This document shows positions 1 to 64,000 of a stretch of 64,000 bases of DNA, piece by piece. Positions within the stretch are counted from its first letter, which is position 1; every line of letters starts with the position of its first letter. The position numbers and the translations under genes are program-made. The stretch is taken from contig VXSC01000027.1 of the NCBI GenBank assembly GCA_009838195.1, positions 1 to 64,000 on the forward strand. Direction: 5' to 3'. The notes beneath the pieces were generated by a model, which was not told the origin of the DNA, searched no databases, and saw only the letters and a program-made list of their open reading frames with translations. This stretch comes from Rhodothermaceae bacterium. Lineage in GTDB: Bacteria > Bacteroidota > Rhodothermia > Rhodothermales > Bin80.

Positions 1-234
1 CGCACCGACAGGCATCGGCTTGAATCTGCAGGGGTCGGTGAGATACTAATGGAAAAAGAGGCTTTACCAAGAATGTTGCGGGTAGAGGTCGAGTCCTCCG
101 CAGAAAAAAGAATGGCAGTTCTAAAGTTTTCAAACGCCCTGTATTCTCTACCGACGGTCTTGACTTCTTGGATTTTGCCGTTGCATTGTTCATGGCAAAG
201 TGCGTGAACCAAATCGTATAGTACGCTACATATA
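1..234. other. Left-edge stretch without a convincing gene
   Basis: No gene can be called with confidence. In plus frame 2 the first 16 codons run to a TAA at 47-49 and end in alternating hydrophobic residues with a final Tyr, as at the last strand of an outer-membrane barrel, so this could be the tail of a gene lying mostly outside the window. Frame 1 is open to 207 but its composition is not protein-like. The rest is probably the promoter region of the secreted repeat protein that follows. Confidence 0.25.
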
Positions 235-3200
235 ATGATTATCGCAAGAGAGAACAATACAGATAAGGGTTCATTCTTCAAATGTGTAGGAGGTCCCAAT
301 ACCATACGTAGCCTAATGGCAAGTATCTTGGTGGTACTGGGGTCAGTGGGTGCGTTTACGCCTGTACAGGCACAGATTGAGGTGCTGCACAAGACCGTCG
401 CGATTGATCCTAGTACGCAGCTTCCGCATTCGGCTAATTCGCTACATCCCAGTGCTTTTCATACAGTGGCCGTAGACTTGCACGCCGAAAATGTCAAGAG
501 CTCCGTAGGAGGAGTATCAGGGGACGGAGTGTGCCGAGCTAGACTGGTGCCTGATTCCAATGAACCCTGCACGATCGCAATGAAAATGTACCCTTCGTCA
601 GACAGTTCGGAATTTGTGGACATTCAGTACGACGAGGGAAAAGTATTCGAGGCGGAGGACGGTAACTCTCTGTTCTTAGGTATATCAGCTCAATAAAGGT
701 TGTCTACCCAGTTCATTCCCAAGACGTCTTTAGGGGATGATCGCGAGGTGCGGATTGATCGTATCTGGCTGGCACCTTACTTTAACAATCAATTTTTGAC
801 CACGGCCCTGCCTCCTTCTGCCCCCCGGGATCTGGCGGTCTACATATATTCGGATAATGAAGGCGAACCGGGAGAGGTCCTGTTTTCAAAGGTGATTGAA
901 GATCCACGAGATTTTGCTAGTGTGACGAGCCTTGAGCTGGATTTCTTTGAATTGGACCTTTCAAACGAAGAGATCGGTGTCTTGCCGGATACCATCCACA
1001 TTGCGTATGGGAATGCAGGAAGCGACAACAATGTCCTAGTCCTAGGAGCGGCGCCCTACACAAAAGAAAACGTGTCGTACAGATACACGGGTTCATCATG
1101 GAAAGCACTGTGGAGTATCACTATTCAGGACGGGAGATCGTTTAACGAGACGGTGATCCCCATACGTGCTCGTTTCCGACTTGATAGCACGGATGGTTCC
1201 TTGCAATTTGCAGAGCAGGTCAAAGATCAATCTTTCCTTGAGGGACAGGCCATTACACCATTGATTTTGCCGGAAGCCACGGGAGGTGAATCATCGATCA
1301 GTTACTCCCTAGTGCCCGGGCTGCCCGCTGGATTGAGTTTTGACTCTTCAACTCGAACCATTCGTGGAACGCCGACGGAAGTTACTGTTACGCCTGTAGC
1401 CTACACATACACGGCAACTGATGCAGGCGGGAACACCGTCAGTTTGCAGTTTACGATTGAAATTAATTCATCGTCGGGTGGAGTAGTAGACATTCAGTAC
1501 GACGAAGGAGAGGCATTCACGACAGATGACGGTACAGATCTATTTGCAAGTACACCGGCTGAATCACAAATGTCCACACGGTTCATCCCCAAGGTATCTT
1601 CGGAGGACAATCGAGAGGTACGGATTGATCGTATTTGGCTGGCGCCTTACTTTGATAATCAGTTTGGGAACACGAACTTGCCTTCTTCTGCTCCCCGAGA
1701 CCTGACCGTCTACATATATTCGGATCAAGGAGGTAGACCGGGGGAGGTCTTGTTTTCAAAGGTAATTGACGATCCAAGAGCCTTTGCCGGTGTGACGAGT
1801 CTTGAGCTGGACTTCTTTGAATTGGACCTTTCAAACGAAGGGATCGGTGTCTTGCCGGATACCATTCACATTGCATACGGGAATGCAGGAAGCGACGACA
1901 ATCTTCTGTCTATAGGAGCAGCGCGCTACGCTACGGAAAACGTGTCGCACCTATACCTGAATGGTCGGTGGAGAGAATTCTGGACCATAACTCTTAGTGA
2001 CGGGAGCACGTATAACGAGGCGATGATCCCTATACGTGCTCGTTTCCGACTCGGTAGCATGGAGGGTTCTTTGCAATTTGTGCAGCAGATCAAAGATCAA
2101 TCCTTTTTGGAGGGACAGGCCATTACACCATTGATTTTGCCGGAGGCCACAGGAGGTGAATCGCCGATCAGTTACTCCCTCATGCCTGGGCTGCCCGCCG
2201 GATTGAGCTTTGACTCTTCGACCCGAACCATTCGGGGAACGCCTAAGGAAGTTATCGCTGCGCCCGTAACCTACACATACACGGCAACCGATGCAGGCGG
2301 GAATACCGCCAGTTTGCAGTTTATGATTGAAATTTATTCTATACCAGATGGCGTGGAGATCGTGGACATTCAGTACGATGAGGGAGAGGCATTTCACACA
2401 AGCAACGGGGGGCATCTGTTTCTTTTGCTGTCGTCCCCACCAATAATGTCTACTCGGTTCATCCCTAAGGCATCTCCGGACGATGATCGAGAGGTGTGGG
2501 TTGACCGTATCTGGCTGGCGCCTTACTATGACAATCAGTTTTGGAATACAGACTTGCCTTCTTCTGCGCCCCGAGATCTGACCGTCTACATATATTCGGA
2601 TGATGAGGGCGAACCGGGGGAGATCTTGTTTTCAAAGGTGGTCGACGATCCAAGAGCTTTCGCCAAGGTAACGAACTTTGATCTGGATTTCTTTGAATTG
2701 GATCTTTCAAAAGAAGGAATCGGTGTCTTGCCGGATGTTATCCATATTGCATACGGGGATGCAGGAAGCGACGACAATATTCTGTCCTTAGGACCAGCAC
2801 CCTACACGAAAGAAAACGTATCACATCTATCTTGGAATGGTAGTAGATGGATAGAACTATGGGACATAGATGTTACTACTGTAGGGGTAGGGTTTGACGA
2901 TACCGTGATTCCCATACGTGCTCGGTTTCGACTTCATGGAAGTTCTCCTGTGCAAGTCAGGCAGCAAGCGACATTGCCAGAAGCGTTCGTAGTACACGGC
3001 AATTATCCAAATCCTTTTCAGAAATCAACATACTTGCAGTTTGATCTTCCCGCGTCTGCCCGCGTGACCGTAGAGGTCATAGACATGTTAGGACGGCGGG
3101 TGTTGACGGTTCCCCCGATAGAATTAGCTGCGGGGTGGGGAAAGCAGATCGAGGTGGATGGACAATCGCTTCCCTCTGGACACTACTTGTACCGTATAGT

Positions 3201-3258
3201 GATGTACTCGGAGACGGGCAACTCAACACAAACGGGTCAATTCGTACATTTCCGGTAG
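235..3258 (+). pseudogene. Secreted tandem-repeat protein with T9SS sorting domain, interrupted by an in-frame TAA
   Basis: One reading frame spans the whole interval but is broken by TAA at 694-696. The N-terminal part has a signal peptide ending near ...PVQAQ. Three repeats of a roughly 190-residue beta-rich unit start at VDIQYDEG (616, 1486 and 2362). The first two are followed by a putative-Ig/cadherin-like module (about 1200-1470 and 2070-2335, with PAGLSFD and YTYTATDAGG). The end is a type A T9SS sorting domain with NYPNPF, DMLGRRV and GHYLYR motifs, so the product would be exported by Sec, crossed by T9SS and anchored or released at the surface. At the break, unit 1 aligns with unit 2 residue for residue, and the stop replaces one residue. 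A TTG at 700 could restart translation but would lack a signal peptide. The function of the repeat unit is unknown. I favour a recent nonsense mutation; sequencing error or readthrough is possible. Confidence 0.7.
616..2940 (+). repeat. Three in-frame tandem repeats within the T9SS protein
   Basis: Units start at 616, 1486 and 2362, giving periods of 870 and 876 bp. Each begins with VDIQYDEG and carries FIPK, DRIWLAPY, SAPRDL, VYIYSD, GVLPD and PIRARFRL landmarks. Units 1 and 2 include the Ig-like module; unit 3 lacks it and runs into the sorting domain. DNA identity is high enough that recombination between units could change the copy number. Confidence 0.85.
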
Positions 3259-3744
3259 CTCAAGCTGTACACGTCTGCTAGGTATCCAGCGTGCCCTGAA
3301 CTTCAGTCGTTCAGAGTGGAGGCAAGTTTGCAATTTCTGTAATGTGTTGACTGATTTCTCCCATTAATTTGGGGTTTCGCCCTACTTTATCAATTGGAGC
3401 ATAGTAGAGCTATGGGCTTCTGACATTTCCGTTTGAGGGGCATTTTTTGGGGATAAAGGGCATTTACGACTCCCCAACATTCTAGGCGGTCTTGTGTCGG
3501 AGGATTCGAACAAACATGAAATTTGTTGGAGTGAATACACAGGTATGCGAGAAAGATCTTGTAAAACAAATAGCTGAGCACCACAACCAGAAGCAAACAA
3601 AACCTCTCCCAGAAGATCCTTAAACAGGGATTGTCAAATTCCAGGAACTATCAGATCACCGAAATCAGGTTAAGTGTTGCTGATAAATAATTAGCGGACG
3701 CTGCGCACTCCCGAACTGAACCATTTTTGAATTCTGCAGATTAT
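3259..3744. other. Intergenic region between convergent genes
   Basis: About 490 bp between the T9SS protein (plus) and hemG (minus). A small inverted repeat, CTGAAC (3296-3301) and GTTCAG (3309-3314), lies just after the T9SS gene and could form a weak hairpin, but no T-run follows. Short open frames on the minus strand (3382-3600) have no recognisable motif or ribosome binding site. I see no RNA gene or mobile-element end. Confidence 0.4.
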
Positions 3745-5079
3745 CTAGTTGACGATCTGATCTGCCGCATGGATTCCATTGCGAATACAATCAGGAATGC
3801 CCACACCATCCAGGTAATTTCCCGCGAGATAAAGGCCGGAATGGGAGCTTGTAATCTCACGGACTTTCTTGATTCGCCCGACATGCCCAAGTGTATATTG
3901 GGGCAATGCAGCATGAAAACGGTGAATCCTGGTGAATAGGGGATCTGCTGTAATCCCCAGCGCCTGTTCCATCTCTTCACATGCCTGTGAGAGAATAACT
4001 GTGTCGGTCATCTTCGTGTCCCGTAAATAGAGTCTGAACAGTAAATGACCAGCGGGTGCACGTCCTGCGAGCTTGATCGCACTCCAGGTGCAAGCGGCCA
4101 CAGAAGTAACTTGATCGGAGGCAACCAGATGACCATATCCTCTGAGCGGCCTGAGGACATCTGTCTGAGAATAGGCCAAGTGAACCATCGTACCTGCACG
4201 ATATGGGATTTGGTGAAGGAGTTCGGCTAATTCTGGAATCGCTGACTGGGTGATCGCCGCCGCATTCTGGGCCGGTACGGCTAGAATGATGTCGGTAGCC
4301 GACAGGGGAGCATGCCCGGTGGTGCTGACCTTCCAGTGCGTACCTATTTTTGTGATGGCGGTAGCCTTGTGTCCAAAGTGGATGTTGTCTTCGTTGACCA
4401 TGGTCAGGGCGGTGATCAAAGAGGATAGTCCATCTGGAAGACTTAGGAGTGGAGAGGTGGGCTCCTGAACGGGTATTCGGCCAACTCCGAGGAGGACGCT
4501 GCCATACTTTGATTCGAGGTTCATCATATGTGGCAGGAGTGCCTTCATACTGAGCTCGTCGGCACGTCCCCCGGCAAGTCCTCCAAGGAGGGGCTCGATC
4601 AGGCCAAAGAAGGCTTCTGGGCCAAACCGCCTGATGAAGAAGTCTTGAATCGATTCATCTGTCTCATCCGTTCGAGGCGGGAGCAGAAATTCCGCAAGTA
4701 CGCGCAGCTTTCCCCGAAGGCTGATCAGTGGAGAGCTGAGGAGCGGCCAAAGCCGGCCCGGTACCAGCCCACTCATCCCCTCCGGGACCGGATACAATCT
4801 GCACCCTCGTCGCAGGTAGGCTCCTCGCTGATCTTTGTTTGTCTCTTGAAGAGCAAGTCCCAGAGCCTTGCACAGCCGTATCGCCTCAGGCTTTCGAGCC
4901 AGAAATACATCCGGCCCGTGCTCCATCAGGAAGCCGTTAAATTGTTCGGTATGGATGCATCCTCCCAGTCGGTCACTCTGCTCCAGGAGTATGATCTCTG
5001 GGGGATTGGGAGTTTGGCGCAGTGCCCAGGCAGCACTCAATCCCGTAATGCCACCCCCGATGATGACGACCCGGGTCAT
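3745..5079 (-). CDS. hemG: Coproporphyrinogen III / protoporphyrinogen IX oxidase (HemY-type, FAD)
   Basis: FAD-dependent oxidase that aromatises the porphyrinogen ring. The N-terminus has the dinucleotide-binding signature VVIIGGGITGLSAAWAL, and the C-terminus has the FAD-contacting GLYLAGNYLDGVGIPDC typical of the HemY family. The length of 444 residues is usual. It is the last gene of the haem cluster, and its ATG overlaps the hemH stop by 4 nt. Because hemQ is in the same cluster, the likely substrate is coproporphyrinogen III (CgoX role) rather than protoporphyrinogen IX; that is inferred from context, since both activities occur in this family. Confidence 0.92.
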   Translation of the reverse strand: MTRVVIIGGGITGLSAAWALRQTPNPPEIILLEQSDRLGGCIHTEQFNGFLMEHGPDVFLARKPEAIRLCKALGLALQETNKDQRGAYLRRGCRLYPVPEGMSGLVPGRLWPLLSSPLISLRGKLRVLAEFLLPPRTDETDESIQDFFIRRFGPEAFFGLIEPLLGGLAGGRADELSMKALLPHMMNLESKYGSVLLGVGRIPVQEPTSPLLSLPDGLSSLITALTMVNEDNIHFGHKATAITKIGTHWKVSTTGHAPLSATDIILAVPAQNAAAITQSAIPELAELLHQIPYRAGTMVHLAYSQTDVLRPLRGYGHLVASDQVTSVAACTWSAIKLAGRAPAGHLLFRLYLRDTKMTDTVILSQACEEMEQALGITADPLFTRIHRFHAALPQYTLGHVGRIKKVREITSSHSGLYLAGNYLDGVGIPDCIRNGIHAADQIVN

Positions 5080-6044
5080 GTGGCCAGCCAGCCAGCACCC
5101 ACAGCTTGTTTGCGGATCAACTTTGCCAGGGTCTCAACAAAAAGGGGATCACTATTGAGCGAGGGAGGGCGCTCCAGACGCATATCGTGTTCTTCCGCAA
5201 CAGCCTGTGCCTCAATGTCAATATCGTAGAGCACCTCTACGTGATCAGACACAAAACCCACAGGAACGCTGACCACATTCCGAATCCCCTTGTTGGCTAA
5301 CTCAACCAGATAATCTTCCAGTTGCGGTCCGAGCCATGGCTCGGGACTCCGCCCCTCGGACTGGTAACACCCAGACCACTGATCTGGCGTTAGTCCGGCT
5401 ACTTTTGCAACCAGCGCAGCAGTTTCGTAGCATTGAGTGGGGTATGGATCATTTTCTTTCAAAATTCGTGTGGGCAGGCTGTGAGCGCTGAAGATCACGT
5501 GCACACTGGCTCGGTCCTCTTCAGGAAATCGCTCCAGACCAATGTGGACCCGTTTGGCGAATGCGTCAATCAGGCCCGGATCGTCATGATAGCTCTGGAT
5601 ATGGGAAAAATCAATCTGGCCACGATAGAAGTTGAGTCCCGCGTCTATTTTTTTCTGATACTTCGCAATGCTCATCCGACTGTACTGGGGCGCAAGGACC
5701 ATACTAACGGACCGGGTAATTCCGTCCTGGATCATGTCACCGACCGTTTCTTCAATCCATGGAGCCCAGTGGCGCATCCCCAGGTAGGGTTTGAAGTACG
5801 TGGGCTCATTGGGTGGATTCAGAAGATCCGTTACAGCGCGGGTCGTTTCGATGGTCAAGTCCAAAAGTGGAGAGGAGCCACCAATCAACCGGTAATTGCG
5901 TGTAATTTCTTCGATCAGTGCCGTTGATGTTGTCCGGCCGGCACGAATATCGGCCAGATAGCCCGGTATATCCTCCAGGCGATCCGGACCCCCATAGGCC
6001 ATAAACAAAATACCAATTGGGTTTTCAGGATTAACCATGGTCAT
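5076..6044 (-). CDS. hemH: Ferrochelatase (coproporphyrin or protoporphyrin)
   Basis: Inserts Fe2+ into the porphyrin in the last or next-to-last step of haem synthesis. The 322-residue length fits a single-domain enzyme. The catalytic region FSAHSLP holds the metal-binding His, and the C-terminal half has GFVSDHVEVLYDID with the acidic residues that complete the site. Its start lies inside the last codons of hemE and its stop overlaps hemG. With HemQ encoded nearby the likely product is coprohaem III (CpfC activity). An ATG two codons downstream (6038) is an alternative start. Confidence 0.93.
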   Translation of the reverse strand: MTMVNPENPIGILFMAYGGPDRLEDIPGYLADIRAGRTTSTALIEEITRNYRLIGGSSPLLDLTIETTRAVTDLLNPPNEPTYFKPYLGMRHWAPWIEETVGDMIQDGITRSVSMVLAPQYSRMSIAKYQKKIDAGLNFYRGQIDFSHIQSYHDDPGLIDAFAKRVHIGLERFPEEDRASVHVIFSAHSLPTRILKENDPYPTQCYETAALVAKVAGLTPDQWSGCYQSEGRSPEPWLGPQLEDYLVELANKGIRNVVSVPVGFVSDHVEVLYDIDIEAQAVAEEHDMRLERPPSLNSDPLFVETLAKLIRKQAVGAGWLAT

Positions 6045-7059
6045 AGCTGTGTACGTAGTCCACCAGTCGCGCTACATTTTCAACCGGCGTTTCTGGCAGG
6101 ATTCCGTGTCCAAGATTAAAGATATGGCCTGGCTGCCCCGCAATGCGCTGCATCACATCCTGGGCATGGGGGATCAGCTCGCGCCATGGCCCGAGTAGGG
6201 TGCAGGGGTCTAAATTTCCCATGATGGGCTTTTGTACCAGCCGTTGTGCTTCATCAATGGGGATACGCCAGTCAACTCCGATCACGTGACCACCCGCCGC
6301 TGCAATCAAGTCCAGATAGGTGCCAGTATTCGTGCTGAAGTGAATCACCGGAGCCTTCTCCCCGATGGTTGAAAGCACACGATGGCTGTAGGGCTTAACG
6401 TAGCGCTCATAATCATACCGGCTGAGTGCTCCGACCCATGAGTCAAAGAGCTGTACACAGTGCACCCCGGCACGGATTTGTGCATTGAGGTAGTCGATGG
6501 TCAAGCCGGAGAGTTTGGCCATGAGACGGTCCCAGGCCGCGGGCTCGCTGTACATGAACGCTTTCGTGTGTGCAAACGTGCGTGTGGCTCCCCCTTCGAT
6601 CGCATAGCTGGCCATGGTGAAAGGGGCACCTGCGAATCCAATCAGGGCCAGATTATGTGCGTCCAGCTCAGGACGGACGATTTTGATTGCCTCCAGCGTC
6701 GGGGCCATGGCTTCTTGGGCAGGCGGAACCCCCAGCATATCGATAGCTTTGGGTGTTCGAAGTGGGTTCTGAATGGAGGGGCCATGGCCTGGTACAAACG
6801 AGAGGTCAAGCCCCATACCCGCCAGGGGTGGCAGAATATCTGAAAAAATGATTGCCGCATCCAGCTCAAAATGCTTCAAGGGGAGGAGGGTAATTTCGGC
6901 GGCAATTGCAGGCGTAGTCAGGGCGGATTCCATCGAATACTGACGACGCAGTGCACGATAGTCAGGCAGATATCGGCCAGCCTGTCGCATGATCCAGATG
7001 GGGGTGCAGTCGACCGCCTTCCCATGGCATGCAGCCAGAAATCGCTCACGTCCAGTCAT
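6031..7059 (-). CDS. hemE: Uroporphyrinogen III decarboxylase
   Basis: Removes four carboxyl groups from uroporphyrinogen III to give coproporphyrinogen III. The N-terminal signature PIWIMRQAGRYLPDYRALR contains the substrate-binding Arg residues. FNLGHGILPETPVENV near the C-terminus is the second family signature. At 342 residues it has the usual length. It follows hemQ by 30 nt and overlaps hemH by 14 nt, so it is probably co-transcribed and coupled to hemH. Confidence 0.95.
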   Translation of the reverse strand: MTGRERFLAACHGKAVDCTPIWIMRQAGRYLPDYRALRRQYSMESALTTPAIAAEITLLPLKHFELDAAIIFSDILPPLAGMGLDLSFVPGHGPSIQNPLRTPKAIDMLGVPPAQEAMAPTLEAIKIVRPELDAHNLALIGFAGAPFTMASYAIEGGATRTFAHTKAFMYSEPAAWDRLMAKLSGLTIDYLNAQIRAGVHCVQLFDSWVGALSRYDYERYVKPYSHRVLSTIGEKAPVIHFSTNTGTYLDLIAAAGGHVIGVDWRIPIDEAQRLVQKPIMGNLDPCTLLGPWRELIPHAQDVMQRIAGQPGHIFNLGHGILPETPVENVARLVDYVHSYDHG

Positions 7060-7089
7060 GGGACAAAGGTGTTGGGAGCTCTATGACGG

Positions 7090-7827
7090 TCAGGAGGAAG
7101 ATTGCCAGAGCGTATATCCGACAAAGAAGGGCCCGAGGCTGCTCAAGTACCGTGAGGTTTGCTGCGTCTTGCGCATCCGTTCAATAATTGCAGACAGGGG
7201 ATGTAAATCCTTACTCAGAAGCCCGACCACAAAATCATTGTCGTTTTGATCGAGTCCATGGCAGGCAAGGCGAATGTCATGAGCATGATCGCTTCGTCCG
7301 TATGCGCGACCAATTCCACCGTGCTCCATAAGGATTTTCCGACGCTCGTCTGTGCTCAAGTGTTCAAAATCACCCGAACGACGAAGCGGATACCAGATCG
7401 CCCATGGCCAGGAAGGATTACACACATACCGTCTGGGGCGTTCAAACAGGGTTTCAATCAGGTCGTTTTCGTATCCAATCGCGTAGGTGCGACCGATCAT
7501 CGTCCAGTCGGGGCGGCATTGCAGGCGAGAAAAATCGCTATCGTGCAGGAAGGATTGGAGCTCAGTCAAAAAAAACCGGGGATCTTCAGAGACGGTCAGC
7601 AAGCCAATCCCTTTGGGATCATGGAGACTGGAATACAATGCACCACAGAACCCGGTTTTTTCCATCACTCTGACTAGGGTTTGGGGTTTCGCATTCAGCC
7701 CTGTGAAGACTAACAGTTGCATATACAGTCGGCCATCATGGTAAATGGGACGATCAGAACGCTCATCCTTCCCCTTTTCTCGAAGGTCAACTCCAGAGGT
7801 CCGATTCTCCTGTATATTGATAGCCAT
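7090..7827 (-). CDS. hemQ: Coprohaem decarboxylase HemQ/ChdC (chlorite dismutase family)
   Basis: Converts coprohaem III to haem b by two oxidative decarboxylations. The fold-defining C-terminal half matches HemQ: WYPLRR with the candidate catalytic Tyr (Y146), EHGGIGRAYG with the candidate proximal haem His (H169), and a C-terminal GPFFVGYTLW. The chlorite-detoxifying branch of the family normally has a distal Arg and no such Tyr, so ChdC is the better call. hemB's TAA directly abuts its ATG. About 25 N-terminal residues look disordered. Its place between hemB and hemE, together with hemG and hemH, indicates a coproporphyrin-dependent pathway. Confidence 0.85.
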   Translation of the reverse strand: MAINIQENRTSGVDLREKGKDERSDRPIYHDGRLYMQLLVFTGLNAKPQTLVRVMEKTGFCGALYSSLHDPKGIGLLTVSEDPRFFLTELQSFLHDSDFSRLQCRPDWTMIGRTYAIGYENDLIETLFERPRRYVCNPSWPWAIWYPLRRSGDFEHLSTDERRKILMEHGGIGRAYGRSDHAHDIRLACHGLDQNDNDFVVGLLSKDLHPLSAIIERMRKTQQTSRYLSSLGPFFVGYTLWQSSS

Positions 7828-8814
7828 TTACTGGGTGGGTTGATTTAGCAAGCGTGCCGCTTCCAGTGCATGGTAGGTAATGATACTTTGGGCACCGGCC
7901 CGGCGGATACTGGTGAGGACTTCGAGAATTGCGGCGGATTCATCAACATAGTTTTGCATGGCAGCGGCTTTCAGCATGGAATACTCCCCGCTTACATTAT
8001 AAGCCACCAGCGGCACTTCGGGCCACCGGTCTCGGGCTTGACGAATTACATCAAGATAGGCTAGTGCAGGTTTGATCATAACCATATCTGCTCCTTCCTC
8101 TATATCCATGGCGATTTCCCGCAAGGCTTCCCGTGCGTTGCAGGGATCCATCTGATGGGTTTTTCGATCTCCAAATTGGGGTGCTCCACCTGCTGCATCA
8201 CGGAACGGCCCATAGAATGCAGATGCATATTTCGCACTGTAGGAGAGAATGGATACATCTTGATGGGCCGCAGAATCCAGCATCTCTCGGATTGCACTCA
8301 CCTGGTGATCCATCATTCCACTTGGCGCGACAATGTCTGCTCCGCTGTCTGCATGAATGCGGGCCATCTCGGCCAGTAGGGGCAGAGTGGCATCGTTGGA
8401 CAACTTGCCATCGTGGATCACTCCGCAGTGTCCGTGTGAGGTGTAGGAGCAGAGGCATACATCGGTAATGAGTACTAGGTCTAGCCCAGCGTTCTTGATA
8501 GCTCGAAGGGTATCCGGTATGACTCCCGAGGGGGACAGGGCGTGGGTCCCAGTCGCATCCTTGGACTCAGGGATCCCGAAAAGAAGAATGCCGCTCGCTC
8601 CCGCCTCTTCTGCCTCTTGTGCCGCTCGAAGAGCACCATCTATGGTATACCGGAATTGATTCGGCATCCCTTTGATCGGGCCGGCTTGTTCTCGTGTGAC
8701 AAAAATGGGATAGATAAAATCTGCCGGAGACAATCGGGTCTCCCGCACCATTCGTCGTATAGCACCGGTGGCGCGCAGGCGTCTTGGACGTCTATGTTTG
8801 TTAGGTTTATTCAA
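7828..8814 (-). CDS. hemB: Delta-aminolevulinic acid dehydratase (porphobilinogen synthase)
   Basis: Condenses two 5-aminolevulinate molecules to porphobilinogen. Visible features are the three-Cys zinc site in VCLCSYTSHGHCG, which marks a zinc-dependent form, and the two active-site lysines in YSAKYASAFYGPFRD and VMIKPALAYLD. The length of 328 residues is normal. The start overlaps the hemD end by 8 nt and the stop abuts hemQ, so it sits inside the haem operon. Confidence 0.95.
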   Translation of the reverse strand: MNKPNKHRRPRRLRATGAIRRMVRETRLSPADFIYPIFVTREQAGPIKGMPNQFRYTIDGALRAAQEAEEAGASGILLFGIPESKDATGTHALSPSGVIPDTLRAIKNAGLDLVLITDVCLCSYTSHGHCGVIHDGKLSNDATLPLLAEMARIHADSGADIVAPSGMMDHQVSAIREMLDSAAHQDVSILSYSAKYASAFYGPFRDAAGGAPQFGDRKTHQMDPCNAREALREIAMDIEEGADMVMIKPALAYLDVIRQARDRWPEVPLVAYNVSGEYSMLKAAAMQNYVDESAAILEVLTSIRRAGAQSIITYHALEAARLLNQPTQ

Positions 8815-9541
8815 AGTATTCTTCCAAGGCGGCTACGAGGCCTTCAGTGGTATATGTTTTCGCTACGATGGCAACCTTGAATCCGGCATCCGCTGCCACC
8901 TGGGCTGTAATTGGGCCGATACAGGCTGCAGTTACAGGGATTTTGGGATCTGGAGAAACAGCAACGAAGCCCTCAACGGTTGATCCACTAGTAAAGGTAA
9001 CGGCATCTGCGCCGTCTGCAAGTGCAGCGTACGCAGCATCTGGAGGGTGGTTCACATGGGTTTCGTATGCAGTCACGAGGGTAACCTTCGCTCCCCCAGC
9101 ACGCAACAGTTCTACTAGAGTGGGGCGGGCTTTAGAAGCGCGTAGCAGTAGGATTGATTGGTCCTGAACAGACCCCAAGCCAGATGCAAGAGCTTCCGCG
9201 ACATACTCAGATGGGACAAAATCCGGCGTGACACCGCGGGATTTAAGTGCTGCAGCAGTGGCGGGCCCAATCGCTGCAACGCGTACCGAGTCGGGCCAGG
9301 GATGCTGCAGATGTTGCCACGTGTGCGTAACCCCATTCACGCTGGTGAAGAGAACGCGGTCGAACGTGGCTAACTCGTTGAGTGCCTGCTGTAAAGGCTT
9401 GGGATTTGGTGCGGGTTCAATACGGATGGTTGGGAACTCCACGATCGTGGCTCCCCGTACCTCAAGCATCCGGCGCATTGTGCCGGACTGATGTACTGGG
9501 CGCGTAACCGCAATCCGTTTCCCGGCAAGAGGGCTATTCAC
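8807..9541 (-). CDS. hemD: Uroporphyrinogen III synthase
   Basis: Closes and inverts ring D of hydroxymethylbilane. The two-lobed Rossmann-like fold is suggested by KRIAVTRP at the start, DRVLFTSVNGV, AAIGPATAAAL, DAVTFTSGSTVEGF and CIGPITAQVA. The family is weakly conserved, so position between hemC and hemB is strong support. I chose the GTG at 9541 because GGAGG precedes it at a suitable distance and the codon overlaps the hemC stop (GTGAATAG). The open frame extends to another GTG at 9562. Confidence 0.87.
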   Translation of the reverse strand: MNSPLAGKRIAVTRPVHQSGTMRRMLEVRGATIVEFPTIRIEPAPNPKPLQQALNELATFDRVLFTSVNGVTHTWQHLQHPWPDSVRVAAIGPATAAALKSRGVTPDFVPSEYVAEALASGLGSVQDQSILLLRASKARPTLVELLRAGGAKVTLVTAYETHVNHPPDAAYAALADGADAVTFTSGSTVEGFVAVSPDPKIPVTAACIGPITAQVAADAGFKVAIVAKTYTTEGLVAALEEYFE

Positions 9542-10439
9542 GTTGTAGCACCTCCCTGGCACCCATTTGATGTGCTTTTTGCGCCAGTTGTTTTCCTAAC
9601 GTCATCGCATTCGTCCCGATTCCCGATACAGCGATTTTGCGGCGTCCATCCAAGGATCGTACCTCACCGCTCAAATGGATTTCATCATTGATCTGCTCCG
9701 CATAGGCGGCAACCGGGATTGAGCAGCCTCCTCCAGCAACTTCAAGGAACGTGCGTTCAGCGGCGGTGGCAGTCCAGGTCACAGAACAGTTGATGGATTC
9801 TAGAATACGGACGATCTCCAGGTCATTCTTCCGGCACTCCACAGCAAGGGCTCCTTGCGCGGGGGCTGGAAGCATAAGATCCATAGGGATCCTCCACATG
9901 TATCTATCGGACACGCCAAGTCTCAATAAACCAGCTTCTGCAAGTACAATGGCCTGCAGTTGTCCGCTCAACACTTTTTCAACCCGGGTATCAATATTGC
10001 CTCGCAGAGGTGCAATCGAGAGGTCTGGCCGAACTGCGAGCAGTTGAGCGGTGCGCCGCAAACTTGAAGTGCCAACTGTAGTGTCTGGGGGCAGGTCATC
10101 GAGGGACAGGCCGGATGTGGTCACCAAAACATCAAACGCTGTATGTCGCTCACAGATGGCGGCAATCACCAATTCCTCCGGTTGCTCAATCGGGAGATCT
10201 TTGAGAGAGTGAACGGCAAAGTCAATCTCGTGATTGAGAAGTGCGGTCTCCAGCGTACTGGTAAAGAGACCGGGGTTTGAAGTGGGAAGTGGGCCGGTAG
10301 TCTGGTCTCCGATGGTTGAAATCGTCTGAATCTGGATACCCAGTTGTGGCCTGATCACTTTCAGGAGTTGGAGAACATGATCAGTCTGAGTTCTTGCCAA
10401 CACAGAGCGGCGCGTGCCTACTCTTAATTGCCGCGTCAT
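9534..10439 (-). CDS. hemC: Porphobilinogen deaminase (hydroxymethylbilane synthase)
   Basis: Polymerises four porphobilinogens on a covalent dipyrromethane cofactor. The cofactor cysteine is visible in VAGGGCSIPVAAYAE, and the N-terminus has the substrate-site RVGTRRSVLARTQ and HSLKDLP signatures. The length of 301 residues is typical. Its ATG overlaps the hemA stop by 4 nt and its end overlaps the hemD start. Confidence 0.95.
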   Translation of the reverse strand: MTRQLRVGTRRSVLARTQTDHVLQLLKVIRPQLGIQIQTISTIGDQTTGPLPTSNPGLFTSTLETALLNHEIDFAVHSLKDLPIEQPEELVIAAICERHTAFDVLVTTSGLSLDDLPPDTTVGTSSLRRTAQLLAVRPDLSIAPLRGNIDTRVEKVLSGQLQAIVLAEAGLLRLGVSDRYMWRIPMDLMLPAPAQGALAVECRKNDLEIVRILESINCSVTWTATAAERTFLEVAGGGCSIPVAAYAEQINDEIHLSGEVRSLDGRRKIAVSGIGTNAMTLGKQLAQKAHQMGAREVLQRE

Positions 10440-11689
10440 TGGTCTGGCGTAGACTCCTGCAAGCCAAACAGTTGGCGAATGGTGTGTGGATCCAGTTCAG
10501 AATTGCCATGTCTGAGTTGGAGCGTCGGATCATGCAGCAGCTTCTTTACCAAAGCATTCGAAAAATATTCAAGCTTTTCCACCACTTGCGTATCCAGTGG
10601 TCCAAGTTCCTCCAGGGTCTGGGAAAATTCTGTTTGCCGGATCGTCTCAGCTTTTTTTCGAAGGGCAGTAATAACCGGTTCGATCTTCAGCATTTGAAGG
10701 CGCTGATCAAGAATGCCTAATTCTTTTTCGATGATTTTTTCCACTTGCGGCACTTCTGCCTGTCTGGCGGCCTTCGACTCGGCGATCCCGTTTTTTAGAT
10801 GATCAATGTCCAGGAGGGTTACGTTTGGTAACTCATTCAGGAACGGGTCGATATCTCGTGGAACTGCCAGGTCAACCAAAAGAAGTGGACGGTTCTTTCG
10901 AGGTGTAATATGTTCGGGTCCAAGGATAATATGCGGGGCACCGGTTGCACTGATCACGACATCCGCGTTTGAAACGGCCTCCCGCAGTTCTTCAATCGGC
11001 ACCGCCTGCGCACATGAATCCACGGCCAACTCTTTTGTACGATCCGGGTAACGATTGACAAACGTAAGTTTTCCGATCGCTTTTTTTCGGAGGACTTTTC
11101 CTGCTAGGCTGCCCATCTCACCGGTGCCAATGACCGCGACATGCAGATCATCCAGCGGGCCTGCTTCAAGAAGGATGCGGTCAATTGCAACCGAGGCGAC
11201 ACTGATGGGGAATTTTCCCAGCGCGGTTTCGCTGCGTGCGCGCTTTCCGGTTTTGATTGCAGCCTTGAAGACCGTGGTCAGTTCCGGGCTTGCAAGCGAG
11301 GCAGTCTCCGAAGACTGGAGGCAATCATGTACCTGACCCAAAATCTGAGACTCCCCCAAAACCATAGAATCCAGACCACAGGCTACACGCATTAGGTGAC
11401 GAACTGCATCCGTGGTCTGTTTAGAATAGACATAGGATTCAGCTGTGGAAAAGTCAAAGGAACGACGCAGTAGGGACTGCAGTGCATCAGTAGCCGGTTC
11501 AGATCCATTCACATGACCATAAAACTCTACGCGATTACAGGTGGACAACACAGCCAACCCGTCAAAGGATGCACGCGCTGCATCAAAAAAGTCAAGTTTT
11601 TGCTTTGGAAGAAGAGTAAGGCTCTCCCGGATGTCTACCGGAGTAGCTTTGTAGCTAAGTCCAATAAGTCCCAGTGATGGATTAGCCAT
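10436..11689 (-). CDS. hemA: Glutamyl-tRNA reductase
   Basis: First committed step of the C5 pathway, reducing glutamyl-tRNA(Glu) to glutamate-1-semialdehyde. The catalytic Cys is in VLSTCNRVEFYGH, and the NADPH domain has VAVIGTGEMGSLAG. The open frame begins upstream at a TTG (11734), but the ATG at 11689 places LGLIGLSYKATPVDIRE at the expected N-terminus and gives 417 residues, so I prefer it. It is the first gene of the haem cluster. hemL for the next step is not in this window. Confidence 0.93.
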   Translation of the reverse strand: MANPSLGLIGLSYKATPVDIRESLTLLPKQKLDFFDAARASFDGLAVLSTCNRVEFYGHVNGSEPATDALQSLLRRSFDFSTAESYVYSKQTTDAVRHLMRVACGLDSMVLGESQILGQVHDCLQSSETASLASPELTTVFKAAIKTGKRARSETALGKFPISVASVAIDRILLEAGPLDDLHVAVIGTGEMGSLAGKVLRKKAIGKLTFVNRYPDRTKELAVDSCAQAVPIEELREAVSNADVVISATGAPHIILGPEHITPRKNRPLLLVDLAVPRDIDPFLNELPNVTLLDIDHLKNGIAESKAARQAEVPQVEKIIEKELGILDQRLQMLKIEPVITALRKKAETIRQTEFSQTLEELGPLDTQVVEKLEYFSNALVKKLLHDPTLQLRHGNSELDPHTIRQLFGLQESTPDQ

Positions 11690-11758
11690 AGAACAGCACT
11701 GAAATGATAAAATAATGATCGCACAAAACGACAATTTAAGGATAATCAGGGGAAAGCT

Positions 11759-12805
11759 TCAAATTCGATCAAAATGAGGCCGAAATAGTGCTTTCACACC
11801 ACTTTTTTGCGTAAATACCTGAAATGCCCTCTCCCATTGCGAGAGAGTAAAGTCGTGCGTAATGAGCGGGCCGGTCTTGACCGTGCCGTTCTGAAGGAGA
11901 TGAATTGCACGGATCCAAGATTCCGGTGTCGAGGCATTGCTACCAGTCACCGTGAGTTCCTTATAGCATACCTGATCCAGGTCCCACGCGATAGATTTGC
12001 CGAACAGGCCTACCTGTACATAACGTCCACGACGGCGCACAAGGCGCAGTAGCTCAAGGGCAGCGGCTCCTGCTCCCGAACACTCGTAGACCACATCCGC
12101 TCCCAGCCCCTGGAGGGATACATCCTGAATGAGCGCGTGAATATCTCTCGTTTCCACATTGGCTACATAATCTGCCCCGAGATCATCTGCCAGGCTCAGG
12201 CGATCCGAATCTGCACTGGTCCCTAAAACGACAACGGTTGCATGACTGGCCTTGAGGATCTGCAGGGTTAGCAGGCCAATTGTTCCCGGACCGGCAACGA
12301 CGGCCAAATCGCCAGCCCGTATGGTGGGTGCGGCGAGTAACACGCCGTGTACAACGCAGGCTAATGGCTCGGTGATGGCACCTTCACGGTAGGAGATGTG
12401 TTCGGGTAAACGGTGCACATTCTGGGCGGGAACGACAAGGTATTCTGCAAATCCCCCATTGACTGCAGAGCCAATGGATTGCCTGTCTAGGCAAAGATTG
12501 GCGTGTCCGTCCCGGCAGTAACGACAGGAATTGCATGTGCGAAAATAGGTTTCGGAGGTCACCCGTGAGCCTAGGAGCCTGTCGGGAACTCCCTGACCGA
12601 TTTCCACTACTTCTCCAGCGACTTCGTGTCCCAGGACGACGGGTGGACAGGACTTGAATTCGTCATGGTAGATATGCAAATCTGTCCCGCAGAGACCGGC
12701 AGCATGTACCTTGAGTTTTACTTGGTTCGGGCCAGGGTCAGGCTCTGGGATCTCAGATACCGCGATATGCCCGATCCCGGGTGCAACCTTCATGACTGCC
12801 TGCAT
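11759..12805 (-). CDS. Zinc-dependent medium-chain alcohol/threonine dehydrogenase
   Basis: NAD(P)-linked dehydrogenase of the MDR superfamily. The catalytic zinc site is in [15 protein letters not shown] and GHEVAGEV; a four-Cys structural zinc lobe is in [15 protein letters not shown]; the nucleotide motif is [11 protein letters not shown]. Closest in look to the sorbitol/L-threonine dehydrogenase branch, but the substrate cannot be fixed from sequence. It lies 15 nt after a D-serine/D-threonine fold-III enzyme on the same strand, so both may act on hydroxy-amino acids. About 70 nt separate it from the hemA start, so it may feed the same transcript. Confidence 0.8.
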
Positions 12806-12820
12806 GAGTCTACGTTTAGC

Positions 12821-13969
12821 TTACAGGACGCATCCCCGTGCGTCCACGATGATTTCCGAAATTGCAGCACCTTCCTCAACGAGAAACATTCGATCTACCA
12901 TATTTACGACCACACATGCATGATTTGGCACGATTTGTACACGATCCCCAATCTGCAGGGTACTTCCTCCCTGAACTTCGCCCCAACCGTGTTCTTCTGA
13001 AAGTCCCGTGATTTTCGCATGAGGATGTGCCGCACGTACACGGGGATTATACAGGATACAGCCGTAATCGGATCTGCCCTGCAGTGTATCGCTGGTGAGT
13101 ACTTTGCGGCCCGCATCGAGGACAAAGCGCTCGGTACCCTGGGAAGTGCGGTGCCGACTTACGACCGTGGAGAGAACGGTCAGCGCGCATGCATCCAGCG
13201 AACAGATCCCGAGCTCAACTTGGGTCAGGTCGTTGAAAATATAGTTGCCGGGGCGCACTTCTGTAATCTGAAAACCACCGAGGTTTGCATTTTCAAAAAC
13301 ATGGATGGAGGGTGTGGAACCCATACTGATTTCGAAGGAGGATGGATCTACACAATGGGCTTCGGACAATCGGACAGCGACCTCAAGCATTCGGTCACGT
13401 GTCTGGGTCATGATTGTGGTGATATCCGAATTATCTCGGGAATACGCATTTCCTTCGTGCGTCAGAATCCCGCACAGATGCAAACCATCCAGCTCTTGGA
13501 TTTTCAGAGCTAGAGCGACGACATCTTCACGGTCATAGGGGGCCCCACAGCGGCCATGCCCCGTGTCAATTTCTAGGAGCACATCAACAGAAATGCCAGC
13601 TTCGCTGAATGCCTTGGAAGCCCGGTTTGCCCCTTCCTCACTGTCGATGCAAAAAGAAATACGGGCCTGATGTGCAAGTTTGATCAGATGCTCAAGTTGC
13701 CTTTCTCCGACCACGGTATAAGCAATACGCACGTCCTGAAAGCCATGCTGGACAAATTTCTCAGCTTCGCTGACTTTCGCTACGGTGATCCCATTGGCAC
13801 CATGCTTGAGTTGACGCTTTGCGAGTGCGACGGATTTATGGGTTTTCGTATGTGGTCGCAGTTCGACGGTTGCAGCCCTTGTAGCCATTTGTGCAAGATT
13901 TGCTTCCATGCGCTCCTCATCAATGAGCAGACATGGGGTCGCTAAATCATCCAAGGTGTGCATCATCAT
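12821..13969 (-). CDS. D-threonine aldolase / D-serine dehydratase-like PLP enzyme (fold type III)
   Basis: The N-terminal alanine-racemase-like barrel has the PLP lysine in RPHTKTHK, and the C-terminal domain has PNHACVVVN, the His-x-Cys metal site shared by D-threonine aldolases and eukaryotic-type D-serine dehydratases. The length of 382 residues fits. It would split or dehydrate a beta-hydroxy D-amino acid in the cytoplasm. The choice between the two activities is open. It is probably co-transcribed with the downstream dehydrogenase (15 nt gap) and is divergent from the membrane protein at 14064. Confidence 0.8.
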   Translation of the reverse strand: MMMHTLDDLATPCLLIDEERMEANLAQMATRAATVELRPHTKTHKSVALAKRQLKHGANGITVAKVSEAEKFVQHGFQDVRIAYTVVGERQLEHLIKLAHQARISFCIDSEEGANRASKAFSEAGISVDVLLEIDTGHGRCGAPYDREDVVALALKIQELDGLHLCGILTHEGNAYSRDNSDITTIMTQTRDRMLEVAVRLSEAHCVDPSSFEISMGSTPSIHVFENANLGGFQITEVRPGNYIFNDLTQVELGICSLDACALTVLSTVVSRHRTSQGTERFVLDAGRKVLTSDTLQGRSDYGCILYNPRVRAAHPHAKITGLSEEHGWGEVQGGSTLQIGDRVQIVPNHACVVVNMVDRMFLVEEGAAISEIIVDARGCVL

Positions 13970-14024
13970 GGAACTGAAACGGCTTGAACGTGCAGGGTAT
14001 GGGGTTGGATTCGCAAAAAATGTT

Positions 14025-14055
14025 TACTTTGCAACATAAAGTACTTTACAAAGTA
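14025..14055 (+). promoter_or_regulatory. Clustered palindromic operator for the membrane protein/winged-helix pair
   Basis: Four alternating half-sites are packed into 31 bp: TACTTT (14025-14030), AAAGTA (14038-14043), TACTTT (14042-14047) and AAAGTA (14050-14055), forming two overlapping inverted repeats. The cluster ends 8 bp before the ATG at 14064, so a bound protein would block initiation. The winged-helix protein two genes on is the natural candidate for the ligand (autoregulation). The symmetry is seen directly; the role is inferred. Confidence 0.6.
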
Positions 14056-14063
14056 TATAACCT

Positions 14064-14672
14064 ATGCGCATAGAATACGGACCGATCCCGAGTCGGACAG
14101 AGAACTCCCAGAATCAGGCAAGCGAGCATCTGCGATTTATTCGCGATGTCATGGAACGTTCCGCCTCATTCACGGCGGTGCCCGGGTGGGGTATGGTAGC
14201 TGTCGGGGTTACTGCGGCGCTTGCATCCTGGATTGCTTCTATTCAGGCCACATCGGACGGGATCCTGATAGTCTGGTTTATTGAGGCAGTGGTTGCGGTA
14301 ACCATTGCCGTCTGGACATTGCGCAGGAAGGCGCGTAAATGTGGTGTATCGCTTACCAGTGGTCCGGGCCGCAAGTACATTTTGACGCTTGCCCCATCCA
14401 TGGTGGCGGGGCTTCTGTTCACGGTTGCCTTGTGGCAGGCAGGCAGTCAGGATCTTCTGGCGACGCTGTGGCTTCTGTTCTATGGTGCAGGTACGATTAC
14501 AGGGGGGACGAGCAGTGTGCGAATTATCCCCATTTTGGGTATCTGTTTTATGGTGATGGGGATTATCTCCCTCTTTCTTCCACCTGCCTGGATGCATTTG
14601 TTGCTGGCACTCAGTTTTGGGGGGCTGCACATTGGTTTTGGGCTGTATATCGCGCGGAGATATGGAGGGTAA
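14064..14672 (+). CDS. Four-to-five-helix membrane protein of unknown function
   Basis: A 202-residue protein with an N-terminal cytoplasmic stretch of about 35 residues (many charged residues and SEHLRFIRDVMERS), followed by hydrophobic segments near residues 40-58, 66-83, 109-126, 130-145, 150-167 and 171-190. No catalytic motif is visible. The stop overlaps the start region of the winged-helix regulator, so the two form a unit. Such membrane-protein/HTH_34 pairs recur in Bacteroidota and Acidobacteriota, from memory, but I know of no defined role. Confidence 0.7.
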   Translation: MRIEYGPIPSRTENSQNQASEHLRFIRDVMERSASFTAVPGWGMVAVGVTAALASWIASIQATSDGILIVWFIEAVVAVTIAVWTLRRKARKCGVSLTSGPGRKYILTLAPSMVAGLLFTVALWQAGSQDLLATLWLLFYGAGTITGGTSSVRIIPILGICFMVMGIISLFLPPAWMHLLLALSFGGLHIGFGLYIARRYGG

Positions 14673-15021
14673 AATTTTTTTCAGTTCGATGAGAGTGCTG
14701 CGAAAAAACCTAGATCCCTTGATTCATGCACGGGTACGTCTCGGGATTGTGAGTGCTTTGGCAGCCGGCGAAACCCTTAGTTTCAGGGATCTGAAAGTAC
14801 TTCTCAGCACGTCGGATGGCAATTTGAGTCGCCACGCTCAAAAATTAGAGAAGGCAGGTTATATCGAATGTATAAAATCTTTTCAGGGCCGAATGCCTCA
14901 CACAGAATATCGCTTGACCTCCAAAGGGACCGAGGCTCTTCTTTCGTATGTAGAGCAAATGGAGCATATGCTCCAAGTGGCTCGATCTGTGACGATTGAT
15001 GAGGATGATTTTTCAAACTGA
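14662..15021 (+). CDS. Winged-helix (HTH_34/ArsR-MarR-like) transcriptional regulator
   Basis: A small DNA-binding protein of about 119 residues. The region LGIVSALAAGETLSFRDLK, then SDGNLSRHAQKLEKAGYI as the recognition helix, and a wing with TEYRLTSKG match the stand-alone winged-helix domain PF13601. The ATG at 14662 overlaps the upstream membrane-protein stop; an in-frame ATG at 14689 (MRVLRKN) is an equally possible start. It likely binds the repeated TACTTT/AAAGTA sites upstream of the pair. No metal- or ligand-binding residues stand out. Confidence 0.82.
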   Translation: MEGKIFFSSMRVLRKNLDPLIHARVRLGIVSALAAGETLSFRDLKVLLSTSDGNLSRHAQKLEKAGYIECIKSFQGRMPHTEYRLTSKGTEALLSYVEQMEHMLQVARSVTIDEDDFSN

Positions 15022-15105
15022 CATGAATGTACAACTGCCGCCCATGGAGGAGATGTGCTCCGCCGCCGTTCCTGGTTCAAGGCAGTGCAATTCGGTAGAC
15101 CACGC

Positions 15106-15813
15106 ATGACGACAGACCAAGAAACGATGAGCGATCGACTGCATGTTGCGATCATTATGGACGGCAATGGCCGCTGGGCCACTGAACGTGGTCTTCCGCG
15201 CACAGCGGGACATCACGCCGGGGTTCGATCACTCAGAGCAACGGTTGAGGCTGCCGTTGAGCGGCAGATCCATACGCTGACACTGTATGCATTTTCGTCA
15301 GATAACTGGCAGCGTCCCCGGAGTGAAGTCAGGGCACTGATGCGGATTCTTGCGGCGCAGTTGCCCAGTCAGGCAGCCCGTTGTGTTCGGCAGAATATTC
15401 GGCTGAGTATCATTGGCAGGCGTGATCGTCTGCCAGATCCGGTCTTGCAGGCCGTCCTACGTGCCGAAGCCCGTACGATGCATTGTACGGCTCTGCACCT
15501 ACGTTTGGCGATTGATTATTCTGCGCGGGACTCTCTCACAAAGGCCGCACGGCATGTTGGGAATAATGGGAATGGAGATTTTCTGCAGGCACTTATGCGA
15601 GCTTACAATGCAGACAGCCTTGTACCGGATGTAGACCTTCTGATACGAACCGGCGGGGAACAGCGCCTGAGCGATTTTCTGCTTTGGGAATGTGCCTATG
15701 CAGAACTCTATTTCATACCGGATTACTGGCCGGATTTTGACGGAACGAAGCTCGATACGGCTCTTTGTGCATTCCAGAAGCGGCAGCGTCGTTTTGGTAA
15801 GGTGTCGGCCTGA
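15106..15813 (+). CDS. uppS: Undecaprenyl diphosphate synthase (isoprenyl transferase)
   Basis: Makes the C55 lipid carrier for peptidoglycan and O-antigen by cis-addition of isopentenyl units to farnesyl diphosphate. Signatures are HVAIIMDGNGRWA with the catalytic Asp, YAFSSDNWQRP, and the C-terminal LLIRTGGEQRLSDFLLWE. I take the ATG at 15106. The open frame extends to a GTG at 15055 that sits only 2 nt from a GGAGGAG, too close for normal initiation. An ATG at 15127 is also possible. Confidence 0.93.
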   Translation: MTTDQETMSDRLHVAIIMDGNGRWATERGLPRTAGHHAGVRSLRATVEAAVERQIHTLTLYAFSSDNWQRPRSEVRALMRILAAQLPSQAARCVRQNIRLSIIGRRDRLPDPVLQAVLRAEARTMHCTALHLRLAIDYSARDSLTKAARHVGNNGNGDFLQALMRAYNADSLVPDVDLLIRTGGEQRLSDFLLWECAYAELYFIPDYWPDFDGTKLDTALCAFQKRQRRFGKVSA

Positions 15814-15995
15814 GAATCAGGACCAGCACAGGTATGGGCAACCCGGAATACGTGTCACGGTATCATCCAGGCAGGGTCTAAGCGATTTTGATTGATGCCA
15901 GGCATAACGGATGATTACAGGTTCTATCAAGGCTTTTTACGGCAGAATCACTCCTTGCAGGTTAGCGGCAAGTTCCAATTGCCTTGACTGAATTC

Positions 15996-16568
15996 ATGAG
16001 ATATCCCACACATCTTGAAATTCCCTATCAGGATCACCAGAGTCGATTGAGCGTCCTGCTTCGTCTGCCTTTGGTTCTGCCGACAATGCTGATCGTGAAT
16101 TTCTTCGCACCCTTTATGTCTCTGAGCCGTTTTCTGGTAGGCCTTTCAATTGTGTTCTTTGCCCACTACCCCAAGTGGCTGTTCGAATTAAATATGAGCT
16201 CCTGTCGGTTTGAGTTTAGGTCGCTGGTCTATCTGTTGCTCCTGACGGATGAATACCCAACGTTTCAAAAGAATGCAGGGATTCTTGTTGAGATTGATTA
16301 TCCCGATGAAGATGATGTATCTCTCGCCCGCTTGCTCCCTCTGCTGAAATGGTTGTTCGCCATTCCTCATGTAATCATCCTCTCCTTGTTTTCTCTGCTA
16401 CTTTGTCTCATTACTCCCGTTTGCTGGCTGTCAGTGTTATTGATGGGTCGTTATCCAGATAGGGTATTCAGTTTTGCCGGTGGCGTCTTACGTTGGTGGC
16501 TGCGTGTATATGCATACGGTTGGATGTTGGCGACCGATCAATATCCACCGTTCTCATTGGAGGAATAG
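15996..16568 (+). CDS. DUF4389 membrane protein
   Basis: About 190 residues with HLEIPYQDHQSRL at the start, two long hydrophobic hairpins (residues 25-55 and about 115-150), WLFELN, and a C-terminal RVYAYGWMLATDQYPPF typical of DUF4389. Function is unknown. The open frame can start at a TTG 12 nt upstream; the ATG is preferred. The end GGAGGAATAG provides the ribosome binding site for the next gene, so the two are probably translated together. Confidence 0.75.
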   Translation: MRYPTHLEIPYQDHQSRLSVLLRLPLVLPTMLIVNFFAPFMSLSRFLVGLSIVFFAHYPKWLFELNMSSCRFEFRSLVYLLLLTDEYPTFQKNAGILVEIDYPDEDDVSLARLLPLLKWLFAIPHVIILSLFSLLLCLITPVCWLSVLLMGRYPDRVFSFAGGVLRWWLRVYAYGWMLATDQYPPFSLEE

Positions 16569-16571
16569 CTC

Positions 16572-17090
16572 ATGCCTAAGACCGTTCTCCTTCTTCGTCA
16601 CGGCAAGTCGGATTGGAATGCGGACTACGGCCAGGATCATGACCGGCCGTTGAATCCGCGTGGCAGACGTGCATCCCGTGCCATCGGGCGTTGGCTTACA
16701 GAGATAGGGCCCTTGCCGGATCTCATCCTTTGTTCTACTGCTGTCCGTGCTCGTTCCACGTGCATTATGGCCAGTGAGGCGGGTGCGTGGCTGGCAGATG
16801 TCCAGTACGAGCGGGGACTTTACTATGCTGCACCGAAAGACCTGATCCATTACCTGCAGGAGGTTCCCGACCATATCCAGACGGCTATGCTGGTGGGGCA
16901 TCAGCCCACATGGTCCATGACGGCAGCACTTCTATCGAATCATCCGGTGAATGCTTTCCCAACTGCATCCATGGCGAGGATCGATCTTTCGGTCGAAAAC
17001 TGGGAACGTTCTGCGCCTGGAACTGGGAAGTTCATCTGGCACCAATTCCCCAAGCGATTACCAGAAAGCTATTACGATCAGAACGGCTGA
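16572..17090 (+). CDS. sixA: SixA-like phosphohistidine phosphatase
   Basis: A 172-residue histidine-phosphatase superfamily member. LLLRHGKSDW has the RHG nucleophile motif, CSTAVRAR the second Arg, and MLVGHQPTW the second catalytic His, in the order found in SixA. It is expected to remove phosphate from phosphohistidine on proteins, or to be a general phosphatase. A strong GGAGG lies 10 nt before its ATG, inside the end of the upstream gene. Confidence 0.83.
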   Translation: MPKTVLLLRHGKSDWNADYGQDHDRPLNPRGRRASRAIGRWLTEIGPLPDLILCSTAVRARSTCIMASEAGAWLADVQYERGLYYAAPKDLIHYLQEVPDHIQTAMLVGHQPTWSMTAALLSNHPVNAFPTASMARIDLSVENWERSAPGTGKFIWHQFPKRLPESYYDQNG

Positions 17091-17242
17091 CAACGGGTGT
17101 GAGGGCTGTGTTGTCGGCAGATTATTCATGACCGGTCGTAAGACGGGCCACGGACAATAGACAAAAATTTTGCAGGCCTGTAATTCCTCTTGGGCGGTTC
17201 AGGTTTTGATATACCCTGGAGAGACCGGAAGTTCTTCCGCTA

Positions 17243-19987
17243 TTACTGGTCATCAGCGGGTTCAAGCCCCAGCGTTTCGCCTTTCATAGTTGCAGGAACT
17301 CCTTTGGTCATCCATACAGGAGCAGGTGCATCCAAGAGATAATGGTCAAAGAACTGCTGCATGCGAATGGCGAAGTCTCTCCTGTTGGGGTACTTTGACA
17401 GCCCATGTCCCTCCCCATTGTAATTGAGCATCCAGACCGGTTTCTGTAAGCGTCGCAAGGCCACAAAAAATTCAATGCCCTGATACCACGGCACAGCACC
17501 ATCATCATCATTGTGGAGCATAAGGACCGGGGTTTTGATCTTATCAGCCTGGAATAATGGCGAGTTATCAAGATACCTGAGTGGAGTTTCCCAAAGGGAT
17601 CCTCCAATCCGGCTTTGGGTGCGCTCATATTGAAACATGCGACTCATTCCACTAGCCCAACGGATTCCGCCATAGGCACTCGTCATATTGACAACCGGGG
17701 CACCCGCTTCCGCAGCAGCAAACAGATCCGATTCTGTGATCATATAGGCAATCTGATATCCTCCCCAGCTGTGTCCCTGCACCCCAACGCGATCTGGATC
17801 CACGAAGCCCTGATTAATGAGCATGGTTACGCCGGGAACGACTGCATTCAGTGCGCTCTCTCCTGGGTAGCCCACTTTATATGGAATGTCCGGCACGAAG
17901 ACGACATACCCGCGGCTGACATAGAAGGAAAAACTGATCGAAGAACGTGCAGTGGTGGGTGGCCGGTACTGGTGTAGGCCGTTGGACATCTTTTCATAAA
18001 AGTACACCATCATCGGGTATTTTTGAGATGCATCAAACCCATCCGGCTTGAATAGCATCCCTGTCAGTGGGATGCCATCCAGGGAGGTCCAATGGACAAG
18101 CTCGGCAGTGCCCCAGCTGTAGTCCGATTGCTGGGGGTTGACATCGCTCACCTGCGTCATATCAGACAGATCCAGACTGCTCGTCCAAAGATCTCTGGAT
18201 TCGGTGAAGCTCTCTTGTGTAAAGAGCAATTGGTCAGCGTCCTCAGCCTTGTCCAAAGAGCCAAAACGCTTATCCATCATGACTAGCTCCTCTGGATACT
18301 CATCTGAATCAATATGACCCCGGTAGAACCCTGAGGCTTTCGTTTCCATATTGAAGGCTGAGAGCATGAGTTCATCCGAAATAGACTCTTCATCACGGTC
18401 AAGCCCAACATAACGGAATTGAAGGTCCTGTTCGCGGCCCAAACCGCCAGTGACATTGCGGGGCGCAGATACATCGGAAGGATTGACTGCCCATATGTCG
18501 TGCCGATCATAAAACAAGAACTCGCGATCATCCGCACTCCAACCCGCACTGCCGTACGGATTGGGAGCATAAGGCCAGTCGTGAATTTCATTGTGAATCG
18601 GTACCTCTATCGACGCAGTCAGATTGATCTGCTGACCGCCTTCAGTGGGTAGCGTCATCCAGCTTAATTCATCGCGGTCCCACCATGTGACATAGCCCGC
18701 ATCTGGGGAAAGGGATGGGAGATACTGTACCCCCTCAAGGACTAATGTACTTGTGCCATCAAGTACATTGGCCACGTAGGCATCGTAGGCTCTGGGGGAA
18801 TCCCAACTGATCTGCTGCTGATAGGGCAGGTTTGACCAGCCGAGCGCAATGTTTGCATCCCCGTCTGACCCCACGGATACATTCGGCATCGCTTTGTGTG
18901 CCAGTTGGATGATCTGTTCTGTATCCAGATGCAGGACTGCCAAGTAAGAGCGCTCTTTTTCCCGCTCCATATTCACCAGCTGCATGGGCTGCAAAAGCGG
19001 ATCCCGCCAGTTCCAGATGTCTAGGACGGGCGTTTCTTCTTCGTCAACATCTTCCTCTTCGGCCGCCGGTTTTGGCGCCGTGCCAAAGTAGAGTCGGTCG
19101 CCACTTTCTGAAAACGACGGATCTCTGTCGGGGCTGATCCACCAGCCTTCAGCGAGAGCGTCACTGGTTGCGGTGGCAACTGCACGAGCACTATCGGTGC
19201 CCACCCGCCAATAATAGAGTGCGTACTCCGCAGGGTCCATTGCATGTCCCTCACGGCTGGACAGAAACGCCAGCTGGTCTCCTGCCTCATCGAACGTCAA
19301 ACGCTCATATGCACCTCCACCAGAGAGAAGCGTGTCTACTGCACCAGAGGAAAGATCTACCCGGACCAGTCCGGTGTCCAGCGAGTCATTTCCCTCAAAA
19401 GTGTACACCAAATGTGCACCGTTTGCGGAGAGTAGGTACTCCTGAACATGTGCAAAGCTGGTCACACTTGTGGTTCCAAAATCATGTACGTGGAGCATGC
19501 TGCCTTTGCCAGTAGAATCTGCTTCCGTCTCTTCCGAGAGATATGCCACTACATTGGTGAATTCATCCGGGACTTCAAATGAGCGCACATGGGGTACATG
19601 ATGGGATACTCCGGTTCCGAGGTCTAGAATACCGAGGGTATCCTTTGGCATTTCATCCTCGTCAAGATCTGCTCTACGGGCAGCACGCAGTGTATCGTCA
19701 GGAGGAGTAATCAGGTATACCACATACTGGGAATTGTGCGTAAACTGGGCAGCGTTCCCCCTCGGGATCTTGTACAGTTCATCGTCTGTGAGACTACGGA
19801 TCTCAAGCGTTCCATCTCCCTTTTCCGGGCTGTATTCGTAGAAACTCCACCGACCATCATATGAAATTTCCCGGTCAGAGATACTATTCCAGATTTCGTA
19901 GACATCGTGGTCCAGAGCCCTTTTCTGAGCATAGGTGCTCATGCAGAGTAAGGAAAGCATTAGTAGAGAAAAATAGATGCGGTACAT
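17243..19987 (-). CDS. Secreted S9-family (prolyl oligopeptidase) peptidase
   Basis: A 914-residue exported protein: signal peptide ending near STYAQ, a long beta-propeller-like region (about 30-640), and a C-terminal alpha/beta-hydrolase peptidase. The catalytic triad is visible as GHSWGGYQ (Ser), NDDDGAVPW (Asp) and GEGHGL (His). An acidic run (EEEDVDEEE) near residue 330 interrupts the propeller. It probably degrades peptides in the periplasm or outside the cell. It follows pheA by 33 nt and may end the mrdA-rodA-argS-pheA transcript. Confidence 0.9.
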   Translation of the reverse strand: MYRIYFSLLMLSLLCMSTYAQKRALDHDVYEIWNSISDREISYDGRWSFYEYSPEKGDGTLEIRSLTDDELYKIPRGNAAQFTHNSQYVVYLITPPDDTLRAARRADLDEDEMPKDTLGILDLGTGVSHHVPHVRSFEVPDEFTNVVAYLSEETEADSTGKGSMLHVHDFGTTSVTSFAHVQEYLLSANGAHLVYTFEGNDSLDTGLVRVDLSSGAVDTLLSGGGAYERLTFDEAGDQLAFLSSREGHAMDPAEYALYYWRVGTDSARAVATATSDALAEGWWISPDRDPSFSESGDRLYFGTAPKPAAEEEDVDEEETPVLDIWNWRDPLLQPMQLVNMEREKERSYLAVLHLDTEQIIQLAHKAMPNVSVGSDGDANIALGWSNLPYQQQISWDSPRAYDAYVANVLDGTSTLVLEGVQYLPSLSPDAGYVTWWDRDELSWMTLPTEGGQQINLTASIEVPIHNEIHDWPYAPNPYGSAGWSADDREFLFYDRHDIWAVNPSDVSAPRNVTGGLGREQDLQFRYVGLDRDEESISDELMLSAFNMETKASGFYRGHIDSDEYPEELVMMDKRFGSLDKAEDADQLLFTQESFTESRDLWTSSLDLSDMTQVSDVNPQQSDYSWGTAELVHWTSLDGIPLTGMLFKPDGFDASQKYPMMVYFYEKMSNGLHQYRPPTTARSSISFSFYVSRGYVVFVPDIPYKVGYPGESALNAVVPGVTMLINQGFVDPDRVGVQGHSWGGYQIAYMITESDLFAAAEAGAPVVNMTSAYGGIRWASGMSRMFQYERTQSRIGGSLWETPLRYLDNSPLFQADKIKTPVLMLHNDDDGAVPWYQGIEFFVALRRLQKPVWMLNYNGEGHGLSKYPNRRDFAIRMQQFFDHYLLDAPAPVWMTKGVPATMKGETLGLEPADDQ

Positions 19988-20020
19988 TTGATTCGTAGTG
20001 TTGAGTGAATTCGTGCAAGC

Positions 20021-20878
20021 CTACTGACTTACGTGGTTTCCGTCCCAGGTCTGTCCACGGGGGTATGATCCCAGGATGCGTAGATCTGTGGTGATTTCGC
20101 CAAGATGCTCAAGAGCTCGCTGAAGCACAGGATCCGCGGTGTCTCCTTCAACATCCAGATAAAACAGGTAATCGCCGGGATGGCCGATCAGTGGGCGGCT
20201 TTCCACCTTGTACAGGTCCAGATCACGCAGAAAAAATACGCTGAGGCTCTTAAATAGAGCACCAGGTACGGTTTGTTTTAGTGCAAACACGATTGAGGTC
20301 TTAAGTGAAGTTTCTGCGGAGATGTATTTCTCAGCATTTTCTGGTGCTAAAGCCAGAAACCGTGTGTAATTGAGGGCATGACTCTGCAGGTCGGTTGCCA
20401 GAACCTCCAAGCCGTACTCCTGAGCAGCCCGTACAGGTCCGATCGCAGCACCTGTAAGGTTGTCTTCCGCCGCAATCAATTTTGCGGCACCTGCGGTATC
20501 GTAGGTGGGGACAACCTCACTCCAACCAAGCTTTTCCTTCAGAAATGTCTGACACTGCCCGAGGGCCTGTGGATGAGAAAGAACGCGCTGAATGTCCTCA
20601 ACCCGGGCACCAGGCTTGGCCATCAGAAAATGGCGGATGCGAAGTTTTACTTCTCCTTCAATCCTGACCTGGTGCGCACGCAAAAGGTCATAGTTGATAT
20701 GAACACTACCAAAGAGAGAATTCTCAATCGGAACGATCCCCCGCGAAACTGTCTGGGCTTCAACCGCCATAAATACATCTTCCATCGCAGGCAGTGGAAC
20801 CACACTGCAACCAGGATATAGGCGTCCTGCTGCCTCCTCACTGAATGCACCAATTTCTCCTTGAAAAGCAACCTTCAT
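20021..20878 (-). CDS. pheA: Prephenate dehydratase
   Basis: Forms phenylpyruvate from prephenate in phenylalanine synthesis. It has the catalytic Thr in NYTRFLALA and an intact ACT regulatory domain with ESRPLIGHPGDYLFYLD, so feedback inhibition by Phe is expected. The 285-residue length indicates a monofunctional enzyme without chorismate mutase. It starts 2 nt after argS ends. Confidence 0.93.
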   Translation of the reverse strand: MKVAFQGEIGAFSEEAAGRLYPGCSVVPLPAMEDVFMAVEAQTVSRGIVPIENSLFGSVHINYDLLRAHQVRIEGEVKLRIRHFLMAKPGARVEDIQRVLSHPQALGQCQTFLKEKLGWSEVVPTYDTAGAAKLIAAEDNLTGAAIGPVRAAQEYGLEVLATDLQSHALNYTRFLALAPENAEKYISAETSLKTSIVFALKQTVPGALFKSLSVFFLRDLDLYKVESRPLIGHPGDYLFYLDVEGDTADPVLQRALEHLGEITTDLRILGSYPRGQTWDGNHVSQ

Positions 20879-20880
20879 GT

Positions 20881-22626
20881 CTACATGTGTTCGGGGGCGC
20901 TGATCCCCAGAATGGAGAGTCCATTACGGAGTGTAATACTGGTAGCCTGCGCAAGGGCCATGCGCGCCATTGCAATCTTTTCTTCCTCCCCAAGAATACG
21001 GCACGAGTGATAAAACTGGGTAAATGCCTCTGCAACACCACGCAGATAGGTTGCGAGCCGATGTGGTTCGCACGTCTCGGCACAATTGGACACTGCCCGC
21101 GGAAAGTCAATGATCCCTTTGATCAAAGCGATTTCGGATTCATGTATGAGTAGATCCAGGCTGGACGGGTCGGGGTCCGGTGCAAGATTGAGGCCAGCTG
21201 CTTTCCTCAGGATGGAGCAAATTCGTGCATGGGCATACTGAAGATAGAAAACAGGATTCTTATCACTAGCTTCCCGTGCCAAGTCAATGTCAAATTCCAG
21301 GTGTTTCTGGGCGGATCGCATGACAAAGAAATACCGCGTCACATCGGGCGACACTTCATCCATGAGCTCATCCAGCGTAATAAAATTTGCCTTGCGAGTA
21401 CTCATCTTTACTTCCTCGCCGCCGCGTATCAGGGTCACAAACTGGTAGATAATCACCTTGACACGGCGTGAGTCAAATCCCAGCACATCCAGGCCACGCA
21501 GGATGTCAGGATACGTACCAATATGGTCAGCTCCAAATATATTGACCAGAAGATCGAATCCCCGTTCCATCTTGTCAACGTGATAAGCGATGTCAGGCAA
21601 ACGATATGTTGGTTCACCGGTCCGTTTCACCAGTACTGTATCCGATTCTTTCCCGAGACTGGAGGTCTTGAACCATGTCGCACCATCCTGCTCATAAACC
21701 ATGTCACTTGCTCGCAGGGCGTCTAGGGTACTGGTCACCGCCCCCGTCTCATAGAGACTTTTTTCGTTGAAATAGTTGTCCATTGAGACCCCGAGGTGCT
21801 CAAGTGTGGTACGAATTTCAGAAAAGATGGCGGACTTGGCGGCACGTTCAAAAACATCGTCGTTCTCACTGTCCAACAGGTCAATTCCGTGCTTCTGTAC
21901 CAGTTCGCGGGCAATCGTCGTAATGTAGGCGCCAAGGTAACCGTCTTCAGGGAAGGAGTCCGCGACGATGATGGGCTCGTCGCCCGTGTCCTCCAGTTGT
22001 TTTGATTCATAGCTTTGCCGGTGCTTGATGGCACGGGGCAGGTCTGCAAACGGCTGGTCTTCCTCAGCGACCACCTCCTCGTATCGGCTTCGTAGTGAAG
22101 CACCCAGGACACGCATTTGGCGTCCAGCATCATTGAAGTAGTATTCGCGCGTGACGCGATAGCCAACCCATTCCAACAGGCTTGCAAGGGTATCTCCTAG
22201 AACGGCATTCCGGCCATGTCCCACCGTCAATGGTCCTGTCGGGTTTGCACTGACAAACTCTACCAGTGCATGCTTGTCCTTGCCCGCATCGGAACGTCCA
22301 AAATCAACCCCCTGGTGCAGGCAGGATCCAAGCTCACGGTACAGGTACCGGTTGGAGCACTTGAAATTAATAAATCCGCCTCCTGCAACCGAGACCGAGT
22401 CTACGTAGAAGGGATCATGTTCATCTGCCATGAACGCGGTAACGATCTCTTCCGCGATCATCCGTGGCGGGCGACGCAAATGCCGGGCAAGCTTCATCGC
22501 ACAGTTTGTGGCAAGATCTCCATGGTCGGGGTTTGCGGGGACCGACAGCTCCGGCACAAAATCTGCCGGCACAGACGGAATGGATGTCAATATGCGCTGA
22601 AGCGCTGCCCTGAGATAGTCTTTCAT
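20881..22626 (-). CDS. argS: Arginyl-tRNA synthetase
   Basis: Class I synthetase charging tRNA(Arg). The HIGH-equivalent is NPTGPLTVGHGRNAVLGD, with Thr in place of the more common His before VGHGR. The KMSKS region reads VKMSTRKANFITLDEL. The N-terminal additional domain and the C-terminal anticodon-binding domain (with LATYLRGVAEAFTQFYHSCR) are both present in 581 residues. It lies between an amine oxidase gene and pheA with only 1-2 nt gaps. Confidence 0.95.
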   Translation of the reverse strand: MKDYLRAALQRILTSIPSVPADFVPELSVPANPDHGDLATNCAMKLARHLRRPPRMIAEEIVTAFMADEHDPFYVDSVSVAGGGFINFKCSNRYLYRELGSCLHQGVDFGRSDAGKDKHALVEFVSANPTGPLTVGHGRNAVLGDTLASLLEWVGYRVTREYYFNDAGRQMRVLGASLRSRYEEVVAEEDQPFADLPRAIKHRQSYESKQLEDTGDEPIIVADSFPEDGYLGAYITTIARELVQKHGIDLLDSENDDVFERAAKSAIFSEIRTTLEHLGVSMDNYFNEKSLYETGAVTSTLDALRASDMVYEQDGATWFKTSSLGKESDTVLVKRTGEPTYRLPDIAYHVDKMERGFDLLVNIFGADHIGTYPDILRGLDVLGFDSRRVKVIIYQFVTLIRGGEEVKMSTRKANFITLDELMDEVSPDVTRYFFVMRSAQKHLEFDIDLAREASDKNPVFYLQYAHARICSILRKAAGLNLAPDPDPSSLDLLIHESEIALIKGIIDFPRAVSNCAETCEPHRLATYLRGVAEAFTQFYHSCRILGEEEKIAMARMALAQATSITLRNGLSILGISAPEHM

Positions 22627-22627
22627 A

Positions 22628-23758
22628 TTACGCCTTTAGTGACCACCTCCATTTGAATGGCGAGAGATCCACGGGAGGAGGCTTATCCAGAGCCAGAGCT
22701 GCCAAGGATTCACCAACTGCAGAACTGGCTTTGAACCCATGGCCGGAGCAGGCACTTCCTACGATAACGTGCTCGTCATCCCCATACATACGGTCTATGA
22801 GATAGTGTTTGTCCGGCGTATTTGAATAGATGCAAACGGTCGTTTTTCGGCACACGCCCGCCGCCTCCGGCATGATTCTCTCCAAGACATTGCGTGTGTG
22901 GGCTTCATCTTCCAGCCCGGCCTTTCGGTTGATCTCTTTTGGGTGTGTGACAACTTGGCCTGCATGATGTAGACCTACTTTGATCCCGCTGCCCAGATCG
23001 GGACAGCCATAGCTCTTTAACCCGGTCGCATCCTCCAGAATAAATGGCGGGCACTGCGCTGGCTTGAAGTGTGAGCCGGTCGGTGTGAACCAGGAATTTG
23101 TGACACGCTCAATCATAAGGGGTACAGGTGCAAAGTCACGCATCCAACTCCCAGCCGTCAGAATCACCCGCGATGCTTCAAAGGTATCCAGGTCCGTTTT
23201 CACGATGACGCGGCTCTGTTGGACGTAGCAGGACAGGACGGGTGTCCCAAACCGACATTGGGCCCCGTGCATTGCAGCTCTTCGAAGATGAGTGCGCACG
23301 CAGAGTTCGGGCTGGATGTAGCCCGCTTCTAGATCAACGAGTGCAACCTGATCTGATTGGAGGCGATATCCAGGATAGCGTTGGTTCACTTCGTCGGAGG
23401 ATAACAGCAGATGCCGGATGTTACCGGCGATGGCGGTTTTTTGTGCAGCACGAACCATTTCACTGTCGGGTTGGCCAATATTGAGACATCCCCCTAGGTA
23501 CATGAGTTTTGTTGCAGATATGTTTTCCAGTTCAGACCACAATGTGTAGGCCCGGTTGAGCAGTGGCAGATATTGTGGCCCCTCGGAATAGCTTTTTCGT
23601 ATAATTCGGCTCTCGCTGTGCGTTGAGCCATGCGTATGCGGGCAGACAAAGCGATCAATCCCCAGTACGGTAGCTCCCGTTCGGGCGACATGAAACAATG
23701 CTGCACTGCCAGCTGCTCCCAATCCAATCACGATGATGTCAAAATGAGGTGAACTCAA
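22628..23758 (-). CDS. Monomeric sarcosine oxidase / N-methyl amino acid oxidase-like flavoenzyme
   Basis: A 376-residue FAD-dependent amine oxidase. The N-terminal FAD motif is IIVIGLGAAGSAALFH; the RIIRKSY segment is typical of the MSOX/SolA group. A Cys in VCIYSNTPDKHYLID (C309) is at the position that binds FAD covalently in that group. GSACSGHGFK near the end completes the FAD site. It would oxidise a secondary amine to aldehyde, amine and H2O2. The substrate is not known. Its place between rodA and argS is not functionally explained. Confidence 0.85.
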   Translation of the reverse strand: MSSPHFDIIVIGLGAAGSAALFHVARTGATVLGIDRFVCPHTHGSTHSESRIIRKSYSEGPQYLPLLNRAYTLWSELENISATKLMYLGGCLNIGQPDSEMVRAAQKTAIAGNIRHLLLSSDEVNQRYPGYRLQSDQVALVDLEAGYIQPELCVRTHLRRAAMHGAQCRFGTPVLSCYVQQSRVIVKTDLDTFEASRVILTAGSWMRDFAPVPLMIERVTNSWFTPTGSHFKPAQCPPFILEDATGLKSYGCPDLGSGIKVGLHHAGQVVTHPKEINRKAGLEDEAHTRNVLERIMPEAAGVCRKTTVCIYSNTPDKHYLIDRMYGDDEHVIVGSACSGHGFKASSAVGESLAALALDKPPPVDLSPFKWRWSLKA

Positions 23759-23762
23759 TAGT

Positions 23763-25019
23763 CTACACGTAGAGTGAAAATTCAGCCCGTCTCATGTAAC
23801 ACGCCAAAGCCAGGCCCAAGAGTGTGGTATTGGTTAAGAGAGCCGAGCCGCCATAGGACAGGAAGGGCAATGGAATGCCGATCACAGGCAGCAAGCCCAG
23901 CACCATGCCGATATTCACGCATACATGAATCAAAAATATTCCCGCAACTCCAGCAACAACAAGGTTTCCGAAGGGGTGGTCAATCGCTCTTGCCAGCCAG
24001 AGCAAACGGAGCATCAGTGCAGCAAAGAGTAATAAGACCAGGATCCCGCCAACAAACCCCCATTCCTCGCCAATGACGGAGAATACAAAGTCTGTAGATT
24101 GTTCGGGGATATAGCGGCCTTGTGTTTGGGTACCCTGTCGAAATCCCAACCCAAACCATCCACCTGATCCGAGCGCTGCTTTCGATTGCACGAGGTGGAA
24201 ACCGACATTGGCCCGGTACTCATCCGCTTCGGGATTGGAAAAAGAGACAATACGGGCAACCTGATGCGGTTGCAGCACATACTGCAGTGCAAAGTTGGCG
24301 ACGCCGATGGTCATTGCGCTGGCGATCACCCCAGCGGCCACCCAGCTGCGGCTATGTGTTCCATACCATGCGATAATCCCAACCAGAACCGTAAACCCTA
24401 AAGCAACCGGCCAGCTGAGGATTGTCAGGTACCCTGCAACTGGGAAGAGGATCAAGAGTCCGACAATTCTGAGGGGAACCCCGCCGCAGAGCGCAAGGAC
24501 GGGTATAAGGCCCACAAATACAAGTGCGGTTCCAAGGTCATTCTGGAGAATAATCAACAGGGCCGGCAGGATAAGAGCTCCGGCAGCAATCGCCGCTGTA
24601 GGCAGGATTGATTTCTCCTTCCTGCGGGATGCCAAAACAAAAGCAGCCATAAGCAGTCCTCCAACTTTTGCCAACTCGGAGGACTGAAAGCCGATCGGCC
24701 CAAAGTAGACCCATGAACGTGCTCCACCCACTTCATGGCCAATCACGAGAGCCAGGATCAAAAATCCGATGGTTGCCAAGTAAATCAACGGGACCATTCG
24801 AACCAATAGACGCATTGGCACCGATAGAATGGTCACGAGCGCAACGGTAGAGATCATCAGCCAGAGACGCTGTCGCCCGAAACTGTTCTGGACTGTGGTC
24901 AGCAAAAATTCCTGTGCCTCTCCGTGGGTAGAGCTATAAATTGCAACCAGTCCACAGGCACACAGGGCAATCCAGATTAACAGAGTTGAGATATCAAGAT
25001 TTCGATACCACCGGCGCAT
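23763..25019 (-). CDS. rodA: Rod-shape SEDS peptidoglycan glycosyltransferase RodA
   Basis: A multi-spanning SEDS-family polymerase that elongates glycan strands from lipid II together with PBP2. Recognisable regions are the first helix followed by VAIYSST, GGARSWVYFGPIGFQSSELAKVG, LQNDLGTALVFVG and the C-terminal GIPLPFLSYGGSALL. The 418-residue length is usual for RodA. It lies 3 nt after mrdA, the usual partnership. Confidence 0.93.
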   Translation of the reverse strand: MRRWYRNLDISTLLIWIALCACGLVAIYSSTHGEAQEFLLTTVQNSFGRQRLWLMISTVALVTILSVPMRLLVRMVPLIYLATIGFLILALVIGHEVGGARSWVYFGPIGFQSSELAKVGGLLMAAFVLASRRKEKSILPTAAIAAGALILPALLIILQNDLGTALVFVGLIPVLALCGGVPLRIVGLLILFPVAGYLTILSWPVALGFTVLVGIIAWYGTHSRSWVAAGVIASAMTIGVANFALQYVLQPHQVARIVSFSNPEADEYRANVGFHLVQSKAALGSGGWFGLGFRQGTQTQGRYIPEQSTDFVFSVIGEEWGFVGGILVLLLFAALMLRLLWLARAIDHPFGNLVVAGVAGIFLIHVCVNIGMVLGLLPVIGIPLPFLSYGGSALLTNTTLLGLALACYMRRAEFSLYV

Positions 25020-25022
25020 GAA

Positions 25023-26960
25023 TTATTCGGCTGCTTGTGTCAGTGACTCGCTGGTTGCTGACAGGGCACGCCCCATTCGGATATCCGTTTGCCAGGAGGG
25101 GGGCACGTCTCCCTTGAGATACATCTCTGCAAGCAGGCTGGCAATCGGGGCCGCACATTGACTTCCGTTCCCGGTATTTTCACATTGGACAGCCAGAGCA
25201 ATCTGGGGATTATCAAATGGCGCAAACATGATGAAGACCGAGTGATCCTTAAAGTTGCCGGGAGCCTGGGCCGTTCCGGTTTTTCCCGCACTCTGAATCC
25301 CGGGAATCTGTGAAGCGCGTGCAGTGCCCGCCTCCATGACCAGGCGCATCCCTTCGCGGACCAGGTTTACGTAGGCCGTGTCAATTCCCAAGTGAATGGG
25401 ATCGGAAATGTCGGGCAGTTCCACCCGTTTATTTGTTTCGGGCTCAACCAGGTGAGAAACCATGTGGGGCGCGTACAGCGTTCCCCCGTTGGCCAGCGCA
25501 GCTACATACCGGGCCAATTGAAATGGAGTAACTCCCATATCTCCCTGTCCGACGCCGAGGTTCATGATTGCTACCGTTCCCCAGTATCTCCCGGTTTGCT
25601 CGAAGTAGGCAGAATCGGGGATTAATCCAGGAGTCTGTTCTAGCAGGTCCGTAGGAGATTCTACTCCGAAGCCAAAGCGGTTCGCATGCTTTTTGAAGAC
25701 CTCGAGATCCATCCTCCGGGCTAATTCAAAAAAGAATGTATTACATGAATTCTTTAAGGCCTCGACAACGTTTTGGTGGCCTCGTGCCTCCATGCACCGA
25801 AAAAAGCGGCCCTGACCGAATGGGTGGTATCCAGGACAATAAATCGTTTCATCGGCTCCCTCAAGGAGCCCTTCCGACAACCCCAATAGTGCCATAAACG
25901 GTTTCCAGGTTGATCCTGGGGGCATCAAATTCATCGTAGCCCGATTGTAAAGAGGGTCTTCATGATGGTTGAGCAGAGCTTGCCAGGCTTCGCGTTGGAT
26001 TCCCTGACTGAGCGATTCAAGCGGGTAATCCGGTTTGCTAACCAGTGCGATTATGCCACCGTCATTGGGATCCAGGGCGACCACCGCTCCGCGTTTGTTG
26101 ACAAACAGAGACTCAGCGAATTCCTGAACACGATGATCCAGGGTGAGATGAAGATCATAATTCCCTCGTGGTGGCTGATCTCCCTGGCCCTGCGCGTAAG
26201 ACATGATCTCGAGACCGTATACATTTACCCAGCGGCGGGCGACACCGGGGATTCCTCGGAGCCATGGCTCATATCCCTCCTCAATACCGGTCCGCCCCCG
26301 AAAATCTCCCTGACGGTAGAGTGAAGAGTCAGATTCATGGTCGATGGCATTCAGCTCTTCCCGGTTGATTTCTCCGATATATCCCAGAGCGTGCGAAGCC
26401 CGGGCGTTTGTAGGGTAACGTCTTTGCTGTTTGATTTCCCACCCAACACCAGGAAGCAGGTAAACATCTTCAAGGACACGGCTGTACTGTGCAAATGAAA
26501 CATTCGAAAAAGAAGGGTACAGTCGATAAGGATTATAGTCCTGCGCTTCCTGCAGGCGCAGTGTTACAACGGAGTCGGGGATTTCCAGGTGTTTTGCCAG
26601 TAGTGGTATGCGGGTTTGGTCGAAGTATCTCGGTGCAAGGGAGATCGTATAGGTCGGCGTATTGTGGACTATAAGGGTCCCGTTACGGTCATAGACCAGT
26701 CCGCGAGCGGGAAGTACACGTATGTCACGCAGTGCGTTACCACGTGCGATTTCTGAGAGGTCCTGACGCTCGGCTACCTGTAGCCGAAAAAGTTGGAGGC
26801 TCAGTACCGACAGCACGAAAACAACTGCACAACAAAAGAGGGTGAATCGGTTTTTTGTCAACGCCGTGGTATGATTATTGTCAGTATTTTGGGTGCAGGA
26901 GCGTTTTTGGGGAACCGCCTGCCAACCTAAGCCTATTATACTACCCGGTAGGGGTGTCAA
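25023..26960 (-). CDS. mrdA: Penicillin-binding protein 2 (elongasome transpeptidase)
   Basis: A class B PBP that cross-links peptidoglycan during elongation. It has one N-terminal membrane anchor (about residues 39-58), a dimerisation/pedestal region, and a transpeptidase domain with SxxK at PPGSTWKP (S350), SxN at SCN (405-407) and KTG in SAGKTGTAQ. The longest frame starts with TTG at 26960. A TTG at 26861 would give 612 residues and a more usual short cytoplasmic tail, and the true start is unresolved. The upstream end overlaps the frame of the divergent gene, so the two promoters share a short region. Confidence 0.92.
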   Translation of the reverse strand: MTPLPGSIIGLGWQAVPQKRSCTQNTDNNHTTALTKNRFTLFCCAVVFVLSVLSLQLFRLQVAERQDLSEIARGNALRDIRVLPARGLVYDRNGTLIVHNTPTYTISLAPRYFDQTRIPLLAKHLEIPDSVVTLRLQEAQDYNPYRLYPSFSNVSFAQYSRVLEDVYLLPGVGWEIKQQRRYPTNARASHALGYIGEINREELNAIDHESDSSLYRQGDFRGRTGIEEGYEPWLRGIPGVARRWVNVYGLEIMSYAQGQGDQPPRGNYDLHLTLDHRVQEFAESLFVNKRGAVVALDPNDGGIIALVSKPDYPLESLSQGIQREAWQALLNHHEDPLYNRATMNLMPPGSTWKPFMALLGLSEGLLEGADETIYCPGYHPFGQGRFFRCMEARGHQNVVEALKNSCNTFFFELARRMDLEVFKKHANRFGFGVESPTDLLEQTPGLIPDSAYFEQTGRYWGTVAIMNLGVGQGDMGVTPFQLARYVAALANGGTLYAPHMVSHLVEPETNKRVELPDISDPIHLGIDTAYVNLVREGMRLVMEAGTARASQIPGIQSAGKTGTAQAPGNFKDHSVFIMFAPFDNPQIALAVQCENTGNGSQCAAPIASLLAEMYLKGDVPPSWQTDIRMGRALSATSESLTQAAE

Positions 26961-27004
26961 ACGGCTTTCGTATACATAAAATTAACGATCAGCGGAATAA
27001 CTCC

Positions 27005-30000
27005 ATGAGAAATGTCTTGAAGATCACGGCGTTCATCGTTCTACAGGTTCTTGTCGGGGTCTCCCCTGTACTGGCACAGCAGTTCGGGCGCAATAAAGTC
27101 CAATACGATCGATTCGAGTTCAGGAGTTTTCAGACTCCCCACTTTGAATTCTACTTTTACCCGGAAGCAAAGGATGCGGTTGCGGATGCGTCCCGTATGG
27201 GGGAACGGTGGTATCGCCGGCATTCCCGAACCTTCTTACGCGATTTCCATGAACGCAAACCGATCATTTTTTATGCCAACGATGCCGATTTTCAGCAGAC
27301 CAATGTAATCGGAGGACATATAGGTCAGGGTACTGGAGGGGTGACCGAAAGCCTGAAAGAGAGGGTGGTTATGCCACTCACAGGAATTTACGAGGAGACG
27401 GACCATGTACTGGGGCACGAGTTGGTGCACAGTTTCCAATATGATATTGGGCTGTCGCGCGGAGACAGCTCCCGGTTTGCCCTTCAACTTCTTCCGCTTT
27501 GGCTTGTGGAAGGGATGGCAGAGTATCTGTCAGTGGGACGTGAAGATGCACATACGGCCATGTGGATGCGTGATGCAGCTTTGCGGGATGATTTGCCGAC
27601 TATTGAGGACATGACCCGGAGCAATAAGTACTTCCCGTACCGGTATGGACAGGCCTACCTAGCGTACATCGGAGGTAAATATGGCGATGCCGCGGTCACG
27701 AATCTTTTCAAGTTAGGTGGGCGCGTAGGGGTTGACTCCGCGTTTGTGTATACAATTGGGATTACGGCTGATTCGCTTTCAGTCGAATGGGCACAGGCGA
27801 TCCAAGAGGCATACCTGCCCCTGATGGAGTCACGTACGCATCCAGACAGTGCAGGAACTGCCATCCTTTCGGAAGAGCTCAGTGGTGGTGCCCTGAACCT
27901 TTCCCCTTCTGTGAGCCCGGATGGGCAGTATATCGCATACCTAAGTGAAAGGGATATTTTCAATATCAATCTGTTCATTGCAGATGCAGCAACAGGAGAA
28001 ACCATCCGCAAACTTCAGTCAACCAACACGAATCCCCATTTTGACAATATCCGCTTTATCAGTTCCGCAGGCTCCTGGTCTCCTGATGGGAAACAATTTG
28101 CATTTGTAACCTTCGTTCAGGGAGACAATGAGATTTCGATATGGGATCTGGATAGTGGTGCAATTGAACGACGGATCAGTGTGGGTGGGGTAAGTGCGCT
28201 CAGCAACCCTGCGTGGTCACCAGATGGTCGATCCATTGCATTCTCGGGAATTGATGGCGGAATCAGCGACCTGTACATATATGATATAGAGAGTCAGCAG
28301 GCTCGACAGATTACCAGTGACCGGTTTGCTGACCTACAGCCAGCGTGGTCACCAGATGGGCGGACGATTGCAGTAGTCACAGATCGAGGGCCGGAGGGGA
28401 CAAATTTTGAAACCCTGGAGTATGCCGACACCCGTATTTCATTGATTGATCTCGAAAGTGGTACACACAGTACCCTGCGTCCTTTTGTGAACGGGAAACA
28501 CATCAATCCACAATTCTCGCCGAACGGACAGAGTTTGTATTTCGTGAGTGATCAGGATGGATTTTCTGATATTTATCGGTACGATTTACGTGAAGAGGCT
28601 ACGTACCGTGTGACAAATTTAAAAACGGGGGTCAGCGGGATTACAGCGCTTTCGCCTACGATGAGTGTAGCCTCTCAGAATGGACGGGTTGTTTACTCTG
28701 TCTTTTATGACGGCGGATACTCAGTCTTTGGACTTGAGGAGGATGAAGCGATGGGAAACCTCGTCGAAAGTAGTGTACCGTCCCAAGCCAGTATTCTGCC
28801 GCCCCAAAGTGCGGCGAATGAGGGGCTGGTTGAAAATTATCTGGATGACCCTTTGACCGGGCTGCCAGAGCCTCGTACCACGGTTGAAAAGATATATGAT
28901 TCACGCCTGCGTCTAGATTACGTTGCGCCTCCGTCCATTGGCGTATCTGTAGGGGGGTATTACGGGGGTGGTGCTTCTGGGGGCGTTGGGTTTTATTTCA
29001 GCGATATGTTGGGGAATCGGAATTTGGCGGTTGTGGCGCAGGCGAACGGGACTTTCCGGGATATAGGGGGGATGGTTCAGTACATGAATCGTGGTCGACG
29101 GTTTAATTATGGTGGTCTGGTCGCCCATATTCCGTACCTGTATGGCATCCCGCGACAGGGCTTCAATCAGTTTGGACAGTTTGTTGTCCAGGATTTACGG
29201 CAGCGGATTTATTTGGATCAGGTTCGTGGAATTGGTTCGTATCCTTTTTCAACGACCCGTCGTCTGGAGGTTTTCGGGGGATTCACCCGCTACGGGTTTG
29301 ATATTCAGGCCTACACATACACATATACGCCGTTTGGGATTCAGAGAGAGCGCAGGAATGCAGATAAGTGCAGCAACCTGACGCCCGAGGAGCGACAAAC
29401 CGTGTGGGCGTGCGAGCCAGACGGGTTCTATTACTTCGATGCGGGTTTGGCCTACGTTGGGGACTTCAGCAATTTCGGCTTTACGTCACCTTCCCAGGGG
29501 GGACGGTACCGGCTTGAGGTTGTCCCTCGCTTTGGGACGGACAATTTCGTCAGTGTATTAGTTGATTATCGGCGCTACTTCTTCTATGAGCCGGTTACGT
29601 TTGCGGTTCGGGGCATGCTCGCAGGAAATTTCGGGGGTGATCAGGATCAGATTTTTTCACGGGAGTACCTCTATTATCCATACCATCGGGGCTTCGTTCG
29701 CGGATACAATTATAGTTCTTTTGATTTTGCGGAAGAATGTCAAGATATCACCTGTTCGGTATTCGCGCGCCTCTATGGGACGCGAACGGCGATGGCAAGC
29801 GCTGAGATCCGTCTGCCATTATTTGGAACGGAGGCGCTGGGGCTGTTCAACTTCCCCTATCTACCACTAGAATTGGTCGGCTTTGTTGATGCAGGGATGG
29901 CTTGGAATCAAGGAGATGATCCACTCAAAATGCTCAAGTTCGAGCAGGATACGGTGGAGCGTGTGCCGGTGGTCAGTGTAGGCCCATCGGCTCGATTCAA

Positions 30001-30100
30001 TCTGCTAGGTTATATAATCTTTGAGATCTACTACGCGTACCCATTCCAGCGGCCGGATAAGGGGGCACATTTTGGATTCCAGTTACTACCTGGCTGGTAA
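27005..30100 (+). CDS. Secreted metalloprotease-like / TolB-type propeller / outer-membrane barrel protein
   Basis: About 1031 residues with a signal peptide ending near SPVLAQ. Domain order as seen: a gluzincin-like segment with HELVH (138-142) and a downstream Glu in LWLVEGMAEY (E169); a TolB-like beta-propeller (about 280-640) with repeated SPDG/WSPDGR motifs; and a C-terminal region (about 720-1031) rich in glycine and aromatic residues, resembling a BamA/D15-type barrel. It is probably an outer-membrane protein with an exposed or periplasmic peptidase head. The substrate is unknown. The frame is open back to 26855, but the ATG at 27005 gives the signal peptide directly. Divergent from mrdA; pyrD begins 11 nt after its end. 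Confidence 0.83.
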   Translation: MRNVLKITAFIVLQVLVGVSPVLAQQFGRNKVQYDRFEFRSFQTPHFEFYFYPEAKDAVADASRMGERWYRRHSRTFLRDFHERKPIIFYANDADFQQTNVIGGHIGQGTGGVTESLKERVVMPLTGIYEETDHVLGHELVHSFQYDIGLSRGDSSRFALQLLPLWLVEGMAEYLSVGREDAHTAMWMRDAALRDDLPTIEDMTRSNKYFPYRYGQAYLAYIGGKYGDAAVTNLFKLGGRVGVDSAFVYTIGITADSLSVEWAQAIQEAYLPLMESRTHPDSAGTAILSEELSGGALNLSPSVSPDGQYIAYLSERDIFNINLFIADAATGETIRKLQSTNTNPHFDNIRFISSAGSWSPDGKQFAFVTFVQGDNEISIWDLDSGAIERRISVGGVSALSNPAWSPDGRSIAFSGIDGGISDLYIYDIESQQARQITSDRFADLQPAWSPDGRTIAVVTDRGPEGTNFETLEYADTRISLIDLESGTHSTLRPFVNGKHINPQFSPNGQSLYFVSDQDGFSDIYRYDLREEATYRVTNLKTGVSGITALSPTMSVASQNGRVVYSVFYDGGYSVFGLEEDEAMGNLVESSVPSQASILPPQSAANEGLVENYLDDPLTGLPEPRTTVEKIYDSRLRLDYVAPPSIGVSVGGYYGGGASGGVGFYFSDMLGNRNLAVVAQANGTFRDIGGMVQYMNRGRRFNYGGLVAHIPYLYGIPRQGFNQFGQFVVQDLRQRIYLDQVRGIGSYPFSTTRRLEVFGGFTRYGFDIQAYTYTYTPFGIQRERRNADKCSNLTPEERQTVWACEPDGFYYFDAGLAYVGDFSNFGFTSPSQGGRYRLEVVPRFGTDNFVSVLVDYRRYFFYEPVTFAVRGMLAGNFGGDQDQIFSREYLYYPYHRGFVRGYNYSSFDFAEECQDITCSVFARLYGTRTAMASAEIRLPLFGTEALGLFNFPYLPLELVGFVDAGMAWNQGDDPLKMLKFEQDTVERVPVVSVGPSARFNLLGYIIFEIYYAYPFQRPDKGAHFGFQLLPGW

Positions 30101-30111
30101 CGTAGTGTGAG

Positions 30112-31239
30112 ATGGATTCCATTCTGCTGCGCCGACTCTTCGGGCTGGATCCTGAATTAGCTCACCGGTTAGGTTTTAGTGCCGCATGGCTTGCAGACCG
30201 GATTGCGCCGGCGTATTTGGAGAAGACATTTGGGTTTGATGACCCCATCCTTCATCAAGAGGTATGGGGGTTGGGTTTTCCCAATCCGATTGGTCTAGCT
30301 GCAGGATGTGACAAGAATGCTTTACTGGTCTCATTTTGGGACAGGCTGGGGTTTGGCCACGCAGAGATAGGTTCGGTTACAGTGAACCGTTCACCCGGGA
30401 ATTCGAGGCCGCGGTTGTTTCGCCTCCCGGAAGATCGTGCGATCATCAACCGATTGGGACTTCCCAGCAAGGGTTCGCGCCGGGTTGCCCAGCGTTTATC
30501 CCGCTGCTCTGCAGTTAAAATGCCGATTGGCGTGAGTATTGCCAGAGTAGATGGAAGCTCACCGGCCATTGAGGATTACTGCCAGTGTGCTTTGCGGTTT
30601 TTGCCGTATGCCGATTACTTGACGATCAACATCTCGTGTCCCAATACTGTAGACGGGAAGAGCTTCGAAGCACCGGAGCACCTGGATTCACTCTTGGATG
30701 CTCTGATGGATCAGGTGGGGAACCATGTTCCAGTCCTGATGAAGCTCTCCCCTCCAGATACCCCAAAGGTGATCTATGACAGCCGGACGGATGCACTCCT
30801 AAAGATCGCGGTCCACCATGGAGTGAATGGGTTTGTCGTGACAAATACAGCCAAGGACCGTCTTGGGCTCGTGACCGACAAGGAATCCCTAGATGCCATC
30901 GGTAACGGGGGACTCAGTGGCCCGCCCATCTATCCAAGGTCAGTTCAAATGGTCAGGTATGTTCGTTCCTGTGTTGGCCCCGATTATCCAATTATTGGAG
31001 TTGGGGGTATTTCCTCAGCGGAAGATGCCTATCAGATGATCCGTGCGGGTGCTAGTCTCCTGCAAATCTATACCGCACTCATCTATGAGGGGCCGAAGTT
31101 TGTCCAGAGTATAAAGCGAGGGTTGGTTCAGCGGCTGAAATCCAGTGGATACGCATCAATTGTATCTGCTGTAGGTACTGCACCGGGCATTGGCGAGTCT
31201 ACAAGTGTTGCCGATTTGCCATTCATTCCCGGTGTTTGA
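30112..31239 (+). CDS. pyrD: Dihydroorotate dehydrogenase, class 2-like (quinone)
   Basis: Oxidises dihydroorotate to orotate in pyrimidine synthesis, passing electrons to quinone. The N-terminal helical extension, FMN motif GLAAGCDKNA, PGNSRPRLFRLPEDRAIINR and C-terminal LQIYTALIYEGP are those of class 2. However, the catalytic-base motif reads NISCPNT (C176) where class 2 enzymes normally have Ser; Cys is the class 1 residue. The length of 375 residues is slightly above average. Confidence 0.9.
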   Translation: MDSILLRRLFGLDPELAHRLGFSAAWLADRIAPAYLEKTFGFDDPILHQEVWGLGFPNPIGLAAGCDKNALLVSFWDRLGFGHAEIGSVTVNRSPGNSRPRLFRLPEDRAIINRLGLPSKGSRRVAQRLSRCSAVKMPIGVSIARVDGSSPAIEDYCQCALRFLPYADYLTINISCPNTVDGKSFEAPEHLDSLLDALMDQVGNHVPVLMKLSPPDTPKVIYDSRTDALLKIAVHHGVNGFVVTNTAKDRLGLVTDKESLDAIGNGGLSGPPIYPRSVQMVRYVRSCVGPDYPIIGVGGISSAEDAYQMIRAGASLLQIYTALIYEGPKFVQSIKRGLVQRLKSSGYASIVSAVGTAPGIGESTSVADLPFIPGV

Positions 31240-31313
31240 GGTATGCGGATGCGTTTGTTGTTCAATTCACTGGGTTTCTGAGCAAAGGATTTCTGATTCC
31301 ATGTCTTTTTACC

Positions 31314-32054
31314 ATGCAGGCTGATATGATTCAATCATGGATCCGCCCTGTTTGCCGAATCGGTACGGTGAGTGTAGTCCACATTGATTTAGCTCTTGAC
31401 GAGGCTCACGAGCGGCATGCAGTCAGTTGGCTTCATGAGCAGGAGCGGCAGCGTTGGCAGCGGTATCAAGTTGATCGTCCACGAAGGGAGTTTGCATTCT
31501 GCCGATCGGCACTGCGTTATCTGCTTTGCCAGCAACTTGGATGTAATAACTATGAGCTTTCGATTGCTACCGCAGATCACGGCAAACCATATGCTTTATT
31601 GCACGGGAAGCCAGTCTCCATCAGATTCAATGTGAGTCACAGTGACCCTCATGGACTGATTACGATTAGGGAGGGATTGCGTGTGGGGGTGGATGTGGAA
31701 GCGGGTTTACGCAAGAGAGATTTTGATGGGATTTCCGAAATGGTGTTTGGCCCGAATGAGCGGGAAGAGATCCTATCGGTCAAAGGCGCAAAAAAGGCGA
31801 GACTGTTTTTTAGATACTGGACGCTGAAAGAGGCGTTGCTCAAGGGACTCGGGACCGGATTATCCACCGATCTCACCAAGATTGAACTCCCCCAGAACGT
31901 CCGCCACGGGGCTCCAAGGGGAATCTTTCAATCCCCTAGCGATCCAGCTACCCACTGGCAGCTTCAGGATTTGAGCACCCAGCAGTACACCGCAGCAATT
32001 GCCTCCGAAATCGTCTCTTCCGATCCAAATTATACCTCGCATACTGAAACCTGA
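31314..32054 (+). CDS. 4'-phosphopantetheinyl transferase (Sfp type)
   Basis: Transfers phosphopantetheine from CoA to carrier proteins. Diagnostic motifs are FNVSHSD, GVDVEAG with the Mg-binding Asp and Glu, and FFRYWTLKEALLKGLG. About 246 residues places it in the Sfp/HetI-like group rather than AcpS. The frame extends to a TTG overlapping the pyrD stop (31236), but the ATG at 31314 or 31326 is more likely. It may serve fatty-acid ACP or a secondary pathway elsewhere in the genome. Confidence 0.88.
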   Translation: MQADMIQSWIRPVCRIGTVSVVHIDLALDEAHERHAVSWLHEQERQRWQRYQVDRPRREFAFCRSALRYLLCQQLGCNNYELSIATADHGKPYALLHGKPVSIRFNVSHSDPHGLITIREGLRVGVDVEAGLRKRDFDGISEMVFGPNEREEILSVKGAKKARLFFRYWTLKEALLKGLGTGLSTDLTKIELPQNVRHGAPRGIFQSPSDPATHWQLQDLSTQQYTAAIASEIVSSDPNYTSHTET

Positions 32055-32463
32055 ACCATCGGCATATCCAGAGTCCTTCCCTCTCCGCACATGAAATAAT
32101 TCCACGATTTGTACTTTGATGGCGTTCCAAACCGTCACCCTCAGGGTTAATAATCGGCTTATGCATCCATGCGAGGGATTCTTGCAAGAGGTTCGTAGAT
32201 ATGCCTTTTTTCCGTAGCAACCCCTCTCAAAAAGGCGATACTTCTCAGCGTATCTTTCCTGGCTATTGGAATGCCGATGCCTTCCCCATTGCCGTGAGGT
32301 GGGTGCAGGGAGTTGAAGAGTACTCTGAGAACCTCATAAAGTCTGATGAGCTCTAAGGAGGCAGGGCAGTCGACTCTCCAAGGTTGCCCCTACAGGCAAC
32401 TGATTGGTCCCAACATCCTCGCTGCCGACTGAACAGTTCAATTACATTCCACTCAGCAGATCT
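32055..32463. other. Intergenic region with one possible small gene
   Basis: About 410 bp between the phosphopantetheinyl transferase and the DUF4143 ATPase, which are convergent. It contains a 51-codon frame at 32201-32356 listed separately. GTTGCC and GGCAAC arms near 32382-32400 could form a hairpin but lack a T-run. Nothing else is recognisable. Confidence 0.35.
32201..32356 (+). CDS. Possible small protein, 51 residues
   Basis: ATG to TAA, starting MPFFRSNPSQKG and continuing GYWNADAFPIAVRWVQGVEEY to an acidic end. AGAGG lies about 9 nt before the ATG. The composition is protein-like, with aromatic residues spaced in the middle, but I recognise no family. No partner gene is adjacent on the same strand apart from the upstream phosphopantetheinyl transferase 147 nt away. 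It could be chance. Confidence 0.33.
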   Translation: MPFFRSNPSQKGDTSQRIFPGYWNADAFPIAVRWVQGVEEYSENLIKSDEL

Positions 32464-33648
32464 CTACGATCGCAGCAGATTAGGCTTTGAAAGCAGTAGG
32501 GCCATTTCGCGGAGCCCGATGACTTCGATTGATTCCCCTACCGGATAGCGGTCTTCGCCCGCATACACCACAAAGGTACGCTCTGGCTCAATATCACTAA
32601 TGGCATTGTGGAATCCCTTGCCGAGACTTGGAGTGAGTGAGCGCTTGATTTCAATGACTATGGGCCGTTGGAATCCAGGAATCTCCAGTATAAGGTCAAG
32701 TTCAGCTCCCGCGGACGTTCGGTAAAAGCTGGCACGCGTTCTGGGATGAGCATCAGAAAGGAGATTCTCGATTACAAACCCTTCCCAACCAGCTCCGACG
32801 ATGGGGTGTCCCACAAGGTCGTGTAACTGTTTGATACCCAACAGAGCATGTAACAGGCCGCTGTCACGGATGTAGATCTTGGGAGACTTGACAAGCCGCT
32901 TGCGGGTGTTGGCCGAATAGGGTGTAAGTCGCCGCACGAGGAGTAAGCGAGTCAGTACATCAATGTACTGTGACACTGAGGGGGCACTCATGGATAGGTT
33001 GCTCGCCAACCGCGCCACGTTCAGGATTCCCCCCTGGCTGTGAGCCAACATGATCCAGAGTCGTTCGAGGGTTTCAGTAGGTATTCGAACCTGCACAAAT
33101 TCCGCCAAATCACGCTCCAGATATGTGCGAATGAAACTCTGGCGGAATACTAGGCTGTCGTCGTCATTGGCCGCGAGGTAACTGTCTGGAAAACCGCCGC
33201 GAACCCATAGAGAATCCTGAGCATTCGCGTTCGCTTCAAGGACGCTGAGAGGATTGAGAGACACAAATTCGATTCGCCCCGCTAGACTCTCCCCTGCCTG
33301 TTTAAGCAGGTCCATGGTTGCTGACCCGAGAAGGAGAAATCTTCCGGTTCTCCGGCCGCGCCGCCTCCCCTCGTCAATGAGACCACGTAATTCAGAAAAT
33401 AGATCAGGCACTCGATGGATTTCGTCCAGAATCACAAGTCGATCTTCGTAATGACGCAAATACAACCTAGGGTCAATCAGCCGTGCCCGATCGCTGCCGG
33501 ACTGTAGGTCAAGATATAGTGCTTCAGTCGTGCCTGCAATCTCCAAGGCCAGCGTAGTCTTACCCACCTGACGGGGCCCAAGCAATGCCGTGGCAGCCTG
33601 TCGATTCAGTGCTTTACGCACCTGTGGAAATGCGTTACGGGCCAACAT
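32464..33648 (-). CDS. AAA+ ATPase with DUF4143 (AAA_14 family)
   Basis: A 394-residue protein with Walker A GPRQVGKTTLA, Walker B RLVILDEIHR, sensor-like FLLLGSAT, a helical middle part and the C-terminal DUF4143 domain with GWEGFVIENLL, ELDLILEI and IVIEIKRS. The last pair resembles a degenerate PD-(D/E)xK nuclease core. Such genes are common solitary accessory genes of unknown role. An inverted repeat abuts its start codon. Nothing nearby looks like a partner. Confidence 0.85.
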   Translation of the reverse strand: MLARNAFPQVRKALNRQAATALLGPRQVGKTTLALEIAGTTEALYLDLQSGSDRARLIDPRLYLRHYEDRLVILDEIHRVPDLFSELRGLIDEGRRRGRRTGRFLLLGSATMDLLKQAGESLAGRIEFVSLNPLSVLEANANAQDSLWVRGGFPDSYLAANDDDSLVFRQSFIRTYLERDLAEFVQVRIPTETLERLWIMLAHSQGGILNVARLASNLSMSAPSVSQYIDVLTRLLLVRRLTPYSANTRKRLVKSPKIYIRDSGLLHALLGIKQLHDLVGHPIVGAGWEGFVIENLLSDAHPRTRASFYRTSAGAELDLILEIPGFQRPIVIEIKRSLTPSLGKGFHNAISDIEPERTFVVYAGEDRYPVGESIEVIGLREMALLLSKPNLLRS

Positions 33649-33649
33649 C

Positions 33650-33684
33650 CTTGCAAATATGAAATTATCTTTTCGATTTGCAAG
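33650..33684 (-). promoter_or_regulatory. Perfect 9-bp inverted repeat directly upstream of the DUF4143 ATPase
   Basis: CTTGCAAAT (33650-33658) and ATTTGCAAG (33676-33684) are perfectly complementary arms with a 17-bp AT-rich spacer. The inner edge lies 1 nt before the ATG of the minus-strand ATPase. In DNA this is operator-like; in RNA it would be a stem-loop hiding the ribosome binding region. Symmetry is seen directly; the regulatory role is inferred. Confidence 0.6.
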
Positions 33685-33868
33685 AATAAATGATTGATAA
33701 TGTAAATTGTTTCCGTGTGTAGACAGGGAAATTGCACATTTCTCGACAATTGACGCACTTGAATTACGGGAGTCACCGGAGAACTTAACCAGTCTACCAT
33801 GGCTGTGATTGCCGATGTCGGGGCCCCCTAATAATATTCATCACGACATGAATACAATGGAGAGGTGG

Positions 33869-34816
33869 TCAATCTTCGCTCTTCTCGTAAGCGTTAATGA
33901 TTTCCTTGACGAGACGGTGGCGCACGACATCAATCTTGTTGAAGTATACAAAGCTGATGCCATTGATCTTCTGGAGGATGGACTCTGCCTCCAAGAGGCC
34001 ACTTTGCCGCGAATCTTGAAGATCTATCTGTGTGAGATCCCCCGTCACGATGGCGCGGCTATTGATTCCGAGACGTGTCAGAAACATCTTCATTTGGATC
34101 GCCGTCGCATTTTGTGCTTCGTCCAGGATGACGTAGGAAGAATTCAATGTGCGTCCGCGCATAAAGGCCAGAGGCACGATTTCTATGACATGGTCAGCCA
34201 TATGCGCGGAGAGCTTCTCAGCAGGTAGAAACTCTTCCAGAGCATCATAGAGCGGGCGCAGGTATGGATCAATCTTGTCCCGGAAATCCCCCGGTAGAAA
34301 TCCAAGTCGCTCCCCTGCTTCCACGGCGGGTCGGCACAGGACAATGCGCTTCACCTGTCGTGCTTTTAGTGCTGCAACCGCCAGTGCTACGGCCAGATAT
34401 GTCTTTCCGGTACCAGCCGGACCAATGGCAAATACAATATCGTTCTTGCGGGTAGCCTCCAGTAGCCGGGCCTGACCAGGGGTTTTCGTCCTGATCATGC
34501 CACCCGAAGACGTGTACAATACCACATCACCGATTCCCTTATTCGATGGACGTGGATTGGCAGTTGCCATTGCGAGGATGGTGTCAAGATCTCCTGAAGT
34601 CACAGACCCATTCCGGCCAGCAACGGATGCAAGTTCGGCAAACGCATGCTCAATCAAATCAAGCGAACCGCTTGGGCCACGAAGATGGATCTGATTTCCT
34701 CGGGCAGTGATCTGGATATTTGGGAAAGCAGACTCAATTCGCTTCAAGTGCACGTCGTGCGTGCCAAACAGTAGAAGAGGATCGGCCTGATCAAGCGTGA
34801 GAGTAGTTTCTGCCAA
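33869..34816 (-). CDS. phoH: PhoH-like ATPase
   Basis: A 315-residue PhoH/YbeZ protein. The N-terminal KH-like region is followed by the ATPase domain with Walker A GPAGTGKTYLA, VLCRPAVEAGERLGFLPGD (family signature) and Walker B SYVILDEAQN. It is thought to act with YbeY and ribosome or RNA processing in many bacteria. No ybeY is visible here. It is divergent from dapF. Confidence 0.92.
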   Translation of the reverse strand: MAETTLTLDQADPLLLFGTHDVHLKRIESAFPNIQITARGNQIHLRGPSGSLDLIEHAFAELASVAGRNGSVTSGDLDTILAMATANPRPSNKGIGDVVLYTSSGGMIRTKTPGQARLLEATRKNDIVFAIGPAGTGKTYLAVALAVAALKARQVKRIVLCRPAVEAGERLGFLPGDFRDKIDPYLRPLYDALEEFLPAEKLSAHMADHVIEIVPLAFMRGRTLNSSYVILDEAQNATAIQMKMFLTRLGINSRAIVTGDLTQIDLQDSRQSGLLEAESILQKINGISFVYFNKIDVVRHRLVKEIINAYEKSED

Positions 34817-34872
34817 TTGTTTGCGTTTGGTTCCAAATCAATACTCGGGGGTTCAACCGAGCAGGGTAATAA

Positions 34873-35724
34873 ATGTGTCCGATGAAGCGTGCATTGATAG
34901 TTGAATTTACGAAAATGAATGGTGCCGGGAACGATTTTATCGTAGTGGATAACCGGTTTTATGAGTTTTCGGTTTCAGAACTCTCACAGATCGCTCAACA
35001 ACTATGCCCAAGGCGGACTGGGATAGGAGCAGATGGAGTACTGGCACTGGCAACTGCTGAGCATCCAGATACAGATTATCGGATGATCTATGTCAATGCT
35101 GATGGCAGTGAAGGTACGATGTGCGGGAATGGAGCACGTTGTTTGGCCAAGTTTGCATTTGAGAGCGGGTTTCATAAGACCACCGTACACATGCAGACAG
35201 CTTCAGGGATCTGCGAGGTCCATGTCTCCAGAGATGCGCCGGTGCGCATATACTTGGAGGCCCCCCGGGATTACGATAGTTCTGTTGAACTGAACAAGGA
35301 GATCCCGGGAGCAATCACTTCAGTACATTATCTGTGGCCTGGAACAGAGCACCTCGTATGTTTTACGTCCGGTGTCGACCAACTGCCGGTAGAGCGATGG
35401 GGACAGCGACTGCGTCATGATCCTGTACTTCGGCCGGAAGGAGCGAATATCAATTTTGTTACGTTGGATCCTGAGTCACCAGACACAGGGATACATGTCC
35501 GGACCTACGAAAAGGGGGTAGAAGCAGAAACACTAGCCTGCGGAACCGGTGCAATCGCAAGCGTGGTCGCTGCACGAAAATCCGGACACATTTCATCAGA
35601 TGTCTGCAATGTGCAGATGCTAGGGGGAACGCTGACGGTAGGCCTAGAAGAGGATCGTGTATACTTGGAGGGACCTGCTGAATTCGTCTATCGTGGTTCT
35701 ATGGAGCTGGACATTCCCGAATAA
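34873..35724 (+). CDS. dapF: Diaminopimelate epimerase
   Basis: Converts LL- to meso-diaminopimelate for lysine and peptidoglycan. The two catalytic cysteines are in MCGNGARCLAKFA and ETLACGTGAIAS, and the start has FTKMNGAGNDFIVVDN. The length of 283 residues is normal. The ATG at 34873 has an AGGGT about 7 nt upstream; an ATG at 34882 is an alternative. Confidence 0.94.
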   Translation: MCPMKRALIVEFTKMNGAGNDFIVVDNRFYEFSVSELSQIAQQLCPRRTGIGADGVLALATAEHPDTDYRMIYVNADGSEGTMCGNGARCLAKFAFESGFHKTTVHMQTASGICEVHVSRDAPVRIYLEAPRDYDSSVELNKEIPGAITSVHYLWPGTEHLVCFTSGVDQLPVERWGQRLRHDPVLRPEGANINFVTLDPESPDTGIHVRTYEKGVEAETLACGTGAIASVVAARKSGHISSDVCNVQMLGGTLTVGLEEDRVYLEGPAEFVYRGSMELDIPE

Positions 35725-35784
35725 AAGAAACTACATTTGGTCTGCCTGCGTAATGGCGGTGACTCAAAAAAAAACTTCCATAAT

Positions 35785-37038
35785 ATGAAACACGCACTGC
35801 CAATCATGAGCGGGTTGCTTATGATTTTGATTCTTGTAGCAGCCAGTGGCTGCAGAAGTAATCCGAATATTGAAGGTGCCAGACTTGACTTACGCAATAA
35901 AAATTATCAGCGTGCACTCACCAATATCAATAGAGCCTTGGAAAACGAGCCCAATAATTCAGAAGCATTTCTCCTAAAGGGAGATATCCTTTCTGAAATG
36001 CTCCCTGAGGTATCGGACGGCGCTGAGCGAACCGGGTATGTGGGAGAGCTGATTGGGGCTTACGCTCAGGCAGTGACACTGGCCCCAGAAAATAATGCAC
36101 ATGTGACAAGGCAGCGGTTCATTTTGTACGGTAATGAGTTCGCTCTGGCAATGGAGGCATATCAGGATGCAGATCAGTTGGGGGGACACGAGCGTGCAAA
36201 CCAGTTCACGGCAGCAGCACGCCATTTTCGGAATGCTTCAATGATCATTCCAGATTCTGTGAGTGCACTCATTAATGAAGCCCATGCGTACTACAACGCT
36301 GGGCAGGCGCAAGAAGCCGCAGATGCCTATGAATCGGCAATTGCCTTGGGACATACAGATCGTGATCTATTTATTTATTTGGCACGGACATATGAGTTGA
36401 TGGCGGTTGAGCTTGTTGATCCAGACGCACAACCCGGCTATTACCGTCAGATGGTCAGGACCCTACAAACAGCACGGCAGCATTACCCCGGCGATGGAGA
36501 GATTCGAAAGTTGCTGCTGAATGCATATGCAATGTCAGAGGTGACTGCGGAGGCGTTACCCTTTTTTGAAGAGATCTTTCCTGTGGAACAGGATAATCAT
36601 ATCTATCTCTATAATTATGGCACGTTGTTGTTGCATCAGGAAGATTATGAAGGTGCAATCAGGATGCTCTCAGGTGCAGTTGCACTGGACTCGTCCTATG
36701 TGAATGCCCTTTTTAATCTTGGAGCAGCCCATGTGAATCTCGGGGTTCAGGTTGACAAGAGTTTTCAGGCGGTAGAAGATTCGTTGCAAGGAAATGGCAG
36801 AAGGATTGCTCCAAGTGAAATTGAGCGACTGGAAGCACGAAAAGAAGCCATAGAACAGTCAAAATCGGAGCACTTCAGTCAGGCGATCACACACCTAGAG
36901 TCTGCCAGACGCCTACTCGAGAATGATTTATCAGACCTCGGCAGTGTTTGTCATGCGTTGTATCTGGCCTATGCACAGACCAACCAAAGATCTCGTGCAG
37001 AGGAGGCCAGCATCTGTGCTAGACAGTCGGGGCGTTAA
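35785..37038 (+). CDS. TPR-containing lipoprotein
   Basis: About 417 residues with a lipoprotein signal (hydrophobic stretch and lipobox VAASGC), then tetratricopeptide-like repeats. Clear units are near LDLRNKNYQRALTNINRAL, ALINEAHAYYNAGQAQEAAD, and YLYNYGTLLLHQEDYEGAI through FNLGAAHVNLG. It is probably a periplasmic scaffold on a membrane; partners are unknown. The open frame starts 48 nt earlier, but the ATG at 35785 places the signal peptide at the N-terminus. Confidence 0.85.
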   Translation: MKHALPIMSGLLMILILVAASGCRSNPNIEGARLDLRNKNYQRALTNINRALENEPNNSEAFLLKGDILSEMLPEVSDGAERTGYVGELIGAYAQAVTLAPENNAHVTRQRFILYGNEFALAMEAYQDADQLGGHERANQFTAAARHFRNASMIIPDSVSALINEAHAYYNAGQAQEAADAYESAIALGHTDRDLFIYLARTYELMAVELVDPDAQPGYYRQMVRTLQTARQHYPGDGEIRKLLLNAYAMSEVTAEALPFFEEIFPVEQDNHIYLYNYGTLLLHQEDYEGAIRMLSGAVALDSSYVNALFNLGAAHVNLGVQVDKSFQAVEDSLQGNGRRIAPSEIERLEARKEAIEQSKSEHFSQAITHLESARRLLENDLSDLGSVCHALYLAYAQTNQRSRAEEASICARQSGR

Positions 37039-37063
37039 TTACCCACCAAATACTACCAAACCC

Positions 37064-38209
37064 ATGCGTTTTGCAACGAGGGCCGTGCATGCCGGTCAAA
37101 AACCGGATGAGGCTACCGGTTCAGTCATGCCGCCGATCTATCAAACCGCCACCTACAGGCAGCCGCCCGCAGGCAGCACGACTGCGTATGAGTATGGACG
37201 GGCAGCAAACCCAACCCGGACGATGTTGGAGGAGAATCTCGCGAGCCTTGAAGGTGCAGCACATGGGATTGCTTTTGCCTCAGGGATGTCTGCAACCGAC
37301 GCGATCTTGCGGGCGCTGCGCCCCGGAGATCATATTGTTGCCTCTGAAGATATGTATGGGGGGAATTATCGCTATTTGAAGCTTGTACTTGCTCCCATGG
37401 GAGTACAGGTAACCTTTACGGATTTGACCAGCATGGATGCAGTGATGCAATCACTGAGGCCTGCAACCAAGGTAGTCTGGATGGAATCTCCTACAAATCC
37501 CCTGATCCAGGTTATGGACATTCAAGCCATTGCCGCATGCGCTCATTCGGTAGATGCATCGGTCGTGGTAGATAACACGTTCGCTTCACCGTACCTGCAA
37601 CAGCCGCTCTCTTTGGGTGCGGACCTAGTCCTTCATTCCACGACCAAGTATCTTGGAGGCCATTCTGATCTTGTCGGCGGTTTTGTGTGTACGAACAACG
37701 AAGAGTGGGCAGATCATTTACGTTTTCAGGTTAAGTGCGTCGGCGCGATCCCCGGTCCGATGGATTGTTTTCTAGTGCTCCGAGGTGCAAAAACCCTTCA
37801 TGTCCGCATGGAACGCCATTGCTCCAATGCACAGGCGGTTGCGGCGTACCTTGATGGCCACCCGAAAGTCGCCCAGGTCAATTATCCGGGGCTGAAGTCA
37901 GATCCGGGACATGGCTTGGCAAAAAGGCAAATGCTGGATTTCGGGGGAATGTTGTCTGCCACACTCAGGACATCTTCATCGCACCAGACACGAGAGGTTT
38001 TGCATTCGCTGCGAGTCTTCACGTTTGCCGAGAGCCTTGGCGGGGTAGAAAGCCTGATCGGGCACCCTGCAACCATGTCGCACGGTGCCCTGACCCCGGG
38101 GGAACGTGCCAGCCTCGGAATAAGCGATCATCTGATTCGCTTATCCATTGGGGTTGAAGATTCCGAAGACTTGCTCGAGGACCTAGAACAGGCACTTGAC
38201 AGGATATAG
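37064..38209 (+). CDS. metB: Cystathionine gamma-synthase/lyase family PLP enzyme
   Basis: A Cys/Met-metabolism PLP enzyme of about 381 residues, starting MRFATRAVHAGQ. Landmarks are YEYGRAANPTR, the PLP phosphate and Tyr region, VVDNTFASPYLQQPL, the PLP lysine in HSTTKYLGGHSD, and AESLGGVESLIGHPA. Synthase and lyase cannot be separated reliably by sequence, so the symbol is a best guess. The open frame begins upstream inside the TPR gene; the ATG at 37064 lies 25 nt after it. Confidence 0.85.
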   Translation: MRFATRAVHAGQKPDEATGSVMPPIYQTATYRQPPAGSTTAYEYGRAANPTRTMLEENLASLEGAAHGIAFASGMSATDAILRALRPGDHIVASEDMYGGNYRYLKLVLAPMGVQVTFTDLTSMDAVMQSLRPATKVVWMESPTNPLIQVMDIQAIAACAHSVDASVVVDNTFASPYLQQPLSLGADLVLHSTTKYLGGHSDLVGGFVCTNNEEWADHLRFQVKCVGAIPGPMDCFLVLRGAKTLHVRMERHCSNAQAVAAYLDGHPKVAQVNYPGLKSDPGHGLAKRQMLDFGGMLSATLRTSSSHQTREVLHSLRVFTFAESLGGVESLIGHPATMSHGALTPGERASLGISDHLIRLSIGVEDSEDLLEDLEQALDRI

Positions 38210-38308
38210 AATCTGCCTACACGGGCTGAGGTCTGTTTCTAATCCTCGAAGTGCAATGAGCTTTTGGAAACGGAGGAACCTTCCACCACCGGATGGTGAG
38301 GGTAGACG

Positions 38309-40405
38309 TTACTGCAGAGGCAGTAAATCGGTTCTCAGATCCTCAATTTCCGCAGATTCCCGAAGCGTAGTGATCCAGCCCTGGAGAACAAGGTTCCGCT
38401 GATCTCTGGTTAGATCAGCCAGCAGGTTATCGAGTTCGTCGTCAGAGATTTCAGGAGGTTCGCTGACTGCATTCGTTCGGATGACATAGGCTCCATTATC
38501 TCCGGTCAGTACCCCGGAATCTTCTCCGGCATCCAGTCCCAGAGCTGCGCCAACAAACCGATAGTCCCGTCCTAACCCACTGACAACAGGATTGTCGAAA
38601 GATACGCCCGAAGCAAGCTGTGGACTCAGTCCGAGAGCATCGGCAAGTCCATCAAATCCTCCCGAATTGTAGGCGGATTGCAACCGATTTATCTGATGGT
38701 CACGCTTCTTCTCCAGAAGCGCAAGCTGCCTCACCTGCACTTCGACCGTCTCCAGCGGCTCGTAGCCCGCAGATTCGATGCCAACGACATGTACGACCAG
38801 TGCAACTTCATTGAGTTCAATGACGGGGCTAATATCTCCAACGTCTGCGTCACGCAAGAATGCTTCAATCGAAAAACTTTGACCGAATCCTGGAATAGAT
38901 GTCTGTCCGTCTTGGATCTGCAGGGACTCAATCGCAGTGCCACGCCGTTCGGCTTCACTCGTAAAATCACCTTCCTCTTCGGCGTAGTAGCGCAGATCTT
39001 CCAGGGATTCCTGGATATCGTTCAGCGTCGCAACGGATACATCGATGGCGTAAGCCAGCCGGGATAATTGGACATCCACGGGTGCCCGGTGTGTAACTTC
39101 AATCAGGTGGAATCCAAAGCTTGTCTCAATGGGACCGACCAAGGTTCCAATGTCTGCTCCAAAGGCAGCATCTTCAAAGGCTTCAACCATTCGGCCCGGT
39201 CCAAACCATCCAAGATCTCCACCATTCGAGCCACTCCCTGGATCGTCGCTCATCTCAATGGCGACCGCTTCGAAATCTTCTCCTGACTGGATCCTGCGCC
39301 GAATATCCTGTATGGAGGTCCGTGCGGCAGCAGGATCGTCATCAGAATTCACTAGGATGTGGCGTGCACGGACATGGTTCTCCTCGGCGTCACGCGTTGC
39401 TGCAACCTTGATCAGTTGTGCCTGACCATTTACGATAATCGGACCAATGATATCTCCCTCCTGGGGCACCGTGCCTTGTTCGAAGAGTGCGCTCAACTCA
39501 GCTGGTGACAAGGTGGAGCCACCGAGAAAATTATCTGACCAGTTCACCTCACTGGCAGACTGGGCAAGGAACAGTGAATCGTTATCGGTCTCTTCAAAGC
39601 CTTGACGCAGCCGCTCGATCTCTTGCATGATTGCAAGTGTGTCCCCCTGGGAGGGCAATCTAGAGAGCGATGCAATCTGAACAGAGTAGAGTCGTTCTCT
39701 AGCGTAATCTTCCCGGTTATCCGAGTAATACCGAGATACGTCACGGTCGGTAACTGCGACGAGGGAGTCCGGTACGTCTGCATACCTAAGGAAGAAAAAT
39801 TCAACATCTGCACGTTTTTGCTCAAGCTCCCAGGTTGCTTTCGCATCCGCCTCTGATACGCGCACAGACGCTTCCAAAAGCTGATTCAGCCGCTGCTCAC
39901 GGCGCTCATACCGAATAAATTGCTCTAGTTGGATGAGCATCGGTGTCTGAGCCGGGTCATCAATCACGTTTTGCAGGATCGCACGATTGATCCCCCCCTG
40001 GCCATCAGAAAAATTTTGCCGCACAATCCAATGGGGGTTCTCACCAACAATGAGTTCCCGAACCTCAGTGTCACTGACTGTCACACCAATCTCATCCATC
40101 ATGTGTTCGCGCAGCCTGTCTTCCACCAGCGCATTGAACGCCCGTTCACGTTCAACCTCCAACTGCTGAGGTAGTACGTTTCCGTTATTGGCGCGTCTTA
40201 CCTGTTCAAGCTGTGCTTCCAGCTGTTGGCTGTAAACCTCCCGGGTGATGGGATCACCATCAACTACAATCACTTTTCCGAGAGGGTCCGTGCCGATGGT
40301 GTCAAAAACACCGGAGTCTTGAAGTACCCAAAGACCACCAAAAGAAATGACGAGAATCCACAGGACGATGCCCGTGTTTTCCCGCATGCGATTCATTGTA
40401 CCCAT
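38309..40405 (-). CDS. PpiD-like membrane-anchored peptidyl-prolyl isomerase/foldase
   Basis: About 698 residues: one N-terminal membrane helix (IVLWILVISFGGLWVLQ), a SurA-N/PpiD chaperone region (residues about 45-230), a parvulin domain (about 335-440; VRARHILV, GGDLGWFGPGRMVEAFEDAAF, TSFGFHLIEV) and a second, more divergent C-terminal region. It helps fold outer-membrane or secreted proteins at the periplasmic face of the inner membrane. It lies downstream of rpmA on the same strand. Confidence 0.88.
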   Translation of the reverse strand: MGTMNRMRENTGIVLWILVISFGGLWVLQDSGVFDTIGTDPLGKVIVVDGDPITREVYSQQLEAQLEQVRRANNGNVLPQQLEVERERAFNALVEDRLREHMMDEIGVTVSDTEVRELIVGENPHWIVRQNFSDGQGGINRAILQNVIDDPAQTPMLIQLEQFIRYERREQRLNQLLEASVRVSEADAKATWELEQKRADVEFFFLRYADVPDSLVAVTDRDVSRYYSDNREDYARERLYSVQIASLSRLPSQGDTLAIMQEIERLRQGFEETDNDSLFLAQSASEVNWSDNFLGGSTLSPAELSALFEQGTVPQEGDIIGPIIVNGQAQLIKVAATRDAEENHVRARHILVNSDDDPAAARTSIQDIRRRIQSGEDFEAVAIEMSDDPGSGSNGGDLGWFGPGRMVEAFEDAAFGADIGTLVGPIETSFGFHLIEVTHRAPVDVQLSRLAYAIDVSVATLNDIQESLEDLRYYAEEEGDFTSEAERRGTAIESLQIQDGQTSIPGFGQSFSIEAFLRDADVGDISPVIELNEVALVVHVVGIESAGYEPLETVEVQVRQLALLEKKRDHQINRLQSAYNSGGFDGLADALGLSPQLASGVSFDNPVVSGLGRDYRFVGAALGLDAGEDSGVLTGDNGAYVIRTNAVSEPPEISDDELDNLLADLTRDQRNLVLQGWITTLRESAEIEDLRTDLLPLQ

Positions 40406-40446
40406 TGGGCGGATTACACGTTAGTTTGATACCATAGACGGTACTG

Positions 40447-40463
40447 AGTTCCAAGACGGAACT
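40447..40463 (-). terminator. Hairpin after rpmA
   Basis: AGTTCC and GGAACT arms with a 5-nt loop lie 10 nt beyond the rpmA stop on its downstream side. There is no following T-run, so a classic intrinsic terminator is not supported. It may be an attenuating or RNA-stabilising hairpin before ppiD. Confidence 0.3.
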
Positions 40464-40472
40464 TCCAGAGAA

Positions 40473-40736
40473 TCAGGCCGATGCGACGGGATCAACATGA
40501 ACCATCTTGCGGTCTTTGCGTCCACTCGAGAACCGGATAATTCCCTCTGCACGAGCAAAGAGCGTGTCGTCTCCGCCCCTGCCGACATTTATGCCTGGGT
40601 GGATTCGCGTGCCTCTCTGACGCACAATAATACCCCCAGCCGAAATGTGCTGGCCGGCATATACCTTGACACCAAGCATCTTGGGCTTGGAGTCACGACC
40701 ATTCTTAGTGGAGCCTAGTCCTTTCTTATGTGCCAT
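40473..40736 (-). CDS. rpmA: 50S ribosomal protein L27
   Basis: An 87-residue protein with [16 protein letters not shown] at the start and [22 protein letters not shown] and KVHV-like VHVDP motifs. It lacks the N-terminal cleaved extension of Firmicutes L27 and starts directly with MAHKK. It follows rplU by 12 nt. Confidence 0.97.
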
Positions 40737-40748
40737 AATAACTCTTGT

Positions 40749-41069
40749 CTATTTTCCAATGGAGAGCGATGAAATCCGGATCTGAGTGTACTGTTGTCGG
40801 TGGCCGCGCTTCACCTTATAACGCTTGCGGCGTTTTTTCTTGAAAACGACAATTTTATCTCCTCGGACATGCTGAATCACCTCTCCGACAACCTGTGCGC
40901 CGGCAACATGAGGGCGTCCAACCTTTATGTCGTCCTGATCAGCAACGAGAAGGACTTCGGGAAAATGAAGCGTATCCCCCTCTTTGGCCTCCGCCTCGTA
41001 GGGAATAAAAAGTGTATCTTCCTCGGCAACTCGGTATTGCTTTCCGCTAATATTGACAACTGCAAACAT
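40749..41069 (-). CDS. rplU: 50S ribosomal protein L21
   Basis: A 106-residue protein with MFAVVNISGKQYRV, GDTLHFPEVLL and the C-terminal KRRKRYKVKRGHRQQYTQIRI. It is the first gene of the L21-L27 unit. The upstream 92 nt are shared with the divergent FAH-family gene. Confidence 0.97.
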   Translation of the reverse strand: MFAVVNISGKQYRVAEEDTLFIPYEAEAKEGDTLHFPEVLLVADQDDIKVGRPHVAGAQVVGEVIQHVRGDKIVVFKKKRRKRYKVKRGHRQQYTQIRISSLSIGK

Positions 41070-41161
41070 TGGTTCTGGTATAAGAGCGTCAACCCGACGC
41101 GCAAATTTTCGGTAGCCCGATGTTATGCTTTGACATTTAAGAGGTTCCCCAGTTTATTCAG

Positions 41162-41815
41162 ATGATACTAACTGATCCATCTAGCGCAGAACAGGTGCGT
41201 GTCGGCAAGGTACTTTGCATCGGTCGCAACTACGCCGACCACGCCGCAGAAATGAATGCCTCAGTTCCGAAGCAGCCGATCATTTTTCTGAAGCCATCTA
41301 CTGCGATTATACGCATGCCGGACTCAATTCGGCTCCCTTCGATGACCTCGGACGTGCACCATGAAGTGGAATTGGTTGCCATGATCGGACGCAGCGGCAG
41401 GGATATTCCGTTGAATCGCAGTCTTGAGTATGTGACGGCCTATGCGATCGGATTGGACATGACGGCACGGGATCTGCAATCTGAGGCAAAGAGGAAGGGC
41501 AAGCCCTGGAGTGTTGCGAAGGGGTTTGACACATTTGCTCCCCTTGGAGAACTAGTTTCCGCCGCTGAAATCGGCGATCCTCAACAGTTGAAGCTGACGT
41601 TGAATGTCAATGGTGTTACGAGACAGCATGGAGATACACAGGATATGATTTTCTCGGTTGCTCACCTGATCTCGTACTGCTCTCAAATCTTCACGTTGGA
41701 GCACGGTGACTTACTGTATACCGGTACTCCTGAAGGAGTTGGTCCGGTTGTGAAGGGGGATCAATTGGAAGCGATCTGTGATTCGCTGCCCCCGCTCACA
41801 GCTACGGTCCTTTAA
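41162..41815 (+). CDS. Fumarylacetoacetate hydrolase family protein
   Basis: About 217 residues with [36 protein letters not shown], and the metal-binding and catalytic [10 protein letters not shown]-like [12 protein letters not shown] and [10 protein letters not shown] segments of the FAH fold. It resembles the acylpyruvase/YcgM branch, which hydrolyses acylpyruvates or decarboxylates oxaloacetate. The substrate is uncertain. It overlaps the ltaE end by 14 nt on the opposite strand. Confidence 0.88.
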
Positions 41816-42827
41816 GCGCCTGCTTGACCGCCAGGATGACTGTATCAATCTCCTGAATAGCGAGGTCCCGGTGGATTGTGGCTCTGATTGTATCGGTACC
41901 TACTGCCACCATCGCTATTGCCTGGTCACGGAGGCGTTTCAGCAGGATTTCGGTTGTGAGTTCTGCATCTGCGAGTGAGATTAGGACGATATTGGTCTCT
42001 GGAGTACGAACATGAATGGAGGGAAAAGCGGCCAAACCATCTGCCAGCTGCCGAGCATGCATATGATCCTGTTCAAGGTCGGGGAGATGATGTTCGATTG
42101 CGTAGAGACCGGCCGCAGCCAGAATACCTGTCTGACGCATTCCTGCCCCTAGCTCTTTTCGGCGCCGATGGGCGCGCCGAATCATTTTTTCCGTACCCGC
42201 AAACACGGATCCCACTGGAGCTCCCAATCCCTTGGAAAGGCATACCGTAACCGTATCAAAGGGGGCTGCATACTCCGTCATCGGGATTTGGGTGGCAACC
42301 GAAGCGTTCCACAATCTGGCACCATCGAGGTGGCATGCCAGCCCATTTTCGTGTGCACACGCAGCCAGCTCTTGTAATTCTGTAAGCGGATTCAGCAGTC
42401 CTCCGGCAATATTGAGTGTATTTTCCAGGCAGAGCAGAGTGGAATTTGATTCCCAGTAATGGCCGTGCCGCAACGCATCCAGAAGTTGGCGTTTACTAAA
42501 CCGGCCGTCGTTTCCCTCGATGACATGTAGCGTAACTCCGCTTAAGCTGCTGGCGGCCCCGGACTCATAGTTAAAGATGTGGCTTTTTCGTTCAACGATC
42601 ACTTCATCGCCGGGTCGGGTATGTACATGGATACCCAACTGGTTCCCCATCATCCCCGACGGGACAAAGAGAGCAGCTTCTTTGCCGAGCAGGTCCGCGA
42701 CGGTGTTCTGGAGCGCCTTGACGGTCGGATCTTCTCCGAAGACATCGTCCCCCACTTCGGCTTGTACCATGGCACGGCGCATCCCCGCAGATGGGCGTGT
42801 CACCGTGTCACTGCGCAGGTCAATCAT
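41802..42827 (-). CDS. ltaE: Low-specificity L-threonine aldolase
   Basis: PLP enzyme cleaving L-threonine or L-allo-threonine to glycine and acetaldehyde. It has [35 protein letters not shown] and the PLP lysine in [13 protein letters not shown]. The length of 341 residues is usual. It starts within the last 4 nt of greA, so the two are translationally coupled. Confidence 0.92.
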
Positions 42828-43300
42828 TGACCGTTTCGAGTGATCTCCAGAATCTTCACGTGCAATTCTCCTGCTGGTACATGGATGATCGCTTCTTCAC
42901 CGACTCCCTTCCCAAGGAGTCCCTTTCCGATAGGACTAGTAATCGGAATTCGGCCGTTGGATATATCTGCCTCGGGAGCAGACACCAGCGTTACGACTTT
43001 TTCCTTGCCGGTTCGTGAGTTTCTGAAGCGTACGGTAGACAGGATCCGGGCCTTGGAGGCATCCACATCATCTTCGTCGAGAACACGGGCCTCCGCCAGG
43101 GTATTCTCCATTTGGGCGATACGTGCTTCAAGCTTTCCTTGGGCTTCCTTGGCTGCGTCATATTCGGCATTTTCTGAAAGGTCCCCATGTGCACGGGCTT
43201 CCGCGATTTCATTCGAGATGCGCTTGCGTTCCACCGTACGCGCGTGATGAATGTCTGCTTTGAGTTTATTAAGTGCTTTTTCAGTGAGATAAACGGGCAT
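42824..43300 (-). CDS. greA: Transcription elongation factor GreA
   Basis: A 158-residue Gre factor. The N-terminal coiled coil has [27 protein letters not shown] with the acidic DLSENAEY tip that stimulates RNA cleavage; the C-terminal domain has [11 protein letters not shown]-like [10 protein letters not shown]. It follows an NlpC/P60-like lipoprotein by 21 nt and overlaps ltaE. Confidence 0.95.
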
Positions 43301-43321
43301 TACATACTTAGGTCATTATCA

Positions 43322-43891
43322 TTACCATCCTACACGCCGCCTTCTGAGACTGTCAGGAGGCTCTTCTGACGTAATAGGGGTAAGCACTGAATCCTGGCCC
43401 ACTAGGACGCGTCGTCCAACCCAGTAGGCTCCACTCCAGTACGGTTCATCCATACGTCCGATAGATACTCCATCTTCCGGCCAAGCATGTAGAAACTCCT
43501 GCGAGCCAAGGTAGATTCCCACATGTCTCGGCATGCTGGTTGGTCGGAAGAAAACAATATCACCCGGCATGAGGGAGGCGCGTTCAACTTCTTTGCCGAA
43601 TCCTAGTTGCCGCGCCGTTGAGTGGGGAAAGGACAGCCCGAGAATTTGGTCAGCTACTGCCACAACAAGCCCGGGAGCATCGATTCCCGACCTGGAACTT
43701 CCGCCTTCCAAGTGCGGGGTTCCCTGCCAGGATACTGCAAAGGCACGCAATTCCGACTCGATGGCTGCGGAAGGTATGGCGGGGTTCACGGAAGAAACTG
43801 CCTGCAACGGCAAGGGCTCTTGTGTACGCAGTTGCTCGGTCTGAGAGCAACCCGCGAGGCAGACGCCGCAGAGAAGAACGTATGCACGCAT
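43322..43891 (-). CDS. NlpC/P60-like lipoprotein lacking the catalytic cysteine
   Basis: A 189-residue lipoprotein (lipobox LAGC, C15) followed by an NlpC/P60 domain. The fold landmarks are present: a WQGTPHLEGG entry, SGID, MPGDIVFF, RHVGIYLG with the catalytic His (H123) and EFLHA. The nucleophile position, normally DCSG, reads DAPG (A72, P73; codons GCT CCC). With Cys replaced by Ala it should not cut peptidoglycan peptides. It may be a binding or regulatory pseudoenzyme. Upstream of greA by 21 nt and divergent from the bacilliredoxin. Confidence 0.83.
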   Translation of the reverse strand: MRAYVLLCGVCLAGCSQTEQLRTQEPLPLQAVSSVNPAIPSAAIESELRAFAVSWQGTPHLEGGSSRSGIDAPGLVVAVADQILGLSFPHSTARQLGFGKEVERASLMPGDIVFFRPTSMPRHVGIYLGSQEFLHAWPEDGVSIGRMDEPYWSGAYWVGRRVLVGQDSVLTPITSEEPPDSLRRRRVGW

Positions 43892-44007
43892 GGGATGAAT
43901 GATTTGGCGAACGGCTGGTGCAATTCTTGAACCTGGCTCAGAGGATCAATCCTAACCCCTCAATAGTACACGCAGAGGGCTAGTTCGGTTCATCATCTAT
44001 TTTTACT

Positions 44008-44526
44008 ATGCCATATCCAGAACATCTTGTATCTCCAATGCGCCAGGAACTCACCCGATTGGGTGTTGAGGAATTGCGAACGGCTGGGCAGGTGGCGAGT
44101 GCATTTGATATGACCCCCAATCAGACGATGCTCCTGGTGGTCAATTCTGTGTGTGGGTGCGCTGCAGCCATGGCGCGTCCTGCTGTTGGCTTGGCCATGC
44201 AGAATGAAACTCAGCCGGATCGGGCGGTAACGGTTTTCGCAGGGCAGGACCTTGAGGCGACGGCCTCTGCACGGGATTTTTTAGTTGGCATTCCTCCGTC
44301 GTCCCCGTTTATGGCCCTTATTAAGGGTGGGGAGGTCGTGTATGTTGTCGAGCGCAGACACATTGAAGGGCGCAGTGCCGAGGCAATTGCAATAGATTTA
44401 GTCCAGGCATTTGATCGGTTTTGCGGAACCGATGAGACCGCAGAAGACGGCCCTGAGAGTCCCGAAACGGTGGGCAGCTACGCCGAAAGTCCCATTTCGT
44501 CGTCATTTCGTTCCATCATCCGCTGA
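44008..44526 (+). CDS. Bacilliredoxin BrxA/BrxB family protein
   Basis: A 172-residue thioredoxin-fold protein. The active site is CGC in VVNSVCGCAAA (C49-G50-C51), the hallmark of BrxA/BrxB, which remove bacillithiol from proteins. PPSSPFMALIKGGEVV is the family-typical cis-Pro region. A C-terminal tail of about 30 residues is acidic then Ser-rich. Presence suggests that this organism makes bacillithiol, but no bsh genes are in the window. Confidence 0.87.
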   Translation: MPYPEHLVSPMRQELTRLGVEELRTAGQVASAFDMTPNQTMLLVVNSVCGCAAAMARPAVGLAMQNETQPDRAVTVFAGQDLEATASARDFLVGIPPSSPFMALIKGGEVVYVVERRHIEGRSAEAIAIDLVQAFDRFCGTDETAEDGPESPETVGSYAESPISSSFRSIIR

Positions 44527-44585
44527 TTCGAGCATTGGTCGTTTTACACAGATCAATGCAGGTCTTGATCGCTGGTTCTGAAGCT

Positions 44586-46502
44586 TTAGTGAGCTTGTCC
44601 GGCGACGTGTGTCCTGGTGGTTCGGGAGTTATAACCAAATAAGTACCGCAGAGTCACCTGAAACAACGAGCGGGTTCGGGCGCCTGCAGGGTGAGTGATG
44701 TGGGGGTGATTCAACACATTTCGCATTGTAGCACTTATGCGAAGTCGGTTTTCCCAGAATCTTTTTTGTGCTGTCAGGTGAAGGTGAACCGTACTAGGCA
44801 GTCGCATTGCATAAAACTCTGGGTTTTCTTCGGCGGCCCTCTCGAACGCATGCCATGCACTCGCACCAACGTATCGAAACCGCAGATCCAGGCTGAACCG
44901 ATCATTGGGGTAGAACTCCCCTCGCATGCCCACCTGCAGACGATGATGCCATGCATCACGGAAGGTATGCATGCTTGACCACGGATATGCATACGTGCCG
45001 TAGATCTTGAGTGTGAGCTGCTGAGTCAGAGGATAATGAATCCGCAGATTCGTGCGGGCAATATTTCCCACGGTAGGCACGATACTGGTTACGGTTTGCA
45101 GGTGGGTTCGGGCTGAATCCAGCGTGAATTCGGTGAACGGACGCACAGAATCCGTGAATCTGCGCACTCCACCGCTGAGGTGCAGTTTGATCCTGTCTCC
45201 TGTTGTCCAGTCCAGATCGGCAGAATAAAGGGTTTCTCGTTTGGGTGAGCTTGGGAGTTGGTAACGGAACTCAGCACCTCCAAGGCCGTGCCCACGCATG
45301 ATCCAATGAACAAAATTAATTCGGGAAGCCAACGCCCGCCGCCGGATCAGAAATCGTAAACCGATACCGCTTTCTTCATGCCGTGCATGCGTAAACCACT
45401 CGTAGCCCAGGATGCCGTTATCAAGTGCGAGCGCAGACATGACTTTCATCCTGAAGGCAGACGCAGGGCCAGTCTCGAAGATGGCGTCCAAGCGCAATGC
45501 ACTAAGGCCGTCACGCTCGAGATTGGGCCCAAAGCGTCCATCGGCGAGCACCGCACTGGCTCCATACTCCAGCCTTGATGTGCGAAGAGAGGTGCGTGCA
45601 TAGAGTTGTCTCTGCGTAAACTCAACGGACACAGACTCCGGGTTCGGTCGCGTAGTCAGGGCGGTTGAGTTGCCCGACAATAAATAGCTGAGTTTATTTC
45701 GGAAAAAAGATGCCGACGCATATGAGATCTCCTGATCTAAGGGAATCTCTCTTCCCATGAAGGGAAGAAATTTCAAGTCTTCCACTCGACTGGTGCCCGC
45801 GCTGATTCTGTGGCCAAGTAGCCGTGCACTGAGTCCTAGTGCCCGGTGAAGAATACGTGCATCTTTTTCGCCTTGATAGAGCTGGAGCACTCTCGGGTGA
45901 ATGCGTGGGTCGGTTGCATGGTGTTCGTCCAAAGCTCCCGTAATCTGGACGAATTGATTTTCCGAGGCAATGGCCAGACTGCTATGGATCGTAGGGCCCG
46001 TGCGATCCACATTCGGCCCCCCAAAGTTCGTATATCGGTATGGGCCGGGATCACCAGTCTCGTTGCCCGCACTAAGCTGTCCGGCAAAGGTAATCCCGGT
46101 TTGGGGAACACATCGGGTAATCTGAATGGCACCGCCGGAAGCCAGAATTCCATGGATGACCACAGGATGCGCGTGCAGTTGTACTTCACAGATTTCCACA
46201 ATCGTCAGAGGCAGTGCGTTGAGGCTCTGCTGGTTCAGTGCCTGTAGATTAATCGGTTGCCCGTCAATGAACAGACTCCAGTCAGGGCTGGCCTCCCAAG
46301 AAGTACCTAGCGGAGCAATCGTCCAGTGATATCCTTCAGTAGAACTGCCAACCCAGTCATCTGCGAGTTCCAGAATATCACTGAGCCGGGTGATTCCCGC
46401 TCTAACAAGATCATCCGCAGTCAGTACCTGGGCCGAGGTGCTGAAGATCCCAGATCCAAGTGCAATAAGGGCACAGAAACAGGTCTTCCACCAGCAACGC
46501 AT
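44586..46502 (-). CDS. TonB-dependent-receptor-like outer-membrane protein
   Basis: About 638 residues with a signal peptide ending near STSAQ. The N-terminal plug-like domain includes LTADDLVRAGITRLSDILELADDW, FIDGQPINL and ASGGAIQIT. The remaining 500 residues are alternating beta strands, ending in an aromatic-rich strand and a polar tail. I see no TonB box and no N-terminal carboxypeptidase-like domain. Its ATG overlaps the upstream stop (TAATG). The cargo is unknown. It is the last gene of a three-gene outer-membrane operon. Confidence 0.75.
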   Translation of the reverse strand: MRCWWKTCFCALIALGSGIFSTSAQVLTADDLVRAGITRLSDILELADDWVGSSTEGYHWTIAPLGTSWEASPDWSLFIDGQPINLQALNQQSLNALPLTIVEICEVQLHAHPVVIHGILASGGAIQITRCVPQTGITFAGQLSAGNETGDPGPYRYTNFGGPNVDRTGPTIHSSLAIASENQFVQITGALDEHHATDPRIHPRVLQLYQGEKDARILHRALGLSARLLGHRISAGTSRVEDLKFLPFMGREIPLDQEISYASASFFRNKLSYLLSGNSTALTTRPNPESVSVEFTQRQLYARTSLRTSRLEYGASAVLADGRFGPNLERDGLSALRLDAIFETGPASAFRMKVMSALALDNGILGYEWFTHARHEESGIGLRFLIRRRALASRINFVHWIMRGHGLGGAEFRYQLPSSPKRETLYSADLDWTTGDRIKLHLSGGVRRFTDSVRPFTEFTLDSARTHLQTVTSIVPTVGNIARTNLRIHYPLTQQLTLKIYGTYAYPWSSMHTFRDAWHHRLQVGMRGEFYPNDRFSLDLRFRYVGASAWHAFERAAEENPEFYAMRLPSTVHLHLTAQKRFWENRLRISATMRNVLNHPHITHPAGARTRSLFQVTLRYLFGYNSRTTRTHVAGQAH

Positions 46503-47071
46503 TATTCCAGAAGGGTTTGCAGGAATATTCCTGTGTTTACCTGGAGACCAATCCCTGCGGAAATAAACCAAAGACGCATCAAGGGTCGAGTCTGAACGCG
46601 AAGGTACTCGGCCTGACCAAACAAAAACCATTTGCGACCAAGATCCAGTGAGGCCAATACTCCAATACTGCCGACAAAGTCGCTCTCACGTCTTTCTCCA
46701 GAATAGCTGGTGACGGATTCGTCAAATGACATCCGGTAATTCCCGAACCCAATTCCCGGCTTGAGTCTAATCCGAGTAGTCACTGGAATTTTAAGTCTCC
46801 AGCCAGAACTGATCCAGAGCGCTCCAAATCCAGGGGCTTCAGCGGCACCATTGAAGCGGTGAACTCCTAGGTTGACCTCCCAGTCCCCCGCATAAAATGG
46901 CGTGGCAGCAGATACTTTTACCCCGTTTGCAGGGTGCCAGTAATCGTGTAAAAGATTTCGACTCACATTTTGGGTTCCCTGAACACGGAGTTCCAATCTG
47001 CTGAAGGGAGCCTGTGCGAGACAATCAGCAGTGATCAACATCAGGGTCAGGGCGGCCAGAATGTGTCTCAC
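46502..47071 (-). CDS. Small outer-membrane beta-barrel-like protein
   Basis: About 189 residues. Signal peptide (LAALTLMLITADCLAQ) then glycine- and aromatic-rich amphipathic strands (WEVNLGVHRF, LWISSGWRLKI, WFLFGQAEYLRV, LWFISAGIGLQV). The GTG at 47071 forms a GTGA overlap with the Wzi-like gene's stop, so I prefer it to the TTG at 47080. Function unknown. Overlaps at both ends indicate strict coupling with its neighbours. Confidence 0.65.
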   Translation of the reverse strand: MRHILAALTLMLITADCLAQAPFSRLELRVQGTQNVSRNLLHDYWHPANGVKVSAATPFYAGDWEVNLGVHRFNGAAEAPGFGALWISSGWRLKIPVTTRIRLKPGIGFGNYRMSFDESVTSYSGERRESDFVGSIGVLASLDLGRKWFLFGQAEYLRVQTRPLMRLWFISAGIGLQVNTGIFLQTLLE

Positions 47072-48663
47072 GAATCCCAAAGCTTGATAGTCCTGTCAAG
47101 TGTGAGTAGGATCCCGGCGTTGATGAGTCCTACGAATCGATGTTGATTGTTACCGGACACATTAATGCCCCCATCTGCAGCAACCCACCACCAATGCACA
47201 GGTTGATACGTGAATCTCATGGATCCTCGGAAGGTAGGCTCTATGTCACCATCCAAGAGATTACGCACGGATTCTGTTTTTGCGGGGAATGGTTGGCGCA
47301 TATCCCGCTCGCCCTGAAGCAACAGGTCCACCTTCGGCCCAAACCGTAATCCCCGAACCCGGTGATCCATGTAAAATTCAAGAGACAAAGACGTATGCAC
47401 ATAGTCGCTGAACTGAGTTGCCAGCCCCCGATTGAGATGGATATACTGCCCTTCAACCTGGGGTGCATTGTAGGCTCTTGAGGTGACGGTTTCCAGAGTC
47501 AACTTCAAGTCCGCTTTCGGCAAGGCATAAGCGGCAGAACCAGTCAAAACGAAGGTAATGGTCTCCGGCCCTGTATTCGCCTGTAGACGAATATCATCAA
47601 CCATGAATTGTCCCTGAAGCGTGAGGCGTTTGAACTGTGCCCATAAGAGTCCTGCCAGAAAGCCATTATTATCATCATTTTTCGGAACGTTATCGACGAC
47701 AAATGTGAATGGATTGACGGGGTTAAGATATTTCAGAGAGAGTGAAGCCCCTGGGCCTGAATAGATCGCAGATTCCATGAAGCTGAGCATGAATTTTCTG
47801 GTCGGACGGTAATCCCAGCGATGGGCAGCGTGGAATCTGCGGGTACTGCCGAATTTGACGGAATCGTCGGCTGCCCGCCCGGTATAGTATCGCCCGTCGA
47901 CAGCACTGTCGAGTTCGCTCAGAATAGCAGTCACTGATGCACGATCGCCTCCAATTCGTAGGAATACCTGATCACGGCTGCGTGCGTTGCTACTGATTAT
48001 CGTGGAGGCATCTCCAGAGGATCCCCAGTGCACGTCCCATCGGCCGATGTAGGCAGATAACCAGCGGTGATTCCAACCGACATAGGAATGTTCGCTTCGC
48101 GCCATCAGGCGCAGTCCAGCATCGATACCGTCTGGGTCCCGGTCATAATAGCGGCTGTGAAACAGGGACATTTCTGCCACCACAGGTCCGGCATCCAGGT
48201 AGCCGCTAGCCGCGGTGCCGTGCCAATAGAAATTGATTGCATCTCCTTGGGGGCGCACAGGGTCGATGCGGTCACTGTTGATCACATCTGTTCCCGCCAT
48301 AAATGTATATCCGACCGCAACCTGATCGTCGGAGGTTGAAGGTGGCCGGAGCTTTTTCCGAAGTAGATCTACCCAGTGATGTTCTGAGCTGTTCAGCCTT
48401 GTAGTGTCTATTTGACTCAGTGCATCCCATATCTCTTTTCTTCGATAGGGCAGGGATGTTGGATTCAAGTCCAGTAAGTGTCCCCGGCGTTGAAGTCGCA
48501 CAATATATTCGTAGGCATAGTCATTCGTAGGCAGGAGACGATTGCCCTGAGCCAGGACTGGACTGGCCGGCAGTGCAAACAGGCTGCTAAGCAACAGGCA
48601 AAGCAGTACAGAGTACAGGAATGAGTAGCGATACAAAAATGCCATCACGGTGAATTCATTCAT
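47068..48663 (-). CDS. Wzi-like capsule-assembly/outer-membrane barrel protein
   Basis: About 531 residues with a signal peptide (LLCLLLSSLFALPASPVLAQ) and a large beta barrel with many short aromatic strands. The N-terminal LPTNDYAYEYIVRLQRRGHL and the RWDVHWGSSGDASTIISSNARS and LKYLNPVNPFTF segments fit the Wzi family of capsule-surface attachment lectins, at moderate confidence. Several ATGs are possible; 48663 has GAGG 9 nt upstream. A sugar-transferase gene for envelope polysaccharide lies divergently upstream, which agrees with an envelope polysaccharide role. Confidence 0.68.
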   Translation of the reverse strand: MNEFTVMAFLYRYSFLYSVLLCLLLSSLFALPASPVLAQGNRLLPTNDYAYEYIVRLQRRGHLLDLNPTSLPYRRKEIWDALSQIDTTRLNSSEHHWVDLLRKKLRPPSTSDDQVAVGYTFMAGTDVINSDRIDPVRPQGDAINFYWHGTAASGYLDAGPVVAEMSLFHSRYYDRDPDGIDAGLRLMARSEHSYVGWNHRWLSAYIGRWDVHWGSSGDASTIISSNARSRDQVFLRIGGDRASVTAILSELDSAVDGRYYTGRAADDSVKFGSTRRFHAAHRWDYRPTRKFMLSFMESAIYSGPGASLSLKYLNPVNPFTFVVDNVPKNDDNNGFLAGLLWAQFKRLTLQGQFMVDDIRLQANTGPETITFVLTGSAAYALPKADLKLTLETVTSRAYNAPQVEGQYIHLNRGLATQFSDYVHTSLSLEFYMDHRVRGLRFGPKVDLLLQGERDMRQPFPAKTESVRNLLDGDIEPTFRGSMRFTYQPVHWWWVAADGGINVSGNNQHRFVGLINAGILLTLDRTIKLWDS

Positions 48664-48726
48664 ACGCTTCATCCTCAGTCTTGGAAGCCCCCATCCCGTA
48701 GATGAACTGACCAGATCTCGGAGCAT

Positions 48727-49035
48727 GATCTGGAATCAGGCAAAGGACAGTCAGGTCGTTCTCTGCGTACAACAGGGGCAAATTCGTGACGGTGCAAGGT
48801 TTATGCATCAATTCATTAGCTTAATGTGACCTCCAGAAGTGCGGAAACAGGGGTTTGAAGTACGTATTTCGCGGTCGAATCAATTCAGATAGTCCAAACT
48901 AAGCACTAAAGTTGTATTGTGTTCATGTCTGTACTCATGGTTTTTGATGATCTGGGTTGTTCCATGACTGCAGGGGTTGTATGGGTACGGGAGGTAGATT
49001 ACTCATGTATAAGTGTTTACAAGGTTGCTTGATAG
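48727..49035. other. Intergenic region between divergent genes
   Basis: About 310 bp between the Wzi-like gene and the sugar transferase, which point away from each other and must both have promoters here. I see no convincing promoter motif, hairpin, operator or small open frame. Confidence 0.4.
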
Positions 49036-50454
49036 ATGTCCCGCAAGCTTGAATTTATCGCTTTGCTGATTACGGATATCGTTGCCACAGTAGCCTCCTG
49101 TATTCTTTACTTACGGATCAGGTTTCCAGACAGTTTTGCGATCCTTGGATTTGAGGGCTCCGAAGGGCAGATGATCTACCCTTTGTATGCCTCGTTGGCC
49201 CTCGCCCTCTTTTGGATTGTCATGCTCCTGTTCGCCGGGATGTACCGCGAACGACATGCGGCCAGTCGGATTGATGAAATTGTATCATTAGCGAAGGTAA
49301 TTACGGTCGGAGTACTGATTCTTGTCTTCAGTATTTTCATCGACGAACTGGACACGAGGGGAAGCCTCTCTATTTTTGCGATCTACTGGGCCTCCGTATT
49401 GGGGACGGTTACATTTGGGCGGGTTCTTGTCCGCTCGGTGCAAAAGGCATTGATCCTACGGGGGTATGGGATGCACCGTGCACTAGTGGTTGGATGGCGG
49501 GATCAAGTCGAACGGCTATATCGGGATGTTGCCAAATATCCAGCCGCAGGCCTGCAGATCGTCGGAGCAGTGCGGTTAGGTCAACAAGATAATGGGACCT
49601 TCAACGGATCCGAAACAGAAGATGGAGAGACGGTACATGCCGTTGAGCGACTCCCGGATATGATTGACGATCTGCAGGTCCGGGATGTGCTGATCGCATT
49701 GGGATCCCAGGATCACAAGGAGCTCGCAGAGGTTCTGCGACTATGTGACGGGAAGAATGTGGCTCTCAAAATCGTCCCGGATTTCTATTCCGTGATCGGT
49801 GGTATGGCACGGACGGAACACATTTACGGCTTACCCCTGATTGAGGTACTGGCGACTCCGATGCCTGCCTGGGAGCAGTATACGAAGCGGTTGATTGATC
49901 TGATTGTCGCACTGGTCATTCTGGTTGTCGGGATGCCGCTCTGGATCGGGCTCGCCATTGCCGTGAAGGTGACATCGAAGGGAGGGGCAATTTACAGACA
50001 AAAACGTGTCGGGAAAAAGGGGCGTGTTTTTACCATGTACAAGTTCAGAACGATGCAAGTCGATGCGGAAGCGAAAACAGGGCCGGTGTGGGCTTCCAAA
50101 GATGATTCACGCTACACATCCGTTGGACGCTGGCTCCGCAAGACCCGCCTAGATGAAATACCACAGTTATGGAATGTACTGCGCGGTAACATGAGCCTGG
50201 TTGGTCCCCGTCCGGAGCGGCCGTACTTTGTAGAGAAGCTGATCGGGAAAGTGCCACTCTATAATCGGCGCCATCGCGTCAAACCTGGGATCACTGGCTG
50301 GGCCCAGGTGATGTGGCATTATGACAGTTCCCTCGAAGATGTACAGCAAAAGGTGAAGTTTGACCTGTATTACATTGAGAATATGAGCTTGCGAATGGAC
50401 CTGAAAATTCTGTTCCGAACTCTGCGGGCCGTAGTATCTGGAGGCGGTCATTGA
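49036..50454 (+). CDS. Polyprenyl-phosphate sugar-1-phosphate transferase
   Basis: A 472-residue WbaP/WcaJ-type enzyme that starts a polysaccharide repeat by putting a sugar phosphate on undecaprenyl phosphate. Four to five N-terminal membrane helices are followed by a Rossmann-like CoA-binding_3 domain (near [17 protein letters not shown]), a re-entrant helix ([14 protein letters not shown]) and the catalytic domain with [46 protein letters not shown] and PGITGWAQV. The TGA overlaps the start of the next gene (TTGA). Confidence 0.9.
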
Positions 50455-52433
50455 GTAAAATCAAACAGTTCCCCCACAGCGAGCTTCGTGAGTTGCTCCA
50501 CGCACTCCTGGTTCCGCGTATCATTGAGGAGCACATGCTCCGACTCATCCGCCATAACCGTATATCAAAATGGTTCAGCGGTTATGGTCAGGAAGCCATT
50601 GCAGTCGGTTGTACTTGGGCACTGGAAGAAACCGATGTGATTCTGCCACTGCACCGAAACCTAGGTGTATGGACCACGCGAGAAGTGCCAATGCGACCGC
50701 TGTTCTCTCAGATCATGGGGAAAGCCGGGGGATATACCATGGGGCGGGACCGGACATTTCACTTTGGGCTGCCAGAAAAGCGTATCGTGGGAATGATCTC
50801 TCACTTGGGTGCCATGTTGCCGGTTGCCTGCGGGATCGCACAAGCGGCCCAACTCAAGGGCACGCACGAGATTGCCGTTGTTTTTTGCGGAGAGGGTGCC
50901 ACGAGGGAAGGGGATTTTCATGAAGCCTGCAGTCTGGCGGGTGTCTGGAATTTGCCCGTACTATTTGTCATCGAGAACAATGGATACGGCCTCTCAACGC
51001 CAAGCGAAGAGGCGCTGCCTATCACCAACCTAGCCGATGCAGCACTTGGATATGGGTTTCCGGGAGTATCCATTGATGGCAACGATGTGTTGAGTGTTGT
51101 TACTGCGGTCCGCAGCGCCGCCGCACATGCTCGGGAAGGCAAAGGTCCCACACTTCTTGAAATGAAGACGTTCCGGCGCCGCGGCCACGAGGAAGCCTCG
51201 GGAGTCAAGTATGTGCCCAAAGCATTGATCAAGGAGTGGGAAGCGAAGGATCCGGTAGATCAATACACTGCCCAGTTGATCAAAAAGAAGGTCATTTCTC
51301 CCGAGGAAGTGAAAAAGATGCGGGACGAGATATCTGAGTCGGTGGAGGAGGCATCCGAGTATGCACTGGCGCAGCCGCTAGTGGAAAGCACTCCTTCCAG
51401 GGAAAAAAGTGCGGTGTATGCGGTTGGAAGCGAGTCGCTTCGCCAGCCTGGGGGCAAGCAGTCCGAACTCCGTTTTGTTGACGCAGTCTGTGAGGCGATG
51501 CGACAGGCAATGGAAGAGGATGAACGTGTCCTGCTGATGGGACAGGATGTGGCGGAGTATGGAGGGGTGTTTAAAGCTTCGGCAGGACTTTTGGAGCAGT
51601 TCGGGCCTGCGCGTGTACGCAATACTCCGATCATAGAAAGTGGGATACTGGGAGCTGCCTTGGGGCTGGCCTTGGAGGGCTTTCGCCCTATCATAGAAAT
51701 GCAGTATGCCGACTTTATTTCGTGTGGGTTTAATCAGATTGTGAATAACCTAGCCACGACCCATTATCGATGGAATGCACCGGTGAATGTGACCATACGC
51801 GCTCCGTTTGGGGGGCATATCGGTGCCGGCCCCTTTCATTCCCAGTCCAAGGAAGCCTGGTTCTGCCATGTTCCGGGATTGAAAGTGGTGATCCCATCCA
51901 CTCCCTATGATGCAAAAGGGCTGCTTCTCGCTTCCATTGCAGATCCGAATCCGGTTCTGTACTTTGAGCATAAGTATCTCTATCGCAGTCAGCGTGGGTT
52001 AGTACCAAATGCTGCGTTTGATATCCCCCTGGGAAAAGCGGCCTGCCTGCACCTTGGTGAGGATGCCACGATTGTTACGTACGGACTCTGTGTGCAGTGG
52101 GCCCTGGAGGAAGCGCACCTGCAACGGAAAAAGGGAGTTTCTATTGAAGTGATCGATTTGCGTACACTGTTGCCTTGGGACCAGGGCACAGTTTTGCAAT
52201 CCTTGAAGAAGACAGGTCGTCTTCTGGTTTTGCATGAGGCAACCATGACGGGAGGCTTCGGTGCCGAGATTGCTGCAAGGATTACGGAGGAAGCGTTTGA
52301 ATATCTGGATGCACCGCCGATGCGGGTGGCCAGCTTGGATACATCAGTGCCTTTTTCGATCAATTTGGAAACGGAGATTTTTTCCCCCCATGCGCGCTTG
52401 AAGGAAGCACTTGCGCAATTACTGGCATATTAG
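50451..52433 (+). CDS. Fused alpha/beta E1 of a 2-oxoacid dehydrogenase
   Basis: A 660-residue TPP enzyme. Residues 1-310 are the E1-alpha half with the TPP motif GEGATREGDFHEACSLAGVWNLPVLFVIENN; about 345-660 are E1-beta with VLLMGQDVAEYGGVFKAS, APFGGHIGAGPFHSQS and VIDLRTLLPWD. A charged linker with EKKRD-like repeats joins them. It probably decarboxylates branched-chain 2-oxoacids or pyruvate, but no E2 or E3 gene is nearby. Start is a TTG overlapping the sugar-transferase stop. Such fused E1 proteins are known in Bacteroidota. Confidence 0.87.
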   Translation: MSKIKQFPHSELRELLHALLVPRIIEEHMLRLIRHNRISKWFSGYGQEAIAVGCTWALEETDVILPLHRNLGVWTTREVPMRPLFSQIMGKAGGYTMGRDRTFHFGLPEKRIVGMISHLGAMLPVACGIAQAAQLKGTHEIAVVFCGEGATREGDFHEACSLAGVWNLPVLFVIENNGYGLSTPSEEALPITNLADAALGYGFPGVSIDGNDVLSVVTAVRSAAAHAREGKGPTLLEMKTFRRRGHEEASGVKYVPKALIKEWEAKDPVDQYTAQLIKKKVISPEEVKKMRDEISESVEEASEYALAQPLVESTPSREKSAVYAVGSESLRQPGGKQSELRFVDAVCEAMRQAMEEDERVLLMGQDVAEYGGVFKASAGLLEQFGPARVRNTPIIESGILGAALGLALEGFRPIIEMQYADFISCGFNQIVNNLATTHYRWNAPVNVTIRAPFGGHIGAGPFHSQSKEAWFCHVPGLKVVIPSTPYDAKGLLLASIADPNPVLYFEHKYLYRSQRGLVPNAAFDIPLGKAACLHLGEDATIVTYGLCVQWALEEAHLQRKKGVSIEVIDLRTLLPWDQGTVLQSLKKTGRLLVLHEATMTGGFGAEIAARITEEAFEYLDAPPMRVASLDTSVPFSINLETEIFSPHARLKEALAQLLAY

Positions 52434-52522
52434 GCAGAAGATTTTCGTCCCATATCCACCTTGTCCCGAGACAGGTATATACGCAACGCCTCCTGAACTA
52501 CTGCTCGGGTATTCTCGCTCAT
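52430..52522 (-). other. Possible remnant of a ribbon-helix-helix antitoxin
   Basis: A 30-residue end, MSENTRAVVQEALRIYLSR, resembles the second helix of CopG/RHH-type antitoxins. The frame continues upstream to 52687 but there it overlaps the SprT-like gene, so a full gene is unlikely. It may be a fragment left by deletion, or chance. Confidence 0.2.
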
Positions 52523-52583
52523 TTGATGCCCAAGCCCGCCCCGTCCACTGATCGATTTGAAGACGGTACGGCCGAAGTCAAGA

Positions 52584-53312
52584 TCATTTGACAGGTTGCG
52601 AGATCGTGAGTCTGATGTAGGATATTCGCCAAATCCCTCCCGAAACCTCCACGGTGGCAGTTTTTGGATTCTTACGTATGACAACACCCGTTAAGGTCTG
52701 CTGTTTCCTGTTCTTGAATGTAACGGTCTCACCGACTTGAAGAGCTTTTTTAATGGCCTGCTGTTTTTCTGAAACCTCTGTAGATTCTGCAGCACAGGAT
52801 TTTGGTCTGGCCCCAATACGGGATGCAATCGCTTTCCATTTCAGTCCGTGACCAGCATCCGATCCCGCCAGTGCGTGCGCAATCTCGTGGAGTATGACAT
52901 CGGTTGTCTCGGCAGGTGTTCGACGTACAGATTGTGTCTGGCTTAGCAGGATCTGTTTCTTTCTGTAATTGCATGTACCCAGCCGTCGGAGTGAACCATT
53001 AAAACCGACCGACCAGTTCTGCAGTCCATGCTGGTCCATCAGTTTCCGGGCTTGCTTGGCAATTTTTGCTAATCGTTCTAATCGCTGATAACGTTCGTTG
53101 CTAGTTGCATCACTTACGTGATTCAGTAGGCCATAGGAGACATTCCAGATAGAGGTATCACAATCTACCACGGCGCGCTTTGGGTTAAGTTTTTTGATTG
53201 TACCGGTCTGGTACACATGGGGGCTGGTACTGAACTTCACCTGATCGCCAATATCAAACAGAACCTGCCAGTTTGCACCGTTACAGTCAGTCAGGATTTT
53301 GCGGTAGTTCAT
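52584..53312 (-). CDS. SprT-like metalloprotease with duplicated beta-barrel domains
   Basis: A 242-residue protein. The middle has a zinc-protease signature HEIAH (142-146) with the third His in AGHGLKW (H155), as in SprT/Spartan. It lacks the C-terminal zinc ribbon of SprT. Instead two similar small beta modules flank the protease: residues about 21-63 (GDQVKF, TGTIKKLNPKRAVVD, WNVSYGLL) and 193-236 (GETVTF, TGVVIRKNPKTATVE, WRISYIRL). SprT proteins cut DNA-protein crosslinks; the flanking modules may bind nucleic acid. It lies beside an AT-rich island. The role is inferred. Confidence 0.75.
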   Translation of the reverse strand: MNYRKILTDCNGANWQVLFDIGDQVKFSTSPHVYQTGTIKKLNPKRAVVDCDTSIWNVSYGLLNHVSDATSNERYQRLERLAKIAKQARKLMDQHGLQNWSVGFNGSLRRLGTCNYRKKQILLSQTQSVRRTPAETTDVILHEIAHALAGSDAGHGLKWKAIASRIGARPKSCAAESTEVSEKQQAIKKALQVGETVTFKNRKQQTLTGVVIRKNPKTATVEVSGGIWRISYIRLTISQPVK

Positions 53313-53701
53313 GTTATAGCAAACAATTCAATGCTGTGGCACGGTGCAGGCTTGCGAAGTTCTGGGTTGTTTTTTGGAAGTCTTACAGCTCATTGAATAT
53401 TCTTTCGAATTCGATCCCCACTCCGATTTTATCCGATCACTTAAGGCGGTCATTGATATCGCGAGGGTTGCGTACACATCGTATACAAAATTACTTTTGG
53501 CAACTTTGGGCACTTTTTGCGTAGGATTGTGTTGATTTGTGTAGATCTATACGATAGGTACTAACTTGGACTGAACCTAGGTGTTAGTATGAAGGTGGGT
53601 AATATTGTTCCTATCTAACTATTCTCAACGCTTCACTACACAACAAACAGACCGAGGGTTGTTACCCGATTTCCTAGAAATCTTTCACAACTTGCTGAAT
53701 T
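53313..53701. other. AT-rich intergenic region upstream of the toxin module
   Basis: About 390 bp. It contains the inverted repeat at 53559-53589 listed separately. Short frames on both strands at 53328-53535 overlap each other and lack recognisable motifs. The base composition is visibly more AT-rich than the neighbours and continues into the toxin module. Confidence 0.4.
53559..53589 (+). promoter_or_regulatory. Inverted repeat upstream of the toxin-antitoxin-like operon
   Basis: TACTAAC (53559-53565) and GTTAGTA (53583-53589) are perfect 7-bp arms with a 17-bp spacer, 112 bp before the first gene. It may be an autoregulatory operator, or a hairpin in a leader. A TATACGATA-like stretch just before it could be part of a promoter. 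Role inferred. Confidence 0.45.
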
Positions 53702-54154
53702 ATGGTGCACGCTCAAATACATACAGACAATAATGACTTAGAACTTTTTCTTAGAGAAAGGACTTTTTCGCGTCTTGAAAGGGTGCAGATACCTGATCCG
53801 GTATACTATCCTGAGCCAGATTATTCTATAATGGACACTCATCTTGACACAATAGAGGATGTTGCTACTCTATTAGGACGATTAGATGTGTCATCCGAGG
53901 AAGACCGTAAATATCTAAAGGAGGTATGTGTTAAAGCAACTTCCATTCTGGAACATGTGGATCAACGTATAGAGAATATTAAGGCTTTGCCTGAATACGT
54001 AGAGTGGAAATCAAAGGCATGTGATAAGCTAGAATATCTTGCAAGTCGAATTGAAGATGTTGCAGAAACTTGTGCTTTAGCCTCAAGCGAAGAATTTGCT
54101 GACATGATAAAGACAGAAGTAGGAAATATTATTAATGTACCAGCGGATAATTGA
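53702..54154 (+). CDS. Unrecognised helical protein, likely partner of a RelE-like toxin
   Basis: A 150-residue acidic protein predicted to be mostly helical from about residue 60, with SSEEDRKYLKEVCVKATSILE and EWKSKACDKLEYLASRIEDVAE heptad-like stretches. No HTH, RHH or AbrB DNA-binding motif is visible, and it is longer than usual for antitoxins of RelE-type toxins (70-100 residues). It overlaps the toxin gene by 20 nt, as antitoxin genes often do. Base composition is AT-rich. I recognise no family; the antitoxin role is inferred from context. Confidence 0.6.
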   Translation: MVHAQIHTDNNDLELFLRERTFSRLERVQIPDPVYYPEPDYSIMDTHLDTIEDVATLLGRLDVSSEEDRKYLKEVCVKATSILEHVDQRIENIKALPEYVEWKSKACDKLEYLASRIEDVAETCALASSEEFADMIKTEVGNIINVPADN

Positions 54155-54473
54155 AAAGACCAAAACATTTAACAAACAACTCAAGAAACTACACAAACAC
54201 CAAGGGTTGAAGAGCGGGGTTGAGGAGAGATTAGACGCTTTAAATGCTAACGAAACACCAGATGGGGACCAATTCCCAAAATTACATGGATTCCCCGTAT
54301 TCAAAGCAAGATGTGGTACGGGAAATATGGGACGAAGAAAAGGTGCGCGGATTGTATACTACAAGGATGACGCACGTTTTGTAGCCTTGTGCATTTATCT
54401 TAAGAGTGACAAAGACAACGTCTCCCCCAAGGAAATATTGAAGATTCTTAAGGAAAACAACCTTTTGGATTAG
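54135..54473 (+). CDS. RelE/ParE-superfamily toxin-like protein
   Basis: A small basic protein of 112 residues. Pattern: helices with lysines at the start (TFNKQLKKLHKH), then strands KLHGFPVFKARCG, GARIVYYKDDARFVALCIYLKSDK, and a C-terminal helix with SPKEILKILKE. This order matches RelE-like ribosome-dependent or ParE-like toxins. The usual C-terminal catalytic residues are not certain. It is overlapped by the upstream 150-residue gene. Ends directly at an AbiEii-like remnant on the other strand. Confidence 0.65.
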   Translation: MYQRIIEKTKTFNKQLKKLHKHQGLKSGVEERLDALNANETPDGDQFPKLHGFPVFKARCGTGNMGRRKGARIVYYKDDARFVALCIYLKSDKDNVSPKEILKILKENNLLD

Positions 54474-54616
54474 CAATCCTTTCCGACAACAAAGCCCCGC
54501 GGGCACCTAAACGAATCTACAGGACCAGCCTCGCGGTTTGTCAGGCCCGTGAGCGCCAATGATGCTTCCTTCCTAACATTCGGCAGCACATCCATCAGCA
54601 GTTGAACCTGGGCAGA
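54470..54616 (-). pseudogene. Remnant of AbiEii-type nucleotidyltransferase toxin
   Basis: Reading from 54616 on the minus strand gives SAQVQLLMDVLPNVRKEASLALTG, which resembles the start of AbiEii toxins (conserved RVLP...ALKGGTA nucleotidyltransferase entry, from memory). The likeness ends after about 25 residues and the frame stops at 54470-54472, so the enzyme core is missing. It lies just after the AbiEi-like gene, the expected AbiE gene order. The RelE-like gene's end overlaps the last codon. This is a homology judgement by eye. Confidence 0.45.
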
Positions 54617-54620
54617 TTAC

Positions 54621-55070
54621 TTAGAAGATGGATTCATCCTCGTAGGAAGTATCCAGTAGGAAATTGGGGAGGGAGATGTGATAGGTGGGATGGAATGCCC
54701 CACCTCCAACAAGCGCACGCGGCCCACTTCCGAAGTCAATCTGTTTAGGTTCCAAGAATTCTAACCAGTCGTGTTTGTGGCGGTCGGCGAAAACGAAAAA
54801 CAGTCGCCGGACCTTAACACTGCGGCAGGCCAGCAAGAGTCTCATGAGCAGTTGTGGACGCAGCCTTATCAAGTGTTCGAAGATCAGGTCGACATATTCG
54901 AAATCTGAATTTCCACGCAATTCGGCAACCAATTCAAGGATTGCACGCTCTGGGCAGGATACTTTTATGGGCCAGTTCCAAATCCCAACGGTCCAGTTGA
55001 TTTCTTTGTATGGCGTGGTACTATCAACAATTCCCACTGGATCGCCGCCGAATAGCGTTGACCTATGCAA
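54621..55070 (-). pseudogene. Truncated AbiEi-like antitoxin (C-terminal domain)
   Basis: About 149 residues. SCPERAILELVAEL, FEYVDLIFEHLIRLRPQLLMRLLLACRSVKVRRLFFVFADRHKHDWLEFLEP and KQIDFGSGPRALVGGGAFHPTYHISLP match the C-terminal domain of AbiEi family antitoxins (AbiEi_3). A normal AbiEi has an N-terminal winged-helix domain that is absent; the frame upstream hits a TAA near 55105. The frame opens with TTG at 55070 but can be extended back to about 55103. Probably a decayed antitoxin. Confidence 0.68.
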
Positions 55071-55427
55071 AATGATATGATCTGCTTGGGATGCAAGGAC
55101 AATTTAAATGAGTCGACCGCGGTCCAAATCTGTATTTCGCAATGGTCTTGGGCATCTTAATTGTCTGAATGAGGCCGTGTCGTGTCTTATGCTATCGTTG
55201 AAGATTCAATCTTGATCCACAATTTATTTTGGCTGGATCCATTCGGTGGTTTTCGGCTTATTGGCTCTATCCATGACATTCTTGGCAAAACGTAATAATG
55301 TACCCGCCCTGTTTCAAATATGACTACCCGAATTAACCATTCGGCGCGCATCGAGTAGAAGGACGTTCTATTGTGCAGAAGCAATAGTGTATCGAATGAA
55401 AATCACAACCAAATCGTTTGGGGTTTT
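55071..55427. other. Intergenic stretch where the AbiEi N-terminus is missing
   Basis: About 360 bp between the truncated AbiEi and bcp. I looked for the missing AbiEi winged-helix domain on the minus strand and saw no convincing match. No repeat or RNA gene stands out. The bcp promoter must lie in the right part. Confidence 0.35.
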
Positions 55428-55910
55428 ATGTTACAAGTAGGAGATCAGGCGCCAGGCTTTACAGGACGATCAGGAGATGGGGAAGAGCTTCAGCTCAGTG
55501 ATTTTTCCGGTCACAGGGTCGCCTTATACTTTTATCCCAAGGACGACACCCCCGGATGCACAATGGAAGCGTGTAGTATTCGGGATCATTGGGAGGCAAT
55601 TCAGGAGGCAGGCATCGTGGTTATTGGGGTTTCTGGTGACAGCGTAAAGTCCCATCAGAAGTTTGCTGCGTTGTACAATCTGCCATTTCCTCTTGTGGCA
55701 GATACGGAAAAAGAGATCATGACTACCTATGGGGTTTGGGGAGAAAAGAAGATGTATGGAAAAACCTTTTTAGGTGTGAAGCGCACGACCTTCCTGATTG
55801 ACGAGTCCGGTAAGATTGTTAAAATCTTCAAGCGCCCGAAAAACAGAATTCACGGCAAGGAAATCCTCGACGGGTTCGCACAATTGCAATCGCCGGGAAC
55901 TCATCAATAG
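55428..55910 (+). CDS. bcp: Thioredoxin-dependent thiol peroxidase (PrxQ/Bcp)
   Basis: A 160-residue peroxiredoxin reducing peroxides. The active site is FYPKDDTPGCTMEACSIRD, with the peroxidatic Cys of TPGCT and a second Cys five residues on, as in the PrxQ type. It begins with MLQVGDQAPGF at the ATG at 55428; the open frame extends 57 nt upstream. It is followed by gatB. Confidence 0.93.
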   Translation: MLQVGDQAPGFTGRSGDGEELQLSDFSGHRVALYFYPKDDTPGCTMEACSIRDHWEAIQEAGIVVIGVSGDSVKSHQKFAALYNLPFPLVADTEKEIMTTYGVWGEKKMYGKTFLGVKRTTFLIDESGKIVKIFKRPKNRIHGKEILDGFAQLQSPGTHQ

Positions 55911-55950
55911 ATCATCCCCAATAAATCGCATGGATGGGGTAAACACCATC

Positions 55951-57411
55951 ATGGTGTACGAGTCTGTCATCGGTCTTGAGGTTCACTGCCAGTTGCTGAC
56001 CGCATCCAAGGCGTTCAGTCCTGATTCTGCCGAGTTCGGAGCTGCTCCGAATCAACATGTTGATCCTGTGAGCCTCGGCCTGCCGGGGACCCTGCCGGTT
56101 CTCAATGCCAAGGTAATTGCACATGCAGTACGACTGGGTCTGGCCATGAACTGTGAGATTTCCGAGCGAAGTATCCTGGCACGAAAACACTACTTCTATC
56201 CGGATCTTCCCAAAGGCTATCAGATATCGCAATTTGAACAACCGATCTGCGCGGCAGGGCACCTTGACATTGAAGCGGGCCGCCGAATTGGGATTACGCG
56301 GATCCATATTGAAGAAGATGCAGGCAAGTCCCTGCATGATCAGGATCCGGTCCATACGCTTCTTGATTATAATCGCTGCGGGGTACCACTTTTGGAAATC
56401 GTTTCTGAACCTGATTTGCGATCAGGTGCCGAGGCAAACAGGTACATGCAGAAAATTCGTCAGTTGGTTCGATATCTTGAAATCAGCGACGGAAATATGG
56501 AAGAAGGTTCACTGCGCTGTGATGCGAATGTGTCTGTTCGTCCAAAGGGAACCCAGACACTCGGCACGAAGACGGAGATCAAGAACATGAACTCGTTTCG
56601 CCATGTGGAGCGGGCCATTGACTACGAAGTTCAGCGGCAGGTTGCCCTCTTGAGACGTGGAGAGAGCGTGACACACGAAACCCGCCTGTGGGACGATACA
56701 TCCGCAGAGACCTTCCCCATGCGGTCAAAGGAAGAGGCACACGACTATCGCTATTTTCCGGATCCAGATTTGCCTCCTGTTCTGGTAACAGAAGCTGCCA
56801 AGGCAGCTATTGAAGAGGAGATGCCACGGCTTCCTGATGAGCGCTATCACGACTATGTTCATACATTGCAGTTACCTGAATATGATGCGCAGGTTCTGAC
56901 CGACGAGCGGCCGGTTGCTGATTATTTTGAGCAGGCCCTGGAAGTGCTCCAATCCTCGGAATCTGATTATTCACTTCCTGATCGGGCAAAGGCACTGTCG
57001 AATTTTATTATGGGGGATGTGCTCAGAACCTGCAAGGAAAAAGAGGTTCGTATGGCGGATTTCCCGATTCAGCCCGAACGCTTGGCAAGATTGGCCCATT
57101 TGCGGATGGACGCTACGATTGGTTCTAGCGCTGCACAGTCGCTGTTTGAGGCCATGATCACAGATGATCGCCCCCCGGAAGTGATTGCCAGAGAACGGAA
57201 CCTGATTCAGGTTTCTGATCGCAGTGTTTTGCATCCTGTTGTGGATCTGGTCCTGAAGGAAAACCCCAAACAGGTCGCATTGTATTTGCGAGGTAAGGAA
57301 TCGATTATCGGGTTCTTTATCGGGCAGGTCATGCGTCGATTTGATGGAGCGCCGGATCCGAAGCTTGTTCATACCTTAGTGAAAGAAGAGTTAACCCGCC
57401 GCAGATCATGA
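55951..57411 (+). CDS. gatB: Aspartyl/glutamyl-tRNA amidotransferase subunit B
   Basis: GatB activates misacylated Glu-tRNA(Gln) or Asp-tRNA(Asn) for amidation. Landmarks are YESVIGLEVHCQL, DLPKGYQISQFEQP, LLEIVSEPDLRS, the EEGSLRCDANVSVRP region and KNMNSFRHVERAIDYE. The C-terminal GatB_Yqey domain ends at residue 486. An ATG seven codons upstream (55930) is an alternative start. The stop overlaps the next gene by 4 nt. gatA and gatC are not here. Confidence 0.95.
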   Translation: MVYESVIGLEVHCQLLTASKAFSPDSAEFGAAPNQHVDPVSLGLPGTLPVLNAKVIAHAVRLGLAMNCEISERSILARKHYFYPDLPKGYQISQFEQPICAAGHLDIEAGRRIGITRIHIEEDAGKSLHDQDPVHTLLDYNRCGVPLLEIVSEPDLRSGAEANRYMQKIRQLVRYLEISDGNMEEGSLRCDANVSVRPKGTQTLGTKTEIKNMNSFRHVERAIDYEVQRQVALLRRGESVTHETRLWDDTSAETFPMRSKEEAHDYRYFPDPDLPPVLVTEAAKAAIEEEMPRLPDERYHDYVHTLQLPEYDAQVLTDERPVADYFEQALEVLQSSESDYSLPDRAKALSNFIMGDVLRTCKEKEVRMADFPIQPERLARLAHLRMDATIGSSAAQSLFEAMITDDRPPEVIARERNLIQVSDRSVLHPVVDLVLKENPKQVALYLRGKESIIGFFIGQVMRRFDGAPDPKLVHTLVKEELTRRRS

Positions 57412-58781
57412 AACGATCATTTATTCGAGCAAAGCAGGCAATATTGTACTCTATACTCATTACGGTACCTGGGCTGGCATGCGCCCAGGCCGAGCAGAGC
57501 CCGCAGCAGGTGCAGGTGCAGAGCTCGTTTGAGGGCATGCTGAGTATTCGCGCGGAGGTTGATCCGTCTACGGATTATCGTGGGTTCGAGGTTCTTGTGG
57601 CAGGAGACAATGCAGGTGAACCGGACACGCTTGGCTATGCGATCACCGACAGCACTGGTTCCTTCTCCATGCAGGTGAGTGCTCCGCGGCGTGGAGTGTA
57701 CCGGTTGATCATCAGTCGGTTGGGGCAAATCCAGGCATCCGGTCAAATGGCAATTGCAGAAGGAGACTCCGCTTCACTGGTGGCGGCGTTCCCTTTACAT
57801 GGAAGGAACTTACGTATCCGGTCTGCCGAGAATGCATCTCTGCAAGCGTATCAAAATATCCGTACACAGCACGAACAGGCGTTGGTTGAGCTTGTACAGT
57901 CGGAGGTATACGATGAGGAAGAGGTGCGTACCCGCGTTTCACAAACAACGATGATTCTATGGAATCTACAGCAGACATTCCCAAACTCTATGGGAGCTGA
58001 ACTTGCAGTTGCGGAGTCAATCTTGATGGGGACCGGCTGGGATGATTCTGTTGCAGTTGCCCGGATGCAGCAGCTGCCCCCTTCAAATAGGCGCTACGGC
58101 GATGCGGCTCGGGCGGCCAGGAAGGCAAAGGCTCGCCTGGGTGGTCAGTTGGCTGCATTGGCACTGCTGGATGATCTGATGGAACGGGCGGTAACCGATC
58201 TCCAACGAGCGGAGATTGCATCCGAGCGCGTACTTGCCCATATAGACAGTATGGAGTTTGATGCTGCACTTTCAGTGACCGAAACCATGCAGGACGACTT
58301 TGAAGGTACACAGTGGGCCATATGGGCAGAACGGGCCGCGTACGAAGTGCAGAATCTGCTTCCCGGAATGAAAGCCCCCGCATTTGCGGTTCGAGAGGCC
58401 AACGGAGACTCCTTAAGGTTACAGGATTTGAGAGGCAGGCATGTAGTTCTGGAGTTCTATCGTCCGGAAGATGATTTGTATCAGCGGGAGTTACCTGGCC
58501 GTAATGATATGATTGTGGTTTTAGGGGCCGATCAGGTCGAGGTGGTCTCCATCTCCATGCAACCTGATACGCTGGTGAATGAAGCGTTTTTTGAAGAACG
58601 GGATGTCCCTGGACGGCATGTATATGGGGGACAGGAGGTTGCACAGAAGTACAATATCAATGTTCTTCCAACACGCTATCTCATTGACCCAGAAGGGAAC
58701 CTTGTAAATAAGTATGTTGGAGGCACCATGGCAGCACTCCATGAATATTTGATGGGAATTTTAGAACAACAGGAACAGTAA
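57408..58781 (+). CDS. Exported TlpA/thioredoxin-fold protein without CxxC
   Basis: A 457-residue exported protein (signal peptide ending near GLACAQ). The N-terminal part (about 38-130) is a beta-rich DUF4369-like domain, then a helical region, then a thioredoxin/TlpA fold (about 319-455) with MKAPAFAVREANGDSLRLQDLRGRHVVLEFYR. Where CxxC should follow, it reads PEDDLYQ, and no Cys is present in the domain. The cis-Pro loop VLPTRYLID remains. It cannot act as a disulphide reductase in the usual way. Its start overlaps gatB and tpiA follows 5 nt later. Confidence 0.78.
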   Translation: MKRSFIRAKQAILYSILITVPGLACAQAEQSPQQVQVQSSFEGMLSIRAEVDPSTDYRGFEVLVAGDNAGEPDTLGYAITDSTGSFSMQVSAPRRGVYRLIISRLGQIQASGQMAIAEGDSASLVAAFPLHGRNLRIRSAENASLQAYQNIRTQHEQALVELVQSEVYDEEEVRTRVSQTTMILWNLQQTFPNSMGAELAVAESILMGTGWDDSVAVARMQQLPPSNRRYGDAARAARKAKARLGGQLAALALLDDLMERAVTDLQRAEIASERVLAHIDSMEFDAALSVTETMQDDFEGTQWAIWAERAAYEVQNLLPGMKAPAFAVREANGDSLRLQDLRGRHVVLEFYRPEDDLYQRELPGRNDMIVVLGADQVEVVSISMQPDTLVNEAFFEERDVPGRHVYGGQEVAQKYNINVLPTRYLIDPEGNLVNKYVGGTMAALHEYLMGILEQQEQ

Positions 58782-58786
58782 TCCAG

Positions 58787-59548
58787 ATGCTTATCGCAGG
58801 AAATTGGAAAATGAATACAGATGCCGGCTCTGCAGTAGAGTTGGCGCAGGGGGTCGTTCAGGAAAGCAAAAGTGCAGGAGCGGTCAGAATTGCCGTATGT
58901 CCCCCCAGCCCTTGTTTGAGTGGTGTCGGCGCGGCACTGGATGGCAGTCGGGTACGCCTAGGAGCACAAAACATGTATTGGGCTGATCAGGGAGCTTACA
59001 CCGGTGAAGTCTCTGCACGGATGCTTCTCTCAGTGGGGTGCCACTACGTGATTCTTGGTCACTCAGAGAGGCGACAGCATTTCGGGGAAACCGATTCCGG
59101 AGTGAGCAGCAAAGTGAAACAAGCCGTCAAGGCTGGCCTGATCCCTATTATTTGTGTGGGAGAACAACTGAATCAGCGGATGGCTGGGAAAGAGGAGCAG
59201 GTTGTGGCCACTCAGGTCAAGCATGCTCTGGAAGGACTGAAGATCCAGTCGGCAAACTCAATCGTGATCGCATATGAGCCGGTCTGGGCAATCGGTACTG
59301 GCGAAACGGCAAGCCCGGAGCAAGCTCAGGACATGCACAGGTTTATCCGAACGCTTGTACGCCAGCAGTTTGGCAAAAACATTGCCGCGGATCTGCTTAT
59401 CCTTTACGGAGGCAGCATGAAACCTTCGAACGCGAAAGAGCTCCTGAGCCAGGAGGATGTAGATGGCGGACTGATCGGCGGAGCGAGCCTCACTCCTGAA
59501 GTTTTTGGGCAGATAATTCACGCTGCACAGCAGGTGCAGGCTGGATGA
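58787..59548 (+). CDS. tpiA: Triosephosphate isomerase
   Basis: Interconverts dihydroxyacetone phosphate and glyceraldehyde-3-phosphate. It has GNWKMN at the start, the catalytic His in ILGHSERR, AYEPVWAIGTG with the catalytic Glu, and a GGS phosphate site in LYGGSMKPSN. The length of 253 residues is normal. An inverted repeat (59586-59604) lies just downstream between the convergent genes. Confidence 0.97.
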   Translation: MLIAGNWKMNTDAGSAVELAQGVVQESKSAGAVRIAVCPPSPCLSGVGAALDGSRVRLGAQNMYWADQGAYTGEVSARMLLSVGCHYVILGHSERRQHFGETDSGVSSKVKQAVKAGLIPIICVGEQLNQRMAGKEEQVVATQVKHALEGLKIQSANSIVIAYEPVWAIGTGETASPEQAQDMHRFIRTLVRQQFGKNIAADLLILYGGSMKPSNAKELLSQEDVDGGLIGGASLTPEVFGQIIHAAQQVQAG

Positions 59549-59585
59549 ATCCTCCGTGGGGGGCAGGGAATTATTTTTAGCACAC

Positions 59586-59604
59586 CGACACGCTGGTGGT
59601 GTCG
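59586..59604 (+). terminator. Weak hairpin between convergent tpiA and the FmdB-like gene
   Basis: CGACAC (59586-59591) and GTGTCG (59599-59604) are complementary with a 7-nt loop. No T-run follows on either strand, so a terminator is possible but weakly supported. Confidence 0.25.
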
Positions 59605-59622
59605 ATTAGGGGACACCAGAGG

Positions 59623-59916
59623 TTATTCCTCACTCTTGGATGGAACGGATTTTTTCTCGTCGGCAAGTTTCCCGTTGGTCGCCCCTTTGGGCTCTTGATC
59701 CTCCGTCTTGGAATCTTTTGGTTTTTCTGCAACGGGCTTCGCTGCGTAATCCGTTTGGTAAAACCCAGTTCCCTTTAAGATAAACCCCGTACCCCCGCTG
59801 ATGACCCGCTTTACGGGCTGACCGGTCGTGGGGCATTCTGTGAACGGTTCGGCGGTAATGGACTGAGACGCTTCAAAGACGGTTCCGTCGGCGCGTTTAT
59901 AGTCGTACGTTGGCAT
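59623..59916 (-). CDS. FmdB-like zinc-ribbon protein with most ligands lost
   Basis: About 97 residues. [20 protein letters not shown] and [23 protein letters not shown] clearly match FmdB small regulatory proteins. FmdB usually has two CxxC pairs that bind zinc; here only one Cys is seen in the ribbon region (ECPTTG). The C-terminal 40 residues are lysine- and glutamate-rich and probably unstructured. The longer frame starts at 59946; the MPTY start is the family-typical one. Confidence 0.78.
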
Positions 59917-59955
59917 GCAGAATGCAGTACAGTAAAGACAGCCCACGCTAAAGCA

Positions 59956-61239
59956 TTACTGGGAGGATTGTTCCACTTCGGGGATTGGGACCGGCCAGAA
60001 GAATGCTTCGTAGGCGGCATCGGCAATCGACCCTCGAATTCCCCGGAACCGTTCATACTCATCTCTTGTCGGATAAACACGGTTTGTGAGCAGGATCACC
60101 CAGGCCTCCGAGTCAGGATCAATCCATATCGAAGTGCCTGTGAATCCGGTGTGACCATAACTTCGTGGTCCGAAGTACAGGCCCGCAGAGGATGGCTCGT
60201 CGTTTAGATTTCGGGTATCCCAACCCAGCGCGCGTGTACTCAATGAAGTATCGACGACTGCAGTAAATTGATCAATCGTACTGGCTTGAAGAAATGTTCT
60301 CCCATCATGATAGCCCCGTTGCACCATCATCTGGGCAAATTGTGAGAGGTCAAGCGCCGTAGAAAAAAGCCCGGCATGACCGGCCACCCCTCCGAGGGAC
60401 CATGCGGTTTCGTCATGGACCTCTCCTTGGATAAGGCGATTGCGGAAGTAGTCATCCAGTTCAGTGGGAACGATATTAGGATCTGGCTTTCCTGTGCTAC
60501 GGAAGCCGGTTGACCTCATGCCCAGTGGATCAAAAATATTGCGGGTACACCATTGATCGAAAGGCTCTCCGGTGATTTCTTCAATGACCAGTGCAAGTGA
60601 TATCATACCAAAGTCGCTGTAGCGATATTCTTCTCCTGGTTCGGTGAGAAGCTCAGCGGAGAGGATCTCTCCCAGAACGGCATCACGCGCTGTAATTCCA
60701 TCCTGGTAGAACGGTCTCCATGCGGGCAGTCCACTCGTATGTGTCAGAAGGTGCCGGATTGTAATGGATTGCCGCTCTGGAGTGTTGAACGTGTCCAGGT
60801 AACGGGAAACAGGGGCATCTATATCCAGTTGTCCTCGCTCATAGAGCAGCATGGATGCCGTTGTCGTCGCAACCACTTTGGTGAGGGAAGCCAGATCGAA
60901 GACAGACTCCGGAAGCATACGTCGCCTGGAACGGTAGGTGTACGCACCATAGCCAGTCATTTTGATAATTTCGATGCCTTTTCCTACAGAGAGGACTGCG
61001 CCAGGGAAAGCCTGTGCGTTTATAAATTCAATGATCAGTGAATCCATGCGCATCAGGGCACTTGGATAAACGACGGTCGGTGAATCCAAAGTAGATATCA
61101 ATGGCTGAATAGACGGGATATTGACAGGTCCCGGATTGAGGGGGCCTTCGAGTGCAGTTTCTCTGGCGGATCGGCAAGCTCCCAGTACCAAGAGCCCGCA
61201 AATAAGAAGACGGGGAGTCCAACGAAACGGTTTATTCAT
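59956..61239 (-). CDS. Lipoprotein serine hydrolase (beta-lactamase class C / PBP-like)
   Basis: A 427-residue lipoprotein (signal with LGAC). The serine beta-lactamase fold has SxxK in ASLTKVVATT, the Tyr motif as YSDFGM and the C-terminal triad as GHTGFTGTS. LLTHTSGLPAW is typical of the esterase/PBP4* branch. It likely acts on peptidoglycan peptides or esters in the periplasm rather than giving drug resistance. Divergent from the ferredoxin. Confidence 0.85.
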   Translation of the reverse strand: MNKPFRWTPRLLICGLLVLGACRSARETALEGPLNPGPVNIPSIQPLISTLDSPTVVYPSALMRMDSLIIEFINAQAFPGAVLSVGKGIEIIKMTGYGAYTYRSRRRMLPESVFDLASLTKVVATTTASMLLYERGQLDIDAPVSRYLDTFNTPERQSITIRHLLTHTSGLPAWRPFYQDGITARDAVLGEILSAELLTEPGEEYRYSDFGMISLALVIEEITGEPFDQWCTRNIFDPLGMRSTGFRSTGKPDPNIVPTELDDYFRNRLIQGEVHDETAWSLGGVAGHAGLFSTALDLSQFAQMMVQRGYHDGRTFLQASTIDQFTAVVDTSLSTRALGWDTRNLNDEPSSAGLYFGPRSYGHTGFTGTSIWIDPDSEAWVILLTNRVYPTRDEYERFRGIRGSIADAAYEAFFWPVPIPEVEQSSQ

Positions 61240-61295
61240 GATTTATTAGAGTGATGGCAGTATATTCGGTGCATTCGGTTAAAAACTCAGACAAC

Positions 61296-61667
61296 ATGCC
61301 AAAGATAACAATCCCGGGACACGGGGCAATTGAAGTAGAGCCTGGGCAGCGGCTCGTCAATGCACTGCGGACGCATGGAGTGAATCTTGGACATCGCTGT
61401 GGTGGCTATGCACGTTGTACCACTTGTCGTGTAGAGTTCATTGCGGGAGAGCCTGAGGTCATTTCGCGGGCAGAGCAAGACAAATTAGTAGAGCGCGAAT
61501 TACTCGGTGAGGTTCGACTCTCGTGCCAAATCCTCGTAGAGGAGGATATGACCGTCAAGCCATTAATGATGGTCGAGGAGATGGGATGGTCGGATCCAGG
61601 CCCGCCTCCCGAAGATACCGTCACACCTATACCAGACTGGATTGAGCACTCCCCAGAAGGGGCATAA
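61296..61667 (+). CDS. 2Fe-2S ferredoxin
   Basis: About 123 residues. The plant-type cluster ligands are GHRCGGYARCTTCRVEF and LSCQIL (Cys 35, 41, 44 and 77 counted from MPKITIPG). The longer frame starts at 61251 but the MPKITIPG start is more natural. A C-terminal tail of about 40 residues is rich in acidic residues and Pro. Role in electron transfer; partner unknown. Confidence 0.85.
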   Translation: MPKITIPGHGAIEVEPGQRLVNALRTHGVNLGHRCGGYARCTTCRVEFIAGEPEVISRAEQDKLVERELLGEVRLSCQILVEEDMTVKPLMMVEEMGWSDPGPPPEDTVTPIPDWIEHSPEGA

Positions 61668-61905
61668 ATCGATAGATCGTCTTGGCCAGAGCAGGCTCGG
61701 ATTCTCTGTTTTTGCGCATACCCACAATCGGAGTACAATCGTCCAATCCTCCAGTCCATAGCCCACGCGGGGGCGGAAGAATTGGCTTCGGCTTTCTCGG
61801 GTAATAGTGGGGCTAATACGTTATATTTCAGATCGTGATAGTGCATAAATTCCACCAACAGGCACCGGTTGTGTCGAGTGGTATCACAAAAAAACTGGAT
61901 TAGGA
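61668..61905. other. Upstream region of the Spondin_N-GH5 gene
   Basis: About 240 bp following the ferredoxin. A minus-strand frame crosses it (61406-61990) but antiparallels the ferredoxin and has no protein-like motif. No operator-like symmetry is visible. It probably holds the promoter of the glycosidase gene. Confidence 0.35.
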
Positions 61906-64000
61906 ATGAGAAAAATTTTATTTGTGCTTCAAAGATGCCTGTTCTGTTGTATGGCGAGTGCTTTTTTATTCTCATCCATGGCGATGGCACAGGGCACCGC
62001 CACCTATGAGCTCACCTACACATCAACATGGACTGCCGATACACATCCCACGGGCTATCCACCCAACCCCCACTTCTCCCCGTTGATCGGGGGTACCCAT
62101 AATGATGCAGTGCAGTTTTGGAGGACAGGGGCAACTGCCAGTGACGGAATCAAGAGTATGGCAGAGCTTGGAGCCACGGGGACGCTTCGAAGTGAAATCG
62201 ACCAGGCCAAAGGGGATAATAATGCCGAGGCGATCATTAGTGGGCGTGGTTTAGGCCGTCCTCCAACCTCTACCAAAGTCACATTCGATATTCGACCTCC
62301 GTGGAATCTGGTCACCGTTACATCCATGTTGGCGCCCAGTCCAGATTGGTTTGTTGGTGTGTCAGGATTGAACCTGCTGGATGAGGACATGAACTGGATT
62401 GATACGCTTGAGGTAGACTTATTCGTCTATGATGCAGGAACAGACAGTGGATCCGATTATACCTCACCGAATCAGCCCACAAATCCACGGGAGAATATCA
62501 AGCGCATAACGGAATCTCCATTTTTGGTTGACGGAGAGGTTAAACCAGTCGGAACGTTTCGTTTTGCGTTACAGACAGTTCGGCTTCCCTCGGACGGCTA
62601 CTTCAGTGTCGATGGAACCGAGATTCTGGATGGGAGCGGTCAACCGATTGTTATGAAAGGGGTGGGGCTGGGAGGATGGCTGCTACCGGAAGGCTATATG
62701 CTGCATATCTCAACGCCACCAGGGACAACGGATGGGCCTTCCGGGATACGGAATCAGATGATTGATCTCGTCGGTGAGGCAAACACAGAGAGGTTCTTTG
62801 AGTTATTCACGGAGAAGTATGTACAGGAGAAGGATATAGAAGCAATCAAGGATTGGGGGTTTGATCATATTCGACTCCCATTCCATTATCGCCTGTTTTA
62901 TGATCCTGAAATGGACGCGTGGGATGAGGACGGTTTTGAGCTATTGGATATATTTCTTGAATGGTGCAGGAAGAATGACCTTGCGGTCCTTCTAGATATG
63001 CACGCAGTTCCAGGAGCGCAGAGTGAGGGAGGGATTGCAGACAGTGATGGGGAAGCTCGGCTTTGGACTGAACCCGACAAGTACTGGCCGCAAACCATCA
63101 AGATCTGGCGTGAAATCGCCCGTCGGTATAGCGATGATCCCATCATTATGGGGTACGATCTCATCAATGAGCCAGTCCTCCCAGAGGGAATACCTGGAAA
63201 AGACTTGGCAGATCTGTATACTCAGATCATTAACGCAGTCCAGCCGATTTCCCCCAATCATCTGTTCTTTCTTGAGGGCAATTACTGGGCTACGTCATTT
63301 GACGAGCATCTGCGGGATATTTCAAATCACAGAGACAATATTGTCTATGCATTCCATCATTACTGGAAGGGAGCGGATCAGGGAGCGATCCAGTACTTGC
63401 TCAATATGAGGAGCGAGGATCAGGTCCCGCTTTATCTGGGCGAGACAGGAGAGAATTCCAATGCCTGGTTTTATGCGATGACAAGATTGGTGGAGGAACA
63501 TAGAATTGGAATTAACTGGTGGACGCATAAAAAAATTGAGACAATTACCAGTCCCCTCAGTTCGCCGTTTGCACGGGGTTACGAGGCTGTAATTACGTAT
63601 TGGCGTAATAGGCAGGGACCTAAACCCTCCGCAGAAGCAGCAGCCCGGGGTCTTTTAGCGATGGCCCAAAATTTGGAGCTTGATTCTGCTAAAGTAAACC
63701 GAGGCCTCCTGGCCGCGCTCTTTGATCCCGAATATGGAACGAAGCAAAAGCCGTTCAAGAAGCATGAGCTTCCAGGGATCATCAATGCTGTTGACTATGA
63801 TCTGGGAAATCAAGGGGTAGCGTATAATGATACGGACGTTTGGAGAGTTGGAGAAACCACGGGCAATAGGGGCTATAATTATCGCAATGATGGGGTAGAC
63901 ATTGAGATTTCAACCGATCCCGAAGGATTCGAATACAATGTCGGGTGGACAAATCGATTTGAATGGATAGAGTATACTGTTGATATTCTGGAGGATGCAG
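61906..64000 (+). CDS. Secreted Spondin_N-GH5 glycosidase with CBM6/35-like domain (incomplete at window edge)
   Basis: At least 698 residues, running off the right edge with no stop. The signal peptide is about residues 1-28 (ending near SMAMAQ). Residues about 32-215 resemble a Spondin_N domain: TYTSTWTADTHPTGYPPNPHF, LIGGTH, GATASDGIKSMAELG, PSPDWFVGVSGLNL, DAGTDSG. About 225-560 form a GH5 cellulase-like barrel: VMKGVGLGGWLLPEG, LRLPFHY-like IRLPFHYR, LLDMHAVPGAQ, acid/base Glu in LINEPV (E422), nucleophile Glu in YLGETGEN (E513), and INWWTHKK. From about 620 a jelly-roll CBM6/35-like part (NYRNDGVDIE, YNVGWTNRFEWIEYTVD) begins. It may bind and degrade a beta-glucan. GGA about 6 nt before ATG. 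Confidence 0.83.
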   Translation, partial: MRKILFVLQRCLFCCMASAFLFSSMAMAQGTATYELTYTSTWTADTHPTGYPPNPHFSPLIGGTHNDAVQFWRTGATASDGIKSMAELGATGTLRSEIDQAKGDNNAEAIISGRGLGRPPTSTKVTFDIRPPWNLVTVTSMLAPSPDWFVGVSGLNLLDEDMNWIDTLEVDLFVYDAGTDSGSDYTSPNQPTNPRENIKRITESPFLVDGEVKPVGTFRFALQTVRLPSDGYFSVDGTEILDGSGQPIVMKGVGLGGWLLPEGYMLHISTPPGTTDGPSGIRNQMIDLVGEANTERFFELFTEKYVQEKDIEAIKDWGFDHIRLPFHYRLFYDPEMDAWDEDGFELLDIFLEWCRKNDLAVLLDMHAVPGAQSEGGIADSDGEARLWTEPDKYWPQTIKIWREIARRYSDDPIIMGYDLINEPVLPEGIPGKDLADLYTQIINAVQPISPNHLFFLEGNYWATSFDEHLRDISNHRDNIVYAFHHYWKGADQGAIQYLLNMRSEDQVPLYLGETGENSNAWFYAMTRLVEEHRIGINWWTHKKIETITSPLSSPFARGYEAVITYWRNRQGPKPSAEAAARGLLAMAQNLELDSAKVNRGLLAALFDPEYGTKQKPFKKHELPGIINAVDYDLGNQGVAYNDTDVWRVGETTGNRGYNYRNDGVDIEISTDPEGFEYNVGWTNRFEWIEYTVDILEDA

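Follow-up and report, generated by a model that had tools for sequence, protein, structure and literature searches.

A Spondin_N domain joined to a predicted GH5_46-like GH5-CBM6 enzyme with a T9SS sorting domain in one family of Rhodothermales

The Spondin_N domain has been studied almost only in animals, and in F-spondin it binds Ca2+ via D325, D354 and D358, which lie within the motifs PSPDW and DAGTD (PMC3117680). The open-access literature that we searched contained no biochemistry of any bacterial Spondin_N domain, and gave no function for it in bacteria; it offered only a mention that a pair of Spondin_N-like genes lies close to an L-amino acid oxidase in Pseudoalteromonas. Enzymes that combine GH5 and CBM6 are represented by CbGH5 of Chryseobacterium sp. 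HT1, a GH5_46-CBM6 endoglucanase and xylanase for which mutation has shown both catalytic Glu residues to be essential (PMC5812240). PULs of marine Bacteroidetes that carry a CBM6-containing GH5_46 together with GH16 have been assigned to laminarin or beta-glucan (PMC6794258). The parts of the protein described here are known; what is new is the Spondin_N head on a GH5-CBM6 body. An earlier sequence-only reading of this DNA knew of no description of the domain order, and in the same literature we likewise found no description of a Spondin_N-glycosidase architecture.

The window, by which we mean the whole 64,000-nt stretch of DNA that was analysed, corresponds to bases 1-64000 of a 131,581-base contig (C27) of genome G000. 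The gene opens with an ATG at position 61906 on the + strand, and its frame is confirmed to run from the signal peptide to the window edge without a stop. When read from the contig (locus L003, identical to the window throughout their overlap), the full gene ends with a stop at contig position 64551 and encodes a product of 881 aa. All four of its domains score above their curated Pfam cut-offs (Table 1). NCBIfam, which is independent of Pfam, places the spondin domain (NF038123) above its cut-off and the T9SS type A sorting domain (TIGR04183) at 32.3 bits, against a cut-off of 23. The region that had been read as Spondin_N, residues 30-215, thus does give a significant score, a GH5 barrel does come second in order, the boundaries proposed earlier for the domains hold, and the T9SS sorting domain that had been guessed at for the missing C-terminus is found there by both models. 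The third module had been called CBM6/35-like; a jelly roll is present, and it scores better as CBM6 than as CBM35.

Table 1. Positions of the fused gene and its features, in window coordinates unless marked otherwise
Feature	Position	Strand	Evidence or remark
Spondin_N-GH5-CBM6-T9SS protein, first 698 of 881 codons	61906..64000	+	continues to G000:C27:64551 / L003:1907-4552
Predicted Sec signal peptide, residues 1-28 (...MAMA then QG)	61906..61989	+	sequence; alignment; model helix 2-27
Spondin_N (F-spondin) domain, residues 32-204; about 28-226 including last strand	61999..62517	+	PF06468, 173.7 bits, E 6.5e-51 (curated cut-off 24); 3q13/3d34 by sequence and fold
D147 of PSPDW, predicted Ca2+ ligand (= D325 of human F-spondin)	62344..62346	+	alignment
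D176-A-G-T-D180, predicted Ca2+ ligands (= D354, D358 of human F-spondin)	62431..62445	+	alignment
GH5 (beta/alpha)8 catalytic domain, residues ~234-605 (Pfam core 303-540), GH5_46-like	62605..63720	+	PF00150, 99.7 bits, E 2.7e-28 (curated cut-off 23.5); model
E422, predicted acid/base, NEP motif	63169..63171	+	aligns with E215 of CbGH5-like L227; invariant in fusions
E513, predicted nucleophile, GETGEN motif	63442..63444	+	aligns with E312 of CbGH5-like L227; invariant in fusions
CBM6 jelly roll, start (residues 661-777; ends at contig position 64236)	63886..64000	+	PF03422, 49.3 bits, E 7.3e-13 (curated cut-off 28.9); model strands 687-779
T9SS sorting domain, residues 799-862	contig 64300-64491, outside window	+	PF18962 (Por_Secre_tail), 32.2 bits, E 1.4e-7 (curated cut-off 27)

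An AlphaFold model of the fused protein, built on 45 related sequences, has a mean pLDDT of 92.7 and a pTM of 0.81. Besides the very end of the chain, a single short stretch (782-790, ahead of the T9SS domain) is poorly defined, and the CBM6 segment is all-beta. When the model was compared with the PDB using Foldseek, the head matched mindin (3d34, TM by target 0.84-0.86) and F-spondin (3q13, 0.78) at 2.2-2.7 A. The relationship is also apparent from sequence alone, with E values of 7e-33 against human spondin-1 and 2.5e-28 against spondin-2. D147, D176 and D180 of the PSPDW and DAGTD motifs are invariant in 15/15 fusions, as is A28-Q29-G30 at the predicted signal-peptide cleavage site. Among 60 heads sampled, human spondin-1 among them, PSPDW occurs in all and DAGTD, DAGTE or DSGTD in 56. 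This invariance supports a working Ca2+ site and implies no particular ligand. Integrin binding of the mindin type was considered and rejected, as the LEV at 168-170 of the head aligns with a stretch of mindin that is not LEV, and the LEV of mindin has no aligned counterpart. The head could bind a glycan, a protein, a lipid or nothing, or could merely stabilise the enzyme.

The barrel retrieves GH5 enzymes by fold, the best match being the GH5_22 exo-xylosidase 9ku5, together with multi-domain GH5-CBM6 arabinoxylanases that include CtXyl5A. The best long sequence matches outside the window's family begin at query residue ~204-240, that is, with GH5-CBM6 and often with a T9SS tail; these headless proteins come from Bacteroidota, Ignavibacteriota, Calditrichota, Marinimicrobia and others. 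One of the relatives, L227, is a 576-aa protein with catalytic Glu at 215 and 312, so that its length and catalytic positions are those published for CbGH5 (PMC5812240), and it is 36% identical to the fused protein over 553 positions. The active-site residues R323, H366, N421, E422, H484, Y486, E513 and W539 align with L227, and the assignment of E422 and E513 as the catalytic pair is borne out by this alignment and by their invariance in the 15 fusions. Catalysis by the GH5 barrel is well supported by homology. The body is an old and widespread GH5-CBM6 enzyme; its probable placement in GH5_46 is indirect, by way of the CbGH5-like L227. An Acidobacteriota homologue (L019) with a 260-aa N-terminal extension was a candidate for a further Spondin_N fusion; the extension contains no such domain.

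A beta-glucan is our best inference for the substrate rather than a result. GH16 genes are found in all 16 genomes sampled from the window's family, and in G000 a GH16-Big-CBM6-T9SS protein (L241:7005-8861, contig C19) is a probable beta-glucanase partner. However, xylan is a further substrate of CbGH5, on which more work has been done than on any other relative. No SusC/D, GH16 or GH30 genes adjoin the fused gene; its neighbours are housekeeping genes (downstream, those for CCA tRNA nucleotidyltransferase and ribonucleotide reductase), and GH16 and SusD are on other contigs. Because the gene lies outside a PUL, its context lends no support to any one substrate.

Export of the fused protein by the T9SS, as predicted from its tail, is well supported because G000 encodes the sortase PorU (971 bits) and the SprA translocon (in a 2660-aa frame), and because the PorU model, in its sorting-domain part, is matched by more than 20 further frames of this genome. 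A T9SS sorting-domain-like match is also seen near the start of the window (2995-3234, +), within an 853-aa open frame.

The sample of the window's family comprised 16 genomes from 6 genera. The Spond_N-GH5-CBM6 fusion is single-copy in 15 of them, as stop-free frames of 870-930 aa; all 15 have the Spond_N, GH5 and CBM6 domains, and 14 have the T9SS tail. In the remaining genome (G296, 94% complete, from the window's genus) neither the head nor the GH5 body was found. A whole-protein search of 296 genomes across the phylum restricted the full architecture to the window's family, and a Spond_N search of 394 genomes found the domain almost confined to the window's order. Outside the family, no Spond_N joined to GH5 was present in the loci that were read. 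A pattern-based scan of 84,980 species, which is not exhaustive, returned the fusion only from Rhodothermales/Bacteroidetes MAGs.

A tree built from the GH5 bodies places all 15 fusions on one side of a branch (support 80, and 100 for 14 of them). Their sister is an unfused Rhodothermaceae protein, L048, which is 54% identical and in whose genome (G380) Spond_N is encoded by a gene of its own, on a different contig; in the more distant G250, head and body are likewise apart. Given a single clade of bodies and separate parts in these two genomes, the joining most simply occurred once, from parts already in the order, with Spondin_N acquired in the ancestor of the window's family. The same CCA tRNA nucleotidyltransferase gene lies downstream at 12/15 fusion loci, a constancy in keeping with vertical descent; the unfused loci have other neighbours there.

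Other proteins of the window's genus combine family-specific heads with bodies that are Calx-beta, fn3-like/DUF4397 or of no recognised kind; in some members, cadherin/Big_9 giants bear a head that is more distantly related. One paralogue in G000 (L004:8135-10777; contig C8, ~114.1-116.8 kb) is an 880-aa protein with a Spond_N head 71% identical to that of the fused protein, four Calx-beta repeats and a T9SS tail. Another (L174:8520-12496; G298:C81) is apparently interrupted within its head by a break in the frame and adjoins an intact tandem copy (L174:5328-8312). The giants (L183:7277-14041, L184:1738-7812 and L185:3590-8572, from G211 and G203) are 1,661-2,255 aa long and combine a distinct clade of Spond_N heads with cadherin/Big_9 repeats; one of them ends in an autotransporter-like domain. 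It was considered that the paralogue heads had been copied off the fused gene, and a first tree did nest them within the fusions; under a better model, an AU test did not reject the fused heads as one clade (p 0.44), so that copying may have gone in either direction.

We consider it reasonably probable that the protein is a beta-glucanase of GH5_46-CBM6 type, secreted through the T9SS, which gained Spondin_N once, in the family ancestor, and which the head and the CBM6 hold or target. Beyond the domains, export signal, conservation and history set out above, its proposed working is as follows. The signal peptide would take the protein across the inner membrane and the type IX secretion system would take it across the outer membrane, where the T9SS sortase would cut off the C-terminal domain; the enzyme would afterwards either stay anchored at the cell surface or pass into the matrix around it. 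Its barrel would then cleave a beta-linked glucan, most likely laminarin-like or a mixed beta-glucan, by a retaining mechanism using E422 and E513, while the CBM6 would hold the polysaccharide. The Ca2+-binding, C2-like Spondin_N sandwich, with almost no linker to the barrel, may hold the enzyme to a second surface, which could be the cell envelope, a biofilm or host matrix; this tethering is the weakest step. The locus had been read as a surface or matrix glucanase with an adhesive head. The first part of that description is well supported: the protein has a T9SS tail and homology to GH5_46, and its genome encodes a T9SS sortase and translocon; the adhesive head is plausible, given the conserved F-spondin Ca2+ site, although there is no counterpart of LEV.

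It is possible, though in our view unlikely, that the head has no binding role of its own and instead serves the GH5 barrel as a cap that gives it structure or stability, or as an N-terminal spacer compatible with export. In the model only a few residues lie between head (strand 216-226) and barrel (next strand 234-236), which together with high confidence along the whole chain would suggest a fixed packing. However, the unfused GH5-CBM6 relatives, at 36-55% identity, do without a head; the invariance of the Ca2+-site residues in every fusion and the similar heads on unrelated bodies in the family suggest a portable function. We think it quite improbable that the protein is a host-directed symbiosis factor whose head mimics or binds the extracellular matrix of an animal such as a sponge or coral and so brings the glycosidase to host tissue. 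The family is probably marine, and the names of several of its MAGs (CAR3, CAR4, RHO1, Plut) fit sponge and coral studies; Plut presumably refers to the coral Porites lutea. This makes host association a lead by name only and not a finding, and it is against the host-directed reading that the assignment of MAGs to hosts depends on these names. CAR3, CAR4 and RHO1 fit the reef-sponge MAGs obtained from Carteriospongia and Rhopaloeides, and the survey that sampled these sponges reported fibronectin-binding protein genes in sponge Rhodothermia (PMC8163846). Spondin_N is present in 52 of 114 genomes of the order (about half), and stand-alone Spondin_N proteins are spread throughout it, so that a recent capture of the head from an animal host is not supported, and the missing counterpart of the mindin LEV speaks against the same reading. 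The named family genomes are metagenome-assembled, and the fusion might be suspected to be an artefact of assembly or binning; the probability of this is negligible, as it is ruled out by the recurrence of the same frame in 15 genomes, two of them of 1-4 contigs (G303, G300), and by conserved neighbours, and base composition is even over all domains of the fused gene.

Returning to the glucanase with a holding or targeting head, we tentatively suggest that Spondin_N in bacteria is a portable head by which proteins exported through the T9SS attach in a Ca2+-dependent way, and which in these possibly animal-associated Rhodothermales brings a glucanase to a specific surface, be it host matrix or biofilm. 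That the family has also placed related heads on bodies of Calx-beta, fn3-like and cadherin type suggests a general module for attaching exported proteins. If true, this would be a bacterial use of an animal-matrix domain that has not previously been described. The role of a bacterial Spondin_N domain is directly testable here, because the head is fused to an enzyme with an assayable activity, is kept by nearly all genomes of the family, and is a separate gene in the nearest outgroup.

The fused protein resembles several known systems and differs from each. With the FS domains of F-spondin and mindin (3q13, 3d34) it shares the fold (TM 0.78-0.86) and the PSPDW and DAGTD motifs, but it lacks reelin_N, TSR and a mindin LEV at the aligned position, and its head is joined to an enzyme. 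Spondin_N-T9SS proteins of the same order (L190, 322 aa; L189, 356 aa) similarly have an N-terminal head and a C-terminal T9SS tail, though without a catalytic or carbohydrate-binding domain between them. CtXyl5A (GH5_34-CBM6; PDB 5g56, 2y8k), retrieved by fold, is a modular GH5-CBM6 enzyme as well, but it belongs to another GH5 subfamily, is cellulosomal and has no Spondin_N. The GH5_46-CBM6 enzymes have the same GH5-linker-CBM6 body, catalytic pair and active-site residues; those of marine laminarin-type PULs (PMC6794258) differ in gene context, the fused gene being outside any PUL. In CbGH5 the GH5 domain directly follows the signal peptide, whereas in the fused protein the body is preceded by Spondin_N and followed by a T9SS tail.
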